Source: Candidatus Alistipes intestinigallinarum (GTDB lineage Bacteria > Bacteroidota > Bacteroidia > Bacteroidales > Rikenellaceae). Taken from it: 64,000 nt of DNA. The notes beneath the pieces are model-generated. The model worked only from the letters and a program-made list of their open reading frames with translations. It searched no databases and was not told the origin of the DNA. Of the stretch, positions 1-64,000 are shown piece after piece. The number at the start of each line of letters is the position of its first letter. The stretch's first letter is position 1. The stretch is from assembly GCA_019115745.1 (NCBI GenBank), contig DXDA01000068.1, positions 62,001-126,000 on the forward strand, read 5' to 3'. The translations under genes and the position numbers were made by a program.

Positions 1-65
1 GGCCGGGGCGGTTCCGGCCGCCCGGGCGAACTTTGTGCCTGATTTCCGGCAGGCCCGGCCATGAA

Positions 66-98
66 AAAGAGGCTTCGGAGTATCCCCGAAGCCTCTTT
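66..98 (-). terminator. Rho-independent terminator downstream of the TonB-dependent receptor gene
   Basis: Perfect 13-bp stem AAAGAGGCTTCGG / CCGAAGCCTCTTT with a short loop; T-rich run on the minus strand after the stem. Confidence 0.8.
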
Positions 99-123
99 CT
101 TGTTGACGGGCGGCTCCCCGGTC

Positions 124-2985
124 TCAGAAGCGGACCTTGGCGCCGAGCGAGCAGCGGATGCCGTAGTATTCGGCCTGGCGGACGCGGTCCTTCGTGCCCT
201 GGTAGTAACGCAGGGGCTGGTTCAGCAGGTTGCCCACCTCGGCGAAGATCGAAATGTGCTTCGTGGCGCGGACCGAGAGGTTGGCATCGAGGTAGTTGAC
301 GCTGTCGTAGTAGCGGTCGGTGAAGGCCGTCATGCCCATCTCCTCGTTGTCGAGGAACGAGCTGGCGTAGTTGTACGAGAGGGTAGCGGTGAGGCGTTTG
401 TTCTCGAAGTAGAGCGAGGCGTTGACCGTGTGCTCGGGGGTTCCGGGCAGTTGGATGTCATCGGCCTTGCGCCCGGCGAAGATCGGGTCGGTCAGACGGG
501 TCACCTTCGAGTGGTTGTAGGTGTAGTTGGTGTAGATACCGAAGTTCTTCAGGGCCGGGGCGATGAATCCCAGGTCGCGCTGGAAGGCTACCTCGACGCC
601 GAAGAGCCGGGCATCTCCCGCATTGACGGCCTTGTATAACTCCTTGAACTCCGTACCGCCGATCGTCTGGTCCTCGATCATGGCGTCGACGATGAAGTCG
701 GAGATCTCCTTGTAGTAGACGCCGGCCGATACCAGACCGATCGACTTGAAGTAGTATTCGAACATCAGGTCGTAGTTGTTCGAGACGGTGTTGCGCAGGT
801 CGGGGTTGCCCATCGTGTACTCTTCGTCGGCGAGGTTCACACGGTCGCCCGGCACCATCTGGCTGAATTTCGGACGGGCGAGCGTCGTGGTGAAGCTGGC
901 GCGCAGCACCATGTTGTCCACGGGTTCGTATTTGACGAGGACCGAAGGCAGCCAGTTGTCAACATCCGTTTGCCGGGAGGTGGGCGTCGAGGTGATGTTC
1001 TCCTCTTCGGCATCCACGTGGAGGGCATTTCCGGTGTAGTCGTAGGCGGTGTGTTCGAGGCGGAGTCCGGCGATGAGCTTCAGACGGTTGCCGAACTGCT
1101 GGTCGTAACGCAGGTAGGCGGCGTGAATGGTCTCGTGTCCGGTGTAGTTCTCGGCCTCCTCCATCGGGTTGCGTGTGCGGTCGAACTGCGAGGCGTCCGC
1201 AAAGTCGAGGCGCGAGAGGTACTGCTTGCTGACGAAATCCCCGACGGTGTAGTCTCCGGCGTAGAAGTTTTTGCGTGTGGCGTCATAGGTGTTGCCGGCG
1301 CTCATGGCCTGGGCGATGAAGGAGGTTTCGTCGGCGGGCTCCACGTCGTAGAAGGTGATGAGTTTCGACTTGTCCTTGTCCTGGAATTTGTATCCGGCAC
1401 GGAGCGTTCCGGCGAAGGTTCCCGTGAAGAGGCGGGCGCGGAGGTCGATGTGGGCCTTGTATTCGGTCTCCTCGATCTCGCTGAACGATTCGGTCAGTTC
1501 GTCGAGCTTGATGAAGTTCGTGGTGTTGAGCGCCATGAGCGAGGCGTCGGTCGGCGTGAAGCGCGGCTCGCGTTCGTCGGAGAGGTCCATGTCGAAGCGG
1601 ATCGGATTGTCCTCGTCGCTCTCCAGCCCGATGTAACGCTCGTTGGGGCGGTCCTCCGAGGCGCGGGCGTAGTCGAAGCCCCATTCAACGCCGAGCCAGC
1701 CGAGGTTGTGTTCCCCCGAGAGTGCGATGTCGGCCGTCTGCTGGCGTTCGAGACGTGCGAACTTCGTATCGGGCGATCCGCCTTTGGTCTGGCGGCGCAG
1801 ATAGGCCGTGGCCGTACCGTCCGTTTCGGGAGTAATGTCCTTGTAGGTCAGGCGGTACCGGTTCTCCCAGTCGTTGCGGCGGTTGTACATGCCGCGGAGT
1901 TCGAGCTTGTGGTTTTCGTTGAATTTCCAGTCGAACGAGAGCGAATAGCTCTGGCGCTCGCGGTGTACGTAATATTGCCGCACCTCGAATTCGTCGACAT
2001 AGGCGTTTCCGGCATCATCCTCCTTCCAGGTCGCTTCGATGTTGTCCGAACCGATCGGGTTGTTGTGGTAGGCGAGCGAGGCCATGACGCCGAGTTTGTC
2101 GTTGAAGAAGCGCGAACCCCAGCTTGCCGATCCGTTGAAGGTGACGCGCTGCGAAACGGGGTTGTATCCGGCCCCGGCCGTAGCGGCTACGGTTTGCCGG
2201 TAGGGCGAGTTCTTCGTCACGAGGTTCACCGAACCGCCGATCGCATCGCCGTCCATGTCTGCCGTGACGACCTTGTGGACCTCGATGGTCTGGATCATGT
2301 CCGTGGGGATGAGGTCCAACTGCGCGGCGCGGGAGTCACCCTCGGCCGAGGGAAGGCGGTTGCCGTTGAGCGTCACGGAGGTGAGGTCGGGAGCCGTACC
2401 GCGAACCTGCCCGAAGCGCGCCTCTCCCTGATCGTACTGGACGTTGATGCCGGGGATACGCTTCATGGCATCGCCGATGTTTGCGTCGGCGAAGCGGCTC
2501 ATCTGGTCGGCGGCGACGATGTTGCTCACGCCGTCGTTGTTCTTCTGGATGGAGAGGGCGCGGCGCTGTCCCTCGACGATTCCCGACACGACGACATTGC
2601 CGATGGACATTCCTTCGTGGAGAAGGAATTCGCAGTGCAGGGTCTGATCCTTGCGGATGTCATAGCTTTGGCAAATCTGTTCGTATCCCACGTAGTTGAC
2701 ACAGACATCGTATTTTCCTTCGGGGACACCGCGCAGGGAGAAGCTTCCGTCGGACGCCGTGACGGCTCCGAGGTTCAGCGCGCGGATATAGACCACGGCG
2801 CCTTGAATGGCATGGTGCTTGTCGTCGAGGACGACGCCGGTCAGCGATCCGCGGGGGGCCGCTGCGGCCGCCGCCGCAGCGGCGGCTTCGGTTTCGGTTT
2901 CACCGACCGTGGCGGCTGCAAGCGAACCGGGAAGAGCGGAGCTCAGCGCTACGGCCAACAGAAGAGGCAGGCAATGTTTCTTCAT
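124..2985 (-). CDS. TonB-dependent receptor with N-terminal CarboxypepD_reg-like domain, plug and beta-barrel
   Basis: 953 aa; signal peptide, GSLTGVVLDDKHHAIQGA..., plug-like NNDGVSNIVAADQMSRFADANIGDAMKRIPGI..., C-terminal aromatic barrel strand ending KVRF. Confidence 0.93.
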   Translation of the reverse strand: MKKHCLPLLLAVALSSALPGSLAAATVGETETEAAAAAAAAAAPRGSLTGVVLDDKHHAIQGAVVYIRALNLGAVTASDGSFSLRGVPEGKYDVCVNYVGYEQICQSYDIRKDQTLHCEFLLHEGMSIGNVVVSGIVEGQRRALSIQKNNDGVSNIVAADQMSRFADANIGDAMKRIPGINVQYDQGEARFGQVRGTAPDLTSVTLNGNRLPSAEGDSRAAQLDLIPTDMIQTIEVHKVVTADMDGDAIGGSVNLVTKNSPYRQTVAATAGAGYNPVSQRVTFNGSASWGSRFFNDKLGVMASLAYHNNPIGSDNIEATWKEDDAGNAYVDEFEVRQYYVHRERQSYSLSFDWKFNENHKLELRGMYNRRNDWENRYRLTYKDITPETDGTATAYLRRQTKGGSPDTKFARLERQQTADIALSGEHNLGWLGVEWGFDYARASEDRPNERYIGLESDEDNPIRFDMDLSDEREPRFTPTDASLMALNTTNFIKLDELTESFSEIEETEYKAHIDLRARLFTGTFAGTLRAGYKFQDKDKSKLITFYDVEPADETSFIAQAMSAGNTYDATRKNFYAGDYTVGDFVSKQYLSRLDFADASQFDRTRNPMEEAENYTGHETIHAAYLRYDQQFGNRLKLIAGLRLEHTAYDYTGNALHVDAEEENITSTPTSRQTDVDNWLPSVLVKYEPVDNMVLRASFTTTLARPKFSQMVPGDRVNLADEEYTMGNPDLRNTVSNNYDLMFEYYFKSIGLVSAGVYYKEISDFIVDAMIEDQTIGGTEFKELYKAVNAGDARLFGVEVAFQRDLGFIAPALKNFGIYTNYTYNHSKVTRLTDPIFAGRKADDIQLPGTPEHTVNASLYFENKRLTATLSYNYASSFLDNEEMGMTAFTDRYYDSVNYLDANLSVRATKHISIFAEVGNLLNQPLRYYQGTKDRVRQAEYYGIRCSLGAKVRF

Positions 2986-3026
2986 ACTTTATCCTTTGTA
3001 AATGTTTGTGTTTCGAAATTCTGCGG

Positions 3027-3034
3027 CAAAAGTA
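3027..3034 (-). promoter_or_regulatory. Putative Bacteroidetes -7 element (TACTTTTG) for the TonB-dependent receptor gene
   Basis: TAnnTTTG on the minus strand about 40 nt upstream of the start; no clear -33 TTTG. Confidence 0.4.
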
Positions 3035-3178
3035 TGGAGGTGATGTTACTGCGGTTTTATGACTCTGTAACAGTTTGGATGCAAATGTGTTACAAATCGG
3101 TTAAGTTTGTTTTGGCCGATTCCGGGATTTCGATTATTGCCTATCTTTGCCGCCGGAAAAACCTATTCGTTATTCAAT

Positions 3179-4132
3179 ATGAAGAGATTCTGTACTATTC
3201 TGCTGGCTGCAGCGCTTGCGGCCTGTACGACGGCCGAACCGGAAAAGAGGGCAGCCGAGGGGACCTATGACGGGGAGTTGAATATTCTGATGCTTTCCGA
3301 CGCGGGTCGGAACGGCTCCTACGATCAGCGCCTGATCGGGGAGTGGATGGGTGTTTACGCCGATGTGCTGGGTCCGGAGTTCGTGATATCGTGCGGGGAC
3401 CTGTTCCACTACCAGGGAATCCAGTCGACGCAGGACCCGCTGCTGTGGAGCAATTTCGAGAGCATCTACACCCACGGGGAGCTGCAGTGTCCGTGGTACG
3501 GGGTGCTGGGCAACCACGAATACCGGGGCAATACGCAGGCGATGATGGATTATTCGAAGGTCAGCCGCCGCTGGAACATGCCCGACCGTTATTATACGTT
3601 CTCCGTGCCGCTGGATGACGATGAACCCGATTCGGACCGAGTTCGTTTCGTCTTCATCGACACGGCGCCGCTGATCGACAAGTACCGCGAGGATTCGGTC
3701 CAGTACCCCGACGTGCAGCTTGTGGATCCCGATGCCGAGGTTCGCTGGATCGACAGCGTGCTGCGGGTTTCGACCGAGAAGTGGAAGGTCGTGGTGGGCC
3801 ACCATCCGTTGTATACCTATGATGACAAGGATGATATCGAGCAGGAGAACCTGCGGGCGCGTTTGGAGCGTATTTTCCGGCAGAACGGGGTGGATGCCTA
3901 CTTCTGCGGCCATATCCATACGTTCCAGCACATCCGGACGGGTCAGGACAGCATCGACTACGTGGTGAATACGTCGGCATCGAAGCAGCGGGCTCCTCAG
4001 CGTGGTCCGTTGACGCAGTATGCGAGTGAAAATTCGGGTTTTGGACTGTTGTCATTCGACGAGGGAGTGATGCACTACACGCTGGTGAACAGCCGAGGAG
4101 AACTGGAATACGAGATCGAACGCCGGAAGTAG
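3179..4132 (+). CDS. Lipoprotein metallophosphoesterase, purple/tartrate-resistant acid phosphatase-like
   Basis: Start at MKRFCTILLAAALAAC (lipobox); calcineurin-like motifs SCGDLFH, GNHEY, VVGHHPLYT, CGHIHTFQH. Confidence 0.88.
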   Translation: MKRFCTILLAAALAACTTAEPEKRAAEGTYDGELNILMLSDAGRNGSYDQRLIGEWMGVYADVLGPEFVISCGDLFHYQGIQSTQDPLLWSNFESIYTHGELQCPWYGVLGNHEYRGNTQAMMDYSKVSRRWNMPDRYYTFSVPLDDDEPDSDRVRFVFIDTAPLIDKYREDSVQYPDVQLVDPDAEVRWIDSVLRVSTEKWKVVVGHHPLYTYDDKDDIEQENLRARLERIFRQNGVDAYFCGHIHTFQHIRTGQDSIDYVVNTSASKQRAPQRGPLTQYASENSGFGLLSFDEGVMHYTLVNSRGELEYEIERRK

Positions 4133-4178
4133 CGGCTTTTGTGATGCATCATTCGTAGGCCTTGGCCTTGTATTGAAA

Positions 4179-4219
4179 ACAGGAATCGCCTCAAGGTATA
4201 TGCTTGAGGCGATTCCTGT
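4179..4219. terminator. Bidirectional terminator between convergent phosphatase and tatA genes
   Basis: Perfect 17-bp inverted repeat ACAGGAATCGCCTCAAG / CTTGAGGCGATTCCTGT with 7-nt loop. Confidence 0.8.
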
Positions 4220-4387
4220 CTTTGTTGTTTTCGTGATCGTTTTATTGAATATCAGAGCTCGGAGACGAGAATACTCCTGCTGTTGTTCCTGCCGGAAACG
4301 GCCCATTTACGGAAGATATGCATAATAGTCAGGTGTCTAAAACTGAGTTAATAGCATTTTGTAAAGTCCGGCGAGGGTAACGAATGT

Positions 4388-4591
4388 TCAGTTTTTATGA
4401 TGCGCTTGTTGTTTTTCAGAAGAGCTGTCATTTTCGGCGGCATAATCTTTATTGACAGCATCCTTGAACTCCTTGACCCCTCGTCCCATACCGCGCATCA
4501 GTTCGGGAATTTTCCGACTGCCGAACAGCAAAAGAACAACCAATACGATAATAAGGAGTTGGCCGTATCCGATTGCACAGGGTATGAACAT
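4388..4591 (-). CDS. tatA: TatA/TatE-family twin-arginine translocase subunit
   Basis: 67 aa; one N-terminal TM helix, then LLFGSRKIPELMRGMGRGVKEFKDAV (TatA hinge and amphipathic helix). Confidence 0.9.
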   Translation of the reverse strand: MFIPCAIGYGQLLIIVLVVLLLFGSRKIPELMRGMGRGVKEFKDAVNKDYAAENDSSSEKQQAHHKN

Positions 4592-4611
4592 ATGTGTTTT
4601 TTATAAAATAA

Positions 4612-4619
4612 CAAAAATA
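4612..4619 (-). promoter_or_regulatory. Putative -7 element (TATTTTTG) upstream of tatA
   Basis: TAnnTTTG on the minus strand about 20 nt upstream of the tatA start. Confidence 0.4.
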
Positions 4620-4649
4620 GGAGGATTGTTATATCGGAATGCGAAGACA

Positions 4650-4716
4650 AAAGTTGTGCATATTCGATTCATCCCCGGGAACTACCCTCAAGGAGAATCT
4701 ACCTATGCACAACTTT
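4650..4716 (-). terminator. Long-arm inverted repeat between the PUL lipoprotein gene and tatA, probable terminator
   Basis: Perfect 13-bp arms AAAGTTGTGCATA / TATGCACAACTTT separated by 41 nt. Confidence 0.5.
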
Positions 4717-4720
4717 CATG

Positions 4721-5986
4721 TTATTTTACTGCATCACAAGCATTCCAGTCATGAACGATAAAGCCCTTGTGTCCATCCGCTGTCTGGAAGGAGATGTAGT
4801 AGATATGTGATTCCTTGCCGTTGTCGCCCACTCGTTTCTGCAGATAAAGGCTCGTCAGGGCAATCTCGCTGGTCTTATCGTCATACATTACGGTTTGGCC
4901 GTCGGTTGTTACCTCAAGCAATGGCTTTCGATTGGTTGCATTCACACATTCCAGGTTATCCGCCCAACCGCCATTGAATGACACGTGCCAGCTATCCTTT
5001 CCATGATCCCAATACATGTGTTTTGTGGTTGCATAGCTTCCTCTCGATACGGTTTCCGGGATCGTTAGATCTGCTCGATAATCATCCCAAGAGATTCGAG
5101 GTGTCGGATCATCCGTGTTCATCGGCACACTCAATCGAACCTGTGCCTGCTCATTCATCCGGTCATAAACGGACAACGTTGCAGCACCATCTCCCACGAT
5201 CGTCAAGTGAATTGTTTCTCCCTCCAGACTAACCGAGACTACGTTCGGATTGTTCGATTCCACCCGATAATCACCGTTGCCGGAAAGGATATGAATCTCC
5301 TTAGTCTCCAACTCGCCGCCATAATTGTATGTTCCCGTGATTTCGCCTTCCACATCCAATACCAGTGGTGCGAGCGGGTCCGTTACGGAGACCTTGATCG
5401 TGACGCTCTTCTGTTTGCAATCCCGGACCGTAATTTCGGCCTCTTCGATATTCGATTTTCCTTTCAGGGAGAGAAGCCAACCGTCCGTACTCTCCGGATC
5501 CTGTATGATCGAGGCCTCTACGGATTCCGGCGCCGAACTATATGCCTCATATCCACCGTTCCCGGACAAAATCTTCAGGTTCTTGACCGAGCCGTCATTA
5601 TCCAGACGCAGCACGCCCGTCTGGCCAGGAATGGACTCCAATACCAGATCGTAAAGCTGCTTGACGGTCACGATCATCCGGGCTCGGTTATAACCGTCAT
5701 CCGAGAGATGGACCATTGTCGAGCCGATTTTCCCGGCCGTCAACCGAATTACATCATCCGCGATGATTGCGGTTACGATCTCCGGGTCATCGCTCTTCAC
5801 GCGATAATTCACGCCGGGCAGACCAATCGTCACGTCGAAAACATCCTGTTCCGACAGAACAACATCGTGGCTGCTCAGAGGCACATTGACATATGAAAAA
5901 TGAGTATCCTGATCTTCACTGCATCCCATGCCTGCCCAACACGATATGGCGATAAGTATTTGTATCGAAGTTTTCCAAAGTTTCAT
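4721..5986 (-). CDS. PUL-associated lipoprotein with about three tandem Ig-like repeats and a distinct C-terminal domain
   Basis: Lipobox AISCWAGMGC; repeated ILSGNGGYEAYSSAPESVEAS / ILSGNGDYRVESNNPNVVSVS units. Confidence 0.75.
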   Translation of the reverse strand: MKLWKTSIQILIAISCWAGMGCSEDQDTHFSYVNVPLSSHDVVLSEQDVFDVTIGLPGVNYRVKSDDPEIVTAIIADDVIRLTAGKIGSTMVHLSDDGYNRARMIVTVKQLYDLVLESIPGQTGVLRLDNDGSVKNLKILSGNGGYEAYSSAPESVEASIIQDPESTDGWLLSLKGKSNIEEAEITVRDCKQKSVTIKVSVTDPLAPLVLDVEGEITGTYNYGGELETKEIHILSGNGDYRVESNNPNVVSVSLEGETIHLTIVGDGAATLSVYDRMNEQAQVRLSVPMNTDDPTPRISWDDYRADLTIPETVSRGSYATTKHMYWDHGKDSWHVSFNGGWADNLECVNATNRKPLLEVTTDGQTVMYDDKTSEIALTSLYLQKRVGDNGKESHIYYISFQTADGHKGFIVHDWNACDAVK

Positions 5987-6003
5987 AGGTTCAAGCATTC
6001 AGG

Positions 6004-7431
6004 TTATTTTTTCTTTCTGTTTTTCGTGTAGTCGAACAAACCTCGCGCATCCAGCCGGGCTTGAAGTTCGTGAATGTCTACATCCCGTGTCCGGAGATTT
6101 TGGGCGGCACACAAGGCGGCAGCCGTACCGGCCGCTTCGCCGATCAGTGCGCAAATCGGCTGCACGCGATAGGAACTGTGGGCGATTTTGGTCCCGCTGA
6201 TGATCCGACCGGCCGTCAGCAGGCCTTCCGTATTCTTGGGGGTGAGGCAACGGTAGGGGATTCCGTAGGGAGGCGTGTGTTTTTTCTCCTCCGGAATCTT
6301 CATGCCCCAGGCGTCAAGACTATAGTGGGCATCGGCCACTTTGTCCTCCGGCATGATTCCCTGAATAATGTCGTCGGCCGTCAGCACATAGTCTCCCGTG
6401 ATACGGCGAGCCTCCCGGATTCCTATCTTGGGCGCCAGCGTGACCGAGAATCCGGCCTCGTTGATCACCCGGATGTTGTGTTCCAGTTTCTGAAGTCCCT
6501 TGAGTTGCCCGGCTGCAACTTCGACCGGATCGCATGTATTTTTCACCGGGACTGTCGTTCCCCAAAAGAGATAAGCGCCCTTGTCTCGTTTGTGAATCTC
6601 CTCCAGATTCTCTTTCCGCAGCCAATCCGGCTCTCCGGCCTCCATGCCGCTGCTCCCTTTGAGTTGATCCAACGGGAATTTGGCATCCGGGCGGATCTTT
6701 TGAGCGAGAAACATCCACGTACAGGGCTGTACTTTTCCGTCGCCGACGGCCATACCCACCGATTCTCCGAAGTCCTCCATCGATTCGTTGCCGTACATGA
6801 ATTCGCACCCGGCCGACGCTGCGACCAGCCCGGTTCCCGTAGCATCGATCGTCACTTTGGCCCGGACCTCCTGCAGACACCCATTCCGCAACATGCGCAC
6901 ACCCTTGACCTCAATCTTCCGACGGCTCCGTTCGACAATCGCCTCTATGACCGGGCAGCCGCACATCAGTGTCAGATTGGGCTCCGCGGCGATCAGCTCA
7001 AGGGCAACCTGTTGGAACGAGGTGGGATGCCACCAGTTGTTTTTTCCATTGTAACTGTTGTTGAAATTCGGATCGGGCTTTCCGGAGAGATCATGCTTTT
7101 CATTGAGCCGGTTGATCATCTCACTGAATACGCCCAACCGGGGAGCACCGCAGACAAACGGAACGAACATGTCGACCGGAGCTCCACCCGGTGCCATATC
7201 CTCCTCGATCAACACGACTTTTGCTCCTTCCCGAGCTGCAGCGATTGCTGCCGGGATTCCTCCGGGGCCGGCACCGACGACTGCCACATCAAACTCCAAT
7301 GGGGGATACATCGGCGTTTCCGCCGAGGCCTCGCGGATTACGTTTGCGGCTTGGGACAACCGCGGAGCCACTACTCCGGCCGCAATCCCGAGGCCGGCTA
7401 TTTTCAAGAAATCTCTTCGCTTGATTGCCAT
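6004..7431 (-). CDS. Tat-exported FAD-dependent oxidoreductase (FAD_oxidored, PF12831-like)
   Basis: Twin-arginine signal MAIKRRDFLKIAGLGIAAGVV; Rossmann DVAVVGAGPGGIPAAIAAAREGAKVVLIEED; GLLTAGRIISGTKIAHSSYRVQPICALIGEAAG. Confidence 0.9.
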   Translation of the reverse strand: MAIKRRDFLKIAGLGIAAGVVAPRLSQAANVIREASAETPMYPPLEFDVAVVGAGPGGIPAAIAAAREGAKVVLIEEDMAPGGAPVDMFVPFVCGAPRLGVFSEMINRLNEKHDLSGKPDPNFNNSYNGKNNWWHPTSFQQVALELIAAEPNLTLMCGCPVIEAIVERSRRKIEVKGVRMLRNGCLQEVRAKVTIDATGTGLVAASAGCEFMYGNESMEDFGESVGMAVGDGKVQPCTWMFLAQKIRPDAKFPLDQLKGSSGMEAGEPDWLRKENLEEIHKRDKGAYLFWGTTVPVKNTCDPVEVAAGQLKGLQKLEHNIRVINEAGFSVTLAPKIGIREARRITGDYVLTADDIIQGIMPEDKVADAHYSLDAWGMKIPEEKKHTPPYGIPYRCLTPKNTEGLLTAGRIISGTKIAHSSYRVQPICALIGEAAGTAAALCAAQNLRTRDVDIHELQARLDARGLFDYTKNRKKK

Positions 7432-7439
7432 AACAAATC

Positions 7440-8126
7440 TCATTTACCGGTTTTCAATGCCTCGATCACGTTCGGGGCAATCATTTCCAGCGCGCCCCGT
7501 TTGGTAGAATGTACGCCGTCATGCAGAAAGTTTCGGAACCCTTTTTCTCCTTTTTTCTCGATGATCTCATTCCAGATCGGAGTGAAATCGATGATCTGCA
7601 GGCGGTATTTGTCCGCCAGGGTATGATACCCTTCGATGTAGGATTGCAGATTCGGTCGATCTTCGGCGCATTTTCCCAGTGGATGCGTAGAGACCACCAA
7701 CAGGATGACTTCGGCTTTGGGGTTCTGTTCGCGGACCTTGCGAATCATGTAGTCCGTATTCTTCATCGACTGTTCCGGAGAGATGTCGAACCGGGTTACG
7801 GCATCGTTGACCGAAAACTCGATGATCAAGGCATCCGGTTTAACGGAGAGCACGCTGTCTGCGAAATTATTGGCGCCCCACTGGGAGTTGCGACCGCTGC
7901 CACCCCGATTGAATACGGTCAAATGTCCTTTGTATTCGGCATTGAGCACTTCGCCGATCTGCTCAACCCATAACGGGCCGTTGCCCAAACGGGTAATACT
8001 GGTCCCGTATACGACCAGCGTACGATCATGGCCTTTGCGCAGATCCTTGACGAAACGGCTTTGTGCTGCGACCGAAATCGTAATGAAAAGACAGCAAGCT
8101 AAAAGAATGATTTTGTGGTTTTTCAT
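7440..8126 (-). CDS. SGNH/GDSL-family hydrolase, secreted
   Basis: Signal peptide; VVYGTSITRLGNGPLWVEQIGE, GRNSQWGANN, IIEFSVNDA, LHDGVHSTKRG blocks. Confidence 0.87.
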   Translation of the reverse strand: MKNHKIILLACCLFITISVAAQSRFVKDLRKGHDRTLVVYGTSITRLGNGPLWVEQIGEVLNAEYKGHLTVFNRGGSGRNSQWGANNFADSVLSVKPDALIIEFSVNDAVTRFDISPEQSMKNTDYMIRKVREQNPKAEVILLVVSTHPLGKCAEDRPNLQSYIEGYHTLADKYRLQIIDFTPIWNEIIEKKGEKGFRNFLHDGVHSTKRGALEMIAPNVIEALKTGK

Positions 8127-8183
8127 GGTTATCTTATTTTGCGATTTGACGATCCAATTTGTCGCAAGGCGACCTGTATCCGG

Positions 8184-9620
8184 TTATTTTTGGCGGCTTT
8201 TGGTAAAATCGAAAAGTCCATGTGCATCCAGTGAAGCCTGCAGTTCCCGGATCTCGATGTCCCGTATCCCGGTTTTATGCCGGGCCGCCATAGCCGCCGC
8301 CGTACCGGCCGCTTCGCCCGTATTCGAACAGATCGGCTGGACGCGATAGGAGCTTGCGGCGATATGGGTTCCGCTGATGATGCGTCCGGCCGTCAACAGT
8401 CCTTCCGTGTTTTTGGGGACCAGCGAACGATATGGAATGCCGTAAGGCGGCACCACCTTTTGTGCACGGGTCAAATGCATTCCCCAGGGATCGAGATCAT
8501 ACCATGCCTCGGCCACTTTGTCATCCGGGAATCGGCCCTCCTGAATATCCGAGAGGGAGAGCACATATTCGCCCACGATGCGGCGACACTCCCGGACTCC
8601 CATTTTGGGGGCAAGATTGCATGTAAAACCAGCCTCCCGAAGAGCTTCGATTTCGGGTTCCAACTGTGCGAGCAGTTTCATCTGTGCCTCGGCACACTGC
8701 AACGGATCCCGGGTGTCGGCGACCTGAATGGTCTTGCCCCAATGCAAATAGATTCCGGCATCCCGAGCGGCCCACTCCGCCTTGTCTTCGGGCAGAATCC
8801 ACTTGTTCAGATTGTCTTCAACAACTCCGCCCTTGAGCTTTTCGCGCGGAAGAACCGCCCCTTTCCGGATTCGCTGACTGATAAACAGCCAGGTACAGGG
8901 CTGTGTCTTTCCGTCCCCTTTCTCAAGACCCAGATTTTCGTTGAAATCGCTTTTGCTCTCCCGGCCGTACAGGATCTCGCATCCGGCCTTTTCCGAGACC
9001 AGACCCAACCCGGAGGCATCGATGGTTACATGGGCACGAATATCCTGCAGGGCTCCGCCCCGGTAAATCCGCACTCCCTTTACCCGGTTCCGATTCCCGG
9101 CGTCTTCGGTGATTGCATCGACGACATGGGCTCCGCACATCAATGTGATATTGGGATATTCGGCCAGCATGGAGGTCAATACCTGCAGATAGGAGGTCGG
9201 ATGCCACCAGTGATTCTTTCCGTCCATTCCGTCCTTGCCGAAAGTCGGGACGGGCGTCCCCGAAAGCGTGTGCCTGGCATTGAGCTCACCGACCAGCCGC
9301 TGAAACAGGCCGACGCGAGGGGCCCCGCAAATGAAAGTCACAAACTGATCGAGCGGCGCGCCTCCCGGGAGCATGTCCTCTTCGAGCAGCACGACCCGGA
9401 CTCCTTCGCGGGCAGCGGCGATGGCTGCCGGAATTCCGGATGCACCGGCTCCTACCACAGCGACATCGAAATCGACCGGATCCATCCGGGGGATCTTCGA
9501 TTCGGCCTCCTTTTTCATGAAATCAGCTCCCAGCACGTCAAACGGATTGACGGTCATGGCAGCTACTCCGGCCACACCCAATGTCCGGATGAAAGAACGT
9601 CTGTCTATCTTTTTCATCAT
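8184..9620 (-). CDS. Tat-exported FAD-dependent oxidoreductase, paralogue of the 6004-7431 gene
   Basis: Twin-arginine signal KKIDRRSFIRTLGVAGVAAM; DVAVVGAGASGIPAAIAAAREGVRVVLLEED; same C-terminal block as the paralogue. Confidence 0.9.
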   Translation of the reverse strand: MMKKIDRRSFIRTLGVAGVAAMTVNPFDVLGADFMKKEAESKIPRMDPVDFDVAVVGAGASGIPAAIAAAREGVRVVLLEEDMLPGGAPLDQFVTFICGAPRVGLFQRLVGELNARHTLSGTPVPTFGKDGMDGKNHWWHPTSYLQVLTSMLAEYPNITLMCGAHVVDAITEDAGNRNRVKGVRIYRGGALQDIRAHVTIDASGLGLVSEKAGCEILYGRESKSDFNENLGLEKGDGKTQPCTWLFISQRIRKGAVLPREKLKGGVVEDNLNKWILPEDKAEWAARDAGIYLHWGKTIQVADTRDPLQCAEAQMKLLAQLEPEIEALREAGFTCNLAPKMGVRECRRIVGEYVLSLSDIQEGRFPDDKVAEAWYDLDPWGMHLTRAQKVVPPYGIPYRSLVPKNTEGLLTAGRIISGTHIAASSYRVQPICSNTGEAAGTAAAMAARHKTGIRDIEIRELQASLDAHGLFDFTKSRQK

Positions 9621-9624
9621 AGCG

Positions 9625-11337
9625 CTACAAATTATCGATTATTTTTCTCGTTGCATCGGGATCGTGTTTCATGCGGATCCTCCACAGGACCTCTTCCAGC
9701 GAAACGACATGGACAGACGGTGCCAGACGCTCCATGCACCATTCTACGGCCGCAACGCCCCGCACGGCCGCACGGTCTTCGTCCTTGGCGTCGACGATGT
9801 TGCCTGCCCCATCCTTGGCATATCGGGACCAGGCGTGTACGATCGTCCAGCCCAACGACTCTTCGTTTTCCGCCGCAGCATTGATCCGGTCCGCAATCTG
9901 ATCCGGCCGTCCGAATCCTTCACCCGCTATTTTCCCCCACAACGAATAGTGCGGCGTCACTACCGGGATTTCGACACCGTCACGGTCCTTGACCCAGTAG
10001 ATCGCTCCATGACCGGCGTGATAGGGATTGTACTGGAGTACGACGATTCCCGTCAACCCCTTTATCTCCTCCGCATAGATTTTATAGACCTGCAAGGCCT
10101 CCTCCGAGCTTACGTCGTGCAGCATCATCAGATTCAATACGGAGATTCCAAGGTGGTTCATATGTTCTCCCGTCTGCCGGGCGAATCGGCGCAGTTTCTC
10201 CCAACGGTCGGGGTACTCTTTTGCGAAGCAGTCGGGATACTGATAACCACCGCTGAATTCGACAAGGGTTGTGCCCTCCTTCTGCTGCCGGACAATCTCG
10301 TTCCAGGTTGCGGGGCTCATCTGGGAGATATTGGCCGAACAGGTCGTCCAATTCACCGGAACCCGGCCATATGCCGGAGACCGGTAGTATTCCCTGCTGA
10401 AAAACGCATCCATTGTCCACTGCATATTGTCCCCGTCGCTCATCATGAAGGCGTGATAGCTCCCCGGCTGGGCAAAGTCAATCTTCCGCGGGTCGATTCG
10501 CCGGGCCTTGTCCAGACGGGCCTCTTTGGCCCCGGCCGACAGGAAGGTCAGATTGGAGCAGTAGTCGGATGCCGTATTGAACAATGCATACTCCGAAGGA
10601 GGAGCCACATGGTCAGACTCGGGTCCGGCGTTCCATCCCACAACCGGAGTCAAGGGCTCCGCGCGGGAAAGGATCTCCCGATACACGCTGTCAACGCCGT
10701 AATAGACCATCGCCCGGTGTGCTATGGCCAGATCGCGGTTGAAAGCGAGTTGCGGTTTCATGGCCAATACCAGCCGATGATTCAGCTTCTCGCCGGCTTC
10801 TTGCCAACAAGCCTGCTGAGACTCGTTTCGGGCGTCGTACAACATCTGCAGGCCCATACCGTCGGCTCTGTTCCGGAGAGACTCCTCGATCAGCACGGCA
10901 TCCCGTATTCCGGCGTGAACGGTTGCCGGATTCAGACTCTCATTCTCCTGCGAATAGAGGACATACCCTTTTATAATGCCCTTTTTTTTCAACAGAGAGA
11001 CCAACTGCCAGACATCCTTGTACCCGTCGGACCGGATTCCAAGCGTGCGGCGGGTATTTTTCAACCATTTCTCGTAGACCGGGCGATTGCATTCGACCCA
11101 AACCATCCGGTTGAAGCGTCCGTCGTTGACGGCTCGAGCTGCCAGTCCGGCTACGGATTGCGCCAAAACAGCCTCGGCGCGTCCCGCAGGCAGCCGACAG
11201 GTTACATAACGCTCCGCAGCTTGCTGCTCTGGCCACCAGAAGGTCCGGGACTGTCCGTTGACAGCCCGTCCCGACAAGAGAACCGCCAGAAGGGTTAAAA
11301 GAATTTTTGCAGGAGCCATCGGTTTGCGATTACTCAT
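9625..11337 (-). CDS. GxGYxYP-domain protein (putative glycoside-hydrolase-like family)
   Basis: Start at MSNRKPMAPAKILLTLLAVLLSG; FMMSDGDNMQWTMDAF and VEFSGGYQYPDCF match the family signature. Confidence 0.75.
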   Translation of the reverse strand: MSNRKPMAPAKILLTLLAVLLSGRAVNGQSRTFWWPEQQAAERYVTCRLPAGRAEAVLAQSVAGLAARAVNDGRFNRMVWVECNRPVYEKWLKNTRRTLGIRSDGYKDVWQLVSLLKKKGIIKGYVLYSQENESLNPATVHAGIRDAVLIEESLRNRADGMGLQMLYDARNESQQACWQEAGEKLNHRLVLAMKPQLAFNRDLAIAHRAMVYYGVDSVYREILSRAEPLTPVVGWNAGPESDHVAPPSEYALFNTASDYCSNLTFLSAGAKEARLDKARRIDPRKIDFAQPGSYHAFMMSDGDNMQWTMDAFFSREYYRSPAYGRVPVNWTTCSANISQMSPATWNEIVRQQKEGTTLVEFSGGYQYPDCFAKEYPDRWEKLRRFARQTGEHMNHLGISVLNLMMLHDVSSEEALQVYKIYAEEIKGLTGIVVLQYNPYHAGHGAIYWVKDRDGVEIPVVTPHYSLWGKIAGEGFGRPDQIADRINAAAENEESLGWTIVHAWSRYAKDGAGNIVDAKDEDRAAVRGVAAVEWCMERLAPSVHVVSLEEVLWRIRMKHDPDATRKIIDNL

Positions 11338-13012
11338 AATAGGGGTTCTGATACATGCCCTCCTTGTTTTCGGAGATCTGGATTTCACTCAAAGGAATGG
11401 GGAAAATATAGTGTTTCTTCCCGTCGAAACTGGTCTTTGTCGTGGCATATTCATTCCGGTCTTCCAGGAAATGCTCCAGCATTCCGGTCCGAGCCAGGTC
11501 ATACCAGCGCCATCTCTCAAAACACAACTCCCGAGCCCGTTCCATCAGAATATCCTCCAACCCATAATCCGCATAATCCAGAAAACTGGGAGTTTCCGAT
11601 TCCGGGATCGGTTGACCTTGCTCATCCACACCCCGAGCCCGTTGTACGATCCGGTTCATGGCTGCAAGTCCCGCTTCGGTGGGAGAACCTCCGTTCAGCG
11701 CCAGATCCGCCTCTGCATACATCAGGAGAACATCGGCAAAACGCAAAACAATCACGTTGTTGGGACAGTTCGAATAGACGAAGTCGGTATGTTCGTCCTG
11801 CCAGGTCTCGCCCCACCGGTATTTGGTGATACCGCTGCTCAATACCGTGTTTTTGTTTGAATTGTCCCCGACTTGAGGAGCTCCGCTCAACGAAGAGATC
11901 GGCGATTGGGTTTTGGGCTTGTTTGTGGATTTGTCGAATCGAATGATGTAATCGGCCAAATTCCATTCCCGCCGTTTGTCGTAGCCGTTTCCGTCATAAT
12001 AGGACCAGAAAGCGGGTACATATTTCAAATTGCACTGCCCGGCAATGGCATTCGTTCGCCATCCGCCATAGAGCACGGTTCCATTATAATCCACCGGGCG
12101 GGCTCCATACTCTTTTGACCATTGGGAGCCGTAGGGGATCTGTGCACTGAATTGAATCTCCCAAATCGTCTCCTTGTTGATATTCTTGTTTTCGATTTTG
12201 AAGACATCACCATATACCGGCTCCAGATCGCGCCCGCTGTTGAGCATGACGTCCTGCAACAGCGTCGCGGCATCCCCGTAAAGCTGTTCGTCGGAGCGGG
12301 TGATCCGCTCGTATCCGTCCACCTTGCCCGCTTTGCGCGCCGAGGCCATCGTAATATAGACTTTGGCCAGCAGGGTTTTGGCTGCCCAATAATTCGCCCA
12401 GCCGCCATCGATCTCTTTGGGAAGCACGCCCTCTTCCAGACAGTAAAGCAGGTCTTTTTCAATAAAATCATAGATCACATCGACCGGAGAACGCCCCATG
12501 TCGTAGGTCAGTTCGGTTATGTGGTCCTCCATCAAGGGCACGGCGCCGAAAACCTGTACGAGATTGAAATAGGCCCAGGCCCGAAGGAACCGGACATTTC
12601 CTACATACTGACTGATCAGTTTCGGATCGCCTTCTATGCCCCTGGATTTGTATATGACCGTATTGCAGGTCGTAATGATCCGATAGTACCGATACCAGAA
12701 ATCCTTGACACACCCATCCGTAGAGGTAAACGTATATCGGTCGATAAAACCCCGTAAATTGGTCTCATCCGGATACATACATTCGTCCGTCCCCACCATT
12801 CCGATGAAAAGCGGCGTATTGCTCCCGACAAAGTAGATCTGGGGCAGCAGCGAAAAAGCCCCGACGGTTCCGGCCTTGAGAGATTCGATCTCCGTATAAA
12901 AATTACCCTCGGAGAATTCCGATTCAGGAGTCTCATCCAGAAAATTCGCGCAGGACGGTGCACATACGGCCGCTGCCGCCATGACGAATATTGAAAATAT
13001 ATGCTTTTTCAT
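11330..13012 (-). CDS. SusD/RagB-family nutrient-binding outer membrane lipoprotein
   Basis: Lipobox CAPSC, SusD N-terminal layout (DETPESEFSEGNFYTEIESLKAG), C-terminal LCFERWRWYDLARTG...KHYIFPIPLSEIQISE. Confidence 0.95.
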   Translation of the reverse strand: MKKHIFSIFVMAAAAVCAPSCANFLDETPESEFSEGNFYTEIESLKAGTVGAFSLLPQIYFVGSNTPLFIGMVGTDECMYPDETNLRGFIDRYTFTSTDGCVKDFWYRYYRIITTCNTVIYKSRGIEGDPKLISQYVGNVRFLRAWAYFNLVQVFGAVPLMEDHITELTYDMGRSPVDVIYDFIEKDLLYCLEEGVLPKEIDGGWANYWAAKTLLAKVYITMASARKAGKVDGYERITRSDEQLYGDAATLLQDVMLNSGRDLEPVYGDVFKIENKNINKETIWEIQFSAQIPYGSQWSKEYGARPVDYNGTVLYGGWRTNAIAGQCNLKYVPAFWSYYDGNGYDKRREWNLADYIIRFDKSTNKPKTQSPISSLSGAPQVGDNSNKNTVLSSGITKYRWGETWQDEHTDFVYSNCPNNVIVLRFADVLLMYAEADLALNGGSPTEAGLAAMNRIVQRARGVDEQGQPIPESETPSFLDYADYGLEDILMERARELCFERWRWYDLARTGMLEHFLEDRNEYATTKTSFDGKKHYIFPIPLSEIQISENKEGMYQNPYYE

Positions 13013-13023
13013 AGACGTTTCGA

Positions 13024-16000
13024 TTAAAAGATGAAGTTGAATCCAACGGAATAAGAGCGGTTGCGGGGATAGGCGCTGTAATCAAGACTGGGCATCAAGT
13101 CGCCGGTCTGCCCTTGCCGCGTATTCACTTCCGGATCGTAGCCCGAATAGTCGGTGAAGATCCAGAGGTTTTTAACCGAAGCGAAGAACTTCAACCCGGA
13201 CATGCCGATTTTCCGCGCCAGTTTTTGCGGGAAAGCATACGACAGCGTCACGTCGCCGATCCGCAGGAACGATCCGTCTTCCAGCATCTTCGACGTACAA
13301 TAGTTCAGAGCGACACCTCCCGGCATCCGATATTTGGCATTCGGATTTCCGGCCAAAACCAGGTTCCCCGATTCGTCGTAAAGCGTCGGTGACCACGAAT
13401 CCCGCATGGCTGTGATCTGGTTGTGCCCGTCACGGCCGCTGGTCAGGGAGTGCAGATTGGCATTGAATACCGTGGCTCCATAGCTGAACTGCATCGCCAC
13501 ACTCAGTGTCAGACTTTTGTAGGATACCGTATTGGTAAATCCTCCGGTAAACAGCGGTTCTCCGCTGCCCAGGAGCACCTGATCCGCCGAGGTGATCTTT
13601 CCATCGTTGTTTTCGTCGTGGAATCGATAGGTTCCGGGGTATATGTTGGCGATTTTCTGTCCCAACACTTCGGTCAGTCCGTGTTCGTCGATCTCATACT
13701 GCGAGCCATAGATTCCTTCGATCTTGTAGCCATACCACTGGCCCAGGCTCTTTCCTTTGCGGATCATGACGAAATTTCCGGATCCGGGAATAATTCCGGG
13801 ATCGAACCCCATCTCCCCGCCCGGACCGATATCGAGCACCTTGGAGCGATTGAATCCGATATTGAAATTCATGGACCAGTTCCATCTCCGGTTCGATACC
13901 GGGACGGCATCGACCGTCACCTCCACCCCCTGATTCCGGACCGATCCGATATTGGCCCAACCCGTCTTGTACCCGGTAGCCAGGGCTGCATTCTTCTCCA
14001 GGAGCAGGTCCTTCGTCTCTTTGTTGTAGAGGTCCAGCGTCAAGGCCAGCCGGTTGTCGAAAAAGGCCATGTCCAATCCGAGATTGATCATGTCGGTTGT
14101 CTCCCATCGTAAATCCGTATTGGCCGGACGATCGATGATGGCTCCATACGTCAAATCGGATCCGTTCATCGGATAGAACGACGTTGCAATGGTCGAGAGA
14201 CTGCGATAGGCCGGGATAGCCGTGTTGCCGCTGCGGCCGTATCCAAAGCGCAGTTTCAGGTTGTAGAATACGTTGAGGTCCTTGATGAAGGGCTCCTCAT
14301 TGATACGCCATGCCAAGCCTACCGACGGGAATCCGGCCCATTTGTTCCCGGCCCCGAAACGCGAGGAACCATCGGCCCGATAGCTGGCCGTGAGCAGATA
14401 GCGCTCCTTGTAATTGTACTCCGCCCGGGCGATGAACGAAACCATGTTCCAGTCAACAATCGACGTGGTGGGAATTTGAGGAGCAATCCCCATGCCCATG
14501 CCGTCGACACCCAGGTTCAACTCCGGGAAATCCTGATTCTCGACTCGGAGCACGTTGCTGCGGTAAGTCTCGATCGTACTTCCTCCCAACAACCGGAGTT
14601 TGTGGTTGCCTTTCCAGGTATTCGAATAAGTCAGGAATGCCTCTCCCGAAAGTTTCTTGACCTCGGTCGACGATACAATTCCCCGGCCGTGCATTTTGAA
14701 TCCCTGCTCCGTATCCGCCGGATAGAACACCTCCGCTTTTTGGTGGTTGTCCTGATAAGTCCCGGCTCCTCGTAGCGACAGTTGGGGCAAAATCTTCCAT
14801 TCCACCTGTAACCGGGCCGTAAGTTCGTCCCGATACCGATCGTTGGTAATATCCCTGACCTGCGCATAGGGGTTGGAGATTACGTTCCCCTGTTCATCGC
14901 CTTCTCCCTCCATGATATTGTCCGAGTCGGCCGAATAGGTAGGCGGCTGCCGGAGAAGTTTCATGATCAACCCATCCGAACTTCCAGTCGCCAATCCCGA
15001 GTTCTTAGTCCGGGAGGCGGACAAGTTGGCCGTCATGGTCACGGTCTTAGCCAGATTTTGGGTCAAATTGACTCGTCCCGTGTAGCGTTCGTAGCCGCTG
15101 TTAATCACAATTCCATCCTGGTTGAGATAGCCTCCGGATACTGAATATCGCGTATTTTTATTGCCTCCGGAGACATTGATCCGGTATTCCTGATAGATGG
15201 CTTTTCGGAACATGAGATCCTGCCACCGGGTGTTGACGCTGTCGGGGTGGTTGTATGCCTGCCAGTTTTCATAGGGCGATCCGACGGGAAGCACCCAATA
15301 GTTGCCGTCGCCGTTCGGATTGTCCCGATAGACCGTACCCTCTTCAAACGAGGAAGGAGACGTACCGTACGGATAATATTTCCACCCGGCTTTGTATCTT
15401 AAATAGGTATAGTCGGCCGAATTGAGCATGTCATATTCGCGCACAGCCTCTTGAAAGCCGAAATTGGCGTACAATTCGACCCGGGTCTTGTTGTCCGAGG
15501 ATCCTTGTCGAGTTGTGACCAGAATCACGCCATTGGCGCCTCGCGATCCGTAAATGGCCGTTGACGAGGCATCTTTCAAGATCTCGATCGATTCGACATC
15601 TCCGGGATTCAGGAAGGAGGCGTCATCACAAATCACTCCGTCGATGACAAAGATCGGAGCACTCGACGCGTTCACCGAAGAAGCACCTCGAATCCGAATC
15701 GTATAATCCGATCCCGGGGAGCCGTCATTCTGGATGATCTGCAGACCGGCAGCCTTGCCGCGCATGGCGTCTTCCAGGGAGACGATGGCCCGATCGCTCA
15801 AGGCATCCTTGTCTATGGAGGAGATGGAGCCGGTCAGGTCGGAGCGGCGGGTCGAGCCATAACCGATGGCTACCACCTCTACTTCGTCCATTCCCACGGC
15901 ATCTTCCTGCATCGTTACATTGATCGTTGTCCGATTTCCGACGCGATGGGACACGGTTTTCATACTGAGCATCGAAAATACCAACACGGACTCTTTGGAT

Positions 16001-16206
16001 GGCACCGTAATGGTATAGTCACCCTTGCTGTTTGTCGAGGTTCCTTTCCGGGTTCCCTCCACGATCACCGTGATGCCAGACAAGGGCTCACCCTTGCTGT
16101 CGCTCACTTTACCAGAGACCGTGATTGCCGAATTCTGTCCCCAGACCTGAGCGGATAGAATCAGCATAAAAACAGCTACCAAGTAGCGTAGTCCATTTTT
16201 TTTCAT
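13024..16206 (-). CDS. SusC/RagA-family TonB-linked outer membrane protein
   Basis: 1060 aa; ITVSGKVSDSKGEPLSGITVIVEGTRKGTSTNSKGDYTI, TonB box region EVEVVAIGYGSTRRSDLTGSIS, SSTAIYGSRGANGVILVTT. Confidence 0.97.
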   Translation of the reverse strand: MKKNGLRYLVAVFMLILSAQVWGQNSAITVSGKVSDSKGEPLSGITVIVEGTRKGTSTNSKGDYTITVPSKESVLVFSMLSMKTVSHRVGNRTTINVTMQEDAVGMDEVEVVAIGYGSTRRSDLTGSISSIDKDALSDRAIVSLEDAMRGKAAGLQIIQNDGSPGSDYTIRIRGASSVNASSAPIFVIDGVICDDASFLNPGDVESIEILKDASSTAIYGSRGANGVILVTTRQGSSDNKTRVELYANFGFQEAVREYDMLNSADYTYLRYKAGWKYYPYGTSPSSFEEGTVYRDNPNGDGNYWVLPVGSPYENWQAYNHPDSVNTRWQDLMFRKAIYQEYRINVSGGNKNTRYSVSGGYLNQDGIVINSGYERYTGRVNLTQNLAKTVTMTANLSASRTKNSGLATGSSDGLIMKLLRQPPTYSADSDNIMEGEGDEQGNVISNPYAQVRDITNDRYRDELTARLQVEWKILPQLSLRGAGTYQDNHQKAEVFYPADTEQGFKMHGRGIVSSTEVKKLSGEAFLTYSNTWKGNHKLRLLGGSTIETYRSNVLRVENQDFPELNLGVDGMGMGIAPQIPTTSIVDWNMVSFIARAEYNYKERYLLTASYRADGSSRFGAGNKWAGFPSVGLAWRINEEPFIKDLNVFYNLKLRFGYGRSGNTAIPAYRSLSTIATSFYPMNGSDLTYGAIIDRPANTDLRWETTDMINLGLDMAFFDNRLALTLDLYNKETKDLLLEKNAALATGYKTGWANIGSVRNQGVEVTVDAVPVSNRRWNWSMNFNIGFNRSKVLDIGPGGEMGFDPGIIPGSGNFVMIRKGKSLGQWYGYKIEGIYGSQYEIDEHGLTEVLGQKIANIYPGTYRFHDENNDGKITSADQVLLGSGEPLFTGGFTNTVSYKSLTLSVAMQFSYGATVFNANLHSLTSGRDGHNQITAMRDSWSPTLYDESGNLVLAGNPNAKYRMPGGVALNYCTSKMLEDGSFLRIGDVTLSYAFPQKLARKIGMSGLKFFASVKNLWIFTDYSGYDPEVNTRQGQTGDLMPSLDYSAYPRNRSYSVGFNFIF

Positions 16207-16254
16207 TTAGATGAGGTTTTAGGTTTGGGTTCGAAACGTACGTTCCGCGGTTGA

Positions 16255-16262
16255 CAAAAATA
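16255..16262 (-). promoter_or_regulatory. Putative susC -7 element (TATTTTTG)
   Basis: TAnnTTTG on the minus strand about 50 nt upstream of susC; adjacent to the inverted repeat at 16280-16327. Confidence 0.5.
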
Positions 16263-16279
16263 GAATGCTCCTATTAGCG

Positions 16280-16327
16280 CAAGGGTTAATAAACGGGTTA
16301 TCGGGTCAAAAAAAACATTAACCCTTG
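16280..16327. promoter_or_regulatory. Candidate operator: perfect 11-bp inverted repeat CAAGGGTTAAT-N26-ATTAACCCTTG
   Basis: Directly readable; lies between the divergent susC and regulator genes. Confidence 0.55.
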
Positions 16328-16337
16328 AAATTTTTCG

Positions 16338-16345
16338 TATCTTTG
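16338..16345 (+). promoter_or_regulatory. Putative -7 element (TATCTTTG) of the PUL regulator gene
   Basis: TAnnTTTG 26 nt upstream of the ATG. Confidence 0.45.
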
Positions 16346-16371
16346 CGAGAGAACCATGGACGCGAAACCTA

Positions 16372-18924
16372 ATGACCAAATATTCCATACTTTTCCCGTT
16401 GTTGCTGCTTCTGAATTTCGGGGTCTTGAATGGGCAGGAATCCGCCGCATCGGGTCTGCTCTTCGCTTCGAAGACCGAATCGATCACCCAACGGACCTCG
16501 CTGGAGCTCTTCGACCGGCATCCCTGTAAACTCCGCAACAACTTTTCCCTCAGTTTCGAAATATCCATTCGTGACACGAAACGTTTCGGCTATATCCTGC
16601 GTTTGATTGACGAGGAGAAGGAGCGGGCCAGCCTTGTGTTCGTCAATTTTCGGGAGGGGAACAATTACTACATCGATTTCAATACGACCCAAACAAAACA
16701 CAACCTGCCCATGCCGGTCCATCCCGATATTGCCGGTACGGGCAAATGGATTCCGATCCGGATGGATTTCGATCTGGTCAACGATCTGGTCCGGCTCCAG
16801 ATTCATGATGCGTCATACGAATGTCGCCGGATCGGGCTCAAGAATCCGAGTCGTCTGCGTCTGATTTTCGGGTGTCATGGTATCAATCTGGATGTTCCGG
16901 CCATGGCGCTGCGCAATATCCGGATCACGGAAAAAGGAAAAATCCGCCAGATCATTCCGTTGGATGAATCGTCGGGACACGTCGTCCATAACTCGAAAGG
17001 ACAGGAGGTAGGGCACGTCAAAAATCCGACGTGGCTCATTTCCGAACATTTCAATTGGAATCAGGTCGCCGATTTCGAGACCCAACTGACCTCCGGCATC
17101 GCCTACAATCCCTTTTCCAACGAAGCCTACATCATCGGCAACGACTCGCTTCTGATCTTCCAGACGGATACCCGAAACATCATTTCAACGCCCATTGAGC
17201 ATGTCCCCATGCTCATCGACGAGGCCATCTACAATCTGAAGACCAATCAGACTTATCTCTACAACCTCGACAATCCGGACACACTCAGCCCCTCGGTGGT
17301 TCTGCTGAACATGGAGACCTTGAAAATCGATCAGGAGGGATTTCCGCCGGTCATCAGAAACCGCCTGCACCATCATAACGCCTTTTTCGAACCGGAATAC
17401 GATACGCTGTTTCTTTTCGGCGGTTACGGGAACTTCTCATACTCCAACAAACTGTTCGGCTATGAATCCGTTTCCGACCGTTGGCGGGAAATTCCCTTTT
17501 CGAAGGGGGGGGGTCAAGCCTGTCCTCGTTTTTTTGCCGCAAGCGGCGAAGGGCGGAGTGATTATGAGATTCTGATTTTCGGCGGTTTCGGCAATGAATC
17601 CGGCCGTCAGGAGTTGGGCGGGAAAAACCTTTATGACCTTATATCTCTTGATCTGCAGACAAAAGAGGTTCGGAAACTATGGGAAATCCCGGCCGATTCC
17701 CTGTATGTTCCGGCGACCAACCTTATTCTGAGCCGGGATAAAAAAAGTTTCTATACGCTGGTTTATCCTCATCATTTGGCTTCGTCCCGGCTTGTTCTAT
17801 GCCGTTACGACCTGGAAACAGGGCACTCGGAGGTCGTCAGCAGCAGCATTCCCATCCTCTCCGAAGAGATCATCACCAAGGTTTTTCTGTTTCACAATGC
17901 CGCAATGAATGAGTTGGTGACGGTCATTCGGGAGTATAAGGATAAGAAACGGGCCAACATTCGGATCTATACCCTCAACATGCCGGCGGTTTCAGCTCAT
18001 GAATTGTCTGCCAAGAACTATTCCGTGCGATCGTTTCCGTTTCAGACGATCGCTCTTTTGGTGACGGCACTCATTCTGGGAATTCTGCTCTATTTGTACT
18101 GGCGATTCAAAACCGGCAGTCGGAAGAGTCCAAGTTCCGCCATGCATCCTACCGCCAAGGAGCGGATTCAGACCAAAAATGCGATTTACGTATTGGGCGA
18201 TTTTCTTTCATTCGACAATCGGGGCAGCGAAAACACCTATCGTTTCAGTGCCAAACTCCAGATGTTGTTTTCGCTGGTTTTGCTGCACAGCAAAAGGGAA
18301 GACGTCGGGATTTCGACCAAACTGCTGTCGATGACCTTGTGGCCGGACAAGGAGATGGGAGAGACCAAAAATATCCGGGGCGTGACGATCAACCATCTGC
18401 GAAAGATTCTCGAAGACATCGATGGCATTGAGTTGACCTACGACAATTCGAAATGGAAGTTTTCTTTTGGAGACGCTTTTTACTGCGATTACATTCATTG
18501 CATGAATCTGTGCCAAGAACTTCTTCAGTCGGAGGATTTGAAGCCTTATGCGACGTCGCAGGACAAAGAATTGGAATCCAGGATGGATGCTCTGCTCAAG
18601 ATATTGAACCGGGGGCCGCTTCTTCCGTTGATGACGGAGCCGTGGATCGAGAACAAACGCCGGGACTTCGAAGCTGAGGTTGAAAAAGTCTTTTTGCAGC
18701 AAATTCAACGACAGCAGGCCTTGGGCAATCATGACCGAGTCATGCAACTCATCGAGACCCTGTTCATCATAGATCCGCTCAATGAAGATTTCTTGTCCAT
18801 GGGGGTTTCCACGTTGAAGGTCATGGGACGTTTGGATCGAGCCTTGAAGTTGTATCATGACTTTTGCAATCGCTTCAAGGCGGCCATTGGCGTAGAGTAT
18901 CCGCATACGTTTGAGGCTCTTTAA
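16372..18924 (+). CDS. Transmembrane one-component regulator: signal peptide, LamG/ConA-like and Kelch-like periplasmic region, TM helix, cytoplasmic OmpR/SARP-type winged helix plus BTAD/TPR-like tail
   Basis: FGGYGNFSYSNKLFGYESVSDRWREI and FGGFGNESGR (kelch); TM IALLVTALILGILLYLYW; GISTKLLSMTLWPDKEMGETKNIRGVTINHLRKIL (SARP-like wHTH); helical tail RVMQLIETLFIIDPLNEDFLSMGVSTLKVMGRLDRALKLY. Confidence 0.8.
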   Translation: MTKYSILFPLLLLLNFGVLNGQESAASGLLFASKTESITQRTSLELFDRHPCKLRNNFSLSFEISIRDTKRFGYILRLIDEEKERASLVFVNFREGNNYYIDFNTTQTKHNLPMPVHPDIAGTGKWIPIRMDFDLVNDLVRLQIHDASYECRRIGLKNPSRLRLIFGCHGINLDVPAMALRNIRITEKGKIRQIIPLDESSGHVVHNSKGQEVGHVKNPTWLISEHFNWNQVADFETQLTSGIAYNPFSNEAYIIGNDSLLIFQTDTRNIISTPIEHVPMLIDEAIYNLKTNQTYLYNLDNPDTLSPSVVLLNMETLKIDQEGFPPVIRNRLHHHNAFFEPEYDTLFLFGGYGNFSYSNKLFGYESVSDRWREIPFSKGGGQACPRFFAASGEGRSDYEILIFGGFGNESGRQELGGKNLYDLISLDLQTKEVRKLWEIPADSLYVPATNLILSRDKKSFYTLVYPHHLASSRLVLCRYDLETGHSEVVSSSIPILSEEIITKVFLFHNAAMNELVTVIREYKDKKRANIRIYTLNMPAVSAHELSAKNYSVRSFPFQTIALLVTALILGILLYLYWRFKTGSRKSPSSAMHPTAKERIQTKNAIYVLGDFLSFDNRGSENTYRFSAKLQMLFSLVLLHSKREDVGISTKLLSMTLWPDKEMGETKNIRGVTINHLRKILEDIDGIELTYDNSKWKFSFGDAFYCDYIHCMNLCQELLQSEDLKPYATSQDKELESRMDALLKILNRGPLLPLMTEPWIENKRRDFEAEVEKVFLQQIQRQQALGNHDRVMQLIETLFIIDPLNEDFLSMGVSTLKVMGRLDRALKLYHDFCNRFKAAIGVEYPHTFEAL

Positions 18925-19094
18925 GATCCGGTTTATTACAAGATTGTTCTCGGGAGATGTTTTCCGGCCTTTGACAAAAGGTCCGACAGCCTTGCTTTTG
19001 AGTGACTTAGCCTTTGTCGGCTTGCCGAGACCCTCCCAGATGTATTCGTGGTATGGTCAGGATTTGGCGTGTTTTTGGCGGCCCCGAAAAAACA

Positions 19095-19126
19095 AAACCG
19101 CGTCAAACTTTTGTCTGACGCGGTTT
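19095..19126 (-). terminator. Rho-independent terminator of tRNA-Leu
   Basis: Perfect 11-bp stem AAACCGCGTCA / TGACGCGGTTT followed on the minus strand by TGTTTTTT. Confidence 0.85.
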
Positions 19127-19130
19127 CCGG

Positions 19131-19217
19131 TGCCCAGGACAAGACTCGAACTTGCACGAACGCAATTGTTCACTACCCCCTCAAAGTAGCGTGTCTACCA
19201 ATTTCACCACCTGGGCA
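19131..19217 (-). tRNA. tRNA-Leu, anticodon GAG
   Basis: 87-nt type II tRNA: TGCCCAG/CTGGGCA acceptor, GGTAGACACGC, anticodon stem-loop CTACT-TTGAGGG-GGTAG, T arm GTTCGAGTC, long variable arm; no encoded CCA seen. Confidence 0.92.
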
Positions 19218-19260
19218 TTGCACACCTTCGTGCACCCTCCCGAATTATCTTTCGGGCCTG

Positions 19261-19291
19261 CAAATATAGACACTATTTTACGATTTGCAAA
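19261..19291 (-). promoter_or_regulatory. Promoter of tRNA-Leu: TTTG-N19-TATATTTG
   Basis: Full match to the Bacteroidetes -33/-7 consensus on the minus strand. Confidence 0.8.
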
Positions 19292-19387
19292 ATTTTTCCC
19301 CGAAAAACATCCGATTTTCCCCGGATTCGGGTTTTTGGAGCGGAAGAGAGGCCCTTTTCCGAACTCCTCAGGGGCTTTTCACCGAAA

Positions 19388-19420
19388 CGGGGCGTGTCTC
19401 TGTTCCCGAAACACGCCCCG
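19388..19420 (-). terminator. Probable terminator of the S46 peptidase gene
   Basis: 10-bp inverted repeat CGGGGCGTGT / ACACGCCCCG immediately downstream of the stop; weak U-tract. Confidence 0.5.
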
Positions 19421-19444
19421 ATCCGGGGGAATAGGAGCCCCTTT

Positions 19445-21415
19445 TTATTTGATCCGCATCTCCTTGAGCAGATATCCGGCTCCGCCGATGCGGTCCACCA
19501 CAAACAGTACGTAGCGAATGTCCACGGCGATGTTGCGACAGATCGTGGGGTCGAAGGCGATGTCGCTCATCGTCGAACGCCACGTACGGTCGAAATTGAT
19601 GCCGATCAGTTCGCCGTTGGCATTCAGTACCGGTGATCCGGAGTTCCCGCCCGTGGTGTGGTTCGAGGCCAGGAAGCAGACCGGCACCGTCCGGCGTCCG
19701 TCGATCTCCACACCCCAACGTCCGTACTCCTTCGACGCGTAGAGGTCACGCAGCGACTGCGGAATGTCGTAGTCGTAAATCTCGGGGTTGTCCTTGGCGA
19801 TGATGCCGTCGAGGGTTGTCTGCGGCTTGTGGTACTCGCCGTCGGCATACTCGTAACCGGCGATGGCACCGTAGGCCACGCGCAGCGTCAGGTTGGCATC
19901 GGGATAGTAGGGTTGTTCGGGCCAGGTCCGGCGCAGTTCATGCACATACTCCCGGTAGAGCGTGTTGAGTCGTTTGCTCGTGAGGTTGCGCAGCCGGTCG
20001 GTGCCCAAGAGCCACGTGATGTGGTCGAGCATCCGCTTCGAACCGCTTCGCAACGAGTCGGAGAGGGGCGTTTCGCCGCCGGCCCACACCTCCTCGAAGA
20101 CCTTTTCGGCGAAAGCTTCGGGCGTGCCGTTTTCGGCCACGCCGTCGAGGAACTCCGGAATCTGGTATTGCGCCGGACAGCGCCGGGCATACTCCCCGAA
20201 GAGCCAGCGGAACAGCGAACGCTCGGTCTCCTTGCGAGCCGGGAAGAGGGCTTCGGCACGCTCTTCGGCCGTATATTTTGCAGGGAGGGCACGAAGGGTT
20301 TCGAGCGTGATTTCGCGGGCGAAGTAGGGCGTCGTGATGCGCGCATACTCCGACTTCATTTCGCGCAGGAGCTCCGCACCGCGGGGATTCTCGCGCGCGA
20401 AGGCCTGCTCCTGCTCCTGCTTGGCGGCGACGGTCTTCATCCGGTTCAGCCCCAACACTTCGCCCTGCCATTTTTTCCAGGCATTGGCGATCGAGGCGTG
20501 CTTGGCCGCATAGTGGATGCGCAGCGCGGGGTCGCTCTCCTGGGCGCGGGAGATGATGTCGAGCCGCCCGTTGCGGATGGCGATCTTGGCCGGATCGGAC
20601 TGCGTGGCGATGTAGGCCGCAGCGTCCGAGAGAATGTACTCCTGGGTGTTCCCCGGGAATCCGTAAATCATCGTGAAGTCGCCCTCGCGGAATCCCCGGG
20701 TCGAGATCGTGAAGTGCTTTTTCGGCCGGTAGGGAACGTTGTCGGGCGAATAGGCGGCGGGCTTGTTGTCCTTCGACGCATAGATGCGGAAGATCGAAAA
20801 GTCGCCCGTGTGGCGGGGCCAGATCCAGTTGTCGGTGTCGCCGCCGAACTTGCCGATCGACGAGGGCGGCGCGGCGACCAGACGCACGTCATCGAACTGT
20901 TCGTAGATGAAGAGGAACTGCTGGTCGCCGTAATACATCTGCTCGACGGTGGCCTTGTATCCGGCCCCTTCGGCTTCGGCCTTGCGGATGATCTCCTCGG
21001 GGCTTTCCCCGGCGGCGATGCGGTCGGTGACCTCCTCCATGCGAACCAGGAAGCGGACGTTGAGCCCCTTGTTCGGAAGCTCTTCGGCGCGCGAACGGGC
21101 CCAGAATCCGTGGGTGAGGTAGTCGTGCTCGACGGTCGAGTGGCGCTGGATGGCGTCGTATCCGCAGTGGTGGTTGGTGAGCAGGAGTCCTTCCGCGGAG
21201 ACGAGTTCTCCGGTGCAGCCGCCGTCGAAGAGCACCACGGCATCCTTCATCGAAGCACGGTTGATCGAGTAGATGTCTTCGGCCGTGAGGCGGAAACCTT
21301 TGGCGCGCATGTCGTCGATGCGTTCGGAGATGAGGCTCGGGAGCCACATGCCCTCGTCGGCCGCGGCGGGCCAGAGATAGAGGAGGGCGAAAAGGGTCAG
21401 TAAGGTGTGTTTCAT
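19445..21415 (-). CDS. S46-family dipeptidyl-peptidase, DPP11-like
   Basis: Start at MKHTLLTLFALLYLWPAAADEGMW; TNHHCGYDAIQ, NWIWPRHTGDF, GGNSGSPVLNANGELIGINFDRTW (S46 catalytic Ser region). Confidence 0.92.
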   Translation of the reverse strand: MKHTLLTLFALLYLWPAAADEGMWLPSLISERIDDMRAKGFRLTAEDIYSINRASMKDAVVLFDGGCTGELVSAEGLLLTNHHCGYDAIQRHSTVEHDYLTHGFWARSRAEELPNKGLNVRFLVRMEEVTDRIAAGESPEEIIRKAEAEGAGYKATVEQMYYGDQQFLFIYEQFDDVRLVAAPPSSIGKFGGDTDNWIWPRHTGDFSIFRIYASKDNKPAAYSPDNVPYRPKKHFTISTRGFREGDFTMIYGFPGNTQEYILSDAAAYIATQSDPAKIAIRNGRLDIISRAQESDPALRIHYAAKHASIANAWKKWQGEVLGLNRMKTVAAKQEQEQAFARENPRGAELLREMKSEYARITTPYFAREITLETLRALPAKYTAEERAEALFPARKETERSLFRWLFGEYARRCPAQYQIPEFLDGVAENGTPEAFAEKVFEEVWAGGETPLSDSLRSGSKRMLDHITWLLGTDRLRNLTSKRLNTLYREYVHELRRTWPEQPYYPDANLTLRVAYGAIAGYEYADGEYHKPQTTLDGIIAKDNPEIYDYDIPQSLRDLYASKEYGRWGVEIDGRRTVPVCFLASNHTTGGNSGSPVLNANGELIGINFDRTWRSTMSDIAFDPTICRNIAVDIRYVLFVVDRIGGAGYLLKEMRIK

Positions 21416-22008
21416 CGATCGAGAAATTGATTCAGTTCGGTGTATACTTTCTGAATGGGGAGTCCCATGACGTTGTAGAAGGAGCCTTCGATGCGCTGGA
21501 TGGCGGCGTATCCGATCCACTCCTGAATGCCGTACGACCCGGCCTTGTCGAAGGGCCGGAACGTGTCGACGTAGTATTGGATCTCGTCGTCGTCGAGGAC
21601 CCGGAACCAGACGTTCGTCCGGGCATCGAAGGAGTGCATCCGTTCAGCGGTCCGGAAGGTGACGCCGGAGACGACCGTATGTCGACGCCCGGAGAGCCGG
21701 AAGAGCATCTCGACGGCATCCTCCCGGTCGCGGGGTTTCCCGAGGACCTCGCCGTTGAGCACCACCACGGTGTCGGCCGTCAGCAGAATGTCGTTCGGGG
21801 CGAGCGCCCCGGGATAGACCTTGCTTTTGAGTTGCGAGAGGTAGACGGGAACCTCTTCAGCGGCCATGTCCGCGGGATAGAGCTCTTCGCAGTCGTATTT
21901 GGGGGCCAGTTCGTAGGGAAGCCCGCATCCGGCGATAAGCTCCCGGCGGCGGGGCGACTGTGAGGCCAGGAGCAGCCGGTAGGCTTTCAGTTTTTCGTGC
22001 AGCAGCAT
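21412..22008 (-). CDS. maf: Maf-family nucleoside triphosphate pyrophosphatase
   Basis: LLLASQSPRRRELI, ILLTADTVVVLNGEVLGKPRDREDA, GSYGIQEWIGYAAIQRIEGSFYNVMGLP. Confidence 0.95.
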   Translation of the reverse strand: MLLHEKLKAYRLLLASQSPRRRELIAGCGLPYELAPKYDCEELYPADMAAEEVPVYLSQLKSKVYPGALAPNDILLTADTVVVLNGEVLGKPRDREDAVEMLFRLSGRRHTVVSGVTFRTAERMHSFDARTNVWFRVLDDDEIQYYVDTFRPFDKAGSYGIQEWIGYAAIQRIEGSFYNVMGLPIQKVYTELNQFLDR

Positions 22009-22020
22009 GGTGTGTCGTGT

Positions 22021-22653
22021 TTAACGGATGTCGAAGTTGAGCAGTTCGTGCCCTTCGAGCGTGGCCCGGAGGTTGTCGCCGGGGCGGACAGGCCCGACGC
22101 CGGCCGGGGTTCCGGTGAAGAGCAGGTCGCCCATGCGGAGGGTGACGTATTGCGAGACGGCGGCGATCAGGCGGTCGACGTCGAAGATCATCTCGGCCGA
22201 ATGGCCCGTCTGACGGCGCTCGCCGTTGATGTCGAGGGCGAAACGGAGGTTGCGGATGTCCCCGCCCAACTCGGCCAGGGGAAGGAACTGCGGCGAGAGG
22301 GCCGCCGAGTGGTCGAAGGCCTTCGCACGCTCCCAGGGGAGCCCTTCGGCAATGGCCTGCCGCTGGAGGTCGCGGGCCGTGAAGTCGATCCCGAGCCCCA
22401 CCTCGTCGTAGTAACGGTGCGCGAAACGCTCGGAGATGGCCCGCCCGATGCGGTTGATGCGCACGACCAGCTCACACTCGTAATGCACCTCCTGCGAGAA
22501 GTGCGGAATGTAGAAGGGATCGTTGTTGCGCAGCAGCGCCGTATCGGGCTTCATGAACCAGACGGGCTCCGGGCCGCTTTCTGCGAGTCCCGTATCGTGG
22601 TGGAGTTCGGCGGCGTGGGCGCGGTAGTTGCGCCCGATGCAGATGATCTTCAT
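22021..22653 (-). CDS. Fumarylacetoacetate hydrolase family protein
   Basis: IICIGRNYRAHAAEL, YECELVVRINRIG, GDLLFTGTPAGVGPVRPGD. Confidence 0.92.
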   Translation of the reverse strand: MKIICIGRNYRAHAAELHHDTGLAESGPEPVWFMKPDTALLRNNDPFYIPHFSQEVHYECELVVRINRIGRAISERFAHRYYDEVGLGIDFTARDLQRQAIAEGLPWERAKAFDHSAALSPQFLPLAELGGDIRNLRFALDINGERRQTGHSAEMIFDVDRLIAAVSQYVTLRMGDLLFTGTPAGVGPVRPGDNLRATLEGHELLNFDIR

Positions 22654-23786
22654 GACTGGCGGTTTTTAAGCAGTTCGACCATGCGTGCGGCGAAGCGGTC
22701 GCTGGCTCCGGGACCTCCGATGACGGTGCGCAGCTCCTCGAAGTCGGCGAGCATCCGCTGGCGTTTCCCGCCGCCGGGGAGGATGGCGCGCAGTTCGCGT
22801 TCGGCGCGCGTGATGTCGAGATTCGACTGGAGCACCTCGGCGACGGCTTCGCGGCGGAGGTTGAGGTTGACGAGCGAGACCCACGGGCATCGCACGACGA
22901 GCGGCATTCCGTGGTATTCGATCGGAGCCATGCGGTATACGACCACCTCGGGAATCCCCAGCAGGGCGGTTTCGAGCGTGGCGGTTCCCGACGCCACGAC
23001 GGCGGCTTCGGCCGCGGCGAGGGTTTCGTAGGTCTGGTTGCAGACGTAGCGGATCGGGCTTCCGGCGATGTGCTCCTCGTAGAGCGCGGGGTCGAGCCAG
23101 GGCACGCCGGCCACGACGAACTGATGCCCGGGGAAGCGCTCCGCGAGCCGAGCCATGAGGGGCAAGTTCTTGCGGATCTCCGAGCGGCGGCTGCCGGCCA
23201 GCAGGGCGATGACCGGACGGCTGTCGAGCCCGTTCCGGCTTCGGAACTCCTCCGGCGTGGGGAGCGTACCCCGCCGGGCTTCGAGGGCATCGACCAGCGG
23301 ATTCCCCTCGAAAACGGGTTCGATCCCGTGCTTCGGGAAGTAGTCGCACTCGAAGGGGAAGATGACGAAGAGCCGGTCGACATAACGCTGAATGCCCTTC
23401 ACGCGGCCTTCGCGCGAGGCCCAGACCTTCGGGGCGATATAATAGAAGGTGCGCAGGCCGCGTTCGTGGGCCCAGCGGGCAATCTTCATGTTGAATCCGG
23501 GGTAGTCGATGAGGATGACGACATCGGGGTCGAATGCCGCAATGTCGTCCTGACACTCGCGCATCTGGCGTCGGATGGTGCCCAGGTTGCGGAGGACCTG
23601 CACGACGCCGAAGAACGACGTCTCGCGGTAATGTTTTCGCAAATTGGTTTTGCCGCCTGCGTCGGCCATCAGGTCTCCGCCCCAGAAGCGGAACTCCGCC
23701 TCGGGGTCGGCCTTTCGGAGACCGCGGATGAGGTTTGCGCCATGGAGGTCGCCCGAAGGCTCTCCGGCAATAAGGTAGTATTTCAT
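22650..23786 (-). CDS. lpxB: Lipid-A-disaccharide synthase
   Basis: YYLIAGEPSGDLHGANLIRGL, GGDLMADAGG, VILIDYPGFNMKIAR, YYIAPKVWA, LLAGSRRSEI. Confidence 0.96.
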   Translation of the reverse strand: MKYYLIAGEPSGDLHGANLIRGLRKADPEAEFRFWGGDLMADAGGKTNLRKHYRETSFFGVVQVLRNLGTIRRQMRECQDDIAAFDPDVVILIDYPGFNMKIARWAHERGLRTFYYIAPKVWASREGRVKGIQRYVDRLFVIFPFECDYFPKHGIEPVFEGNPLVDALEARRGTLPTPEEFRSRNGLDSRPVIALLAGSRRSEIRKNLPLMARLAERFPGHQFVVAGVPWLDPALYEEHIAGSPIRYVCNQTYETLAAAEAAVVASGTATLETALLGIPEVVVYRMAPIEYHGMPLVVRCPWVSLVNLNLRREAVAEVLQSNLDITRAERELRAILPGGGKRQRMLADFEELRTVIGGPGASDRFAARMVELLKNRQS

Positions 23787-23821
23787 GATATCCGTAACTT
23801 TTTGGGGGAAGGGCGGTTCCC

Positions 23822-23956
23822 GGAATACGCTTTCCCGGTTTTTTTTCGGCTCTCCCCGGTCTTTTTCGCTCCTTTTGCGGTTCTTCCTGGCTCTCCCTCG
23901 TTCTCCCTGATTTTCCCCGGTTCTTCTCCGGATTCCTTTTGACCCTTTGCCCCGCC
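23822..23956 (-). repeat. Degenerate ~20-bp polypyrimidine (minus-strand polypurine) minisatellite between lpxB and trmD
   Basis: About five imperfect units such as CGGTTCTTCCTGGCTCTCC / CCGGTTCTTCTCCGGATTCC on the plus strand. Confidence 0.55.
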
Positions 23957-23958
23957 TT

Positions 23959-24636
23959 CTATTTTTCGAGCAGATCGGGGCGCAGACGTCGGGTGCGCTC
24001 GAAGGCCTGCTCGTCCTGCCACTTCTCGATCTCGGCGAAGTTGCCCGACAGCAGCACGTCGGGAACCCGCCACCCGCGGAACTCCGCTGGACGGGTGTAG
24101 ACCGGCGGTGCGAGCAGATTGTCCTGGAAGGAGTCCGTCAGCGCCGAGGCCTCGTCACCGATCGCCCCGGGGATGAGCCGCACGACCGAATCGGCGATGA
24201 TGCAGGCAGCCAGTTCGCCTCCCGTGAGGACGTAGTCGCCGATCGAGATCTCGCGCGTAATGAGATGCTCGCGGATGCGGTGGTCGATGCCCTTGTAGTG
24301 TCCGCAGAGGATGATGATGTTTTCGAGCGTCGAGAGCCGGTTGGCTTCGTGCTGGTCGTAGCGCACGCCGTCGGGCGAGGTGTAGATGATCTCGTCGTAG
24401 GAGCGTTCGCTCTGGAGCTTTTCGACGAGCTCGAAGACCGGTTCGCACTTCATAACCATGCCGGCCTCGCCGCCGAACGGATAGTCGTCGGTGGTCTTGC
24501 GGCGGTCGTGCGCATAGTCGTGGAGATTATGGATGACAATTTCAACAAAACCCTTCTCCTGGGCGCGCCGGAGGATCGACTCGTTCAGGGGCGAGGTCAT
24601 CAGTTCGGGAACCGAGGATATGATGTCAATGCGCAT
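23959..24636 (-). CDS. trmD: tRNA (guanine37-N1)-methyltransferase
   Basis: [53 protein letters not shown]. Confidence 0.96.
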
Positions 24637-25357
24637 GTCTGAAAATGATGTCTTTGGTTGCTGTGGGGACGAGGGGAACCTCCCGCCCGTGTTCGAGCGT
24701 GAAGCCCTTGTACCCCAGTTCGGTGAAGAGTCGGATGATTTCGGGGCGGTTCCCGCCGCCGGTTTCGATCAGGACCGTGGGGCGGAACCGTTCGAGCACG
24801 GGGCGCATTTCGCGCATGACGACGAGCTCGTACCCTTCGATGTCGCACTTGATGAAATCCAGCCGCGGAAGCGAGGCGAAGAGTACGCTGCCGCGCCGCA
24901 TCCGGGCGGTGAAGGTCACGTCGGTGGCCGTTCCGGTGTCGTTGACGAAGTTCTGCCCGGTTCCGAGATAGCCGGATTCGCGGGCGGAGTCGTTTCCCAT
25001 GACGATGTCACGCTCTTCGGCACCGAGGGCGTAGGGGAGGATTTCGACGTTGCGGCAGCGGCGGAGGTTGCGGCAGAGGACCTTGCGGACCGGTGCGACG
25101 GGCTCCACGGCGAAGAGCTGCCCGTCGGCTCCGGCCAGCCGGGAGATCGTGCGGGCGTAGTACCCGAGATTTGCGCCGATGTCGATGCACGTGTCGCCGG
25201 GCCGCACGAGCTGCGGGAGGTGGTATACATACTCCGTGGCGGGGGCGTAGCGTCCGATTCCGAGACGCTGCCAGAGGAAAAAGAGGCGGCTCACGACGCG
25301 GAGATAGCTTTCGAGCGACAGCGTGCGGTAGAGGATTCGATGGATCAGGGATTTCAT
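24626..25357 (-). CDS. FkbM-family SAM-dependent methyltransferase
   Basis: Start at [57 protein letters not shown]. Confidence 0.9.
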
Positions 25358-26025
25358 CAGCCGCGGTAGTTGACCTCCTCGTTCAGCACTTCGACGATGA
25401 AGGGGTTGTAGAGCAGTTCGTGACCGATGGTCGACTCGGGCCCGTGGCCCGGATAGACGTGCACCTCTTCGCCGAGCGGGATGATGACGTCGAGGATCGA
25501 GCGCATGATCCACGAGTAGTCGCCGCCGGGAAGGTCCGTGCGTCCGATCGACTCGCGGAAGAGCGTGTCGCCGGTGAACAGGGACTTCGATTCGGGCTCG
25601 TAGAAGGCCACGTGCCCGGGGGAGTGCCCGGGGGTGCGGAGGATCTGCAGCACGGAGTTCCCGAAGCGGATCTCGGACATGCGGTCCAGATCCTGATCGA
25701 CGGAGGGCATGGCGCCGATCTTCACGCCGAAGACCGAACCGCTCGTGGCGGCGTTGTCGACCAGAAACTGATCCTTGGCCGAGAGGGCGAAGGGGATTCC
25801 GTAACGCTGCTTGAGGTGTTCGACGCCGAGCGTGTGGTCGAAATGTCCGTGGGTGTTGGCCGCCAGCACGGGTTTGAGTCCGTGTTCGGCGATGAAGTTG
25901 TCCAGGGCGGCATCTTCGCGGGGGTTGGAGTTCCCGGCGTCGATGACGATACACTCCTTCGTGTCGTCCCAGAGGACGTAGGTGTTTTCCTGTATGGGGT
26001 TGAAAGGCAGACAGGCAATCTTCAT
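25357..26025 (-). CDS. MBL-fold metallo-hydrolase (glyoxalase II-like)
   Basis: Start at MKIACLPFNPIQENTYVLWDD; THGHFDHTLG, TPGHSPGHVAFY, GDTLFRESIGRTDLPGGD. Confidence 0.93.
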   Translation of the reverse strand: MKIACLPFNPIQENTYVLWDDTKECIVIDAGNSNPREDAALDNFIAEHGLKPVLAANTHGHFDHTLGVEHLKQRYGIPFALSAKDQFLVDNAATSGSVFGVKIGAMPSVDQDLDRMSEIRFGNSVLQILRTPGHSPGHVAFYEPESKSLFTGDTLFRESIGRTDLPGGDYSWIMRSILDVIIPLGEEVHVYPGHGPESTIGHELLYNPFIVEVLNEEVNYRG

Positions 26026-26194
26026 GGTTCGTGTGTTTTGCGGTCGCGGTCCGGGCGGGACGATGGAAATTGCGGGGGTGGAGCCGACGGGTTCCGTTTC
26101 CGGACGTCCGGGCCGGGGGTGCGTCCTATTTTGCGCAAAGATAACGTTTTTTGCGGGATTTTGCCTACCTTTATCCCTCAAAACCCGACGAACC

Positions 26195-27019
26195 ATGAAA
26201 CGTTTGCTGCTTGTTTTTGCCGTGCTGCTTCTTTTCTGCCCGACACTCCGGGCGCAGGACGGCGGCTACCGCACGGAGCGTGCGATTGCCTACCGGGATG
26301 CCGCGGACCCGGCTTCGGCCGATTCGCTGTGCCGCCTCGACCTCTACTACCCGACGGACCGCCGGGGCTTTGCCACGGTGATCTGGTTCCACGGCGGGGG
26401 CTTGACCGCCGGGCGGCGCGAAATCCCTGCGGCACTCCGGAATCAAGGTTTTGCGGTGGTCGGCGTGGATTATCGGCTGGTGCCGCACGTGCAGGTTTCG
26501 CAGTGCGTGGAGGATGCCGCGGCTGCTGCGGCATGGGTTGTCCGGCACATCGCCGACTACGGCGGCGACCCGCGTCTGATCTTTGTGGCGGGACACTCCG
26601 CCGGGGGCTACCTCACTTCGATGATCGGCCTCGACAAACGCTGGCTGAAGCCCTACGGGCTGGACCCCGACGAGGTCTTCGCGGCCCTGATCCCCTACAG
26701 CGGCCAGGTCGTGACGCACTTCGCGCGGCGGGCCGAACTGGGGCTCCCCGATACGCAGCCGCTGGTCGACGACCTGGCGCCGCTGAACCACGTGCGGGCG
26801 GACTGCCCTCCGATCCTGATCCTTTCGGGCGACCGCGAACTGGAGATGCTGGGCCGCTACGAGGAGAATGCCTATTTCTGGCGGATGATGCGGGTGGTGG
26901 GGCATCCCGACGTGCAGCTCCGCGAGTTCGACGGTTTCGACCATGGAAACATGCCCCAGGCGGGTCACTACGTGGCGGTGCGCTATATCCGCGAGCGGGT
27001 GAAGAGGCTGGAGCGATAA
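26195..27019 (+). CDS. Secreted alpha/beta hydrolase (carboxylesterase/HSL-like)
   Basis: Signal peptide MKRLLLVFAVLLLFCPTLRAQ; WFHGGGLTAG, FVAGHSAGGYLTSMI, FDHGNM. Confidence 0.9.
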   Translation: MKRLLLVFAVLLLFCPTLRAQDGGYRTERAIAYRDAADPASADSLCRLDLYYPTDRRGFATVIWFHGGGLTAGRREIPAALRNQGFAVVGVDYRLVPHVQVSQCVEDAAAAAAWVVRHIADYGGDPRLIFVAGHSAGGYLTSMIGLDKRWLKPYGLDPDEVFAALIPYSGQVVTHFARRAELGLPDTQPLVDDLAPLNHVRADCPPILILSGDRELEMLGRYEENAYFWRMMRVVGHPDVQLREFDGFDHGNMPQAGHYVAVRYIRERVKRLER

Positions 27020-27047
27020 TTGCGGGAAGGTGGAAAAATCGGGAATC

Positions 27048-28181
27048 ATGAAAAAACGGATGAAAGCGCTTGCGGCATTCTTGAGCGTGCTGCTGCTGGC
27101 GGGGTGTTCGCTGCTGAAGGTCTCCGTCTCGACGGGCGACCCCTTGCCGAAGGAGCAGATGAATACGCGGACCCTGACACGGGCCTTCTACTACGACTTC
27201 TCGGGCGAGGTGGCCCGGGCGGCGGATTCGATCGTGGCGTCGTCGCCGGAACTCGGCGTGCGGGTGGCGGCCGTGCGGTGGAAGATCCGCGCCACGCAGG
27301 CCGGGCTGACGGCCGCCATGCAGGGAATTCCCGATGTGGCCTTGGCCGACCTGTGGATCCTCTGCCGGCGGATGGACCGCTACTTTGCTTCGACCCCCGA
27401 TTCGCTGCTGTTCGGACCGCAGAGCCCCGTCGCGCGGGCGACGGCCGCACACCTCGACCGCCGGATCGGACACCTCGCCCGGCAGGCGCTTCCCGGGGAT
27501 CGTTATCCGCTGATGGAGCGCTTCGTGGAGACGTATCTGGCGGAAAACCCCGCTTCGGAGGGGGCCGAGAGCGACAATACGACCCTGGCGTGGCTGGAGT
27601 ACCTGCAGGCGAACGGCGTCGAACACGCCTACGCCACGGGATCGATCGCCGAGGTGCTGGCCGACGTGAACGACCGCGTGAGCGGACAGACGCAGCAGCT
27701 TTCGAACAGCGTGAGCTGGTCGAAGGATATCTTCGAGATGCGGCTGGCGCAGGACAGCCTGCGTTCGCAGATCGGTATGCAGTTCGATTCGCTGGAGCGG
27801 AACTTCACGCGGATCGTGGTGGTTGCCGAGCACCTTCCGGAGATCTCGGACCGGATGCTGACGGAGCTGAACGCCCAGGCGACGCAGCTCATCTCGACGA
27901 TGAACGCCTCGGTGGACCACGCCTTTGCCGACATCGACCGCCAGCGTGCGGAGTTGCAGTATTACGTCTCGCGGGAGCGTGAGGCGCTGGTCGAGCAACT
28001 CCGGGCCGCGGGCGACGACCTGGTCCGCACGACCCTCGATGCCGTCCCGGGGCTTGTCGGCAAACTGCTCTTCTATTTCGTGCTGGCCGTGGCGGTGCTG
28101 GTCGGGGGGCCCTTTGCGCTGGGCTTCTGGCTGGGCGGCGTACGGGCGCGGGCGCGGATGAAAAAACGGGCGGGTGAATGA
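27048..28181 (+). CDS. Uncharacterised lipoprotein with central helical region and C-terminal TM segment
   Basis: Lipobox SVLLLAGCSLL; C-terminal FYFVLAVAVLVGGPFALGFWLGGVRARARMKKR. Confidence 0.75.
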   Translation: MKKRMKALAAFLSVLLLAGCSLLKVSVSTGDPLPKEQMNTRTLTRAFYYDFSGEVARAADSIVASSPELGVRVAAVRWKIRATQAGLTAAMQGIPDVALADLWILCRRMDRYFASTPDSLLFGPQSPVARATAAHLDRRIGHLARQALPGDRYPLMERFVETYLAENPASEGAESDNTTLAWLEYLQANGVEHAYATGSIAEVLADVNDRVSGQTQQLSNSVSWSKDIFEMRLAQDSLRSQIGMQFDSLERNFTRIVVVAEHLPEISDRMLTELNAQATQLISTMNASVDHAFADIDRQRAELQYYVSREREALVEQLRAAGDDLVRTTLDAVPGLVGKLLFYFVLAVAVLVGGPFALGFWLGGVRARARMKKRAGE

Positions 28182-28189
28182 TTTTTTGT

Positions 28190-28197
28190 TACCTTTG
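28190..28197 (+). promoter_or_regulatory. Putative -7 element (TACCTTTG) upstream of the rRNA methyltransferase gene
   Basis: TAnnTTTG 21 nt before the likely ATG at 28219; no clear -33. Confidence 0.35.
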
Positions 28198-28218
28198 CAA
28201 CCCGAATCAGAGAAACCG

Positions 28219-29628
28219 ATGGCAAGAAAGAAAGCGAATTACCCCTTGATCGAGGGGCTTGAGATTACGACCCTGGCGGCCGAAGGCAAGGCCATGGGGC
28301 GCTGGAACGACGTGGTGGTCTTCGTGCCGATGACCGTACCGGGCGACGTGGTGGACGTGCAGATCCGCGTCAAGCGGCGCCGCTTCATGGAGGGCTACGT
28401 CGTGAACTACGTGAAACGCTCGCCACTGCGCGAGGAGCCCTTCTGCGAACACTTCGGGGTGTGCGGGGGGTGCAAGTGGCAGAACCTTCCCTACGAGGAG
28501 CAGTTGCGGTTCAAGACGGCGCAGGTGCGCGATCAACTGACGCGCATCGGCAAACTTGAACTCCCGGAGATCGCCCCCTGCCTGGGCTCGGCCGAGACGC
28601 GTTTCTACCGCAACAAACTGGAGTTCACCTTCGCCGACCGCCGCTGGCTGACGCGCGAGGAGGTCGAAAGCGGCGCCGATCTCGACGCTTCGCCGGCCGT
28701 GGGATTCCACATCCCGAACATGTTCGACAAGGTGCTTGACATCCGCAAGTGCTGGCTGCAGCCCGATCCGTCGAATGCCATCCGGCTCGAAACCAAACGC
28801 TTCTGCCTCGAACACGGCTATACGTTCCACAATGCCCGCGAACATACGGGGCTGATGCGCAACATGATCATCCGCACGGCCTCAACGGGGGAGGTGATGG
28901 TGATCGTGGTCTTCGGCGCGGAGGAGCGTCCGCGGATCGAGGCGCTGCTCGACCACCTGTCGGCGAGCTTTCCGCAGATCACGTCGCTCTTCTACGTCGT
29001 CAATACGAAACTCAACGACTCGGTCGGGGATCTCGATGCGGTGTGCTACCGCGGCAAGGACCACATCATCGAGGAGATGGAGGGTCTCCGCTTCAAGGTG
29101 GGCCCGAAATCCTTCTACCAGACCAACTCGGCGCAGGCGTACGAACTCTACAAGGTGGCGCGGCGCTTTGCCGACCTGCACCCGGAGGATACGCTCTACG
29201 ACCTCTATACCGGTACGGGGACGATTGCCAACTTCTGCGCCGCACGCTGTGTGCGGGTCGTGGGCATCGAGTACGTCCCGGAGGCGATTGCCGATGCGAA
29301 GGTCAACTCCGAACTGAACGGTATCCGCAATACGACCTTCTACGCCGGGGACATGAAGGCGGTGCTGGACGACGCCTTCGTGGCGGCGAACGGGCATCCG
29401 GATGTCATCATCCTCGACCCGCCGCGGGCCGGCGTGGATGAACCGGTGATCGACGTGATCCTGCGTGCGGCGCCGGAGCGGATCGTCTACGTGAGCTGCA
29501 ATCCGGCGACGCAGGCCCGCGACCTGGCGCTGCTGGACGGCGCCTACCGGGTGGAGGCGGTGCAGCCCGTCGACATGTTCCCGCACACGCACCACGTGGA
29601 GAATGTGGTGAAACTCGTGCGGCGCTGA
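28219..29628 (+). CDS. rlmD: 23S rRNA (uracil-5-)-methyltransferase, RumA/RlmD family
   Basis: FGVCGGCKWQNLPYEEQL, TRFYRNKLEFTF, LYDLYTGTGTIANF, DPPRAGVDEP, YVSCNPATQARDL. Confidence 0.9.
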   Translation: MARKKANYPLIEGLEITTLAAEGKAMGRWNDVVVFVPMTVPGDVVDVQIRVKRRRFMEGYVVNYVKRSPLREEPFCEHFGVCGGCKWQNLPYEEQLRFKTAQVRDQLTRIGKLELPEIAPCLGSAETRFYRNKLEFTFADRRWLTREEVESGADLDASPAVGFHIPNMFDKVLDIRKCWLQPDPSNAIRLETKRFCLEHGYTFHNAREHTGLMRNMIIRTASTGEVMVIVVFGAEERPRIEALLDHLSASFPQITSLFYVVNTKLNDSVGDLDAVCYRGKDHIIEEMEGLRFKVGPKSFYQTNSAQAYELYKVARRFADLHPEDTLYDLYTGTGTIANFCAARCVRVVGIEYVPEAIADAKVNSELNGIRNTTFYAGDMKAVLDDAFVAANGHPDVIILDPPRAGVDEPVIDVILRAAPERIVYVSCNPATQARDLALLDGAYRVEAVQPVDMFPHTHHVENVVKLVRR

Positions 29629-29709
29629 CGCAGTATTTTCGGGAATTCTCCGTTTCTTATACAAAACCGTTTCCCAAACGGGAGTTTTTGTTCACTGAAA
29701 AACTGAAAC

Positions 29710-30402
29710 ATGATGAAACGACTGATTTTGATGGCCGTCGTGGCGCTGGCAGCGCTCCCGGCCGCCGCGCAGATCCAGGAGGCATTCCCGAGTTACGTGC
29801 AGGTCAACGGTCGGGCCGAGAAGGAGATCACGCCCGACGAGTTCTATTTGCAGATCATCATCAACGAACGCGATTCGAAGGGGAAGATTTCGGTCGAGAG
29901 CCAGCAGCGCGACATGATTGCCGCACTGAAGAAGCTGGGTGTCGACGTGGAGAAGCAGCTCAAGGTGGCGAACCTGTCGAGCGAGTTTTTCAAGAAGAAG
30001 ACCTCGGTTGCGACGGCCAAATACCAGTTGCAGTTGGGGACGTCGGCCGAAGTGGCGCGGGCCTGGCAGGCGCTGGACAACCTGGGGATTTCGGATGTCT
30101 CGATTCTGAAGGTTTCGCACTCGAAGATCGACGAATACAAGGAGCAGGTGCGTGTGGAGGCGATCCGCAACGCGCGGGCGAATGCCGCGACGCTGGCCGA
30201 GGCGATCGGTCAGACGGTGGGCAAGTGCTTCTACATCTACGATTCGAACAGCAACGTCATGCCGGTTATGTACGACAATGCGGTGCTGATGCGCAGCGCG
30301 AAGGCCTACGGGGCCGCCGAGGCGACGGTCGAGGAGGAGCCGTTGGAGTTCAAGACCATCCGCCTGGAGTATAACGTGCAGGCGAAGTTCGTGCTGGAGT
30401 AG
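29710..30402 (+). CDS. SIMPL-domain (DUF541) secreted protein
   Basis: Signal peptide; YVQVNGRAEKEITPDEFYLQIIINERDSKGKISVESQQRDMIAALKKLGVD. Confidence 0.85.
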   Translation: MMKRLILMAVVALAALPAAAQIQEAFPSYVQVNGRAEKEITPDEFYLQIIINERDSKGKISVESQQRDMIAALKKLGVDVEKQLKVANLSSEFFKKKTSVATAKYQLQLGTSAEVARAWQALDNLGISDVSILKVSHSKIDEYKEQVRVEAIRNARANAATLAEAIGQTVGKCFYIYDSNSNVMPVMYDNAVLMRSAKAYGAAEATVEEEPLEFKTIRLEYNVQAKFVLE

Positions 30403-30454
30403 GGCTTCCGGAGTCGGTCCGACGGCTTTTATACGATGATTTTTGGAAACAGGG

Positions 30455-30500
30455 AAATCCCGGATCGGGACGTGCCGCGACGCGTTTCGATCCGGGATTT
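30455..30500. terminator. Stem-loop downstream of the SIMPL gene
   Basis: Perfect 13-bp arms AAATCCCGGATCG / CGATCCGGGATTT, 20-nt loop. Confidence 0.5.
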
Positions 30501-30554
30501 TCGGGAAAGATGGGCGGCGTGCCCGGCCTTGTGCGGGGCGGTGGCGGCCGGGCC

Positions 30555-30674
30555 CCTGCCCTGACGACTCCTGCCCTGACGACTCCTGCTCTGGCGATCC
30601 CAGCCCGGATGACTCCAGCCCGGATGACCCCTGCTCTGGCGATCCCTGCTCTGACGGCCCCTGCCCGGATGACC
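30555..30674. repeat. 15-bp minisatellite, eight contiguous units
   Basis: CCTGCCCTGACGACT x2, CCTGCTCTGGCGATC, CCAGCCCGGATGACT, CCAGCCCGGATGACC, CCTGCTCTGGCGATC, CCTGCTCTGACGGCC, CCTGCCCGGATGACC. Confidence 0.92.
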
Positions 30675-30765
30675 CCGACCGCCCGGATTCGGATCTGTTG
30701 CTTCCGGATTTTCAGGATTTGCGGTTCCCGGGAACGAACCTGTTGCAAAAACCGGAAATAATTTT

Positions 30766-30773
30766 TATCTTTG
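30766..30773 (+). promoter_or_regulatory. Putative -7 element (TATCTTTG) of the cytidine deaminase gene
   Basis: TAnnTTTG 45 nt before the ATG; TTGC 19 nt upstream as a weak -33. Confidence 0.5.
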
Positions 30774-30817
30774 TAATTCACCCCTGTAAAAACGGGGGTC
30801 GTGAAAAAGGAGGAGTT

Positions 30818-31273
30818 ATGGAAAAGCAGTTCCGTTTCGATTACGAACACTATGCGGCGCTGTCGGAACTTCCCGAAGCGGACCGCCAGTTGGTTGCCGA
30901 GGCTGGGCAGGCCACGGCACGGGCTCAAGCCCCCTATTCGAAATTTCGGGTAGGTGCTGCGGCGCGGCTGCGCAGCGGCCGCATCCTCCACGGCGGCAAT
31001 ATCGAGAGCGAGGTCTTCCCGGCGGGTCTGTGTGCCGAACGGACGCTGCTCTTCTACGCCGCGGCCAATTATGCCGACGACCCGATCGAATCGCTGGCCA
31101 TTGCTTCGGAGCCCTCGGAGCGCGAATGCTACCCCTGCGGACAGTGCCGTCAGGTGCTGGTGGATACCGAACGCCGCCAGGGGAGCCCGATCCGGGTGAT
31201 CATGAGCGGCGGCGGCACGGCCTCGATTGTCGACACGGCGGAAAAACTCCTGCCCTTTACCTTCATCCTGTAA
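30818..31273 (+). CDS. cdd: Cytidine deaminase
   Basis: Start at MEKQFRFDYEHYAALSEL; PYSKFRVGAAARL, GLCAERTLLFYAAA, CYPCGQCRQVLV. Confidence 0.93.
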   Translation: MEKQFRFDYEHYAALSELPEADRQLVAEAGQATARAQAPYSKFRVGAAARLRSGRILHGGNIESEVFPAGLCAERTLLFYAAANYADDPIESLAIASEPSERECYPCGQCRQVLVDTERRQGSPIRVIMSGGGTASIVDTAEKLLPFTFIL

Positions 31274-31284
31274 CTCTGCACCCG

Positions 31285-31971
31285 ATGTTCAGCCCGGACG
31301 ATATTCTCTATGAAGACAACCACCTGTTAGTCGTGAACAAACACGGCGGCGATCTCGTGCAGCCGGATCCTTCGGGCGAGAGTGCTCTGGAGGATCAGAT
31401 CAAGGCCTTCATCAAGGTGCGGGATGCCAAACCCGGGGAGGTTTTTCTGGGGGTGGTGCATCGCATCGACCGCCCGGTGAGCGGTGCGGTGGTCTTTGCC
31501 AAGACCTCGAAGGCGCTGACGCGGCTGAACGAGATGCTGCGCGAAGGGCGGATCCACAAGGTCTACTGGGCGCTGACGGAGTCGACTCCCGACCCCGAGC
31601 AGGGCGAACTGCGACACTATATCCTGCGGGACGGACGAACGAACCGCTCGCGGGCCTATGATGCTCCGAAGGGGGATGCCAAGGAGGCTCGGCTGCGCTA
31701 CGAGACGCGCGGACGGGGCAAGAACTATACGCTCGTGGAGGTCGAGTTGCTGACGGGCCGCCACCACCAGATCCGGGCACAATTGTCGAAGATCGGCTGC
31801 CCGATCCGCGGGGACCTGAAGTACGGGGCGCGGCGTTCGCAACCCGGGGGCGGGATCTCGCTCCATTCGCGGCGGGTGGAGTTCGACCATCCGGTTCGCC
31901 ACGAACCGGTCTCGGTCACGGCGCCGGTTCCGGCGGGCGATAATCTGTGGGCCGCCTTCGAGAACCTGTAA
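31285..31971 (+). CDS. RluA-family pseudouridine synthase
   Basis: ILYEDNHLLVVNKHGGDLVQPD, VVHRIDRPVSGAVVFAKTSKA, LLTGRHHQIRAQLSKIGCPIRGDLKYG. Confidence 0.93.
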   Translation: MFSPDDILYEDNHLLVVNKHGGDLVQPDPSGESALEDQIKAFIKVRDAKPGEVFLGVVHRIDRPVSGAVVFAKTSKALTRLNEMLREGRIHKVYWALTESTPDPEQGELRHYILRDGRTNRSRAYDAPKGDAKEARLRYETRGRGKNYTLVEVELLTGRHHQIRAQLSKIGCPIRGDLKYGARRSQPGGGISLHSRRVEFDHPVRHEPVSVTAPVPAGDNLWAAFENL

Positions 31972-31989
31972 AACAAAAGAGGAAAGACG

Positions 31990-32442
31990 ATGCGACTGTT
32001 TGTACAACGGGTGAAAGAGGCCTCGGTGACGATCGGCGGCACGCTCCATTCCCGAATCGGCGGGGGATTGCTGGTGCTGGTCGGCGTGGGAAACGATGAC
32101 GACGGGGAGGACCTGGAATACCTGGCCGGAAAACTCGTTCGGCTGCGGATCTTCGACGACGAGAACGGGGTGATGAACCTCGACGTTATGCAGACCGGCG
32201 GTGAGGTGCTGGTTGTGAGCCAGTTCACGCTGATGGCCTCGACGCGCAAGGGCAACCGCCCGAGCTATATCAAAGCGGCCCCGGAGGCTGTTTCGCGTCC
32301 GTTGTACGAACGTTTTGCGGCGCGGGTCGGGGAGTTGACGGGCCGTCCCGTTGCGACGGGCGAATTCGGTGCCGACATGCAGGTAGCCTTGATCAACGAC
32401 GGTCCGGTGACGATCTGGATCGATTCCAAAAATAAAGAGTGA
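31990..32442 (+). CDS. dtd: D-aminoacyl-tRNA deacylase
   Basis: MRLFVQRVKEASVTIGG, VVSQFTLMASTRKGNRPSYIKAA, GRPVATGEFGADMQVALINDGPVTI. Confidence 0.96.
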   Translation: MRLFVQRVKEASVTIGGTLHSRIGGGLLVLVGVGNDDDGEDLEYLAGKLVRLRIFDDENGVMNLDVMQTGGEVLVVSQFTLMASTRKGNRPSYIKAAPEAVSRPLYERFAARVGELTGRPVATGEFGADMQVALINDGPVTIWIDSKNKE

Positions 32443-32447
32443 CGAGT

Positions 32448-33374
32448 ATGAAGACGAAGACGATCACATGGATGACAGGGTGCCTTGTCGCCTGTCTGGT
32501 CGCCTGCGGAGGCGACGGTTCGAAGGATTTCGAGATTCCGGGATTTCCGGGTACTTCGGATCCCGACCCGGAACAACCGCCTGTTTTTGAACGTTATGAT
32601 CTGTCGGTCCATACGGGCTGGGCGGAGTTGCCGGCGGTGGACAACGACTCGGAGGACCTCTATTATGCGGCACACTTCTGCACGGGGCTGCCCGGCGGAC
32701 GGAACTACTCGATCTGTTACAGCGCGGAGAACCGGATCACCTTCTGGTCATCCTTCCCGCTTCACGAATGCTACAAGGGGGATCAGAGCCGTTCGGACGG
32801 ATGGGCCTACGATCCGGAACTGCCGCAGTCGATCCAGCCGGCTCTGACCAATGGTTCGTACCAGCCGCAACCGGGCTATTCGAAGGGTCACCTGCTGGCG
32901 TCGAGCGACCGTACGGTGAGCTACGCGGCCAACGTGCAGACCTTTTATGTGACGAACGTGGCTCCACAGTGGCAGAATGGCTTCAACAGCGGGGTGTGGA
33001 AGTCGCTTGAGGAGGATTGCTGGAAGAACATCTGCGCCGATACGCTTTATGTGGTATCCGGGGTGTATGGCGTACATGCCACGGATGAGGTGACCGACAA
33101 GAGCGGTCGGAAGTGCACGGTTCCGAGCCACTTCTACCGGGTGCTGCTGCGCTCGAAGGCGGGCAATACGGGCAGGAAGGTGCAGGATCTTTCGGCCGAC
33201 GAACTGCAATGCGTGGGCTTCTGGTTCGAGAACCGGACCTATCCGAGCGGCAAGCCCTCGGCGAACATGACCTCGGTGGCGGAGATCGAGCGGAAGACCG
33301 GAATGACCTTCTTCGTGAATGTGCCGAATGCCCCGAAGGAGATTTTTGATAAAACGGCGTGGAAATTTCGATAA
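32448..33374 (+). CDS. Secreted lipoprotein DNA/RNA non-specific endonuclease (NUC fold), copy 1
   Basis: Lipobox CLVACLVAC; GYSKGHLLASSDRT...YVTNVAPQWQNGFNSGVWKSLE. Confidence 0.82.
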   Translation: MKTKTITWMTGCLVACLVACGGDGSKDFEIPGFPGTSDPDPEQPPVFERYDLSVHTGWAELPAVDNDSEDLYYAAHFCTGLPGGRNYSICYSAENRITFWSSFPLHECYKGDQSRSDGWAYDPELPQSIQPALTNGSYQPQPGYSKGHLLASSDRTVSYAANVQTFYVTNVAPQWQNGFNSGVWKSLEEDCWKNICADTLYVVSGVYGVHATDEVTDKSGRKCTVPSHFYRVLLRSKAGNTGRKVQDLSADELQCVGFWFENRTYPSGKPSANMTSVAEIERKTGMTFFVNVPNAPKEIFDKTAWKFR

Positions 33375-33443
33375 AACAGCGATAGATACGGGCGGGGCGC
33401 CAGCGAGGATGCCCTTTGCCTTTATGAAAATTAGTAAAAGTTT

Positions 33444-34991
33444 ATGAAGCGGATTTTTACCCTTTTGGTGGTCGGTTTGACGGCCTTTTTCGTGTCGTGT
33501 GATTCCGAAGAGTCGGATACGGGCGGCAGCGAATGGTTTTCGACGCCGGAGAGCACGGTGGTGGGCACGACGGTTGAGGTTCGTTGTGCCACGAAGTTCG
33601 GCCCGGGTGTTTTGAACAGCTCGAATGCGGGCTTCATCTATGCCACGGTAAGCAACGAAGGCATGGGGGCCTTCGAGACGGCAGCGGCGGTTACGGTCGA
33701 CGGTTCGACATTGAGTGCGACGTTGAGCGGGCTCCAGGCGGAGAGTTTTTATGTGGTTTATGCCTATGCGGATCTGGGAACGGGTCGGATGCAGAGTGCA
33801 GGGAGTGCGTTCCGGACGGAGCAGAGCGAAACGCTTCCGGAACCCGATCCGGAGCGCCCGACTTTCGGAACCCCTTCGGCCCTGAACGTCACGGCGTCGG
33901 CGGCGACCTTGAGTTGCGGTTTTACGTTCGAGCGCCCGACCTCGGAGTATACGCTCCGGTTCGAGTACCGGAAGACCTCGGAGCAAAGTTATACGCAGAA
34001 ATCCGTGGCTTCGGGTTCGGGGACCAAGACCGCGACGCTGACGGGTCTGAGTGCCTCGACGACGTATGAATTCCGGCTTTGTGCCGAGTGGGAGGGCGAG
34101 AGCTATACGAGTGCGACGGGGCGTTTCACGACCTCGGCGTCGCAGGGCGGCGGTGATCCGACGGGCGGTCTGACGAAGTATTCGGGCTGGCCGGAGCTGC
34201 CGGTGGAGGTTGCGAACAGCGACTATTACTATGCTTACCATATCTGCCCGGACTTCCGGGTGGACGGCCATCTGGCCCGCAACTATACGGTCTGCTTCAG
34301 TGCCGAGCACCACTGCCCGGTGTGGGTGGCGGCGCCGCGGCACGTCTGCTACGAGAGCGGAGCCTCCCGGACGAATGCTTATGGCAAGGATCCGGATATT
34401 CCTTCCAATATCCAGTATTACAGCGATGCTACGGGCGGTGGCTGCAACAAGGGGCACATGCTGGGTTCGGCCGAGCGGTTGGTGACGAGGGAGGTCAACA
34501 AGCAGGTTTTCTACTATACCAACATCGCCCCGCAATACACCAGTAGCTTCAATACGGGCGGCGGAGCCTGGAACAACCTGGAATCTTTTGTCGACGGGCA
34601 GGTCAGTAAAAACACACAGGGCAGCAACGATACAACTTATGTGGTGATCGGTACCTATTTCAAGCCCTTTACCGATGCTTACGGTAAGAGTTGCTCGCCG
34701 GCGACGATCGAGTATGGCGGACGCAGCGACGTAACGCGCCCCTCAATGTTCTACTATCTGATTCTGCGGAGCAAGAGCGGTACAACCGGCAAGTCAGTTT
34801 ATGACCTTTCGGCCAGCGAATTGAAGTGTGCAGCTTTTGTGCTTCGTCACAACATGGAGAAGGGCCATACTCCGCAGGCCAAGGACATGCGCTCGGTCAA
34901 GGAGATCGAGGAGCTGACGGGCTTCACCTTCTTTGCGAACGTCCCGAACGCTCCGAAGGATACCTACAACCCTTCGGACTGGGGCCTGTAA
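33444..34991 (+). CDS. Secreted lipoprotein with FN3-like repeats and C-terminal DNA/RNA non-specific endonuclease domain, copy 2
   Basis: Lipobox AFFVSC; two FN3-like modules; GCNKGHMLGSAERLV...YYTNIAPQYTSSFNTGGGAWNNLE. Confidence 0.82.
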   Translation: MKRIFTLLVVGLTAFFVSCDSEESDTGGSEWFSTPESTVVGTTVEVRCATKFGPGVLNSSNAGFIYATVSNEGMGAFETAAAVTVDGSTLSATLSGLQAESFYVVYAYADLGTGRMQSAGSAFRTEQSETLPEPDPERPTFGTPSALNVTASAATLSCGFTFERPTSEYTLRFEYRKTSEQSYTQKSVASGSGTKTATLTGLSASTTYEFRLCAEWEGESYTSATGRFTTSASQGGGDPTGGLTKYSGWPELPVEVANSDYYYAYHICPDFRVDGHLARNYTVCFSAEHHCPVWVAAPRHVCYESGASRTNAYGKDPDIPSNIQYYSDATGGGCNKGHMLGSAERLVTREVNKQVFYYTNIAPQYTSSFNTGGGAWNNLESFVDGQVSKNTQGSNDTTYVVIGTYFKPFTDAYGKSCSPATIEYGGRSDVTRPSMFYYLILRSKSGTTGKSVYDLSASELKCAAFVLRHNMEKGHTPQAKDMRSVKEIEELTGFTFFANVPNAPKDTYNPSDWGL

Positions 34992-35001
34992 GCGCACGGC
35001 G

Positions 35002-35958
35002 ATGGCCTATCCGTGGGGCGACGAACGGCGGTTCAACTCTTATGCGGGTTACTTCCGCCGACTGTTCGGGGACCGGGTGCAGAAGCTCTCGGTGGATGCG
35101 GGCTTCACGTGCCCGAACCGCGACGGAACGGTCGGACGGGGCGGGTGTACCTTCTGTATCAACGGGGCCTTCACGCCGTCGTACTGTACCCCCGCGAAGA
35201 GCATCACGCAGCAGATCGATGAGGGAATCGAGTTCCACCGCAACCGCTACCGTACGGCGCGGCACTACCTGGTCTACTTCCAGTCCTATTCGAACACCTA
35301 CGCGCCGCTGGAACGCCTGAAAGCAGTCTACGACGAAGCGCTGCGACATCCGGATGTCGTGGGGATCGTCATCGGCACACGCCCGGACTGCGTCGACGAA
35401 GAGAAACTCGACTACCTGGCTGGGTTGGCGCGAGACCGCTATGTGGCCGTGGAGTACGGCATCGAGTCGACCTCGGACGCGACGCTGCGCGCCGTGAACC
35501 GGGGACACGATTTTGCTGCGGCCGAACGGGCCGTGCGGATGACCGCCGAGCGGGGCCTTGCCGTGGGCGGGCACTTCATCCTCGGTCTTCCGGGCGAAAC
35601 GGACGACATGCTGCTGGCCCAGACCGCCCGGATCAACGCCCTGCCGCTCACGACGGTGAAGTTCCACCAGTTGCAGGTCTTCCGCGGGACGGCGATGGCC
35701 GCGGAGTACGACGCGCACCCGGATCGGTTCCGTTTCTGGAGCCTCGACGAATACCTCGATCTCTTTGTGGAGATTCTGCGGCGGCTGCGTCCGGATCTGG
35801 TCGTCGAACGCTTCGCCTCGGAGGCTCCGCCGCGCTACCACTACGGCCGCAACTGGGGCCTGGTGCGCAACGAACAACTGCTGTCGATGCTGGAAAAAAG
35901 ATTGGAGCGGCGGAATGCGTATCAAGGCGAAATTTTTACTACATTTGTAGACGAATAA
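35002..35958 (+). CDS. Radical SAM protein, YhcC/TIGR01212-like
   Basis: KLSVDAGFTCPNRDGTVGRGGCTFCINGAF (CxxxxxxxxxCxxC cluster), YFQSYSNTYAPLE, GLPGETDDML. Confidence 0.9.
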   Translation: MAYPWGDERRFNSYAGYFRRLFGDRVQKLSVDAGFTCPNRDGTVGRGGCTFCINGAFTPSYCTPAKSITQQIDEGIEFHRNRYRTARHYLVYFQSYSNTYAPLERLKAVYDEALRHPDVVGIVIGTRPDCVDEEKLDYLAGLARDRYVAVEYGIESTSDATLRAVNRGHDFAAAERAVRMTAERGLAVGGHFILGLPGETDDMLLAQTARINALPLTTVKFHQLQVFRGTAMAAEYDAHPDRFRFWSLDEYLDLFVEILRRLRPDLVVERFASEAPPRYHYGRNWGLVRNEQLLSMLEKRLERRNAYQGEIFTTFVDE

Positions 35959-36067
35959 AACCCCGGCAGGCAACAACATCCCATCCCGTGAGCAAATGGC
36001 CCGAGATTTGAGCTTCACGCCGACGACTTGTCGTTCTGTCGTGCATATTGAATAGAACAGTTCCCTT

Positions 36068-36964
36068 ATGAAACACGCTATTACTCCGGATTCCGTGTGG
36101 AAGATCGTCAAGGAGTATTTCCTGATGTTCTTCGGCATGATGATGTACTCGTTCGGGTGGATCGGCTGCGTGCTTCCGGCCAACGGTATGGGCGGCGGTG
36201 CTGCGGGTCTTTCGCTGGTGCTGTGCACGGCGCTCGAAAACCTCGGGCTGCACGTGCAGATCGGTACGATGGTCTTCTTCATCAATGCCTTGCTGCTGCT
36301 CGTTGCGGGGTTCATCGTGGGGTGGAACTTCGGGGTCAAGACGATCTTCTGCGTGCTGGTGATCTCCGTGGGGATGAACTTTTGGCAGGACGTGCTCCCG
36401 GAGGGGAACTTCCTCGGCGTGGACAACCTGCTTTCGATCGTCATGGGCGGTATCCTGGCCGGAGCGGGCATCGCGCTGTGCTTCACGCAGGGCGGCTCGA
36501 CGGGCGGTACGGACATTGTGGCGATGATCATCAACAAGTACCGGACAATCAGCTACGGCAAGATCCTGATCTACTCGGATTTCGTGATCATCGCCTCGTC
36601 GCTGCTCGTGGGCAAGGGCATCAGTGCGGTGATCTACGGTTACGTGCTGACGGCCGTGGTGGGCTATACGGTGGACATGATCATGGCCGGAAACCAGCAG
36701 TCGAGCCAGGTGCTGATCGTGACGCACGACTACGAGAAAATGGCGGACGCCATTGCACGGAATATCCACCGGGGCGTGACGCTCATCGACTCGCAGGGAT
36801 GGTACTCGAAGGAGCAGACGAAGATGGTGATGGTGGTGTGCCGGAAGCGTGAGACGACGATGATTCTGAAATTCGTCAAGACGATCGACCCGGATGCCTT
36901 CATGACCGTAGGTTCGGTGATGGGCGTCTACGGCAAGGGCTTCCAGGCGATCAACAAGGGCTGA
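36068..36964 (+). CDS. YitT family membrane protein with C-terminal DUF2179
   Basis: Multiple TM helices; NGMGGGAAGLSLVL, GGSTGGTDIVAMIINKY, VVCRKRETTMILKFVKTIDPDAFMTVGSVMGVYGKGF. Confidence 0.93.
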   Translation: MKHAITPDSVWKIVKEYFLMFFGMMMYSFGWIGCVLPANGMGGGAAGLSLVLCTALENLGLHVQIGTMVFFINALLLLVAGFIVGWNFGVKTIFCVLVISVGMNFWQDVLPEGNFLGVDNLLSIVMGGILAGAGIALCFTQGGSTGGTDIVAMIINKYRTISYGKILIYSDFVIIASSLLVGKGISAVIYGYVLTAVVGYTVDMIMAGNQQSSQVLIVTHDYEKMADAIARNIHRGVTLIDSQGWYSKEQTKMVMVVCRKRETTMILKFVKTIDPDAFMTVGSVMGVYGKGFQAINKG

Positions 36965-39222
36965 TGCCTCGCTATGCCGACATAGTTCTGCCGCTGGCGC
37001 AACCGGCCTATACGTTTGCGGTCCCCGAGGGGATGGCGGTTCGGGAGGGTCAGGCTGTTGCGGTCCAGTTCGGGCCTCGCAAATTCTATACGGGAATCGT
37101 GTGGCGGCTGCATGACCGGCGCCCCGACTTCCCGCGCATCAAATCCATACAACGTATTCTTTATGATTCTCCGCTTCTGTCGGCGGCGCAACGCTCGCTG
37201 TGGGAGTGGATTGCGTCGTACTATCTGTGCAGCGTCGGGGAGGTGATGCGCGTGGCGCTGCCGCGGCTGATGAAACCCTCGGGCGATACGGAGGAGGAGT
37301 TTTCGGAGGAGGAGTTCCGCCCCCGGACGGAGTGCTACGTATCGCTGGCGCGGGAGCTGTGGGACGAGACGACGTTCCACGAGACGTGCGAACGCCTCGA
37401 ACGCCGGGCTCCGAAACAGTACGAAGCGCTGCTGGAGATCGCTGCGGCGGGCGACGGGGAGCGCATTGCGACGGACGAGATTGCCCGTCGCCTGCTGCGG
37501 GCCGACTACGGCGTGCTGCGGACGCTGGAGCGCAAGGGGCTGATCGTGGCGACGGAACACGAACGAACGGTCGAATACGGCGGTCCGGCCTTCCGCCTGC
37601 CGGAGTTGACGCCGCACCAGCGGCGGGCGCTCGATGCGTTGCGGGAGCAGTTTGCCGCCGGAAAGAGCACGGCGCTGCTGCAGGGCATTACGGGCTCGGG
37701 GAAGACAGAAATCTATATCCACCTGATTGCCGAGACCCTGTCGCGGGGCGGCGACGTGCTGCTGCTGGTCCCGGAGATTGCGCTGACGGCCCAACTGATC
37801 GAGCGGATGGAGCGGATCTTCGGGAGCCGCGTCACGGCCTACCACTCGAAACTCACGAATCGCCGCCGGACGGAGACCTACCTGCGTCTGAGCCGCTCTT
37901 CGGGAGGCGAATTCGTCGTGGGGGTCCGGTCGTCGATCTTCCTGCCGCTGAAGCACCTGCAACTGGTGGTGGTCGACGAGGAGCACGATGCGAGCTACAA
38001 ACAGACGGACCCGGCCCCGCGCTACAACGCCCGGGACTGCGCCGTGGTGCTGGCCCGCCTGACCGGGGGCCGCACGCTGCTGGGGAGCGCCACGCCGTCG
38101 CTGGAGACGTGGTCGAACGCCGCGACGGGCAAATACGGGCGTGCGGAGCTGACCGAACGCTACGGCGCGGCGCGCCTGCCGGCGGTTTATGTTTCGGATA
38201 CGCTGCGTGCGGCCCGCCGGGGCGAACGACACGCACACTTCAACAAACTGCTGCTGGACAAGATCGGGGAGACGCTCGACCGGGGCGAGCAGGTGATGCT
38301 GTTCCAGAACCGCCGGGGCTTCTCGCCCTACGTCGAGTGCGCGGAGTGCGGGTGGACGGCGCGGTGCCCGAACTGCAACGTAACGCTGACCTACCACAAG
38401 AGCGGGCGGAAACTCGTCTGCCACTACTGCGGCCATACGGAGGATGTCCCGGCGAAATGCCCCTCGTGCCGCGTGACGGATGTGGTCCCGATGGGTTTCG
38501 GAACGGAGAAGATCGAGGAGGAGATTGCGGCGATCTTCCCCGAGGCGCGTGTCGCGCGGCTGGATCGGGACAGCGTCACCTCGGAGTCGGCCTTCAACGC
38601 CATCATCGCCGACTTCGCGGCGCACCGGACCGACATTCTGGTGGGTACGCAGATGATTACCAAGGGTTTCGACTTCGCGGGGGTTTCGCTCGTGGGGATC
38701 CTCAATGCGGACAACCTGCTGAACAATCCCGACTTCCGGGCTGCGGAGCGGGCTTTCCAGTTGATGATGCAGGTGGCGGGCCGGGCCGGGCGGCGCGATG
38801 ACGGGGGCGAGGTGGTGATCCAGACGGGCGATCCGGGAAATCCGGTGATCCGGCAGGTTGCGGCGGGTGACTACGAGGGAATGGTCCGGATGCAGTTGGC
38901 CGACCGCCAGGCCTTTTTCTACCCGCCGTATGCGCGTCTGACGTCGCTGACGCTGCGCCACCGCGACCCGACGACGCTGCGCAACGGCATTCTGGCACTC
39001 GCAACAAGCCTGCGCACGCGCTTCGGACGGCGCGTGCTGGGTCCGATGACGCCCCCCGTGGACCGGATCCGGGGCGAATACCTGGCGGGTCTGCTGCTGA
39101 AGATCGAGAGCGGGGCCTCGTCGGCCCGGGCCCGCGAACTGCTTCTGTCCGAGCTGAAACGCTTTTCCGAAAATCCGGCCTGGAAGGCCATAACCGTGGT
39201 GGTGGATGTCGATCCTCAGTGA
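36964..39222 (+). CDS. priA: Primosomal protein N', PriA helicase
   Basis: GITGSGKTEIYIHL, DEEHDASYKQ, CAECGWTARCPNCNVTLTYHKSGRKLVCHYCGH, GTQMITKGFDF. Confidence 0.97.
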   Translation: MPRYADIVLPLAQPAYTFAVPEGMAVREGQAVAVQFGPRKFYTGIVWRLHDRRPDFPRIKSIQRILYDSPLLSAAQRSLWEWIASYYLCSVGEVMRVALPRLMKPSGDTEEEFSEEEFRPRTECYVSLARELWDETTFHETCERLERRAPKQYEALLEIAAAGDGERIATDEIARRLLRADYGVLRTLERKGLIVATEHERTVEYGGPAFRLPELTPHQRRALDALREQFAAGKSTALLQGITGSGKTEIYIHLIAETLSRGGDVLLLVPEIALTAQLIERMERIFGSRVTAYHSKLTNRRRTETYLRLSRSSGGEFVVGVRSSIFLPLKHLQLVVVDEEHDASYKQTDPAPRYNARDCAVVLARLTGGRTLLGSATPSLETWSNAATGKYGRAELTERYGAARLPAVYVSDTLRAARRGERHAHFNKLLLDKIGETLDRGEQVMLFQNRRGFSPYVECAECGWTARCPNCNVTLTYHKSGRKLVCHYCGHTEDVPAKCPSCRVTDVVPMGFGTEKIEEEIAAIFPEARVARLDRDSVTSESAFNAIIADFAAHRTDILVGTQMITKGFDFAGVSLVGILNADNLLNNPDFRAAERAFQLMMQVAGRAGRRDDGGEVVIQTGDPGNPVIRQVAAGDYEGMVRMQLADRQAFFYPPYARLTSLTLRHRDPTTLRNGILALATSLRTRFGRRVLGPMTPPVDRIRGEYLAGLLLKIESGASSARARELLLSELKRFSENPAWKAITVVVDVDPQ

Positions 39223-39928
39223 ATGGTTCCGGGATGTGGCGACGCTGTTTTTTCCGGCGCGCTGTGCGGTCTGCGGGGAGCCGCTGGAGACGGGCGAGCG
39301 GAGCATCTGCACGCTTTGCCGGATGACGGCTCCGCTGACGGGCTACTGGCGCGAGGCGGACAATCCCGTGGTGCGCAGGTGCTGGGGACTGGTCCCCGTC
39401 GAGCAGGCCTCGGGCTTCCTCTTCTTCGTCCACGGCAGCGGCTGGCGGAGACTGATCCACGGTTTCAAGTACCGGGGATCGTGGCGCATGGCGCGGGAGA
39501 TGGGCGAATGGTACGGCCGCTGCCTGGCCGAGAGCGGCCTTTACGGTGGGGTGGATTGTGTCGTGCCGCTTCCGCTGCACCCGATCAAGCGGTGCCGGAG
39601 GGGTTACAACCAGTCGGAGTATATCGCCGAGGGGATCGCCTCCCAATTGGGGGTTCCGGTCGATCGCCACAGTGTCTGCCGGCGGCGCAACACGGAGAGT
39701 CAGGCCCGGAAATCGCACCGCGAACGGGCCGGGAATGTCGAAGGGGCCTTTGCGGTGCGGCATCCCGAACGGCTGGCGGGGCGCCATATCCTGTTGGTCG
39801 ACGACGTGATGACGACGGGCTCGACGCTGCTGTCGTGCGCCGGGGAGATCCTGCGGGCGGTTCCCGATTGCCGGATCAGCCTGGCGGCCCTGGCCGTCTC
39901 GCAACGCGAACTGGGCGTAAAGCCTTGA
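39206..39928 (+). CDS. ComF-family phosphoribosyltransferase
   Basis: FPARCAVCGEPL, YNQSEYIAEGIA, ILLVDDVMTTGSTLLSCAGEI. Confidence 0.93.
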   Translation: MSILSEWFRDVATLFFPARCAVCGEPLETGERSICTLCRMTAPLTGYWREADNPVVRRCWGLVPVEQASGFLFFVHGSGWRRLIHGFKYRGSWRMAREMGEWYGRCLAESGLYGGVDCVVPLPLHPIKRCRRGYNQSEYIAEGIASQLGVPVDRHSVCRRRNTESQARKSHRERAGNVEGAFAVRHPERLAGRHILLVDDVMTTGSTLLSCAGEILRAVPDCRISLAALAVSQRELGVKP

Positions 39929-40006
39929 TTCTTCCGGGTTTGCTTCTCTGTCTGTCGGCCCGGTCTTCGGAAAATGGAAAATCTTTGACTTTTCCGAGTG
40001 CACCTT

Positions 40007-40037
40007 TTTGATATGTCGGACCGAATCCGTATTTTTG
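40007..40037 (+). promoter_or_regulatory. dnaB promoter: TTTG-N19-TATTTTTG
   Basis: Full Bacteroidetes -33/-7 consensus, 25 nt upstream of the dnaB ATG. Confidence 0.75.
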
Positions 40038-40061
40038 AGGTCCGAAAACAGCGAAAAATCC

Positions 40062-41651
40062 ATGGCTAAGGAGTTCAACAATACGACCCCTCGCGGCAGC
40101 GCCTACACGCGCAACCGCGAGGCGTACGATGCCCTGACGGAGAATGCGGGAAACGTTCCGCCGCAGGCCGTCGAACTGGAGGAGGCGGTGCTCGGAGCGC
40201 TGATGCTGGAGAAGGACAGCATCATTGCGGTGCAGGAGTTCGTCACTCCGGAGGCGTTCTATACCGAGGAGCACCGCCTGATCTACAAGGCGATCGAGGA
40301 GCTGTCGATGGAGCTGAAGCCCATCGACCTCTATACCGTGACCGAGCGTCTGAAGGCGAAGAAGGAGCTGAAGAAGGTGGGCGGCGCGTCGTACCTGGCG
40401 CAGTTGACCCAGAAGGTCGGCTCGGCGGCAAACGTGGAGTTCCATGCGAAGATCATCGCGCAGAAATATGTCCAGCGGGAGCTGATCCGCTCGGCGACGG
40501 AGATCCAGAAACGCTCGTACGACGAGTCGACCGACGTGACGGAGCTGATCGGCTTCGCCGAGGGCGAGATCTTCAAGGTGGCCGAGGGTCATGTGAAGCG
40601 GTCGGTGCAGTCGTCGAAGGAGATCCTGGCGCGGGCATTGATGCAGATCGAGGAGGCGTCGAAGAATACGAGTTCGTACAGCGGCGTACCGTCGGGTTTC
40701 ACGGCGCTGGACCGGGTGACGCTGGGCTGGCAGTTGTCGGACCTGATCATCGTGGCGGCGCGGCCTTCGATGGGTAAGACGGCCTTCGTGTTGTCGATGG
40801 CGCGCAACATGGCGGTCAACTACGAGCAGGGCGTTGCCTTCTTTTCGTTGGAGATGTCGGCCGTGCAGTTGATGATGCGTCTGATCATCGCCGAGACGGG
40901 CCTTTCGGGCAACGACGTGAAGTCGGGACGGCTGACCCCGGAGCAGTGGCGCCACCTGGAGTCGGCGACCAAGCCGCTGGGTGCGGCTCCGCTCTATATC
41001 GATGATACGCCGGCGCTTTCGGTCTTTGAGTTCCGCTCGAAGGCGCGGCGTCTGAAGATCCATAACGACATCAAGATCATCATCATCGACTACCTGCAGT
41101 TGATGACCGGCAATCAGGATACGAAGGGCAACCGCGAACAGGAGGTGGCCTTCATCTCGCGGACGCTGAAGGCGATTGCCAAGGAGTTGAACGTTCCGGT
41201 GATCGCGCTGTCGCAGTTGAGCCGTGCGACGGAGATGCGCGGCGGCTCGAAACGGCCCCAGTTGTCGGACCTCCGCGAGTCGGGCGCCATCGAGCAGGAT
41301 GCCGACATCGTGGCGTTTATCCACCGTCCGGAGTATTACGGCATCAACCAGGATGAGAACGGAATGCCGACGGCGGGGATGGCCGAGATCATCCTGGCGA
41401 AGCACCGTAACGGTGCGGTTTGCGACGTGAACCTCCGCTTCCTGAAGGAGCAGGCCCGTTTTGCGGATATGGAGGATTCGATGCTTCCGCCGTCGGACGC
41501 CGCGGAGAGCCAGCAGGCCTACGACGATTATGCCAGCGGTTCGAACAACCTCCCGGGCGGCTTCGGGGGCAGCAGTGCCCTGAACGGAGCCATGGGCGGG
41601 GAGTTCGATCTGAACCGCTCGGCGCATCTCGACGAGGAGGCGCCGTTCTGA
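40062..41651 (+). CDS. dnaB: Replicative DNA helicase
   Basis: QAVELEEAVLGALMLE, VAARPSMGKTAFVLSMARNMA, IIIDYLQLM, ALSQLSRATE. Confidence 0.97.
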   Translation: MAKEFNNTTPRGSAYTRNREAYDALTENAGNVPPQAVELEEAVLGALMLEKDSIIAVQEFVTPEAFYTEEHRLIYKAIEELSMELKPIDLYTVTERLKAKKELKKVGGASYLAQLTQKVGSAANVEFHAKIIAQKYVQRELIRSATEIQKRSYDESTDVTELIGFAEGEIFKVAEGHVKRSVQSSKEILARALMQIEEASKNTSSYSGVPSGFTALDRVTLGWQLSDLIIVAARPSMGKTAFVLSMARNMAVNYEQGVAFFSLEMSAVQLMMRLIIAETGLSGNDVKSGRLTPEQWRHLESATKPLGAAPLYIDDTPALSVFEFRSKARRLKIHNDIKIIIIDYLQLMTGNQDTKGNREQEVAFISRTLKAIAKELNVPVIALSQLSRATEMRGGSKRPQLSDLRESGAIEQDADIVAFIHRPEYYGINQDENGMPTAGMAEIILAKHRNGAVCDVNLRFLKEQARFADMEDSMLPPSDAAESQQAYDDYASGSNNLPGGFGGSSALNGAMGGEFDLNRSAHLDEEAPF

Positions 41652-41694
41652 CACGGGTCGCGGATTTTGAAACAACGATAAAAAGGAGACCACC

Positions 41695-43236
41695 ATGTTC
41701 GTACGCACGTATGCCGGAGCCCTGTTGGGGATCGACGCCGTGAAGGTGACCGTCGAGGTCAACATCACGGGCGGCGGTTTGGGACTGTACCTTGTCGGAC
41801 TTCCGGACAATGCCGTGAAGGAGAGCGAGCAGCGAATCCGTGCGGCGTTCGAGAATTCGGGCGAGCGGATGTCGGGCCGGAAGGTGGTTGTGAGCCTGGC
41901 CCCGGCGGATCTGCGCAAGGAGGGGTCGGGTTTCGATCTGCCGATTGCGGTGGGGATCCTCGCGGCGATGGAACGGGTCCATGCCGAGGCGGTTTGCGAC
42001 ACGATGTTCGTCGGGGAGTTGTCGCTCGACGGGTCGCTGAAACCCGTGCGGGGCGTGCTTCCGATCGCCATTGCGGCGCGTCAGGCGGGGCTGCGGCGGC
42101 TGATTCTTCCGGTGGAGAATGCCGGGGAGGCGGCGGTCGTGACGGAGCTTGAGGTGCTGGGGGCAGGGACGCTGCGCGAGGTCATGGAGTGCCTGAACGG
42201 CGAACGGACGATCCCGCGTGCGGAGCCTCCGAGCCGCGACCCGTTCGAGACGCCGGATCAGCGCTATGCGGAGGATTTTGCCGACGTGAAGGGCCAGACG
42301 CACGTGAAACGGGCGCTGGAGATCGCGGCGGCGGGCGGTCACAACGTGCTGATGATCGGAGCTCCGGGTTCGGGCAAGACGATGCTGGCGCGGCGCCTTC
42401 CGACGATCCTCCCGCCGCTGACGCGCGAGGAGGCGCTCGAAACGACCAAGATTCACTCCGTGGCCGGGAAGACGGAGTTTGCCGGCGGTTTGATGACCCT
42501 GCGGCCGTTCCGGGCCCCGCACCACCTCACGTCGCAGGTGGCGCTGATCGGCGGCGGACAGTCACCGCGCCCGGGTGAGGTGTCGCTGGCGCACAACGGC
42601 GTGCTGTTCCTCGACGAGCTGCCCGAATTCGGGCGGAGCGTCCTCGAAGTGCTTCGGCAGCCGCTGGAGGAGAAACGGATCGTGGTTTCGCGGGCGAAAT
42701 ACAGCGTGGAATATCCGGCGAACTTTACGCTCGTGGCGGCGATGAACCCCTGCCCGTGCGGCTACTACAACCACCCGACGAAGGAGTGTACGTGCTCTCC
42801 GGGGGCGGTGCACCGCTATATGGGGCGCATTTCGGGCCCGCTGCTGGACCGCATCGACTTGCAGGTGGAGGTGACTCCGGTGCAACCCTCCGAACTGACC
42901 TCGGCGGCCCCGGGCGAACCGAGCTCGGCGATCCGCGAACGGGTGATTCGGGCCCGGGAGGTGCAGGCCGCCCGGTTCCGCGACGTGGAGGGGGTGCATA
43001 CCAACTCGATGATGGGGAGTTCGCTGCTGCGGAGTTGCTGCCGCCTGGACGGAGCCTCTGCGGCGCTGCTGGAGCGGGCCATGGAGCGGCTGTCGCTCTC
43101 GGCCCGGGCCTACGACCGGATCCTGAAGGTGGCGCGGACGATCGCCGATCTGGCCGGACACGCCGAGATTGCGGCGGAGGATATCGCCGAGGCGATCGGC
43201 TACCGCTCGCTGGACCGCGGCACGTGGGGCCGCTGA
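41695..43236 (+). CDS. YifB/ComM-family Mg-chelatase-like AAA ATPase
   Basis: VEVNITGGGLGLYLVGLPDNAVKES, MIGAPGSGKTMLARRLPTILPP, GEVSLAHNGVLFLDELPEF, NPCPCGYYNHPTKECTC. Confidence 0.96.
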   Translation: MFVRTYAGALLGIDAVKVTVEVNITGGGLGLYLVGLPDNAVKESEQRIRAAFENSGERMSGRKVVVSLAPADLRKEGSGFDLPIAVGILAAMERVHAEAVCDTMFVGELSLDGSLKPVRGVLPIAIAARQAGLRRLILPVENAGEAAVVTELEVLGAGTLREVMECLNGERTIPRAEPPSRDPFETPDQRYAEDFADVKGQTHVKRALEIAAAGGHNVLMIGAPGSGKTMLARRLPTILPPLTREEALETTKIHSVAGKTEFAGGLMTLRPFRAPHHLTSQVALIGGGQSPRPGEVSLAHNGVLFLDELPEFGRSVLEVLRQPLEEKRIVVSRAKYSVEYPANFTLVAAMNPCPCGYYNHPTKECTCSPGAVHRYMGRISGPLLDRIDLQVEVTPVQPSELTSAAPGEPSSAIRERVIRAREVQAARFRDVEGVHTNSMMGSSLLRSCCRLDGASAALLERAMERLSLSARAYDRILKVARTIADLAGHAEIAAEDIAEAIGYRSLDRGTWGR

Positions 43237-43318
43237 TTTTCGCGGCGTTCGGAGCGGGGCACTGATTCTCGCGGTATTCGGAATGGGGCTGCTGATTTTT
43301 GCGGCGTTCGGAGCGGGG
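43230..43318. repeat. Three tandem ~30-bp repeats at the yifB stop codon and into the yifB-murG gap
   Basis: CCGCTGATTTTCGCGGCGTTCGGAGCGGGG / CACTGATTCTCGCGGTATTCGGAATGGGG / CTGCTGATTTTTGCGGCGTTCGGAGCGGGG. Confidence 0.9.
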
Positions 43319-43359
43319 CTGTTGGGGATGTGAAAAAGTATTGGGAAAAAGGACAAAAT

Positions 43360-44460
43360 ATGAAAAAAATCATTCTTTCGGGCGGCGGAACGGGGGGCCA
43401 TATCTACCCGGCCGTGGCGGTTGCCGAGGCGTTGAAACGCCGTTTCGGCGACGACGTCGACCTGCTCTTCGTGGGGGCCGAAGGCAAGATGGAGATGGAG
43501 AAGGTCCCGGCACTGGGCTACCGGATCGAGGGGCTTCCGATTGCGGGTTTGCAGCGGCGGCTGGACTGGCATAACCTGCTGGTCCCGTTCAAGGTGCTGC
43601 GGAGCATCCGGATGGCGCGTCGGGTGATCCGCGACTTCGGGGCCGATGCGGTGGTGGGCTTTGGCGGCTATGCGAGTGCTCCGGTGCTGTGGGCCGCGCA
43701 GCGCATGGGGGTCCCGACGGTGATCCAGGAGCAGAACTCCTACGCCGGGGTGACGAACAAGATCCTGGCCAAACGCGCGAAACGCATCTGCACGGCCTAC
43801 GAGGGGATGGAACGCTTCTTCCCGGCCGACCGGATCACGCTGACGGGCAATCCGCTGCGGGGCCGCTTCTCGAAGGAGGGTGCCGACCGGGCCGAGGCGC
43901 TGAACTACTACGGTCTGACGGCCGAACTCCCGACGGTGCTGGTGGTCGGGGGATCGCTCGGCACGCGCTCGCTGAACGAGATGATGAAGCAGTGGATCCT
44001 CGACATGGGCGGCACGGCCCCGGTGCAGGTGATCTGGCAGACGGGCAAGTATTACGAACGGGAGATGCAGGCCTTCCTGGCCGCACACCCGGCGCCGCAT
44101 GTCTGGCAGGGGGCCTTCATCGACCGCATGGATTACGCCTATGCGGCTGCGGACGTGGTGGTTTCGCGGAGCGGCGCCGGAACGGTTTCGGAGTTGTGCC
44201 TGGTGGCCAAACCGGTGGTCTTCGTCCCCTCGCCGAACGTGGCCGAGGACCATCAGACGAAGAATGCCCGGGCGCTGGAGGCGAAGGGTGCCGCCGAGGT
44301 GGTTGCGGATGCGGAGTGCCGGACGCAGGCGATGCCGCGGGCGCTGGAGCTGCTGAAAAATCCCGAACGACTGGCCGCCATGAGCCGCAGCCTGGAGTCG
44401 CTGGCCAAGCCCCGTGCGGCGGAAGATATTGTGAATGAGATTGTCAAAGTGATGAAGTGA
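43360..44460 (+). CDS. murG: UDP-GlcNAc:lipid I glycosyltransferase
   Basis: MKKIILSGGGTGGHIYPAVAVAEAL, GFGGYASAPVL, QEQNSYAGVTNKILA, VVSRSGAGTVSEL. Confidence 0.97.
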   Translation: MKKIILSGGGTGGHIYPAVAVAEALKRRFGDDVDLLFVGAEGKMEMEKVPALGYRIEGLPIAGLQRRLDWHNLLVPFKVLRSIRMARRVIRDFGADAVVGFGGYASAPVLWAAQRMGVPTVIQEQNSYAGVTNKILAKRAKRICTAYEGMERFFPADRITLTGNPLRGRFSKEGADRAEALNYYGLTAELPTVLVVGGSLGTRSLNEMMKQWILDMGGTAPVQVIWQTGKYYEREMQAFLAAHPAPHVWQGAFIDRMDYAYAAADVVVSRSGAGTVSELCLVAKPVVFVPSPNVAEDHQTKNARALEAKGAAEVVADAECRTQAMPRALELLKNPERLAAMSRSLESLAKPRAAEDIVNEIVKVMK

Positions 44461-45842
44461 TGGAACGCAAGAGTGTCTATTTTCTGGGGATCGGGGGCAT
44501 CGGCATGAGCGCCCTGGCCCGCTATTTTCTGCACGAAGGTTGCCGGGTTGCCGGTTACGACCGCACGCGTACGGCGCTGACCGACGCACTGACGGCCGAG
44601 GGTGCCGCCGTCCACTACGAGGACGACATCCGACAGATTCCCGCGGAGTTTCTCGATCCGGCCCATACGGTCGTGGTCTATACGCCGGCCGTCCCGCAGG
44701 ATCACAGCGAATACACCTATTTCCGGGATCACGGCTTCCGCATCGAGAAGCGTTCGCAGATGCTGGGGCACCTCTCGGAAGGGAAATACGTGCTTGCCGT
44801 GGCGGGGACGCACGGCAAGACCACCACTTCGACCCTGGTGGCGTGGCTCGACCGCGTGCTGACGGGGGGCGGTTCGGCCTTCCTCGGGGGCATTTCGAAG
44901 AATTTCGGCGGCAACCTCGTGCTGGGCGACGGTAAACGGCTGGCGGTCGAGGCCGACGAGTTCGACCGCTCGTTCCTGCGGTTGTATCCCGACGTGGCGG
45001 TGGTCACCTCGGCGGATGCCGACCACCTCGACATTTACGGCACGCACGAGGCCGTGAAGGAGGCTTTCGCCCAGTTTATCCGCCAGATCCGCCCCGACGG
45101 TTACCTCGTCATCAAGCAGGGCCTCGATCTGGAGATCGACAATTCGGAGATCACGGTCTACCGCTATGCCTACGATACGCCGTGCGACTTCTACGCGCGG
45201 AATGTCGAACTGCTCGGCGGCGGCCTTTACCGTTACGATCTGGTGACCCCGTCGGGGGTGATCGAGGGTTGCACGCTCGGCATCCCGGGGTGGGTGAACA
45301 TCGAGAATTCGGTGGCTGCGGTGGCTGCGGTGTGGTGCGCGGCTCAGTTCGAGGGTCAGGAACTGGATGCCGGCCGGGTACGCGAGGCGCTGGCATCGTT
45401 CTCGGGGGTGAAACGGCGTTTCGAGTTCTATGTCAATACGCCGAAGCAGGTCTACATGGATGATTATGCGCACCATCCGCGCGAACTGGCCGCAACGCTG
45501 ACTTCGGTGCGGCAGATGTTCCCCGGGCGGCGGATCACGGCGCTGTTCCAGCCGCACCTCTATACCCGCACGCGGGACCTCTACGCGGAGTTCGCCGAGG
45601 CGCTGTCGCACGCCGACGAGGTGGTCCTGCTGCCGATCTACCCGGCACGCGAGGAGCCGATCGAGGGCATCACCTCGGAGATCATTGCCGAACGGGTGAC
45701 GGTTCCGTGCCGGATCGTCGACCGCGACCGGCTGGCCGAGACGGTTGGGGCGATGGATACGGATGTGGTGATCAGCTTTGGGGCGGGGAATATCGACGCC
45801 TGCTGCGAAGCGTTGGCCGAGGTGCTGAAAAAGAAGAGTTGA
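44460..45842 (+). CDS. murC: UDP-N-acetylmuramate--L-alanine ligase
   Basis: VYFLGIGGIGMSALARYFL, VAGTHGKTTTSTLVAW, VYMDDYAHHPRELAATL, LFQPHLYTRT. Confidence 0.97.
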   Translation: MERKSVYFLGIGGIGMSALARYFLHEGCRVAGYDRTRTALTDALTAEGAAVHYEDDIRQIPAEFLDPAHTVVVYTPAVPQDHSEYTYFRDHGFRIEKRSQMLGHLSEGKYVLAVAGTHGKTTTSTLVAWLDRVLTGGGSAFLGGISKNFGGNLVLGDGKRLAVEADEFDRSFLRLYPDVAVVTSADADHLDIYGTHEAVKEAFAQFIRQIRPDGYLVIKQGLDLEIDNSEITVYRYAYDTPCDFYARNVELLGGGLYRYDLVTPSGVIEGCTLGIPGWVNIENSVAAVAAVWCAAQFEGQELDAGRVREALASFSGVKRRFEFYVNTPKQVYMDDYAHHPRELAATLTSVRQMFPGRRITALFQPHLYTRTRDLYAEFAEALSHADEVVLLPIYPAREEPIEGITSEIIAERVTVPCRIVDRDRLAETVGAMDTDVVISFGAGNIDACCEALAEVLKKKS

Positions 45843-45871
45843 TCGTTTAACCGATTTCTGTTTGATAGCCG

Positions 45872-46969
45872 ATGCGTCTGCTTCGACCAGCGATTCTGGG
45901 CCTTTTGTGGGCCGCCGTGGCCGTCTACATCCTGTGGGCGGGCCTTTCGGCGCGGCGTGACCGCTCGGCGCAGCAGGTCCGGAGCCTGGAGATCGAGGTG
46001 GTGGACAGCACGTCGCAGGGCTACCTGGTGACGGGCGCGCAGGTCCGGAGTTGGATTTCGCAGAGCGGGATCGGCACGCTCGGCACGGCAGTTGAGGAGG
46101 TGGACCTGACGGCCCTCGAACGGCTGATCGCGCGGAACGGCTTCGTGGAGCGGGTGGCGGCCTACGTCTCGGGGCGCGGGGAGCTGCACCTGACGATCAC
46201 CCCGCGGGAACCGCTGCTGCGGCTGCTGACCGACGGGCGGAATGCCTATGTGACGCGTGAAGGGTATGTCTTTGCGGCACCGCGGGCCTCGTCGCTCTAC
46301 GTTCCGGTGGTGACGGGGAGTTATCGCCCTCCGTTCCCGGCGGATTATACGGGGAATGTGCGGGAGTATATCGACCGCCGCCAGCGTGAGATCGACGAAC
46401 GGATTGCGGAGTTGGAGCGCTCGAAGTACCCGGTTTACCGCCGCGAGCAGGCCAATGACCGGGATTACCGGGAGTTCCGCCGGAAGCGGATCAAGCGCCG
46501 GTGGTGGAAGGGCGAGAGTGCGGAGGCCTTCGACAAGCGGGTCGAGGAGCTGCTGGCGCAGAAGGCGGCGTACCGCCGGGGCTACCGTTACCGTGCGCGT
46601 CAGCTCACGGCGGAACTTGCGCGGATCGATTCGCAGCAGGAGTCGGAGCGTCGGAAACAAAAAAAGTTGGAGAAAAGCTACGAAGATTTCCTGAAACTCC
46701 TTACCTTTGTGGAGAGTGTCGAAGAGGATGATTTCTGGAGGTCGGAGGTGGTTCAGATAGCTGCTTATACGACCTCCAGCGGAGCATTGGAAGTATCTTT
46801 GACGCCGCGCAGCGGACGTTATACGATACTTTTCGGGCGTCTTGAGGAGGTGGATCGGAAGTTCGACAAACTGTTGCGGTTCTATCGCAACGGACTTTCG
46901 ACGTTAGGCTGGGAGACGTACCGCACCATCGACATCAGATATGGGAATCAGGTAGTCTGCAAGAAGTAA
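45872..46969 (+). CDS. ftsQ: Cell division protein FtsQ-like
   Basis: Position between murC and ftsA; single N-terminal TM; POTRA-like region followed by RNGFVERVAAYVSGRGELHLTITPREPLLRL. Confidence 0.85.
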   Translation: MRLLRPAILGLLWAAVAVYILWAGLSARRDRSAQQVRSLEIEVVDSTSQGYLVTGAQVRSWISQSGIGTLGTAVEEVDLTALERLIARNGFVERVAAYVSGRGELHLTITPREPLLRLLTDGRNAYVTREGYVFAAPRASSLYVPVVTGSYRPPFPADYTGNVREYIDRRQREIDERIAELERSKYPVYRREQANDRDYREFRRKRIKRRWWKGESAEAFDKRVEELLAQKAAYRRGYRYRARQLTAELARIDSQQESERRKQKKLEKSYEDFLKLLTFVESVEEDDFWRSEVVQIAAYTTSSGALEVSLTPRSGRYTILFGRLEEVDRKFDKLLRFYRNGLSTLGWETYRTIDIRYGNQVVCKK

Positions 46970-46980
46970 AAGATAATACC

Positions 46981-48501
46981 GTGGAAAGAAAGAATTATAC
47001 CGTTGCTGTCGATCTGGGGAGTTCGTCGGTGGTGTTGGCCGTCGGAGAGCGGACCCCGGAGGGTCTGATGGATGTGGCGTTTGTTGTCACGAAACCCGTG
47101 GAGGGGGTCCATGCGGGACGGATCGAGAATATCGAACTGGTCAGCCGTGCCATCCGGGATGCGGTTTCGGAGGTTGAGCAGCAGCTCGGTATCCGGATCA
47201 CGGAGGCCTATGCGGGCATTTCGGGCGATTTCGTGCGCTGTGCCCGGCATACGGACCATGTTTTCGTCTACGACCCCCAGAACGGTGTCAACCAGAAGGA
47301 CGTGGATGCGCTGTTCGACCGGATGCGGAACGTCCAGGCCCCGGACGACGAAACGATCATGGAGCGCGTTCCGCAGAACTACATGGTCGACGACAACCAG
47401 GAGGTCCGGAATCCCGTAGGGTCGTTCGGCAAGAAACTCTCGTCAACGTTCAACTTCATCCTGTGCCAGAAGACGCCGATGCAGCGCCTCGACATGGCGT
47501 TGAAGCGCCTCGGAATCCGAATGCTGGGTGTTGTGCCCGATGCGATGGCCATTCCGGAGGCTGTTCTTCTCCCCGATGAGAAGGAGGAGGGCGTCGCCGT
47601 GGTGGATGTCGGTGCGGGCGTGACGGACGTGACGGTCTATTATCGCAACGTGGTTCGCTACGTGGCTACGATCCCGATGGGCGCTTCGGCCATCAACCGG
47701 GATATCCGGACGATGAGCGTCCCGGAGAAACACGTCGAGAGCCTGAAACAGAAATACGGTTCGGCGGTTGCCGAACTGGCCCCGGAAGACAAACTGATCC
47801 GCGTCAACGGCCGTATGGCCCGTGAGGCGAAGGATATCCTGTTGCGGAACCTGGCAACGGTGATCGAGGCCCGGGCCACGGACATCGTGGAGTTCGTGCA
47901 GCAGGAGCTCAAGGATTCGGGCTATGCCGATAAACTGGCCTACGGCATCGTACTGACGGGCGGTTCCGCGAAGCTGAAGGATCTGGATGAACTCTTCCGC
48001 CGCGTGACGGGCCTGGATGTCCGGGTTGCCGTTCCCGAGACGGGGCTCACGGAGAGCTCGAAGGAGAAGGTCGCCGATCCCTCCTGCTCGACGGTGGTGG
48101 GTATTCTGCTCCACGGTGCGGAACTCGGAGGATGTGCCGTGATCGAGCGGCCTTCGGTTCCGGCTTCGACTTCGACTGCTGCTTCGACTTCGGCTGCTGC
48201 TTCGACTTCGACCGCAGCTCCGGGATCGGAGATTCGCCAGCCCTATACGCCGACGCCTCCGGCCGCGAATACCTTCCGGCACGTTGCGCCCCGTACGCCG
48301 CAGTCCGAACCGCCGACTCCGCAACAGCCCCGTACTGCGGCCGAGCAGCCCGCAACTCCCGAAACCCCGACTCCGGAGGAACCCCGGGAGGAGCCGCATC
48401 CGGAGACTCCGCGTCGGAAACGCGACTGGGGTTCGATCTTCCAGAAGACCTTCGACAAGATCAACAAGAGCTTCTCGGCCGCCGAGGACGAAGAGATCTA
48501 A
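46981..48501 (+). CDS. ftsA: Cell division protein FtsA, GTG start, long low-complexity C-terminal linker
   Basis: YTVAVDLGSSSVVLAVGE, AYAGISGDFVRC, VVDVGAGVTDVTVYY, GIVLTGGSAKLKDLDELF; C-terminal WGSIFQKTFDKINKSF. Confidence 0.95.
   Translation: MERKNYTVAVDLGSSSVVLAVGERTPEGLMDVAFVVTKPVEGVHAGRIENIELVSRAIRDAVSEVEQQLGIRITEAYAGISGDFVRCARHTDHVFVYDPQNGVNQKDVDALFDRMRNVQAPDDETIMERVPQNYMVDDNQEVRNPVGSFGKKLSSTFNFILCQKTPMQRLDMALKRLGIRMLGVVPDAMAIPEAVLLPDEKEEGVAVVDVGAGVTDVTVYYRNVVRYVATIPMGASAINRDIRTMSVPEKHVESLKQKYGSAVAELAPEDKLIRVNGRMAREAKDILLRNLATVIEARATDIVEFVQQELKDSGYADKLAYGIVLTGGSAKLKDLDELFRRVTGLDVRVAVPETGLTESSKEKVADPSCSTVVGILLHGAELGGCAVIERPSVPASTSTAASTSAAASTSTAAPGSEIRQPYTPTPPAANTFRHVAPRTPQSEPPTPQQPRTAAEQPATPETPTPEEPREEPHPETPRRKRDWGSIFQKTFDKINKSFSAAEDEEI
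48163..48216 (+). repeat. 18-bp tandem repeat x3 inside ftsA
   Basis: GCTTCGACTTCGACTGCT / GCTTCGACTTCGGCTGCT / GCTTCGACTTCGACCGCA encoding ASTSTA-type units. Confidence 0.9.
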
Positions 48502-48666
48502 CCGAGGGGGGGAACAGGAGAGCAGGAGGGCAGAAAGGCAAGGAGGGCGAGAAGAGCAGGAGAGCGAGAAGAAAATGCGGGCCGGACTCCAAGCGGGGCG
48601 CTGGCCCGATTCGAAAGGGTGCCTTCGGGGACCGATTGATGTTTTGATAAAAAAGAAGATTCAGAT

Positions 48667-49998
48667 ATGACGGACGAATTGATGTCGGAAATCAAGGTTC
48701 CGCGCACGAACGGCTCGATCATCATGGTTGTGGGTGTGGGCGGAGCCGGCGGGAACGCCGTGAACCACATGTGGAACCTGGGAATCCGGGGCGTGACGTT
48801 CATGGTGTGCAATACCGACCAGCAGGCGCTGGACAAAAGCCCCGTGGAGCAGAAGATCCGCCTGGGCGCGGAGGGCCTCGGGGCGGGCAATGACCCCGAA
48901 AACGGTCGCCGGGCAGCCGTGGAGACGCTTCCGGAGATCCGGCAGGCCTTGGAGGCCGCCGGTACGAAGATGTTGTTCATCACGGCAGGTATGGGCGGCG
49001 GCACCGGAACGGGTGCTTCGCCGGTGATTGCGAAACTGGCCAAGGAGATGGGCCTGCTGACGGTTGCGATCGTGACGTCGCCGCTGGCCGTCGAGGGCAA
49101 GATCCGCTACGAACAGGCCTTCCGGGGTATCGAGGAGCTGCGCCAGAATACCGACTCGCTGCTGATCATCAACAACGAAAATATTCTGGAGATCTACGGC
49201 CGGCTGTCGTTGAAACAGGCCTTCGGAAAGGCCGACGACATCCTGGCTTCGGCAGCCAAGGGTATCGCGGAGATCATCACGGTGGAGAGCGATCTGGTGA
49301 ACGTGGACTTTGCGGACGTCTCGAAGGTGATGCGCGACAGCGGCCGGGCCCACATGGCCGTTGCCACGGCCGAGGGCGACAACCGGGCCGAAGCGGTTGC
49401 CGAGGCGTCGCTGCGCTCGCCGCTGCTGGACCACAACCTGATCTCGGGAGCGAAGAACATCCTGCTGAACATCTCGGTTTCGAACGCCGACGGACTGATG
49501 TACGAGGAGGTGGTTCAGATTCTGGAGTATATCCAGGCCCATGCGAGCGTTCAGGACGAGCAGGGTGTGATCCACAATGCGAATATCATCTGGGGAACGA
49601 GCGAAAAACCGCAGTTGGGCAACGCCATCGAACTGGTCGTGGTGGCAACGGGCTTCGAGGGAGATCTCCCGGGAAGCGGGATGAAGCCGGTGATGCCGAC
49701 CCCGCGGATCATCGAACCGGTACCGGCCCCGGAGTCGGTTACGACCCCTCCGGTTCTGGAGCCGATCAAGCCCGTGGCCCCGAAACCGGCCCAGCGGGTT
49801 CCGGAACAGGTGATGCTGGGAGCGAAACCGACCCGTTACAGCAATATCGAGGCTTTGCTTGCCCGCCCGGCCTACCAGACCCGGAATTCGAAGTTCATCG
49901 TGCAGATGCCTGGAGGCCGCAAGGAGGTGCTGAAGGAGGACTCGGCGGATCCGGCACAGCAACACGGGGCGCCGAAGGGCGGTTCCCTGTTCGACTAA
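48667..49998 (+). CDS. ftsZ: Cell division GTPase FtsZ
   Basis: IMVVGVGGAGGNAVNHMW, FITAGMGGGTGTGASPVIA (tubulin signature). Confidence 0.98.
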   Translation: MTDELMSEIKVPRTNGSIIMVVGVGGAGGNAVNHMWNLGIRGVTFMVCNTDQQALDKSPVEQKIRLGAEGLGAGNDPENGRRAAVETLPEIRQALEAAGTKMLFITAGMGGGTGTGASPVIAKLAKEMGLLTVAIVTSPLAVEGKIRYEQAFRGIEELRQNTDSLLIINNENILEIYGRLSLKQAFGKADDILASAAKGIAEIITVESDLVNVDFADVSKVMRDSGRAHMAVATAEGDNRAEAVAEASLRSPLLDHNLISGAKNILLNISVSNADGLMYEEVVQILEYIQAHASVQDEQGVIHNANIIWGTSEKPQLGNAIELVVVATGFEGDLPGSGMKPVMPTPRIIEPVPAPESVTTPPVLEPIKPVAPKPAQRVPEQVMLGAKPTRYSNIEALLARPAYQTRNSKFIVQMPGGRKEVLKEDSADPAQQHGAPKGGSLFD

Positions 49999-50014
49999 CC
50001 AATAGACTTACGGT

Positions 50015-51295
50015 TTGGAAGAGACTCATTCCTGGATTGCATTCCATGGCTTCACGCCGCATATCATCGTACTTTGTGCGGTGACGTTCCTTCTGTTGTG
50101 CGTCTCGGCGCTGGTTTCGGGTGCGGAGACGTCGTTTTTTTCGCTTTCGCACAACGATGTCCGGCGTTTGCAGGAGAGCCGCAGCGGCCGGGCCGAGGCG
50201 GTGCTCCGCTTGTTGGCGAATGTCGATCTGCTGCTGGCTACGATCCTGGTTGTCAACAACCTGGTGAATATCTGCATCGTTATCCTCACGGCCGGGATCA
50301 TCGATTCGCTTTTTACCTTCCTGCGCTTCGAGTTCCTCTTCAAGACGGTGCTCGTGACGTTCCTGTTGCTGCTCTTCGGGGAGATCATGCCGAAGGTGCT
50401 TGCGCAGATGATTCCGGTTCGGTTTGCCCTGCTGGTAGCGCGACCGTTGATGGTGTTGCGGTGGGTTTTCTACCCGCTTTCGTACATCCTGGTCCGCACG
50501 AGCAGCCGTATCAGCGAGAAGGCGGCGCACAAGAGCGAGATTTCGCTCGACGAACTGGCCGATGCGGTGGACATGACGCAGAGTTCGAGCCCGGAGGAGC
50601 ACGTGATGCTTTCGGGGATCGTGAATTTCGTGAATACCGAGGTGCAGGAGATCATGAAGCCTCGGGTGGATATGACGGCGCTCGACATTACGGATGACTA
50701 CGACCACGTGAAGCGGACGATCATCGACTCGGGTTTTTCCCGCATCCCGGTCTACGAGGAGGATATGGACAATATCCGGGGGACGCTCTACGTGAAGGAC
50801 CTGCTGCCGTATATCAACAACGGGTCTGATTTTGCCTGGCAGCAACTGATGCGCAAGCCCTATTTCGTGCCGGAGCACAAGAAGATCAACGACCTGCTGG
50901 CTGACTTCCAGACGAACAAGGTGCACATGGCGATCGTGGTCGACGAATATGGCTCGACGTTGGGGCTAGTGTCGCTGGAGGACATCATCGAGGAGATCGT
51001 GGGCGAAATTTCGGACGAGAGCGACAACGAGGAGAATTTCTATACGCGCCTGGATGCCAAGAGTTACCTGTTCGAAGGAAAGACCCATATCGGCGATTTC
51101 GAACGCATTCTGGAGCTGGACGAAGGGACGTTTGCCGATGTCAAGGGCGAAGCTGAAACCTTGGCGGGTCTGATGCTGGAGCTGAAGCGAGATTTCCCGC
51201 GCAAGGGCGATACGTTTATGGCTCACGATCTGCGCTTCACGGTGCAGGAGATGGAGGGGCATCGGATCGACAAAATCCGGGTCGACCTGCCGTAA
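50015..51295 (+). CDS. gldE: GldE/CNNM-type membrane protein with CBS and CorC domains
   Basis: N-terminal CNNM TM domain (SALVSGAETSFFSLSHNDVRRL), EIMKPRVDMTALD CBS, MAIVVDEYGSTLGLVSLEDIIEEIVGEI, CorC_HlyC tail; probable TTG start. Confidence 0.85.
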   Translation: MEETHSWIAFHGFTPHIIVLCAVTFLLLCVSALVSGAETSFFSLSHNDVRRLQESRSGRAEAVLRLLANVDLLLATILVVNNLVNICIVILTAGIIDSLFTFLRFEFLFKTVLVTFLLLLFGEIMPKVLAQMIPVRFALLVARPLMVLRWVFYPLSYILVRTSSRISEKAAHKSEISLDELADAVDMTQSSSPEEHVMLSGIVNFVNTEVQEIMKPRVDMTALDITDDYDHVKRTIIDSGFSRIPVYEEDMDNIRGTLYVKDLLPYINNGSDFAWQQLMRKPYFVPEHKKINDLLADFQTNKVHMAIVVDEYGSTLGLVSLEDIIEEIVGEISDESDNEENFYTRLDAKSYLFEGKTHIGDFERILELDEGTFADVKGEAETLAGLMLELKRDFPRKGDTFMAHDLRFTVQEMEGHRIDKIRVDLP

Positions 51296-51365
51296 CTCCT
51301 CCCCGGCTGCCGATTCCTGTCCCTCCCGGCTGTTGACTTTCGTCTTGCTGACCAGCCTCCTGCCT

Positions 51366-51465
51366 GCCATGAACGCTCCGTTGCCGACTTTTCACCGTGT
51401 TTTCTGTTTGCTCTCTTCGTGTTAGACTTGCCTTCTGCTTGCCATGAACGCTCTGTTGCCGACTT
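51366..51465. repeat. Direct duplication of the PPTase start region, two copies 75 bp apart
   Basis: GCCATGAACGCTCCGTTGCCGACTT (51366-51390) and GCCATGAACGCTCTGTTGCCGACTT (51441-51465), one mismatch in 25 nt. Confidence 0.9.
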
Positions 51466-52025
51466 CCCGCCTGTTGATTGAGCCGCCGATGCCCCTCGCT
51501 GCGGCAATTGCCTGGACAACCCTGGAGGAGCGGCAACGCGCCGAGACATTCGGCAGCGAACGCCGCCGCCGGGAGTTTCTGACCTGGCGGGCAATCATCC
51601 GCCGGGAGCTGGGGCGCAATATCCGGATTGCATACGATGAAGTGGGGGCTCCGCTCCTTCCCGACGGTGAGGCTTGCGTGTCGGTGGCGCATTGCGCGGA
51701 TCGGGTGGCTGTGTGCCTTTCGCCGAACCGCTGTGCCGTCGATATCGAACCGGCCGACCGGGATTTCACCCGGGCTGCGAACCGCTTCCTGACTCCTTCC
51801 GAGGCGGCTCTTGCCGATGATCCTCACTGGCCGGGCTTTGTCTGGTGCGCCAAGGAGACCCTCTATAAATATGCCGGTCGCCGGAATCTTGATTTCCGAA
51901 AGGATCTTCGCATTGAGTCTGCGCATCTTGCGGCCGGACGGATAATCGGCCGGATCGGCGATGAACTGCCCCTCGAACTTGCGGCGCGTTGTATCGACGG
52001 CTGCCTGGTGACCGCTATCCTTTGA
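51444..52025 (+). CDS. 4'-phosphopantetheinyl transferase superfamily protein
   Basis: VSVAHCADRVAVCLSPNRCAVDIEPADRDF, FVWCAKETLYKYAGRRNLDFRKDL. Confidence 0.88.
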   Translation: MNALLPTSRLLIEPPMPLAAAIAWTTLEERQRAETFGSERRRREFLTWRAIIRRELGRNIRIAYDEVGAPLLPDGEACVSVAHCADRVAVCLSPNRCAVDIEPADRDFTRAANRFLTPSEAALADDPHWPGFVWCAKETLYKYAGRRNLDFRKDLRIESAHLAAGRIIGRIGDELPLELAARCIDGCLVTAIL

Positions 52026-52111
52026 ACGAGCTGCCACTTCTCCATCCCAGCCCATGAGTTTGATTGCTTCCCGCTCCTTTCTTCCCGCTCCTTCCTTCCA
52101 AAAACACTTGT

Positions 52112-52756
52112 ATGATTGAGATTACCAGCCCGCAACTGCCTTCGGACCCGACCTCACCGAGCAATCCTCTGCTGCTGCATGAAGCGGAGGAGGTCACGGA
52201 TGCCGTGTTTCGGGGTGCGGATTTCACGACGCTCTTCCGCGAGCATCTGTCGATCCAGTCGGGCCGCTTTACGGGTTGCCATTTTGCAGGCGCTTCGCTG
52301 CTCCGTTCGCAGTGGTCGGACGTGCTCTTCCGGAACTGCGACTTTTCGAATGCCGACCTGTCGGGATGCAGTTTTCATCGGGTGCAGTTCGTGGATTGCA
52401 AACTCTCGGGCACGAACCTCTCCGAGACGACGGGCCATCACCTGTTGCTCGAACGTTGCAAGGGGGAGTATCTTAACTTCTCCTTTTCGCGCTTTCGGAC
52501 AGCCCGTTTCTCCGACTCCCGCCTGCGGGGTTCGATCTTCAGCGACTGCCGTTTCGAGCGGAGTGAATTTACGGTTTGCGACCTTTCGCAAGCCGAATTT
52601 TTCGGAACACGCCTCTGCGGGCTCTCTTTTTCCAACTCTGAAATTCATGGAATTCGGGTCCGCGAAATTGGGTCCTTGGAGCTGAATGGACTGAAAATTA
52701 ATGCGTTGCAAGCTGCTGAACTGGTCCGTTTGCTGGGTGTGGAGATCGAGCGCTGA
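52112..52756 (+). CDS. Pentapeptide-repeat protein
   Basis: Repeated A(D/N)LxF-type units: FRGADFTTLF, FRNCDFSNADLSGCSFHRVQF, SFSRFRTARFSDSRLRGSIFSDCRFERSEF. Confidence 0.88.
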   Translation: MIEITSPQLPSDPTSPSNPLLLHEAEEVTDAVFRGADFTTLFREHLSIQSGRFTGCHFAGASLLRSQWSDVLFRNCDFSNADLSGCSFHRVQFVDCKLSGTNLSETTGHHLLLERCKGEYLNFSFSRFRTARFSDSRLRGSIFSDCRFERSEFTVCDLSQAEFFGTRLCGLSFSNSEIHGIRVREIGSLELNGLKINALQAAELVRLLGVEIER

Positions 52757-52805
52757 GGCATTCTTCAAAAAATTTACATATTTAGTAAAAAATCTTAATA
52801 AAATA

Positions 52806-52837
52806 TTTGGAAGTTTGGTTTCGGACGCTTACCTTTG
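52806..52837 (+). promoter_or_regulatory. Promoter TTTG-N20-TACCTTTG driving the small ORF at 52888
   Basis: Full Bacteroidetes -33/-7 consensus with canonical spacing. Confidence 0.8.
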
Positions 52838-52887
52838 CCGCGTCTTAAATGATAAAATATTTTAATATTTATTTAAAATTATTTACT

Positions 52888-52965
52888 ATGAAGGCAAAGA
52901 TTGGAGAGTGGGTACGCACCGCTCTGATTATGTTGGGAGAGAGCATTAAATACCGAGAGATGTAA
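52888..52965 (+). CDS. Putative 25-aa small protein MKAKIGEWVRTALIMLGESIKYREM
   Basis: ATG...TAA after an AT-rich leader; strong promoter upstream; absent from the supplied ORF track because of its length. Confidence 0.55.
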   Translation: MKAKIGEWVRTALIMLGESIKYREM

Positions 52966-53005
52966 ATCTCCCATAAACAAGAATTTAAAACCGAAACTTC
53001 AATAA

Positions 53006-53045
53006 ACGGAGAGAGCCCGGCTCGTAAGAGTCGGGCTCTCTCCGT
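53006..53045 (-). terminator. Terminator of the C1 peptidase gene, possibly also limiting the convergent small-ORF transcript
   Basis: 18-bp stem ACGGAGAGAGCCCGGCTC / GAGTCGGGCTCTCTCCGT, GTAA loop, T-rich on the minus strand. Confidence 0.8.
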
Positions 53046-53069
53046 ATGATCGTATCGGGGGCATCGGAT

Positions 53070-54266
53070 CTATTTCCAACCGAGTTTTTTGCGGATCTCT
53101 TTGGGAACAGCGTTCTTGTTGACCATGATGGACATGGTTTTGTACTCGACGAACGGACGGGAGAAGTACCAGAATCCGTCGTAGGGCGGGAGTACGTCCC
53201 AGGAGTTCTGAACCTTGAAATAGCGGTTTCCGGCCTGATCGGTGGCGGTTCCGACAATGACCATACCGTGATCGTCCGTGGTTTCGTAGTTGTCGAAGGC
53301 CTCCTGTCGCATCTGCTGGTCGATTTTGCGCTCTTTTCCGGGTTTGTCGAACTTGTAGAGGGCAGCCTCTTTTTCGCGTTCGGTGAGTTTTCCCCATTTT
53401 TCAGCCTCGGTTCCGCTCATTCCTTCGAGGTCGGCCTCGGGGATGATTCCGATGGCCTTCGTGCGGCTGAATCCCTTCTCGCTGACATCCGTACCCCAGG
53501 CTACGGTGTATCCGTTTTCCAGGGCGTAGTCGATGGTCTGCATCAGTTCATCCAGCGGCACGTTCCAAACCGTGGCCCACATCCAGTTGTCGGGGACCTC
53601 GATGATGAATTGCGAGTAGAAGGGGTGGTGCGTGAAGGAGGAGAGGTCAACATAGTCGTCCATCCGGATCGGGAGGGATTCGGCGAACGACTGGGGGGTG
53701 TACTCCTTGCCTTCGTAGGTGAAGGTCTCGGGGCAGGGGCCGAAATATTCATCGAGGATGGCGTTGAATCCGCGTTTCCAGGCGGTCGAGAGCGTTTTCG
53801 AGCCTCCGGAAGCCTGGATCACGGCATCGAGATAGGCCTTCAGCACGGCCGAGAGCTCATGGAAGTCGGGTTTTTCCGTTCCGTAGTTGAGCCCGGGATA
53901 GACGTCGAAGGGGACAATTCCATGCTGTTTGATCCCTTCTGTGACGTCGTGCGAGGCGCCGCCTTCGGCGAAGTTGAGCTCTCCGTGGAGGCGGACATAC
54001 TTCACGGCCTTGTCCATGAACGAATGGCGAACGATCCACATCTCGGAGAGGTGGATTTCGGGGCCTCCGGCGCGGAGGATCTCGCTTTCGAGCATCGTCA
54101 TCGTGGAGTAGCACCAGCAGGTTCCGCTGCGGTTCTGGTTTTTGACCGGCGTCGTGCGGATGATCTTCCCGTCGGTGAAGCGGTATCCCTCGATCGAGTC
54201 GGGGTTCTGGGCGACGGCTCCGAGAGCCATCCAGAGCGCCAGGGCGGATAGGAGCAGATTTTTCAT
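53070..54266 (-). CDS. C1-family (bleomycin hydrolase/aminopeptidase C-like) peptidase, secreted
   Basis: Signal peptide; PVKNQNRSGTCWCYSTMTMLESE, DDHGMVIVGTATDQAGNRYFKVQNSW. Confidence 0.93.
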   Translation of the reverse strand: MKNLLLSALALWMALGAVAQNPDSIEGYRFTDGKIIRTTPVKNQNRSGTCWCYSTMTMLESEILRAGGPEIHLSEMWIVRHSFMDKAVKYVRLHGELNFAEGGASHDVTEGIKQHGIVPFDVYPGLNYGTEKPDFHELSAVLKAYLDAVIQASGGSKTLSTAWKRGFNAILDEYFGPCPETFTYEGKEYTPQSFAESLPIRMDDYVDLSSFTHHPFYSQFIIEVPDNWMWATVWNVPLDELMQTIDYALENGYTVAWGTDVSEKGFSRTKAIGIIPEADLEGMSGTEAEKWGKLTEREKEAALYKFDKPGKERKIDQQMRQEAFDNYETTDDHGMVIVGTATDQAGNRYFKVQNSWDVLPPYDGFWYFSRPFVEYKTMSIMVNKNAVPKEIRKKLGWK

Positions 54267-54289
54267 CGTATCATCAGGTTTTGGGTTAC

Positions 54290-56587
54290 TTACTTTTTCG
54301 ATCCGGCAACGATCTTCAGACAGGCTTCGAGCGTAAGGTCTTCGGGTTTCGTTCCTTTGGGAATCCGGTAATTCTTGCCCTTGTAGGCGATGTATGCGCC
54401 GTATCGACCGTTCTTGACGAGCATGTCGGGATCCTCGGGGAAACTTTTCAGCGGGGTGTTGGCCGCAGCGGCAGCCGCCTGGTGTTCGCGGACGATCTCC
54501 ACGGCGCGTTCGTGGGTCAGCGTGTAGGGGTCGTCGCCCTTGGCCAGCGAGGCGAACGACTTTCCGTAGCGGACATACGGACCGTACTTGCCGAGTCCTA
54601 CGACGAGCTTTTCGCCGTCGAGTTCGCCGACCTCGCGGGGCAGCGCGAAGAGCTCCAGGGCCTCCTCCAGCGTGATCGACTCGATGAGCTGGCCCTTCTT
54701 GAGCGAAGCGAAGCGGCTCTTCTCGCCCTCGGCCCCTTCGATCTCGACCATCGGTCCGTAGCGGCCGATGCGGGCCTTGACGACGTGTCCGGTCTTGGGG
54801 TCATTGCCGAGGATGCGGTTTTCGCGGGGCTTGGAACTCTGGGTCGAGATGGCGTTGTCGACCATCTTGTGAAACGGCCCGTAGAAATCTCCGATCATCT
54901 TCTCCCAGGTGATGTCGCCTTCGGCGATGCGGTCGAACTCCTTCTCGACGTTGGCCGTGAAGTTGTAGTCGATGATCGGCGCGAACTGCTCTTCGAGGTA
55001 GTCGTTGACCACCATGCCGATATCGGTCGGGGAGAGTCGGCTCTTCTCCTTCCCGTAGTTTTCCGAGAGGGTTTCGCGCGCGATCTTTTCGCCCTTGAGC
55101 GTCAATTGGGTATAGGCTCGTTTCTGTCCCTCCTTGTTCTGCTTGACGACATATCCGCGGTTGATGATCGTGGTGATGGTCGGCGCATAGGTTGAAGGGC
55201 GCCCGATTCCCAGCTCTTCGAGCCGTTTGACGAGCGAAGCCTCGTTGTAGCGGGCCGGCGCGGAGGTAAATCGCTCCGTGGCGGTAATCTTTTCGGCCTG
55301 GAGCCGGTCTCCGGTCTTGAGCTTCGGCAGGCGGGCCTCTCCGCTCTCGGCGGCCTGGTCGTCATCCGTGGACTCGGAGTAGAGGCGCAGGAATCCGTCG
55401 AAACGGACAACTTCACCCTGAGCGACGAACTGTTGGTCGGATCCCGACATGTCGATGGTGATCGTGGTTCGGTCGAGCTCGGCGCAGACCATCTGCGAGG
55501 CGACGGTCCGTTTCCAGATCAGCTCGTAGAGCCGTTTCTCCTCGGCGGTTCCATCGATCTCCTGCCGTTCGATGTACGAGGGGCGGATGGCCTCGTGTGC
55601 CTCCTGTGCCCCTTTGGTTTTGGTCTTGTAATTGAACCAGCGGGAGTATTTCTCGCCGTACAGCTTGATAATCTCCTCCTTGCACTGGGCGAGTGCCTGC
55701 TGCGAGAGGTTCACGGAGTCGGTACGCATGTAGGTGATCAAACCCTGCTCGTAGAGGTGCTGGGCGACGGACATGGTACGCGATACGGACATGCCGAGTT
55801 TTCGTCCGGCCTCCTGCTGGAGCGTGGAGGTGGTGAACGGCGGGGCGGGATAGCGCTGTGCGGGCTTCTCCTCGGCCTTTGCGACGGTGAAGGTGGCGCC
55901 GATGCAGGAGTTGAGGAAGGCTTCGGCCTGCTCGACAGTTTCGAAGCGGGTCGGGAGTTCGGCCTTGAAGAGCGTTTTGTCGGGGTCGTCCGCGGCATGG
56001 AACTGAGCCACGACCCGGAAATAGGGCGTCGATCGGAATGCAATGATCTCGCGTTCGCGTTCGACGATCAGCCGCACGGCGACGGACTGAACGCGTCCTG
56101 CGGAGAGCGACGGCTTGACCTTCTTCCAGAGCACGGGCGAGAGTTCGAAACCGACCAGTCTGTCGAGGATTCGCCGGGCCTGCTGCGCGTTCACGAGGTC
56201 CATATTGACGGTTCTGGGTTTCTCGATGGCTTCGAGGATGGCGCGTTTGGTGATTTCGTGGAATACGATCCGTTTGGTCTGTTCGACGGGGAGCCCCAAC
56301 ACTTCGGTGAGGTGCCAAGCGATGGCTTCTCCTTCGCGGTCTTCATCGGATGCGAGCCATACGGTTTTCGATTTGGCGAGTTTGGCGAGTTCGTCGACGA
56401 CCTTTTTCTTGTCCGCGGGGATTTCGTAAACGGGTTTGAATCCCTGTTCGATATTGATTCCGAGGTCCTTTTTTGCCAGGTCGCGGATGTGTCCGAAGCT
56501 GGATTTCACGACGAAATCCTTTCCGAGAAACTTCTCGATGGTTTTGGCCTTTGCCGGGGACTCGACGATCACTAAATTGTCCTGCAT
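54290..56587 (-). CDS. topA: DNA topoisomerase I
   Basis: LVIVESPAKAKTIEKFLG, LASDEDREGEAIAWHL, GLITYMRTDSVNLS, LGIGRPSTYAPTI. Confidence 0.97.
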   Translation of the reverse strand: MQDNLVIVESPAKAKTIEKFLGKDFVVKSSFGHIRDLAKKDLGINIEQGFKPVYEIPADKKKVVDELAKLAKSKTVWLASDEDREGEAIAWHLTEVLGLPVEQTKRIVFHEITKRAILEAIEKPRTVNMDLVNAQQARRILDRLVGFELSPVLWKKVKPSLSAGRVQSVAVRLIVEREREIIAFRSTPYFRVVAQFHAADDPDKTLFKAELPTRFETVEQAEAFLNSCIGATFTVAKAEEKPAQRYPAPPFTTSTLQQEAGRKLGMSVSRTMSVAQHLYEQGLITYMRTDSVNLSQQALAQCKEEIIKLYGEKYSRWFNYKTKTKGAQEAHEAIRPSYIERQEIDGTAEEKRLYELIWKRTVASQMVCAELDRTTITIDMSGSDQQFVAQGEVVRFDGFLRLYSESTDDDQAAESGEARLPKLKTGDRLQAEKITATERFTSAPARYNEASLVKRLEELGIGRPSTYAPTITTIINRGYVVKQNKEGQKRAYTQLTLKGEKIARETLSENYGKEKSRLSPTDIGMVVNDYLEEQFAPIIDYNFTANVEKEFDRIAEGDITWEKMIGDFYGPFHKMVDNAISTQSSKPRENRILGNDPKTGHVVKARIGRYGPMVEIEGAEGEKSRFASLKKGQLIESITLEEALELFALPREVGELDGEKLVVGLGKYGPYVRYGKSFASLAKGDDPYTLTHERAVEIVREHQAAAAAANTPLKSFPEDPDMLVKNGRYGAYIAYKGKNYRIPKGTKPEDLTLEACLKIVAGSKK

Positions 56588-56660
56588 TTGTCTTTGATGT
56601 CTTGAAATGCGAAAACCTAAGCATTACACTTAGGTTCCGCCAAACGTTTTTTTCGAGGGT

Positions 56661-58382
56661 TTACTTGATGAGGTTGTATGCCAGGTCGAAACGGATCGGG
56701 CATTCGGGGGCAGCATCGTCGGTTGAAGCCCCCTGGAATACACCGAACGAGTTGGTGTAGAGGCTGTATGCTTCGGGCCCGATGTATACCTTCCGGTAAC
56801 TGATTCCGTCCCAGTCGATCGCCTTTTCCCAGGCGTCGTACCGTTCGTCGAAGGAGTCGGTGTCGGCCGGATCGGGATACTCCGCGCCTGCCGCCGTTTT
56901 GGCCTTGATGTAGTTGTTCCAGAGCTGCTGGAGGTATCCCGTGATGTTGATGACGTAGCATCCGCGGCTTCGGTTGACATATCCTCCGTATGCGAGCGTC
57001 GTGCTGTAGTTCTGCTCGTAGGTGTAGGCGTAGTCGGAAATCGGGGTCAGGCTCTTGTAATTGGTGTAAAGTCCCAACCGGCTGGGTGCGGCATCCATCT
57101 CCTTGATGAGCGACATGAGCGGGGATCCCGTCTCACCGTCGCCGGGGTTTGGGTCGAGGCTTCCCCAGTCGTAGCTGCTGCCGGTGAAGTAGACCGACAT
57201 GCGGGCCTGGCTGAAGGCGAGGGTTTGGAAATCCTTCCCGTCCTTGGCGTTTTCCTCGGCGATTTTCTCTTCGAGTGTTGCGAAGAACCCGGGGGTGAAT
57301 GTCATCTCGGTGATGGCGCCGCCGAGCCCCTCGACGCGGAACTGCGTAACGGGCTTTCGGGTATCCGCCTCGTTGCTGGCGGGCTCCTGAGCATCGGTCT
57401 TCTGATCGAACTTCAACTCCGGCACCTGAATCTGCGAGTAGTCGTGCTCGATGGAGTTCACCGATACATTTCCGTGCTCGACGTAGGAGTCGTAGAAGTA
57501 GAGGACCATTCCGATGGTATCCTTGATGAGCGAGGGGTCGCTTTCGACGCGGTTCCGGCCGAATATCGACAATCCGGAAGCGTCGAGCGACGTGGCGTAA
57601 ATCGTACCCGCATTGGTGCCCTCCTTGGTTACGGGGTATGCGGGATCGGGGGTGATGTAGAGTCCGGGGAACTCCTCGATGAAATACTCCAGGCTGTCGG
57701 CCGAATAGATCGAGTATTTGTCCTTGTAGGTGCCCTCCTGGAGCATCAGTCTTCTGATGTATTTTTTTCCGGACTCGGTGGGGGTCATGGTGACGGCGGT
57801 TGTCGTCGAGGGGTATTTTCCTTCGCCTCCGAGCGTAAAGCGGAAGAGGGGTTCTTCGTCGGTATTGACGGTCTGTTTGTCGGGCTGGAACCCGAGGTAG
57901 AAGGTCGTATCGCTGCTCTCCCGGTTGGTGATGTAGTCGTTGCTGAGGATCTCGTAGACGGCGAAGTGCTGCTCGGTGAGGGTATCGGCGCCGAAAGCGG
58001 TGATACTGAGCAGGAGCTGTGCGGAGTCGAAGATGGGCATGTATCCGAAGTAGTCTTCGGGCACGGCGTAATAGCTGACCATCTGCGAGAGGAATCCGGC
58101 TTTTCGTTCTCCGATGGAGTCGTTCACCTGCATTCCGAAATATCCATAGGATATGTTTGAGCTGACGATGGAGTCGGTCTGGAAGAGTCGGGTTTCGACG
58201 TATTTTTTGGGATTCAGGCCGTCGATCGTGATGAATCCGGCTCTCATTTGCTGGTTGTCGGGGATGAGGTTTCCACCGAGCGTGTCATCCACCGAGGTGC
58301 AACTGCCGAGCGCCAGGGCCCCGGCGAGGACCCCGCAAAGGTTCCGGACCGACAGCCGGCAGAAGTTATTGAATCGCTTCAT
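56661..58382 (-). CDS. DUF4270-type lipoprotein
   Basis: Start at MKRFNNFCRLSVRNLCGVLAGALALGSCTSVDDTLGGNLIPDNQQ; synteny with glycogen/starch synthase-like gene. Confidence 0.82.
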   Translation of the reverse strand: MKRFNNFCRLSVRNLCGVLAGALALGSCTSVDDTLGGNLIPDNQQMRAGFITIDGLNPKKYVETRLFQTDSIVSSNISYGYFGMQVNDSIGERKAGFLSQMVSYYAVPEDYFGYMPIFDSAQLLLSITAFGADTLTEQHFAVYEILSNDYITNRESSDTTFYLGFQPDKQTVNTDEEPLFRFTLGGEGKYPSTTTAVTMTPTESGKKYIRRLMLQEGTYKDKYSIYSADSLEYFIEEFPGLYITPDPAYPVTKEGTNAGTIYATSLDASGLSIFGRNRVESDPSLIKDTIGMVLYFYDSYVEHGNVSVNSIEHDYSQIQVPELKFDQKTDAQEPASNEADTRKPVTQFRVEGLGGAITEMTFTPGFFATLEEKIAEENAKDGKDFQTLAFSQARMSVYFTGSSYDWGSLDPNPGDGETGSPLMSLIKEMDAAPSRLGLYTNYKSLTPISDYAYTYEQNYSTTLAYGGYVNRSRGCYVINITGYLQQLWNNYIKAKTAAGAEYPDPADTDSFDERYDAWEKAIDWDGISYRKVYIGPEAYSLYTNSFGVFQGASTDDAAPECPIRFDLAYNLIK

Positions 58383-59172
58383 AGAATCGGTTGTAATTAT
58401 CGAAAAAGTCGTCGGCCTCGGGGTTCTGGTATTCGAGGATGGGTTTTCCGGAGTTCCGGGCCCATTCGAGCACCTTCGGGTCGACATCCGGGGATGCGGC
58501 GACCACACCGTCGGCATAATCCATAACGAATCGACAGAGATTTTCGTATGAAGGGATGTCGAGCAGGCAAAGATTTTTATCATTGACGCCCTCTCCGGCG
58601 ATTTTTTCGCGGAATCCGGGGTCGAGCGATTCCGGGAACGCCTCGTTGTAGAGGGAAACGACGACCTTGACATCCCGGAAGATGGGGTCGTCGGCGAACA
58701 CGCGTTTGAGGTATACGGGGACCACCGCGGCGAACCACCCGTGGCAATGGACGATGGAGGGTGTCCACCGGAGTTTCTTGACGGTTTCGAGGACTCCTCG
58801 TGCGAAGAAGATGGCGCGTTCGTCGTTGTCGGGGAAGTAGGTGCCGTCGGGCTCCGTGAGCACGGCCTTTCTGGAGAAGTAGTCGTCGTTGTCGATGAAG
58901 TAGATCTGTACGCGGGCTGCGGGGATCGAAGCGACCTTGATGATGAGTTGGTGGTCGTTGTCGTCGATGATGAGGTTCATTCCGGAGAGTCGGATGACCT
59001 CGTGCAGTTGGTGTCTGCGTTCGTTGATGCAACCGTAGCGGGGCATGAAGGTTCGGATCTCATTTCCCCGTTCCTGCATAGCCTGTGTCAAGGCACGGCA
59101 CAGCCGGGACTCCTCCGTTTCGGGGAGATAGGGTGTAATTTCCTGACACACGTACAGAATCTTGTTCGCCAT
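58366..59172 (-). CDS. Glycogen/starch synthase N-terminal-domain protein (GT5-like, short)
   Basis: KILYVCQEITPYLPETEESRLCRAL, DIPSIVHCHGWFAAVVPVYLK-type blocks (TPSIVHCHGWFAAVVPVYLKRVF). Confidence 0.85.
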   Translation of the reverse strand: MANKILYVCQEITPYLPETEESRLCRALTQAMQERGNEIRTFMPRYGCINERRHQLHEVIRLSGMNLIIDDNDHQLIIKVASIPAARVQIYFIDNDDYFSRKAVLTEPDGTYFPDNDERAIFFARGVLETVKKLRWTPSIVHCHGWFAAVVPVYLKRVFADDPIFRDVKVVVSLYNEAFPESLDPGFREKIAGEGVNDKNLCLLDIPSYENLCRFVMDYADGVVAASPDVDPKVLEWARNSGKPILEYQNPEADDFFDNYNRFYEAIQ

Positions 59173-59211
59173 TTTCCTGGGGGTTTCTCCGTGCAAAGAT
59201 ACGAAAAAAAA

Positions 59212-60261
59212 TTAAAGAATGAGCATAGCGTCGCCGTAAGTCCCGAAGCGGTATCCCTCCTCACGTGCGACCTTGTAGGCGTTCATGACGGTATCGTATC
59301 CGCCGAATGCGGCGACCATCATCAATTGGGTGGAGTATGGGAGGTGGAAGTTGGTGACCATTGCGTTTGCGACCGTAAAGTCGTAGGGTGCGAAGATGAA
59401 CTTGTTGGTCCACCCCTCCATGGGTTTGATCATGCCGTTTGTGGAGACGGCGGTTTCGAGGGTCCGCATGACGGTTGTACCGATCGCCACGACCTTGTGT
59501 CCCAGCTCTTTGGCGGAGTTTACGGCGGCGGCGGCCTCTTCGGTCACGAAGAACTGTTCGGAATCCATCTTGTGTTTGGAGAGGTCTTCGACGTCTACGG
59601 TCCGGAAGTTTCCGAGTCCGACGTGCAGGGTTACGAATGCGCGGTCGATGCCCTTGATCTCCATGCGCTTCATGAGGTGCTTCGAGAAGTGCATTCCGGC
59701 CGTCGGGGCGGCGACGGCGCCTTCATGAGCCGCGAAGATGGTCTGATATCGCTCGGCGTCTTCGGGTTCGACCTTTTCGCGGACCCACCTGGGCAGGGGA
59801 GTCTCACCGAGGGCGAAGAGCGCCTTTTTGAACTCCTCGTAGGATCCGTCGAAGAGGAACCGGAGGGTTCGTCCCCGGGAGGTGGTGTTGTCGATGACCT
59901 CGGCGACGAGCAGGTCGTCGTCTCCGAAGTAGAGTTTGTTTCCGATTCGGATCTTTCGGGCGGGGTCGACGAGCACGTCCCAGAGCCGGAGTTCGCGGTT
60001 GAGTTCGCGGAGGAGGAATATTTCGATTTCAGCGCCGGTTTTCTCCTTGTTTCCGTAGAGGCGAGCGGGGAATACCTTGGTGTCGTTGAATACGAAGAGG
60101 TCCTTTTCGTCGAAATATTCGATGATGTCCTTGAAAATGCGGTGTTCGATGGAACCTTTCGCGCGGTTGATGACCATCAGACGGGATTCGTCCCGATTTT
60201 CGGCCGGATATTTGGCCAGCATTTCGGGGGCAAAATCGTACCCGTATTGCGATAACTTCAT
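59212..60261 (-). CDS. queA: tRNA preQ1(34) S-adenosylmethionine ribosyltransferase-isomerase
   Basis: [61 protein letters not shown]. Confidence 0.97.
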
Positions 60262-60323
60262 AGGTGCAACGCTTTTTTAACGTTCAGAAAATAAAACAGA
60301 TTATTTTCTATACGTAAAAAGAG

Positions 60324-61040
60324 TCATTTTGTTTCAAGATTTTGTAAATTTTCCAGGAAATTGTCGAGATTCCAGGCATTTTCGAGGGTAAAACCGCCAC
60401 TTCGGGTTCTCCGCAGGCCGGTCAGATGGGCTCCGCTGTGGAGTGCGATTCCGATTTCGTTTGCGAGCGAGCGGATGTAGGTACCCTTGCTGCAGCGCAC
60501 GCGGATCTTCAGCCGGGGGAGTTCGCATTCGAGGATCTCCATCTCGTAAATATGGATAAGGGCCTGCCTGACGGCAACCTCTTCTCCGGCGCGGGCGAGT
60601 TCGTAGGCGCGAGTGCCGTCGATCTTCTTGGCGGAGTAGACGGGCGGGGTCTGGAGCCGCTCTCCGGTCAGCTCCGCCAAGGCTTTTTCGACGGCTTCGC
60701 GGGTGATGTGCTCCCAGGGATAGGTCCGGTCGATTTCGTGTTCGAGGTCGTAGCTGGGGGTCGTGGCCCCGAGCATGACATCGGCAATATACTCCTTCTC
60801 CTCGGCCTGGAGGGCGTCGACCATCTTGGTGGCACGTCCGATGCAGACGAGCAGGATGCCCGTCGCCAGGGGGTCGAGCGTTCCGGCGTGCCCGACCTTG
60901 ATGCGGCGGTAACCGAGTTTTCGGAGCGAGAACTTGATTTTTCGCACGACATCGGTGGAGGTCCAGCGCAGGGGCTTGTCCAGGACGGCGATGTACCCCT
61001 CCTCGAAATTGATACCGCGGAGTTCCATCTCTTCGCTCAT
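60324..61040 (-). CDS. truB: tRNA pseudouridine(55) synthase
   Basis: LDKPLRWTSTDVVRKI, VGHAGTLDPLATGILLVCIGRATK, CSKGTYIRSLANEIG. Confidence 0.97.
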   Translation of the reverse strand: MSEEMELRGINFEEGYIAVLDKPLRWTSTDVVRKIKFSLRKLGYRRIKVGHAGTLDPLATGILLVCIGRATKMVDALQAEEKEYIADVMLGATTPSYDLEHEIDRTYPWEHITREAVEKALAELTGERLQTPPVYSAKKIDGTRAYELARAGEEVAVRQALIHIYEMEILECELPRLKIRVRCSKGTYIRSLANEIGIALHSGAHLTGLRRTRSGGFTLENAWNLDNFLENLQNLETK

Positions 61041-61831
61041 CAGAACAGGTAGCTTGCGATGGAGACGATTCCGGCCAGTGCGCAGTAGACGGCGAACCAG
61101 ATCAGACGTCCCCGTTTGACGATTTCGAGCATGAACTTGCAGGCCAGACACCCCGTGATGAACGATGCGGCAAACCCGGCGATCAGGGGCACGACCTCGA
61201 CTCCGGCCGTGAGGTCGCCCTTTACGGCTTCGAGGAGCGTTTCGCCGAGAATGGGGGCGAGGACCATCAGGAAGGAGAACTGGGCGACGGCGGCCTTTTT
61301 GTTTCCGAGGAGGAGTCCGGTAGCGATGGTCGATCCGGACCGGGAGAGTCCGGGCATGGCGGCACAGGCCTGGGCGAGTCCGATGATGAAAGCGTCGCGG
61401 TAGGAGATGGTCTCCTTCTGTCTGGGTTTTGCGTAGTAGGCGAATGCGAGCAGGGCCGCGGTCAGGAGGAGCATGGCGCCGACGACCACGAGGATGTAGG
61501 GTGCGTCGAGCAGGGCATTGATCTGGTCTTTGAGGAGGAATCCGACGATTCCGATGGGGATCATCGAGACGATGATCTTGAGGATGTATGCCTGCTCATC
61601 ATTGAAGTGTCGGGAGAAGAGCCCCTTGAGGAGTCTTCGGATTTCGCTCCAGAGCACGACGATCGTACTCAGGACGGTTGCGGCATGGAGCGCGACGTCG
61701 AAGGTGAGGTTTTCTTCGAGCTGTACGCCGAGCAACTCCTTGGCGATCTGGAGGTGACCGCTGCTCGAAACGGGGAGGAATTCGGTGATTCCCTGTACGA
61801 TGCCCAGCAGAATGGCCTGTAAAGTATCCAT
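61040..61831 (-). CDS. uppP: Undecaprenyl-diphosphate phosphatase
   Basis: [37 protein letters not shown]. Confidence 0.97.
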
Positions 61832-61850
61832 CGTGACGAGTTGGTTTGGT

Positions 61851-62111
61851 TTAGTTGAAACGTTTCAGAATGGCGTAGATTTCGAATGCGAAGCCGCCGA
61901 TCACGAGGATGGGTGCGAGGGTGATTCTGCGCCAGGAGAACATGGCATAGTTGAATTCGTCGGGGGAGTCGCTTCCGCCTCCGGCCATGAGGATGAATCC
62001 GAGGAGGATGACGGCGAACCCGATTGCCAGCATGATATAATTGCGGCGGGTAAGGGGCATCCGCTCGTTTTGTTTTTGGTGTTCGGGGTTCTGGGTCTGT
62101 TTCTTTTCCAT
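61851..62111 (-). CDS. DUF3098 small membrane protein
   Basis: 86 aa, two TM helices, [31 protein letters not shown]; located between uppP and ftsX. Confidence 0.85.
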
Positions 62112-62993
62112 TTAATAAAGGTATATCTTGTTGGACTTCATGTTTACGAATTTGTTGAGCGCCGCGAAGGTGAAGAGCCCGGATATGACGACGCCTCCGA
62201 CGATCATCGCGCCGAGAATAATGGCTATTTTGCGGATCTCGGCGAAGGTCGTCAGCTCGGGAACGGCCTCGTTGAGCCCGTACACGGCCAGGACGAAGAG
62301 GATGGCGGCGGCGACTCCGGCGATGATTCCCTGGGTGATGCTGCTTCCGAGGAACGGCTTCATGATGAACCACTTGGTAGCTCCGACGAGCTTCATGGTG
62401 TTGATCAGATAGCGTTTCGAGAAGATGGCCAGGCGAATGGTGTTGCTCAGCAGGATGAGCGAGATGACGAGCAGTGCGCCGCCGAAGAGGATCAGCACGA
62501 GGCGGATCTTGTTCACCGTTGCGTGCAGCCGCTGTGCCATGCGGGCCGGGTAGGATACGTGTTCGACTCCTGGGATGCGCTCCACGGCGGCGATGAAATC
62601 GTCGAGGAGCTGCTGGTCTTCGGAGGCGGCCGAGAGGGTGAGTTCGAAGGAGTCGAGCAGGGGGTTCTCCTGGAGGATCTCCTCGAATTCGGCACCGAAC
62701 ATCTTGCGGAATTCGGCATCCTGGGCCTTTTCGTCGCGCGGGGAGAAGCGGATGGCGGTGACGATCTGCTCTTCGGCGAGTCGTTTTTCGATTTCGGCGC
62801 GCTGGTCGTCGGAGATGTCGTTCCGGAGCTCCACGGTGACGGTGATACTCTCCTGGAGCGTGTGTGCGACCTTCAGGGCGGCGGCCATCAGATAGCCTAC
62901 CGATCCCAGGAGGAACAGGACGAGGGCGATGCTGACGGTCGAGACGATGTATGAGTTGCGGACTTTCCGCTTGAGACGTTTGTCATCCTTCAT
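62112..62993 (-). CDS. ftsX: Cell division protein FtsX
   Basis: Four TM helices, ECD with VEHVSYPAR, LSNTIRLAIFSKRYLINTMKLVGATKWFIMKPF. Confidence 0.93.
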   Translation of the reverse strand: MKDDKRLKRKVRNSYIVSTVSIALVLFLLGSVGYLMAAALKVAHTLQESITVTVELRNDISDDQRAEIEKRLAEEQIVTAIRFSPRDEKAQDAEFRKMFGAEFEEILQENPLLDSFELTLSAASEDQQLLDDFIAAVERIPGVEHVSYPARMAQRLHATVNKIRLVLILFGGALLVISLILLSNTIRLAIFSKRYLINTMKLVGATKWFIMKPFLGSSITQGIIAGVAAAILFVLAVYGLNEAVPELTTFAEIRKIAIILGAMIVGGVVISGLFTFAALNKFVNMKSNKIYLY

Positions 62994-64000
62994 GGCGGGT
63001 CGATTTTTTCTTGCGCAGGGCGAAGAGGATTGCAGCTAAAGTTCCGAGGAGGATCAGCGCGGAGCAGACTCCGGTGACGGTCTCTACGGCGTTCCATCCG
63101 GGAGCCCGGAACCTCCATTCGACGACGTGCTCACCGGCCGGGAGCTCCATGGCTCTCAGAACGTAGTCGGCACGGAAATAGGGGGCCTCTTTGCCGTCGA
63201 CGAAGGCGGTCCAGCCCTTGTCGTAGAAGATTTCGGAGAAGACGGCCACGGCCTTTTCGGGGGCGGAGTATTCGTACCGGAGGTAGTTGGGGCGATACTC
63301 CGAGAGTTCGATGTGCGCCGATGCATAGATTTCGAGGGGCATCGGGCGCGGGGCATACTCTTGAGCCTGCGACTCCTTCACAACGGCCGTCGTGCGGAGG
63401 TTGACCTTGCCCAGCAGGTCGATCTCTTCCCGGGCGGAGGCGGCTCCGGCCAGGGAGTCGACGAACCAGGCGGCACCGAACGCGGTTGTGCGGCGCTGTG
63501 CCTGGGGCTGCCCGTCCTCTCCGGTAACGATGACATAACGGGTGTTGAGCATGTCGAGCACGGCGGGGTTCGGCCGGGTCGGATCGCTCATATAGCAGTC
63601 GATGAGGTCCTGATAGCGGGCGAGCTTGGCGCCGTGATAGCCGCCGACGGAGCGGTGGAAATAGGAGGTCGTGGCATCGTTGAAGGGGCTGACGGTGAGG
63701 TTCAGCACGCGATACCCGGGCTCCTTGTCCTGGAGGATGGCCAGATCGGCGGCCGAGGGGGTCACCTGCGTGCGCCGGGGGGATACGAAGTTGTCCGCCG
63801 AGAGGAACCTCCGGTCGACGGGCACGAGGTCCAGGATCATGATGGCGGCGAGCGCCGCTACCGTCACGCCGCGCCCGATCTTCTGCATTCCCCAGAGGGC
63901 GACGCAGGCGGCGGCGAGGAGGATCATGAGGAGCGAGCGCCAGGCATCGGCCTGCATCATGGCGCATCGGTCTGCGGCGACGGCCTGTGCCACGGCTTCG
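62983..64000 (-). CDS. YfhO-like membrane protein, partial (5' end beyond the window)
   Basis: IFYDKGWTAFVDGKEAPYFRADYVLRAMELPAGEHVVEWRFRAPGW and TM helices; reading frame open to the window edge. Confidence 0.8.
   Translation of the reverse strand, partial: EAVAQAVAADRCAMMQADAWRSLLMILLAAACVALWGMQKIGRGVTVAALAAIMILDLVPVDRRFLSADNFVSPRRTQVTPSAADLAILQDKEPGYRVLNLTVSPFNDATTSYFHRSVGGYHGAKLARYQDLIDCYMSDPTRPNPAVLDMLNTRYVIVTGEDGQPQAQRRTTAFGAAWFVDSLAGAASAREEIDLLGKVNLRTTAVVKESQAQEYAPRPMPLEIYASAHIELSEYRPNYLRYEYSAPEKAVAVFSEIFYDKGWTAFVDGKEAPYFRADYVLRAMELPAGEHVVEWRFRAPGWNAVETVTGVCSALILLGTLAAILFALRKKKSTRHEG

Follow-up and report, generated by a model that had tools for sequence, protein, structure and literature searches.

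A membrane-anchored Kelch-propeller protein with a SARP-like output module as a predicted regulator of PULs in Bacteroidota

The window analysed here is a stretch of 64,000 nucleotides from Candidatus Alistipes intestinigallinarum (contig DXDA01000068.1). It contains a PUL and, divergent from the susC-like gene of this PUL, a gene for a protein that joins a Kelch beta-propeller, a single transmembrane (TM) helix and a SARP-like DNA-binding module. We consider it highly probable that this protein is a membrane-bound one-component SARP, which turns on susCD once its propeller has bound a glycan in the periplasm. Computation yielded the domain order, the SARP fold of the modelled output module, the single TM helix, the absence of phosphorelay domains, the linkage to PULs and conserved operator-like repeats. 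Scanning named genomes yielded 131 relatives. The best 80 of them, from Bacteroides, Sphingobacterium, Dysgonomonas, Cytophagales and others, were kept and form, together with the window protein, the 81-member set referred to below. As the scan relied on motifs in the propeller of the closer relatives, the set is biased towards these.

Domain architecture of the regulator

The regulator gene (16372..18924, + strand) begins with ATG and encodes 850 aa. A preliminary description had read this ORF as a membrane protein composed of a sensor half and a DNA-binding half, and both halves were located as claimed. Hydropathy reveals two hydrophobic segments and no more, residues 1-19 and 557-575. The first coincides with an AF2 helix (residues 3-22) and makes the proposed signal peptide probable (about residues 1-21; 16372..16434, +). 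The second is the TM helix (18040..18096, +), followed by the basic stretch RFKTGSRK. The full-length AF2 model, built with nine homologues, is of moderate quality (pLDDT 77.6, pTM 0.55). It consists of a beta-sandwich, an all-beta propeller-like region, a helix at residues 556-582, a winged helix-turn-helix (wHTH) and a helical bundle, in this order. The short linker between TM helix and wHTH is poorly modelled (residues 582-598, pLDDT <50).

The sensor half comprises an N-terminal, periplasmic beta-sandwich (about residues 29-217; 16456..17022, +) and the propeller (about residues 230-536; 17059..17979, +). Two Pfam matches pass their curated cut-offs, Kelch_3 at residues 344-377 (E 8.8e-8) and Kelch_4 at residues 385-436 (E 1.2e-6), and the PDB matches of the full-length model in Foldseek are Kelch propellers, so that sequence and fold both identify a Kelch-repeat beta-propeller. 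Of the Kelch-like and LamG-like segments proposed earlier, the former thus stood; the latter found no Pfam support, the beta-sandwich being without any Pfam match. NCBIfam holds no fitting model for the regulator or for five homologues, all matches lying far below cut-off. Pfam detects no kinase, receiver, HisKA or AraC domain in the regulator, and the proposed link from sensor to DNA without phosphotransfer holds at the level of sequence.

The cytoplasmic part, residues 600-850, was modelled separately from an alignment of 46 sequences with high confidence (pLDDT 94.5, pTM 0.89). It comprises the wHTH (about residues 600-701, with a recognition helix near 662-680; 18169..18474, +) and directly thereafter a BTAD/TPR-like helical domain (about residues 706-844; 18487..18903, +), which is the core arrangement of SARPs, an OmpR-like wHTH followed by BTAD. 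Compared with the PDB by Foldseek, the model gives six matches at E<=0.001, and every one is a SARP, namely Mycobacterium tuberculosis EmbR (2fez/2ff4) and the SARP chains of Streptomyces coelicolor AfsR (8k60/8hvr). The first match outside the SARPs is a TPR protein at E 9e-3. As TM-scores are about 0.6 and the rmsd exceeds 5 A, fold and domain order agree with the SARPs, but the domains may be placed differently towards one another.

The two halves of the module are not equally visible in sequence. Pfam BTAD (PF03704) matches residues 746-844 of the window protein (E 1.2e-7) and passes its curated cut-off; among the 46 aligned members, 12 have BTAD at E<=0.01. Trans_reg_C matches in a single one of the 46 (E 0.0097), and the identity of the predicted wHTH is established by the fold of the model, not by sequence. 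Residues invariant throughout the 46-row alignment include W657, P658, V671, R677, C705, D706 and G748. A profile search with the DNA-binding module against PDB sequences returned nearly only TPR proteins and a single-sequence search no meaningful match; recognising the SARP match therefore required comparison of folds. The winged helix and BTAD tail of the preliminary description were hence recovered by different routes, the tail by Pfam and the winged helix by the fold of the modelled module, which at E<=0.001 resembles EmbR and AfsR only. By modelled fold, domain order and predicted binding sites, the output module is SARP-like.

Distribution of the family and its gene neighbourhoods

The single TM helix, previously placed at about residues 560-580, lies at the same position ahead of the DNA-binding module in all members of the 81-member set. 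In this set the mean number of lysines plus arginines is 5.1 after the helix, on the cytoplasmic side, versus 2.0 before it, and 58 of the 81 members have an N-terminal hydrophobic segment. The whole architecture is kept in full-length homologues at 21-41% identity, which confirms, as far as sequence comparison reaches, that it did not arise by chance. The window genome has one copy of the regulator and no further BTAD match. A census found the protein in 9 of 150 genomes of the same family and in 11 of 396 genomes of the phylum, the window's own counted in both; in the genus of the Bacteroides faecis record 23 of 61 sampled genomes were positive, often with several paralogues. The protein is thus sparse yet widespread in Bacteroidota. 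In the tree, L034, L013 and L028 group with the window protein as a small clade (local support 0.98-1.0).

Two relatives differ in form. At L119 (1492-3546, - strand) lies a relative of 685 aa that shares the cytoplasmic module and may have a TM helix but shows no Pfam Kelch match; it adjoins the full-length member L127 in the same genome. Judging from this form, the sensor half appears to be exchangeable. At L006/L011 (G081:C1) one family copy was matched as two overlapping pieces in different frames, which suggests a frameshifted or broken gene.

In the window, the predicted target operon runs on the minus strand away from the regulator. It starts with a SusC-like TonB-dependent transporter (13024..16206; Pfam Plug, CarbopepD_reg_2) and a SusD-like lipoprotein (11330..13012; SusD_RagB), followed by a GxGYxYP putative glycoside hydrolase (9625..11388; PF14323), an FAD-dependent oxidoreductase (8184..9620; PF12831), a GDSL/SGNH hydrolase (7440..8126; PF13472), a second FAD-dependent oxidoreductase (6004..7443; PF12831) and, as the final gene, a 425-aa lipoprotein-like protein without Pfam match (4721..5998). 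Both oxidoreductases carry twin-arginine-like N-termini. By Pfam, this PUL (4721-16206) contains no classical glycoside hydrolase, GH76, GH92 and GH125 being absent, and because it lacks mannan enzymes the ligand of the window regulator cannot be read from its context. The sister locus L028 holds SusC, SusD, GH92 and GxGYxYP. Just downstream of the regulator lies a tRNA-Leu (gag) gene (19129-19216, -), after which comes a terminator-like hairpin (19094-19127).

Across the 81-member set, SusC or SusD is found nearby in 61 loci, GH76, GH92 or GH125 in 66, and any of these in 76, the nearest such gene at a median of 418 bp. GH76 itself occurs in 48 of the 81 loci, versus about 0.02 expected per 20-kb stretch (97 matches in approximately 105 Mb from 20 such genomes), which is about thirty times the GH76 density of such genomes. 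The gene upstream of the regulator is divergent in 65 of 76 loci of the set. The census beside susCD called for by the preliminary description thus shows homologues steadily linked to transporters and glycan degradation, as is expected of PUL regulators. Going by association, alpha-mannan loci are what the family chiefly regulates. In 16 loci the regulator has GtaA/DUF5127/DUF4964 proteins as neighbours, often with GH92 (e.g. L016, L017, L019 and L021, downstream of the regulator). Also recurrent in mannan-type loci are two proteins without Pfam match, about 271 and 724 aa long (L014:14921-15766, L067:2777-5008), and a 606-aa protein with a carboxypeptidase-regulatory-like domain (L022:7761-9653).

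These neighbourhoods bear on what the propeller senses. It might respond to a protein partner or to the state of the envelope, e.g. SusCD occupancy, and not to a glycan, a reading which we regard as possible although rather doubtful. It draws on the fold comparison, in which most of the best propeller matches are eukaryotic Kelch domains with proteins and peptides as ligands and no glycan-binding Kelch sensor is among the matches listed. The strong link to one substrate class (alpha-mannan enzymes in 66 of 81 loci of the set), however, fits a ligand derived from the substrate; direct sensing of a glycan by the propeller is proposed by analogy.

The neighbourhoods likewise speak to how the signal might cross the membrane. 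If the protein were a membrane-stored transcription factor, whose DNA-binding module becomes active only once regulated proteolysis frees it, the short, poorly modelled linker could be the cleavage region. No protease stands out among the annotated recurrent neighbour families, though a housekeeping protease would be unlinked anyway, and the available part of the SusR description presents SusR as a membrane regulator and does not mention cleavage (PMC3878776). We therefore judge proteolytic release improbable and keep to a membrane-bound activator.

Direct repeats as candidate operator

In the region between susC and the regulator gene (16207-16371), two copies of a heptamer stand on the same strand, GGGTTAA at 16283..16289 (+; TTAACCC on the susC strand) and, at a distance of 12 bp, GGGTTAT at 16295..16301 (+). 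The near end of this candidate operator lies 76 bp from the susC start; its position relative to promoters was judged by eye. The 2.64-Mb genome contains the strict pair GGGTTA-N5/6-GGGTTA a single time, at this very site, and its reversed control pattern not at all. An inverted copy, TTAACCC at 16318..16324 (-), lies 35 bp from copy 1 and forms with it the 11-bp perfect inverted repeat CAAGGGTTAAT (16280-16290 / 16317-16327). The 35-bp offset was seen again in one Sphingobacterium group. As an operator on its own the inverted repeat is a weak candidate, since 1.1% of Markov-resampled sequences contain a repeat of this kind.

The heptamer GGGTTAA surfaced when intergenic regions were aligned in three groups; these groups lie among the tested loci, hence discovery and test are not independent. 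In the 81-member set it is present in 46 of 81 regions upstream of the regulator, versus 31 of the 402 intergenic regions elsewhere in these loci. Spacings of 11 bp (29 pairs) and 12 bp (21 pairs) dominate among same-strand copies, followed by 19 and 23. Pairs of TTAACCC at 11 or 12 bp, oriented towards the operon, are found in 59 of 76 loci of the set and in 27 of 32 protein clusters drawn at 60% identity, a reverse-oriented pair in one locus, and no pair in 17. With 100 permuted heptamers the median was 0 clusters, and the top scorers were shifted forms of the motif (e.g. TAACCCT). When regulator-upstream regions only were counted, with one representative per cluster of the set, 15 of 33 contained the pair versus 11 of 154 controls (Fisher P approximately 5e-7); clustering at 45% identity left 11 clusters and P 0.05. 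Away from the regulator-upstream regions, 20 of 384 intergenic regions in these loci have the pair, about half of them promoters of adjacent co-directional PUL operons. In the 11 loci of the set in which the operon lies downstream and co-directional, the repeats sit in the downstream gap and keep their orientation to the operon.

Beyond the 81-member set, L093, L094, L095, L098, L102, L112 and L113 have the pair too, and its orientation with respect to the regulator is the same. L110, L114 and L115 of the extra homologues come from genomes or species that are already, or nearly, represented. Nine extra homologues (L006-L009, L096, L099-L101, L103) have no pair within 450 bp on either side. The sites bound by SARPs are direct repeats of heptamers, arranged in units of 11 bp and generally overlapping the -35 region (PMC10972967), and the predicted sites are likewise heptameric direct repeats with units of about 11 bp upstream of the target. 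The predicted operator supports binding of the regulator to the 16207-16371 region.

The layout of the window site could also be taken to mean that the regulator is a repressor or an autoregulator whose main role is a repression lifted by ligand, since the inverted copy closely precedes the promoter-like TATCTTTG ahead of the regulator gene and the inverted repeat points one arm to each of the two divergent genes. This is very improbable: with a downstream, co-directional operon the repeats shift to the promoter region of that operon and retain its orientation, and SARPs usually activate (PMC10972967). That the repeats serve another regulator of the same PULs, the Kelch-SARP protein merely co-occurring, is hardly credible, for although their assignment to this protein is a prediction and some of the PULs additionally hold an ECF/FecR pair, the repeat layout is that of SARPs, the repeats track the Kelch-SARP gene over distant lineages (the clusters of the set and more distant homologues), the pairs are few elsewhere in the same loci and about half of these stand at promoters of adjacent co-directional PUL operons, and no further regulator common to the loci was found among neighbour families.

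Proposed mechanism and relation to known systems

We propose that the regulator activates transcription as a one-component protein of the inner membrane, with type I topology. Its beta-sandwich and Kelch propeller would respond to a periplasmic ligand delivered by the adjacent uptake system, probably an oligosaccharide or other glycan fragment, or else to another ligand of the envelope. The ligand-induced change would be relayed, without proteolysis, via the one TM helix and the short linker to the cytoplasmic SARP module of winged helix and BTAD. Dimers or higher assemblies may then bind the TTAACCC direct repeats with 11-12 bp spacing upstream of the susC operon, and the bound module would recruit RNA polymerase in the fashion of SARPs. 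EmbR has been reported to be phosphorylated by Ser/Thr kinases (PMC4601284), and phosphorylation of this kind may also act on the present regulator.

It is rather likely that these proteins represent a phylum-wide, undescribed group of membrane-anchored SARP activators, i.e. transmembrane glycan sensors with a wHTH-BTAD output best known from actinobacteria, a common TTAACCC direct-repeat operator and an exchangeable sensor half, and that they form another main class of PUL switches beside SusR, HTCS and ECF/anti-sigma systems, to which PUL control in Bacteroidota is usually credited (PMC3878776). If so, a widespread further class, chiefly at alpha-mannan loci, would supply regulators to PULs seemingly without one, and SARP-type activation would be placed under a transmembrane sensor, an input not among the reviewed SARP types (PMC10972967). 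With the predicted operator, regulons can be computed from sequence and the claim of DNA binding can be put to a direct test. In the open-licence literature we found no description of Kelch combined with BTAD, of SARPs in PULs or of Kelch proteins with GH76 mannan loci. The interpretation given in the preliminary description is largely supported. What is new are the fusion partners; direct regulation of PULs from sensor to DNA is already known in principle from SusR (PMC3878776).

With SARPs (the N-terminal part of AfsR, EmbR, ActII-ORF4) the protein shares the order of wHTH and BTAD, the overall fold and, by prediction, the type of binding site (PMC10972967). It differs in its setting: a periplasmic sensor and a TM helix precede the module, which stands at the C-terminus, and the genes belong to Bacteroidota and adjoin uptake operons. 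SARP modules are usually N-terminal and without membrane anchor, a trait that is not strictly defining, whereas in all 81 members of the set the module follows the TM helix at the C-terminus. The SARP review distinguishes small, medium and large types and does not use the word 'transmembrane' (PMC10972967).

SusR-like regulators are also membrane proteins with a periplasmic sensor and a cytoplasmic DNA-binding domain, they likewise dispense with a phosphorelay, and adjacency to susCD and direct-repeat sites are shared as well (PMC3878776). In that description, however, the DNA-binding domain of SusR shows no significant similarity to known families, whereas here it is SARP-like, and the predicted spacing of SusR sites is 67 or 77 bp as compared to 11-12 bp. 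Because site spacing and DNA-binding domain differ, the Kelch-SARP protein is, going by that description, set apart from SusR.

HTCS share the large periplasmic sensor and the occurrence in PULs, including mannan PULs (HTCS_Man, PMC3878776). By Pfam, the histidine kinase, receiver and AraC domains of HTCS are absent from the Kelch-SARP protein, and it is not an HTCS. Regulators of the CadC/ToxR type are membrane one-component regulators with a wHTH, a single TM helix and a periplasmic sensor that work without phosphotransfer, all of which they have in common with the protein described here. Their cytoplasmic wHTH, however, is N-terminal and their periplasmic domain C-terminal, and they lack a BTAD, whereas in the Kelch-SARP protein the order is reversed, which places it outside this type.
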